DNA of 6,045 bases from Chloroflexota bacterium (GTDB lineage Bacteria > Chloroflexota > Anaerolineae > Fen-1058). The position numbers were made by a program, and so were the translations under genes. The stretch covers positions 1-6,045 of the forward strand of contig JACRBO010000160.1 in NCBI GenBank assembly GCA_016219235.1, given 5' to 3'. Positions 1-6,045 of the stretch are shown one piece after another. The notes beneath the pieces are model-generated. The model saw only the letters and a list, made by a program, of their open reading frames with translations. It did not search any database and was not told the DNA's origin. The stretch's first letter is position 1. Each line of letters opens with the position of its first letter.

Positions 1-1006
1 CGGTCGGGATGTGGGTGGGCAGGCTGGTCGCCCCATCGAGGTACGCCACGGCCAACGCCACGGCGAGGTAGCCCATGTCCGACGGCTTCTGCGCGATGAC
101 CATATCGACGGTCTTGGCCTTTAGCATCTCGATAGCGGTGGAAGTCGCATCAAAGGCCACGACCTTGACCTTGCCGCTGAGACCCTTATTGGCTACCACC
201 TGGCCCGCGCCTTGCGCGCTGAAGACGTTGGTGCCGAAGATACCGGCCAGGTCAGCTTCCTTCTGGAGCATGGCTTCGACCTGTGCCTGAGCCTTCGACG
301 GATCGTCGTCGTTGTAGTCCACGCCGACCAACGTCACATCGGGATGTTTGGCGACGACTTCCTTGCAGCCCTTCTCGCGAGCGTCGGTGCTGCTGATACC
401 GGGCTTGACGTTCTGAACGTAGATCTTGCCCTTGCCACCGATCGCCTCGATCAACGCTTCGCACGCGATCTGGCCGCCGAGTTCATTGTCGGAAGCGATG
501 AAGGACAGCGGGAATTTCACCGGGCCGTTGACGTAGTCGCCATCGCCGATATAGGTATCGACGGTGAGGATGGGCAGACCGGAGTCGCTGGCTTTTTGCA
601 GCGGGGCGATCATCGCGTCTTTGTCGACGGGCGCCAGGAACAGCGCATTCAGATCGCCGCGAGCCACCATCGCGTCGAGCATCGGGGTCTGGCTGGTCAC
701 ATCCCATTTCGCCGGGATCTGCACGACGAGTTCGACGCCCAGATCAGCAGCGGCCTGCGCCGCGCCGCGCTGCATCGTGAAGTAGAACGGATCCTGCACG
801 CCGGCCAGGAAGCCGATCTTGTAGGGTTTAAGAGTGGCTGGCTGCGCTGGCTGCGCTGGTTGGGCCGGTTGGGCGGGTTGAGCAGGCTGAGCGGGTTGGG
901 CCGGGGCGGGGGCTTGCGTTGGGGCGGCAGCCGGGGCACAGGCTCCCAGCAACATCGCCGCAACAACTAACAGGCCGACAACATTGAAGATGCGTTTGGT
1001 CTGCAT
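1..1006 (-). CDS. Sugar ABC transporter substrate-binding lipoprotein (partial, C-terminus off the left edge)
   Basis: Extracellular sugar-capture component of an ABC importer, of the ribose-type periplasmic binding protein fold (Peripla_BP_4/RbsB-like). 335 residues are visible and the frame stays open to the window edge. Residues 1-23 form a lipoprotein signal: M-Q-T-K-R, a hydrophobic stretch, then lipobox L20-G-A-C23, so the mature protein is probably lipid-anchored at Cys23. Residues 24-57 are a low-complexity Ala/Pro/Gln linker. The binding fold starts near residue 62 (YKIGFLAG, then DPFY at 72-75). Later fold landmarks are LPILTVDTY, the SDNELGG segment at the lobe crossover, and VVAFDAT near the C-terminal lobe. 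Family members usually run 340-370 residues, so only a short tail is missing. The start is supported by AAGGAG 10 nt upstream. The permease and ATPase genes are not in view and would be expected further left. The family is clear, but the sugar is not predictable; ribose, allose, xylose or an inositol-like ligand are all possible. Confidence 0.93.
   Translation of the reverse strand, partial: MQTKRIFNVVGLLVVAAMLLGACAPAAAPTQAPAPAQPAQPAQPAQPAQPAQPAQPATLKPYKIGFLAGVQDPFYFTMQRGAAQAAADLGVELVVQIPAKWDVTSQTPMLDAMVARGDLNALFLAPVDKDAMIAPLQKASDSGLPILTVDTYIGDGDYVNGPVKFPLSFIASDNELGGQIACEALIEAIGGKGKIYVQNVKPGISSTDAREKGCKEVVAKHPDVTLVGVDYNDDDPSKAQAQVEAMLQKEADLAGIFGTNVFSAQGAGQVVANKGLSGKVKVVAFDATSTAIEMLKAKTVDMVIAQKPSDMGYLAVALAVAYLDGATSLPTHIPT
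839..901 (-). repeat. Seven Ala-Gln-Pro repeats in the lipoprotein linker
   Basis: Residues 36-56 of the binding lipoprotein are seven consecutive A-Q-P units, encoded by degenerate 9-bp DNA repeats. The codons vary (CAA/CAG, CCC/CCG/CCA/CCT), so this is an established protein repeat rather than a fresh slippage tract. It lies between the lipidated Cys23 and the folded domain, so it most likely acts as a flexible tether that holds the binding domain off the membrane. Confidence 0.9.
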
Positions 1007-1016
1007 GACTTACTTT

Positions 1017-1022
1017 CTCCTT
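1017..1022 (-). promoter_or_regulatory. Ribosome binding site of the binding-protein gene
   Basis: On the minus strand the sequence reads AAGGAG followed by 10 nt and then ATG at 1006. This is a strong Shine-Dalgarno match, and it fixes the start of the lipoprotein at the methionine that gives a normal lipoprotein signal. Confidence 0.8.
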
Positions 1023-1046
1023 CTTGTCAGGGTGGGGTGTTCAAGG

Positions 1047-1060
1047 TTAAAGCGTTTCAA
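1047..1060. promoter_or_regulatory. LacI-family-like dyad in the transporter leader (tentative)
   Basis: TTAAAGCGTTTCAA is an imperfect dyad centred on CG, with 5 of 7 positions symmetric. The AAAnCGnTTT core resembles operators used by LacI-family sugar regulators. It lies about 40 bp upstream of the lipoprotein start and downstream of the predicted transcription start, a position where a repressor would block elongation. No LacI-family gene is in the window, and a match of this quality can occur by chance. Confidence 0.25.
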
Positions 1061-1090
1061 TCAGTAGCGGGCTGCGGGCGTGAAATCGAT

Positions 1091-1136
1091 CTGTTTCGTC
1101 GGGGTGTCGACCTCCTGTCGAGCGAAGATGGAACAG
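1091..1136 (-). other. Possible folded segment in the transporter mRNA leader
   Basis: The predicted transcript of the lipoprotein gene has a leader of about 160 nt. Within it CTGTTTCG (1091-1098) can pair with CGAA (1123-1126) and AACAG (1132-1136), with a small bulge. This encloses a perfect 5-bp hairpin, TCGAC/GTCGA (1107-1121), whose loop on the transcript reads AGGAG. I recognise no known riboswitch class here. The hairpin could be incidental. Confidence 0.3.
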
Positions 1137-1174
1137 AGTGTTATTATTTCATCAACCTGTCTTGAGTGATGTTT

Positions 1175-1203
1175 ATACTATCACGCAAAAATCACCGTGT
1201 CAA
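1175..1203 (-). promoter_or_regulatory. Sigma-70-type promoter for the sugar-binding lipoprotein gene
   Basis: On the minus strand a perfect -35 box TTGACA (1203-1198) is followed by exactly 17 nt and a -10 box TAGTAT (1180-1175, 4 of 6 consensus). TATAAA lies 3 nt further down as an alternative -10. Transcription would begin near 1168, leaving a leader of about 160 nt before the ATG. The -35 box directly abuts the tandem repeat array at 1204-1245, so whatever binds the array can reach this promoter. Confidence 0.7.
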
Positions 1204-1245
1204 GATGCAAATGTTTGACTTTTGATGCAAACCCATTGACTTTTG
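1204..1245. promoter_or_regulatory. 20/21-bp tandem repeat array, putative operator shared by both divergent promoters
   Basis: Two adjacent copies of a unit beginning GATGCAAA and ending TTGACTTTT(G) lie head to tail. GATGCAAA is at 1204-1211 and 1224-1231; TTGACTTTTG is at 1215-1224 and 1236-1245. The offset is 20-21 bp, about two helical turns, so proteins bound to each copy would sit on the same face. A further GCAAA at 1185 and an 11-bp partial copy (AATGTTTGACT) at 1210-1220 and 1272-1282 extend the pattern towards both genes. The array fills the gap between the two -35 boxes and overlaps the plus-strand one. It is the best candidate binding site for the DeoR-type regulator encoded next door. 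The assignment to that protein is inferred from position. Confidence 0.65.
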
Positions 1246-1263
1246 CCAGGGCAATGATATAAT
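1236..1263 (+). promoter_or_regulatory. Sigma-70-type promoter for the DeoR-type regulator gene
   Basis: TTGACT (1236-1241, 5 of 6 consensus) is followed by 16 nt and a perfect TATAAT (1258-1263). Transcription should start near 1270, giving a leader of about 35 nt. The -35 box is part of the second repeat copy of the operator array, and the spacer contains a 12-bp palindrome (TTGCC-AG-GGCAA, 1243-1254). Both facts point to repression or autoregulation at this promoter. Confidence 0.8.
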
Positions 1264-1271
1264 CGCCTATG

Positions 1272-1291
1272 AATGTTTGACTATTAACATT
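1272..1291. promoter_or_regulatory. Dyad between the transcription start and RBS of the regulator gene
   Basis: AATGTT and AACATT form a perfect 6-bp inverted repeat with an 8-bp centre, just downstream of the predicted transcription start. Its left arm is part of a third copy of the AATGTTTGACT element also found at 1210-1220. The placement suits a second operator for autorepression. It could also be a weak mRNA hairpin. Confidence 0.4.
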
Positions 1292-1295
1292 TAGT

Positions 1296-1300
1296 GGAGG
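1296..1300 (+). promoter_or_regulatory. Ribosome binding site of the regulator gene
   Basis: GGAGG lies 4 nt before the ATG at 1305. The match is strong, although the spacing is slightly short. It fixes the start so that the helix-turn-helix begins a few residues into the protein, as is usual for DeoR proteins. Confidence 0.75.
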
Positions 1301-1304
1301 AATT

Positions 1305-3026
1305 ATGGCCGATCGTGAGCGCCCGGATCGCATTGTCAACCTCATCGACGAGCACGGTTTTCTGACTATCAGGGAATTGAGTGAACGGCTCAACGTCTCG
1401 GAAATGACGATCCGGCGTGATTTGATGCAGCTGGAGGAACAGAATCGAGTTAAGAAAACATACGGGGGGGCCGCTTCCATCCGATCGGCCGCAAGTGGCG
1501 CGATCGAGACCGTTGAAGCCGTACCCGATCAGAAGCAGATCGGCCCGTTGGTCGATACGATCGATGTCCTGATCGCTACGTCGGTCAATGCCCGGTACGA
1601 TGCGCTGTTGCTCGATCGCGCACAGAAACGCAAGATTCCGGTGATTGCGGAATCGGTGCAGCTGCCCGAGGCAGTCACCGTGGTGGCGGTCGACAACTAT
1701 CAGGCCGGCCACGATCTGGGCGTGTGGGCGGGGGGCCATTTGCGGCAGCGCGGTCAGGCCGGCGGCCGCCTGCTCGACCTGTCGTTTCACCTGCCCAACA
1801 CGCAGACGCGCAGTCAGGGTTTCTGGGCGGGTCTGCGCGAGGCGCTGCCCGGCAGCCAGCTGGTGCTGTCAATCGATGCGCAATCGCAGTATCACACGGC
1901 GTATCAGGTGGCCGGCGACGCGCTGACGGTGCACCCTGACATCAACGTGATCTTCGCCATCAACGACTCCACCGCGCGCGGCGCGCTGCATGCCTGCCGC
2001 GATCTGCAACTCGACCCGGCCAACATCATGGTGGTCACATTCGGCCTGGAGGGCGACACGCTCATCGACGAGCTGATGGCCGATCGGTATTGCAAGGCGG
2101 GCCTGGCCATGTTTCCCGAGATCGTCGGTTTGACGTGCATCGAAGCGGCGATTGCGGCGTACAATCATCAGCCGCTGCCCGATCAATTCGTCACACCGCA
2201 CATCGTCTTGACTAAAGAGACGCTGCCCGATTTTTACACGCATGAGGCGAACGGCTGGAAATTGAACTGGGCGGTGGCCCGCCGCCGATTGACGATCCCG
2301 GTCCCGATCGAGCCGTCTGCCTCACGCGGCGCGAAACGCCTGCCGCGCCAGATCGGCGTGACGGTGCCATTCAGCGAACACGAATGGTATAAGAATCTTT
2401 CGGCGATTTTGCACGAGAACGCGGCGCGATCCAAAATCGGCTGCCAGGTTCTGGAACCCGATCAAAGTCTGCGCGACGAAGTGGACCTGCGGCGGCGGCA
2501 AATTGCGCGGCTGGCGGCGGGGCTGGTGAATGCCGGCGACGTGATCCTGATCGACGGCGGCGAGATTGCCAATTATCTGGCCGAAGAACTGAGGCAGAAA
2601 CAAGACGTTACGGTGATCACCAATTCGGTGACGGTGTTTAACACACTGAATCGAACGCCGGGGCTGGTGCTGATCTCGACGGGCGGGGCGGTGCGGTATA
2701 GCAGCCAGGTCCTCGTCGGGCCGACCGCTGAGAGTGCGCTGCGCGATCTGCGCGCCGACAAGTTGTTCCTGACCGTGAGCGGCATCGCCTTCGATTTTGG
2801 CCTGTCGCACACCAACATCTCCGAAGTCACCATCAAGCAGGCGATGATCCGTTCGGCGAAGGAAGTGATTTTGCTGGCGGACCATACGTGCTTCAGCCAT
2901 GAGTCGGTGATTCAAGTTGCCCCGTTGAATGTGGTGGACAAAGTTATCACCGACGATGCGCTGCCCGCCAGCGTGCGTCTCGATCTGTCCAAGCTGGGGC
3001 TGCAACTCATTCTGGCGCGCGACTGA
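1305..3026 (+). CDS. DeoR-type transcriptional regulator fused to a sugar-binding (PBP-like) module
   Basis: A 573-residue cytoplasmic DNA-binding regulator, over twice the usual DeoR length (about 250). Residues 5-56 are a canonical DeoR winged helix-turn-helix: FLTIRELSERLNVSEMTIRRDL, then the KKTYGGA wing. Residues about 75-315 resemble a ribose-type PBP fold: DVLIATSV, IPVIAES, AVDNYQAGHDLG (cf. SDNELGG in the neighbouring lipoprotein), NVIFAINDSTARGA, MVVTFGLEG. A Pro/Arg-rich linker (323-347) follows. Residues 348-386 (IGVTVPFSEHEWYKNL onward) look like the first strand-helix-strand of a PBP. Residues 392-555 are a DeoR effector domain: GDVILIDGG, VITNS, STGGAVR, KQAMIRSAKEVILLAD, VITDD. 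The usual DSGTT and SK effector-loop residues are replaced (D417-G-G-E-I; C529). Divergent from the transporter gene and sharing a repeat array with it, it probably regulates that gene and itself. The ligand is unknown. Confidence 0.92.
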   Translation: MADRERPDRIVNLIDEHGFLTIRELSERLNVSEMTIRRDLMQLEEQNRVKKTYGGAASIRSAASGAIETVEAVPDQKQIGPLVDTIDVLIATSVNARYDALLLDRAQKRKIPVIAESVQLPEAVTVVAVDNYQAGHDLGVWAGGHLRQRGQAGGRLLDLSFHLPNTQTRSQGFWAGLREALPGSQLVLSIDAQSQYHTAYQVAGDALTVHPDINVIFAINDSTARGALHACRDLQLDPANIMVVTFGLEGDTLIDELMADRYCKAGLAMFPEIVGLTCIEAAIAAYNHQPLPDQFVTPHIVLTKETLPDFYTHEANGWKLNWAVARRRLTIPVPIEPSASRGAKRLPRQIGVTVPFSEHEWYKNLSAILHENAARSKIGCQVLEPDQSLRDEVDLRRRQIARLAAGLVNAGDVILIDGGEIANYLAEELRQKQDVTVITNSVTVFNTLNRTPGLVLISTGGAVRYSSQVLVGPTAESALRDLRADKLFLTVSGIAFDFGLSHTNISEVTIKQAMIRSAKEVILLADHTCFSHESVIQVAPLNVVDKVITDDALPASVRLDLSKLGLQLILARD

Positions 3027-3041
3027 CCACCGCTACAAACG

Positions 3042-3074
3042 AATCGGGCGAGTCCATCGACTCGCCCGATTTTT
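3042..3074 (+). terminator. Rho-independent terminator between convergent genes
   Basis: A perfect 13-bp GC-rich stem (3042-3054 with 3059-3071) closes a 4-nt CATC loop and runs into a T tract at 3070-3074. It begins 15 bp after the regulator's stop codon and matches a classic intrinsic terminator for plus-strand transcripts. It also lies 15 bp beyond the kinase stop on the minus strand. There the following T run is poor, so it may end that transcript less efficiently. Confidence 0.9.
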
Positions 3075-3088
3075 GATTCTCGTCAAAT

Positions 3089-4141
3089 TTAGTCGCAGCA
3101 GTCGCGTGTCCACACCCGCAGCCCGTAGCGGCTCAAATAGATGGGGATGTTCTTGAGCAGCGTGTTTTCCTGCTCGATCTCGCGGATCATGGCGCGCTTG
3201 ACTTGCGAGATGTCGCCGGTCAGGATCGTCACCGACCCGCCATCGCCGCCCGCGCCGTTGACCTTCCAGCCCAGCGCGCCGTGCTCGCGCGCGATGTCGA
3301 TCACGCGCTGATGCTCCGGGCTGACCAAGTCGGGATGCAGCCGCCGCTGCGCCTCCGTGTTGTCGATCATCGCCGCGCCTAACGCCGCGAAATCACCGGC
3401 ATAGACGGCATCGCGCGAGCGGGGGGCGGTGTCGCGCAAGTCCGCGATCTGCTGACAATCCGGCCCGGCATTCTCCAGACTGCGAATCACCATCTCATGC
3501 ACCGACGACGATTGATGCGACTTGCCCAGATAGATCAGCACCAGGCGGCGCTCCAACTCCCACCATGTTGAGTTGGGCACAACGATGGGCGAGACCGAGG
3601 CGTGCGGATACTGGTACATCTCGATGTAGTTGATGCCGCCATAGGCCGCACACAATTTATCTTGAATGCCGCACTGTTGATGCAGCATCTCCGTCTCGAT
3701 GCGCTGCGCGGCCAGGGCCACCTCGTGCGGCGTCATGCGGCCCGGCGACAGCGAATCGAGCGCGCCGATGAGTGCGACCGTCACCGCTGCCGACGTGCCG
3801 GTCGAAGCCCCGCCGGGCGCTTCCGAATAGATCGTGACTTCGAAACTCAAATCGTCGGGCACACGCATGTAGGCGATCGCCGCTTCGAGCAGCGGGTGTT
3901 TGTCCCAGTGTTTTTCGGGATTGACCGCGTAGCGCTCGCCGTAGTTCTCGGCGTTGATCACAATCCGTTCTTCGTGATCGATTTCGGGATAAACTTTGAT
4001 CTGCACTTCGGCATACGGGTACACGCCGATATTGAAGATGCGGCCGTGACCGGCAAACCATGTGTCGGTCCAGCCGCCGTTGTCGCACACGCGAATGGGC
4101 GCGACGCTGTTGATGATGGCGGTGGGTTGGCGAGTGGGCAT
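3089..4141 (-). CDS. GHMP-superfamily sugar kinase (heptose-7-phosphate kinase/fucokinase-like)
   Basis: A cytoplasmic ATP-dependent small-molecule kinase of 350 residues, normal for the family. Motif 1 is at 14-40 (APIRVCDNGGWTDTWF, cf. the GGWTDTPP-type motif of fucokinases and HddA-like kinases). The ATP-binding motif 2 is at 107-119 and reads E-A-P-G-G-A-S-T-G-T-S-A-A, an altered form of PxxxGLGSSAA. G158-I-Q-D161-K, followed by AAYGG, matches the region carrying the catalytic Asp. Motif 3 is VNGAGGDGG (294-302). I chose the ATG at 4141, not the in-frame ATG at 4237: the extra 32 residues do not fit the family and a -10 box lies between the two. No strong Shine-Dalgarno is visible. It converges on the sugar regulator and diverges from moxR, so it is transcribed alone. 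The substrate is probably a hexose or heptose(-phosphate). A role in the neighbouring sugar pathway is inferred from location only. Confidence 0.9.
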   Translation of the reverse strand: MPTRQPTAIINSVAPIRVCDNGGWTDTWFAGHGRIFNIGVYPYAEVQIKVYPEIDHEERIVINAENYGERYAVNPEKHWDKHPLLEAAIAYMRVPDDLSFEVTIYSEAPGGASTGTSAAVTVALIGALDSLSPGRMTPHEVALAAQRIETEMLHQQCGIQDKLCAAYGGINYIEMYQYPHASVSPIVVPNSTWWELERRLVLIYLGKSHQSSSVHEMVIRSLENAGPDCQQIADLRDTAPRSRDAVYAGDFAALGAAMIDNTEAQRRLHPDLVSPEHQRVIDIAREHGALGWKVNGAGGDGGSVTILTGDISQVKRAMIREIEQENTLLKNIPIYLSRYGLRVWTRDCCD

Positions 4142-4171
4142 AGCAAGCGTCCAGAAAAATAGGTTGCGTCG

Positions 4172-4177
4172 ATTATA
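4172..4177 (-). promoter_or_regulatory. -10 box of the GHMP kinase promoter
   Basis: The minus strand reads a perfect TATAAT at 4177-4172, about 30 bp upstream of the chosen ATG at 4141. No good -35 box is found at 16-18 bp (GCAACC at the 17-bp position), so the promoter may be weak or activator-dependent. Its position inside the longer alternative reading frame argues for the shorter kinase. Confidence 0.5.
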
Positions 4178-4196
4178 CAATGAAGCGGGAAGTTGG

Positions 4197-4225
4197 TTGC
4201 CTCGCGGGGCAATCCGAATTATACT
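4197..4225 (+). promoter_or_regulatory. Promoter of the moxR-DUF58 unit
   Basis: TTGCCT (4197-4202) is followed by 17 nt and TATACT (4220-4225), a reasonable sigma-70-type promoter. Transcription would start near 4232, about 35 nt before the ATG at 4267. A TTGCC-N6-GGCAA inverted repeat (4197-4212) overlaps the -35 box and could be an operator. Confidence 0.6.
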
Positions 4226-4266
4226 GCGCACCGACACGACCTCACACCCTGAAGGCGGATTTCCTC

Positions 4267-5229
4267 ATGACTTACACCGTAACCGATGTGCAAGCCCATT
4301 CCGAACGAATCATCGACAACCTGTCGCAAGTCATCGTCGGCAAACGCCGTGCGTTAGAACTGACGGTGATCAGTTTGCTGTGTCAGGGCCATCTGCTCAT
4401 CGAAGATGTGCCCGGCACCGGCAAGACGATGCTGGTGCGTAGCTTAGCGCAATCATTGGGCTGCACCTTCAGCCGCATCCAGTTCACGCCCGATCTACTG
4501 CCCAGCGATGTGACGGGCACGTCGATCTACAACCAGCACACGCAAGCCTTTGAATTCCGGCCTGGTCCAATCATGGGGCAGATCGTGCTGGCCGACGAGA
4601 TCAATCGGGCCACACCCAAGACGCAATCGGCGCTGCTGGAAGCGATGGAGGAGCGGCAGATCACGATCGACGGGGTGGCGCATCCGCTGCCGTCGCCGTT
4701 CATGGTGATCGCCACGCAGAACCCGATCGAGTACGAGGGCACGTTTCCGCTGCCGGAGGCGCAGCTCGATCGGTTTCTGCTGCGTATCGGGTTGGGCTAC
4801 CTGAACAAACGCGAAGAGATCGAGATGATCGACGATCAGCAATTCGATCATCCGTTGAAGACGATCGCGCCGGTGCTGGCGCTGGACGAACTGGCGGCGA
4901 TGCAGGCAACCGTGAAGACGGTACACGTGTCGCCCGCTGTGAAGCAATACATCGTGGACATCACGTTTGCCACGCGCGATCACGAGCACTTTTATCTAGG
5001 CTCAAGCCCGCGCGGCAGTCTGGGGTTGTTCCGCGCGGGGCAGGCGCAGGCCGCGCTGCAAGGCCGCGCGTACGTGCTGCCCGACGACATCAAGGCGCTG
5101 ACCGAACCCGTGCTGGCCCATCGCCTGATCGTCACGCCCGCCGCGCGCCTGAAGAAATTCACCGCGAATAAATTGTTGCGCGATGTGTTGCAGCAATTGC
5201 CGTTGCCGGATTCGCAGTCAGTCAAGTAG
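4267..5229 (+). CDS. MoxR-family AAA+ ATPase
   Basis: A cytoplasmic AAA+ ATPase of the MoxR branch, 320 residues, the typical length. Visible elements in order are: VIVGK (22-26); Walker A D47-V-P-G-T-G-K53-T54; Walker B I106-V-L-A-D-E111; sensor 1 ATQNP (149-153) with the MoxR-typical [16 protein letters not shown] following; arginine finger R169 in LDRF; and sensor 2 S247-P-R249-G. All catalytic residues are present, so it should hydrolyse ATP. MoxR proteins are thought to act as chaperone-like ATPases that help assemble or activate partner complexes, often ones with von Willebrand A domains. A DUF58 gene follows 67 bp downstream on the same strand, the usual partner. I chose the ATG at 4267 over an in-frame ATG at 4180: the -10 box at 4220-4225 lies downstream of the latter, and the extra 29 residues match nothing in the family. 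The RBS is weak. The symbol moxR would be generic, so I leave it blank. Confidence 0.95.
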
Positions 5230-5263
5230 TGAGATAGTCATGTAGTTCGATAGTCGGATAGTG
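5224..5263. repeat. Five-copy degenerate octamer repeat (NNRTAGTN)
   Basis: TAGT recurs at exact 8-bp intervals: 5227, 5235, 5243, 5251 and 5259. Each copy is preceded by G or A, giving units aagTAGTg, agaTAGTc, atgTAGTt, cgaTAGTc and ggaTAGTg. CAGT at 5219, in phase, hints at a decayed sixth copy inside the coding region. The first unit supplies the TAG stop codon of moxR. The remaining spacer to 5296 shows no terminator, so read-through into the DUF58 gene is expected. Confidence 0.75.
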
Positions 5264-5296
5264 TCGCTTGATCGCTGACTCGCCATCGGAAACAAC

Positions 5297-6045
5297 ATGC
5301 CCTTTCGTTCGCTGTTTCGCCATTTCATCGATCGCCTCTCCCGGCTGTGGCGCATGCCGCATGCCAGCGGCGAGGCTCGCATCGAGGTGCATCAGCCGTT
5401 GTGGCTGATCGCGTCGTTAGGGTTGTTAATTTGGTACGCGCTCTGGCCGCTGCCGCTGGTGTTGACCGGGCTGGTGGTGTTGCTGAGTTTGCTGTTAATC
5501 GGCTGGCTGTGGACGCGATCGCTGGCGCGGCGGATCGAAGCGTCGCGCACGCTGCGCTATACCGCCGTGCAGGTGGGCGATGAACTGGAAGAAGTGATCG
5601 AGATCATCAACCGCGCGCCACTGCCGCTGATCTGGGCGGAAGTAGTCGATCACTCGACCGCGCCCGGCTATGCCCTGTCAGGGGTGTACATCGTAGGCGG
5701 CGGCGCGGTGAAGCAGTGGCGTGTGACGACCACCTGCACTCAACGCGGCGTATTTATGCTCGGCCCGTGGGAGTTGATCACCGGCGATCCGTTTGGCATT
5801 TTTCGCGTGCGGCAAACATACACGCAGGGCCGTGAAATCCTCGTGTATCCGCCGCTGGCTTCCCTCTCGCCCGAACTGCTGCCGCGCCAGCGACAGGTGG
5901 GCGATCTGCAACGGCTGAATCACGCCACGCACGCGGACACGATCAACATGGCGACGACCCGCCCATACTTGATCGGCGATCCGTTACGGCGCGTGCACTG
6001 GCGCACCACGGCGCGGCACAACAAATTGTTCGTGAAGGTGTTTGA
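5297..6045 (+). CDS. DUF58 domain membrane-anchored protein (partial, C-terminus off the right edge)
   Basis: 249 residues are visible and the frame is open at the window end. Residues 34-50 and 52-72 are two hydrophobic segments that form a membrane hairpin. A basic N-terminus (residues 1-20) precedes them and Arg-rich TRSLARR follows, so both flanks are probably cytoplasmic. The next region resembles the beta-rich part of DUF58 proteins (GDELEEVIEIINRAPLPLIWAEV; TQRGVFMLGPWELITGDPFGIF). The family signature is at 224-246: Y224-L-I-G-D-P-L-R-R-V-H-W-R-T-T-A-R, then LFVK. Family members usually have another 100-150 residues with a von Willebrand A-like fold, which lie off the window. It follows moxR on the same strand. 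MoxR-DUF58 pairs are common and their partner interaction is presumed, but the biochemical role is not established here. The start is supported by its position before the membrane hairpin and a weak GGA 6 nt upstream. Confidence 0.9.
   Translation, partial: MPFRSLFRHFIDRLSRLWRMPHASGEARIEVHQPLWLIASLGLLIWYALWPLPLVLTGLVVLLSLLLIGWLWTRSLARRIEASRTLRYTAVQVGDELEEVIEIINRAPLPLIWAEVVDHSTAPGYALSGVYIVGGGAVKQWRVTTTCTQRGVFMLGPWELITGDPFGIFRVRQTYTQGREILVYPPLASLSPELLPRQRQVGDLQRLNHATHADTINMATTRPYLIGDPLRRVHWRTTARHNKLFVKVF

Follow-up and report, generated by a model that had tools for sequence, protein, structure and literature searches.

The DeoR-type regulator encoded in the window (the whole stretch of DNA analysed here, 6045 bases) very probably contains a sugar-binding PBP that sits, as a circularly permuted insert, in the linker between its DNA-binding HTH and its DeoRC domain, and that would work as a sensor through the mechanism proposed below. 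In the sequences and models compared, the order of the module is permuted, this order is conserved in two phyla, and the full set of conserved positions typical of the family is retained. Both DeoR/GlpR family features are present, namely an N-terminal HTH_DeoR and a C-terminal DeoRC domain, but the protein has 573 aa, compared with 253–265 aa in three ordinary DeoR proteins with a short linker. The insertion sets it apart, as a DeoR-type regulator, from the ordinary members of the DeoR/GlpR family. No LacI-type HTH is found among the 25 Pfam families listed for the window protein, the HTH of which matches HTH_DeoR. The parts of the gene are the following.

1305..3026, + strand: DeoR-type regulator with an inserted, apparently circularly permuted type I PBP module (573-aa ORF)
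1320..1487, + strand: HTH_DeoR DNA-binding domain (residues 6–61, Pfam E 3.3e-19)
1488..1544, + strand: flexible linker (residues 62–80, pLDDT under 50)
1548..2276, + strand: PBP body, from strand C to near the canonical C-terminus (residues 82–324, positions 89–331 of the 338 of the canonical profile)
2277..2345, + strand: connector bridging the former C- and N-termini of the PBP (residues 325–347)
2346..2462, + strand: first strand-helix-strand of the PBP in its moved position (residues 348–386, from profile matches and models)
2379..2390, + strand: HEWY (residues 359–362)
2457..2522, + strand: continuous helix from the PBP piece into DeoRC (residues 385–406, DSSP of the model)
2493..2954, + strand: DeoRC domain (residues 397–550, Pfam)
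2553..2567, + strand: DeoRC loop D-G-G-[PE]-I (residues 417–421)

In sequence and fold, the inserted module is a two-lobed sugar-binding type I PBP (Peripla_BP_4). Its residues 72–286 match positions 50–254 of the 258 positions of the Peripla_BP_4 profile, so that the first 49 positions, corresponding to the first strand-helix-strand, are missing from their usual place. Strand A, the helix and strand B are absent at the start of the module and present after its C-terminus, the moved piece (residues 348–386, RQIGVTVPFSEHEWYKNL...CQVLEPD) lying after the PBP body and ahead of DeoRC. A sequence-only reading of this DNA had noticed the gap in front and the look-alike behind, and had proposed a true circular permutation as one explanation, next to the remnant of a second PBP or an insertion; the permutation is supported, and both tests suggested there for refuting it speak in its favour. 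The positions given were correct (residue 75 at nt 1527, IDVLIATSV at 86–94, RQIGVTVPFSEHEWYKNL at 348–365, CQVLEPDQ at 380–387). A PBP-like region does precede residue 348, but its end has to be shifted from residue 315 to about residue 324. No canonical first strand-helix-strand could be found within residues 57–110. The model is disordered and strandless at residues 62–80, where pLDDT is under 50, and the first strand of the module is formed by residues 88–91. In addition, a profile of the N-terminal piece gives no match over 3 bits before residue 200 in 239 regulators.

The neighbouring lipoprotein had been recommended as a convenient template; in BLASTP it proved to be only distantly related (18.5 bits, E 1.3), and canonical HEWY-type PBPs were therefore used instead. 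Two of them came from a genome scan for two patterns taken from the family alignment, PFxEHEWY and [AI]GLAMFPE, in which each species was represented by a single genome and which misses members. It returned 27 loci, made up of 25 regulators with a near full-length match (43–76% identity, Chloroflexota records) and two loci with a PBP body only. The latter, from Ammoniphilus resinae and from an actinomycete, encode canonical sugar PBPs with signal-like N-termini. Both were found through [AI]GLAMFPE and have no fit to PFxEHEWY, yet NFGSHEWYQN is present near their N-terminus. This HEWY in canonical PBPs found by means of another motif is an independent piece of evidence for the permutation, and the cleanest. 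With E-values computed for three subject sequences, BLASTP aligns residues 82–322 of the window protein with residues 102–343 of the Ammoniphilus PBP (33% identity, E 4e-43) and, as a second separate stretch, residues 336–365 with residues 29–67 (E 7e-4). For the actinomycete PBP, the second stretch pairs residues 350–441 with 37–122 (E 1e-4); the body stretch begins at residue 53, and in its first part the linker is paired, with gaps, to the HEWY region of the PBP.

A profile alignment allowing for permutation, also proposed in the sequence-only reading, matches the body and the moved piece to canonical PBPs in swapped order. The canonical profile was derived from 117 PBPs, those of 280–400 aa among the best 120 listed. 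On the window protein it matches residues 82–324 (profile 89–331) and residues 348–445 (profile 37–128, E 1.7e-4). All 121 regulators of the window set are matched, and in 119 of them each of the two pieces has an E under 0.01. A second set, called the alpha set, was obtained by a search with a rhizobial plasmid match (29% identity) and consists of the 118 regulators of at least 560 aa among the best 120 listed; the body is matched in 118/118, the moved piece has an E under 0.01 in 73/118, and H[DE]WY occurs after residue 300 in 118/118. Without an E-value cut-off, the moved piece is detected in 121/121 window-set and 118/118 alpha-set regulators. The two pieces are complementary in 239/239, with profile medians of 85–334 and 37–129 in the window set and of 92–330 and 37–90 in the alpha set. 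The connector between them has a median length of 20 residues (range 11–33, 121 regulators), and three of four further relatives have the same swapped order, the fourth, L032, having been left out for want of a readable frame.

When residues 342–397 are placed before the body, the window protein scores 210.5 bits against the profile instead of 194.6, compared with at most 199.4 bits for 200 shuffled versions of the piece and at most 198.7 bits for 37 pieces slid along the same protein. The resemblance of residues 348–386 to the missing piece is thus beyond chance. Over the 121 regulators, moving the piece to the front yields a mean gain of 28.1 bits (11.3 to 40.1), against a mean of 0.25 bits and at most 6.4 with shuffled pieces, and a single match then spans the whole domain in 120/121. 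A profile restricted to the N-terminal piece has its best match at the expected place in 121/121 (6.0 to 38.2 bits) and 118/118 regulators of the two sets; it matched 0/3 ordinary DeoR proteins, and on 121 shuffled regulators it returned any row in 49, the best at 0.2 bits. On the window protein alone this short profile gives 10.9 bits over residues 349–374, that is strand 1 and helix 1 only, and strand 2 of the moved piece is assigned from the wider family and from the model. The full canonical profile produced negative-score rows only, in 2/3 ordinary DeoR proteins. When PDB sequences were searched with the alignment of the family, 47 rows were returned, including three CcpA rows with whole-chain E of 8e-5 to 3e-4; their best stretch pairs residues 340–403 or 347–403 with the start of the PBP core, none of these stretches passing alone.

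Structure models bear on the fold of the moved piece. The isolated module (residues 78–394, without DeoRC) is modelled with a pTM of 0.88 and its strand-helix-strand is kept, which makes the piece independent of DeoRC, the other point on which the sequence-only reading could have failed. In the VIA comparison, the module is aligned with TpMglB-2, a permuted lipoprotein discussed below, over 261 residues up to residue 393, the longest alignment among the 50 rows listed, and the remaining 49 rows end between residues 303 and 341; TpMglB-2 is absent among the 50 rows listed by Foldseek for the module. From the lone fold and the TpMglB-2 alignment, the piece is read as packing as strands 1–2 of the same lobe. 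The module has a circularly permuted type I PBP topology by sequence, and in the model by residue ranges only. One could object that residues 348–386 belong to the DeoR effector domain, as an N-terminal extension whose strand-helix-strand merely looks PBP-like, given that the piece lies directly ahead of DeoRC and that the helix following it (385–406 in the model) extends without a break into that domain; the model has a mean pLDDT of 66 at residues 381–390. We give this reading hardly any credit, since the three ordinary DeoR proteins (253–265 aa) have neither the piece nor any N-terminal profile match, the effector part of the AgaR model begins at position 82, the piece keeps its fold without DeoRC, and the match of the well-kept DeoRC fold to the E. 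coli DeoR structure 7l6l begins only at residue 391.

It could also be argued that residues 348–386 are left over from a second PBP, a tandem having been truncated in the fusion, so that the first lobe would be incomplete. Tandem PBPs do exist (a divergent neighbour at L024 has two Peripla_BP_4 stretches), the proteins P0175 and P0182 join part of a PBP to a whole one, and duplication followed by trimming is a usual path to permutation. Such a remnant is nevertheless very unlikely, because the pieces are complementary in every one of the 239 regulators of both sets with no E-value cut-off, because H359, W361 and Y362 of the piece are invariant in 121 regulators, and because the module folds alone and aligns with TpMglB-2 through the piece. 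As a route of origin, a second PBP is compatible with the permuted module, which remains the best explanation; as a description of the present fold, it is not. An origin of the permuted module by tandem duplication and trimming is possible because tandem PBPs exist.

Conservation suggests that the permuted module has kept its binding cleft. For a joint alignment with 117 canonical PBPs, a script cut the sequences of 121 regulators and rearranged them into canonical order; 45 columns have the same residue at 85% or more across both groups. The conserved columns include H359, E360, W361 and Y362 in the moved piece and E116, S117, R169, N220, D221, F246, G247, E249 and G250 in the body. All of these except S117 and G250 are shared with transport PBPs at 96% or more in the 121 regulators, and the H, W and Y of HEWY each reach at least 96% in the 117 canonical PBPs as well. 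In an alignment of the Ammoniphilus PBP with RbsB, these three residues stand opposite N13, F15 and F16 of RbsB, which are ribose contacts; a complete cleft therefore seems to need the moved piece. Sugar binding by the module is predicted from the conservation of positions shared with transport PBPs.

The GTT-type loop of DeoRC is part of the sugar-phosphate site in DeoR/GlpR proteins. E. coli DeoR has GTTT at this place, and the three ordinary DeoR proteins have TTT or STT; in the window's set, P or E is found at 420 in 104/121 regulators and I at 421 in 103/121. These counts cover the window's set, the search pattern for the loop having failed in 78/118 alpha-set regulators. The replacement of GTT by G-[PE]-I suggests that sugar-phosphate sensing by DeoRC has been altered or lost. 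A permuted fold that is real, and yet serves now as a rigid spacer or a dimerisation element while DeoRC still senses the signal, would agree with the well-kept DeoRC fold and with the lack of a known ligand for the module; it is unlikely in view of the 11 positions shared with transport PBPs, each of them kept in 96% or more of 121 regulators, and of the lost GTT.

The following mechanism is proposed for the permuted module as a sensor. A short connector would have bridged the former C- and N-termini of the PBP, and the chain would have been opened anew between strands B and C of lobe 1, so that both new ends leave from one lobe; one end would lead through the flexible linker to the HTH and the other through a helix into DeoRC. 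The permutation is likely to have enabled insertion into the linker by putting both ends of the module on one lobe. The cytosolic module would bind free sugar and its lobes would close, a movement that may shift the HTH against DeoRC via the shared helix, the flexible linker acting on the other side. DNA binding at the divergent promoter would then change, and repression of the sugar-transporter gene be relieved.

A protein search with the regulator gave 1167 matches at E 0.001 or better; most of the best 120 are about 570 aa long with an identical domain list, and the few of these 120 that carry organism names lead to Anaerolineae and Thermoflexales. Named members of the alpha set are from Alphaproteobacteria or Pseudomonadota. 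A survey of the phylum at E 1e-40 matched at least 3 of 400 genomes, including the centre genome and one with a canonical PBP only, a lower bound given that at most 3 candidates were scored per genome; in the order, 4/25 genomes matched, centre included. Genome G003, behind locus L013, has two more matches to the regulator, one over its full length (40% identity) and one split into two adjacent pieces (39%). In a tree, window-type regulators (26), alpha-set regulators (20) and canonical PBPs (10, thinned) each form one clade, which is compatible with a single origin of the permutation. This tree was made by a quick method from body columns only, and of its three outgroup rows the window lipoprotein had been dropped for its short match; it leaves the order in which the clades branch open, and long branches come together in it. 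P0175 and P0182, near-identical copies that read as part of a PBP together with a whole HEWY-type PBP, could be duplication intermediates or assembly artefacts. Source annotations mostly read 'DeoR family' or 'substrate-binding domain-containing protein', and such names hide permuted cases.

Among known systems, ordinary DeoR/GlpR regulators (E. coli DeoR 7l6l, AgaR, GlpR) likewise have HTH_DeoR and DeoRC at their ends; the present regulator differs by about 316 extra residues between these domains and by G-[PE]-I in place of the GTT/STT loop. LacI/GalR regulators such as CcpA also combine an HTH with a PBP-type sugar sensor, but in the LacI type the PBP has the canonical order, is located at the C-terminus and comes without DeoRC. 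Close relatives of the module are canonical HEWY-type PBPs (Ammoniphilus L026, the actinomycete L027 and L033 from the sample of Chloroflexota genomes), with 32–37% body identity and common HEWY, E-S, R, N-D, FGxEG and MFP positions; unlike the regulators, they are unpermuted, have signal-like N-termini and lack a DNA-binding part.

Reports of natural permutations in type I PBPs are few; one described class came up in the literature searched, that of TpMglB-2 (Tp0684). The passages on this protein in PMC4990184 present it as a circularly permuted glucose-binding lipoprotein of 'Type Ic / Cluster Bc', with the first three N-lobe strands moved to the C-terminus, and most members of the class as tethered, exported lipoproteins. 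Set against that description, both are permuted type I sugar PBPs with strands A and B placed after the old C-terminus via a connector. However, only strands A and B have moved in the module, strand C (88–91) staying in front, and the module is cytosolic, within a DeoR regulator that begins with an HTH, whereas TpMglB-2 is a glucose lipoprotein. By sequence, the module is related to canonical HEWY-type PBPs (33%) more than to TpMglB-2 (11% in the VIA alignment). With a different cut and canonical HEWY-type kin, a permutation independent of that of TpMglB-2 is the likelier reading. A word search of open-access PMC found no permuted PBP in a DeoR regulator. More broadly, and tentatively, a transport PBP may have become, through permutation, an allosteric switch that can be inserted elsewhere, sensing having moved from DeoRC to the PBP cleft, in a second, independent permutation found in Chloroflexota and Alphaproteobacteria.

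What sets this case apart is a permutation with a different cut inside a transcription factor, kept in two phyla, with close unpermuted relatives that provide a before-and-after pair. The system allows a test of why permutation helps, the presence of both ends on one lobe for insertion being the proposed benefit. Designers of PBP-based biosensors and allosteric repressors also gain a natural template from it. Engineered sensors include PBPs fused to DNA-binding domains (PMC6079105) and a domain insertion in a PBP (PMC6335823); as in the regulator, the PBP is an input joined to an output domain, in man-made constructs on one side and in a natural counterpart found in two phyla on the other.

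The divergent lipoprotein gene is the likely target of the regulator, and the following features lie upstream of the latter.

2..1006, − strand: divergent sugar ABC-transporter lipoprotein, canonical PBP, running off the window
1212..1223, + strand: candidate operator copy TGTTTGACTTTT, TTGACTT at 1215
1236..1243, + strand: candidate operator copy TTGACTTT, TTGACTT at 1236
1274..1285, + strand: candidate operator copy TGTTTGACTATT, TTGACTT with one change at 1277

The divergent neighbour was scanned in five of the 25 genome loci. Four are solute-binding proteins (L002, L010, L016, L024) and that of L011 is of the FGE-sulfatase type, not a solute-binding protein. An ABC ATPase comes next in L010 and L016, L010 also having a permease and a fructokinase-like ROK kinase, and L016 a GlcNAc-2-epimerase-type enzyme. 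In Shinella, genes for sugar ABC transport come after the regulator, in the same orientation. NCBIfam gave no match for L022:3635-4756. The 704-aa divergent neighbour L024:3560-5671 (−), with its two Peripla_BP_4 stretches, is a tandem sugar-binding protein.

The TTGACTT core is a candidate operator of the regulator family, as judged from its recurrence: 27 copies are found in 21/26 regions upstream of the regulator (the window and L001–L025), against at most 7 regions in 500 base shuffles and at most 6 in 500 sets of random stretches from 25 loci. It is fullest in L008, as AATGATTGACTTTTAACATT, with ends AATG...CATT. The core was picked after the 8-mer table had been seen, 5/26 regions are without it, 7/27 copies lie on the other strand, and TTGAC is also a −35-like string. 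A repeat search within the window returned two-copy families mostly near chance, except TGTTTGACTNTT (as many in 1/200 shuffles), and TGTTTGAC itself occurs in 5/26 upstream regions; the cross-locus count is the stronger of the two lines.

Elsewhere in the window, the lipoprotein has a Pro-Ala-Gln repeat linker (AQPAQPAQP...; 836–930, − strand) after a lipobox-like region. Downstream of the regulator, 3092–4150 (− strand) encodes a GHMP kinase, its best NCBIfam match being HddA heptose-7-phosphate kinase (90.9 bits, cut-off 600), and 4267–6043 (+ strand) a MoxR-type AAA ATPase and then a DUF58 protein cut off by the end of the window.
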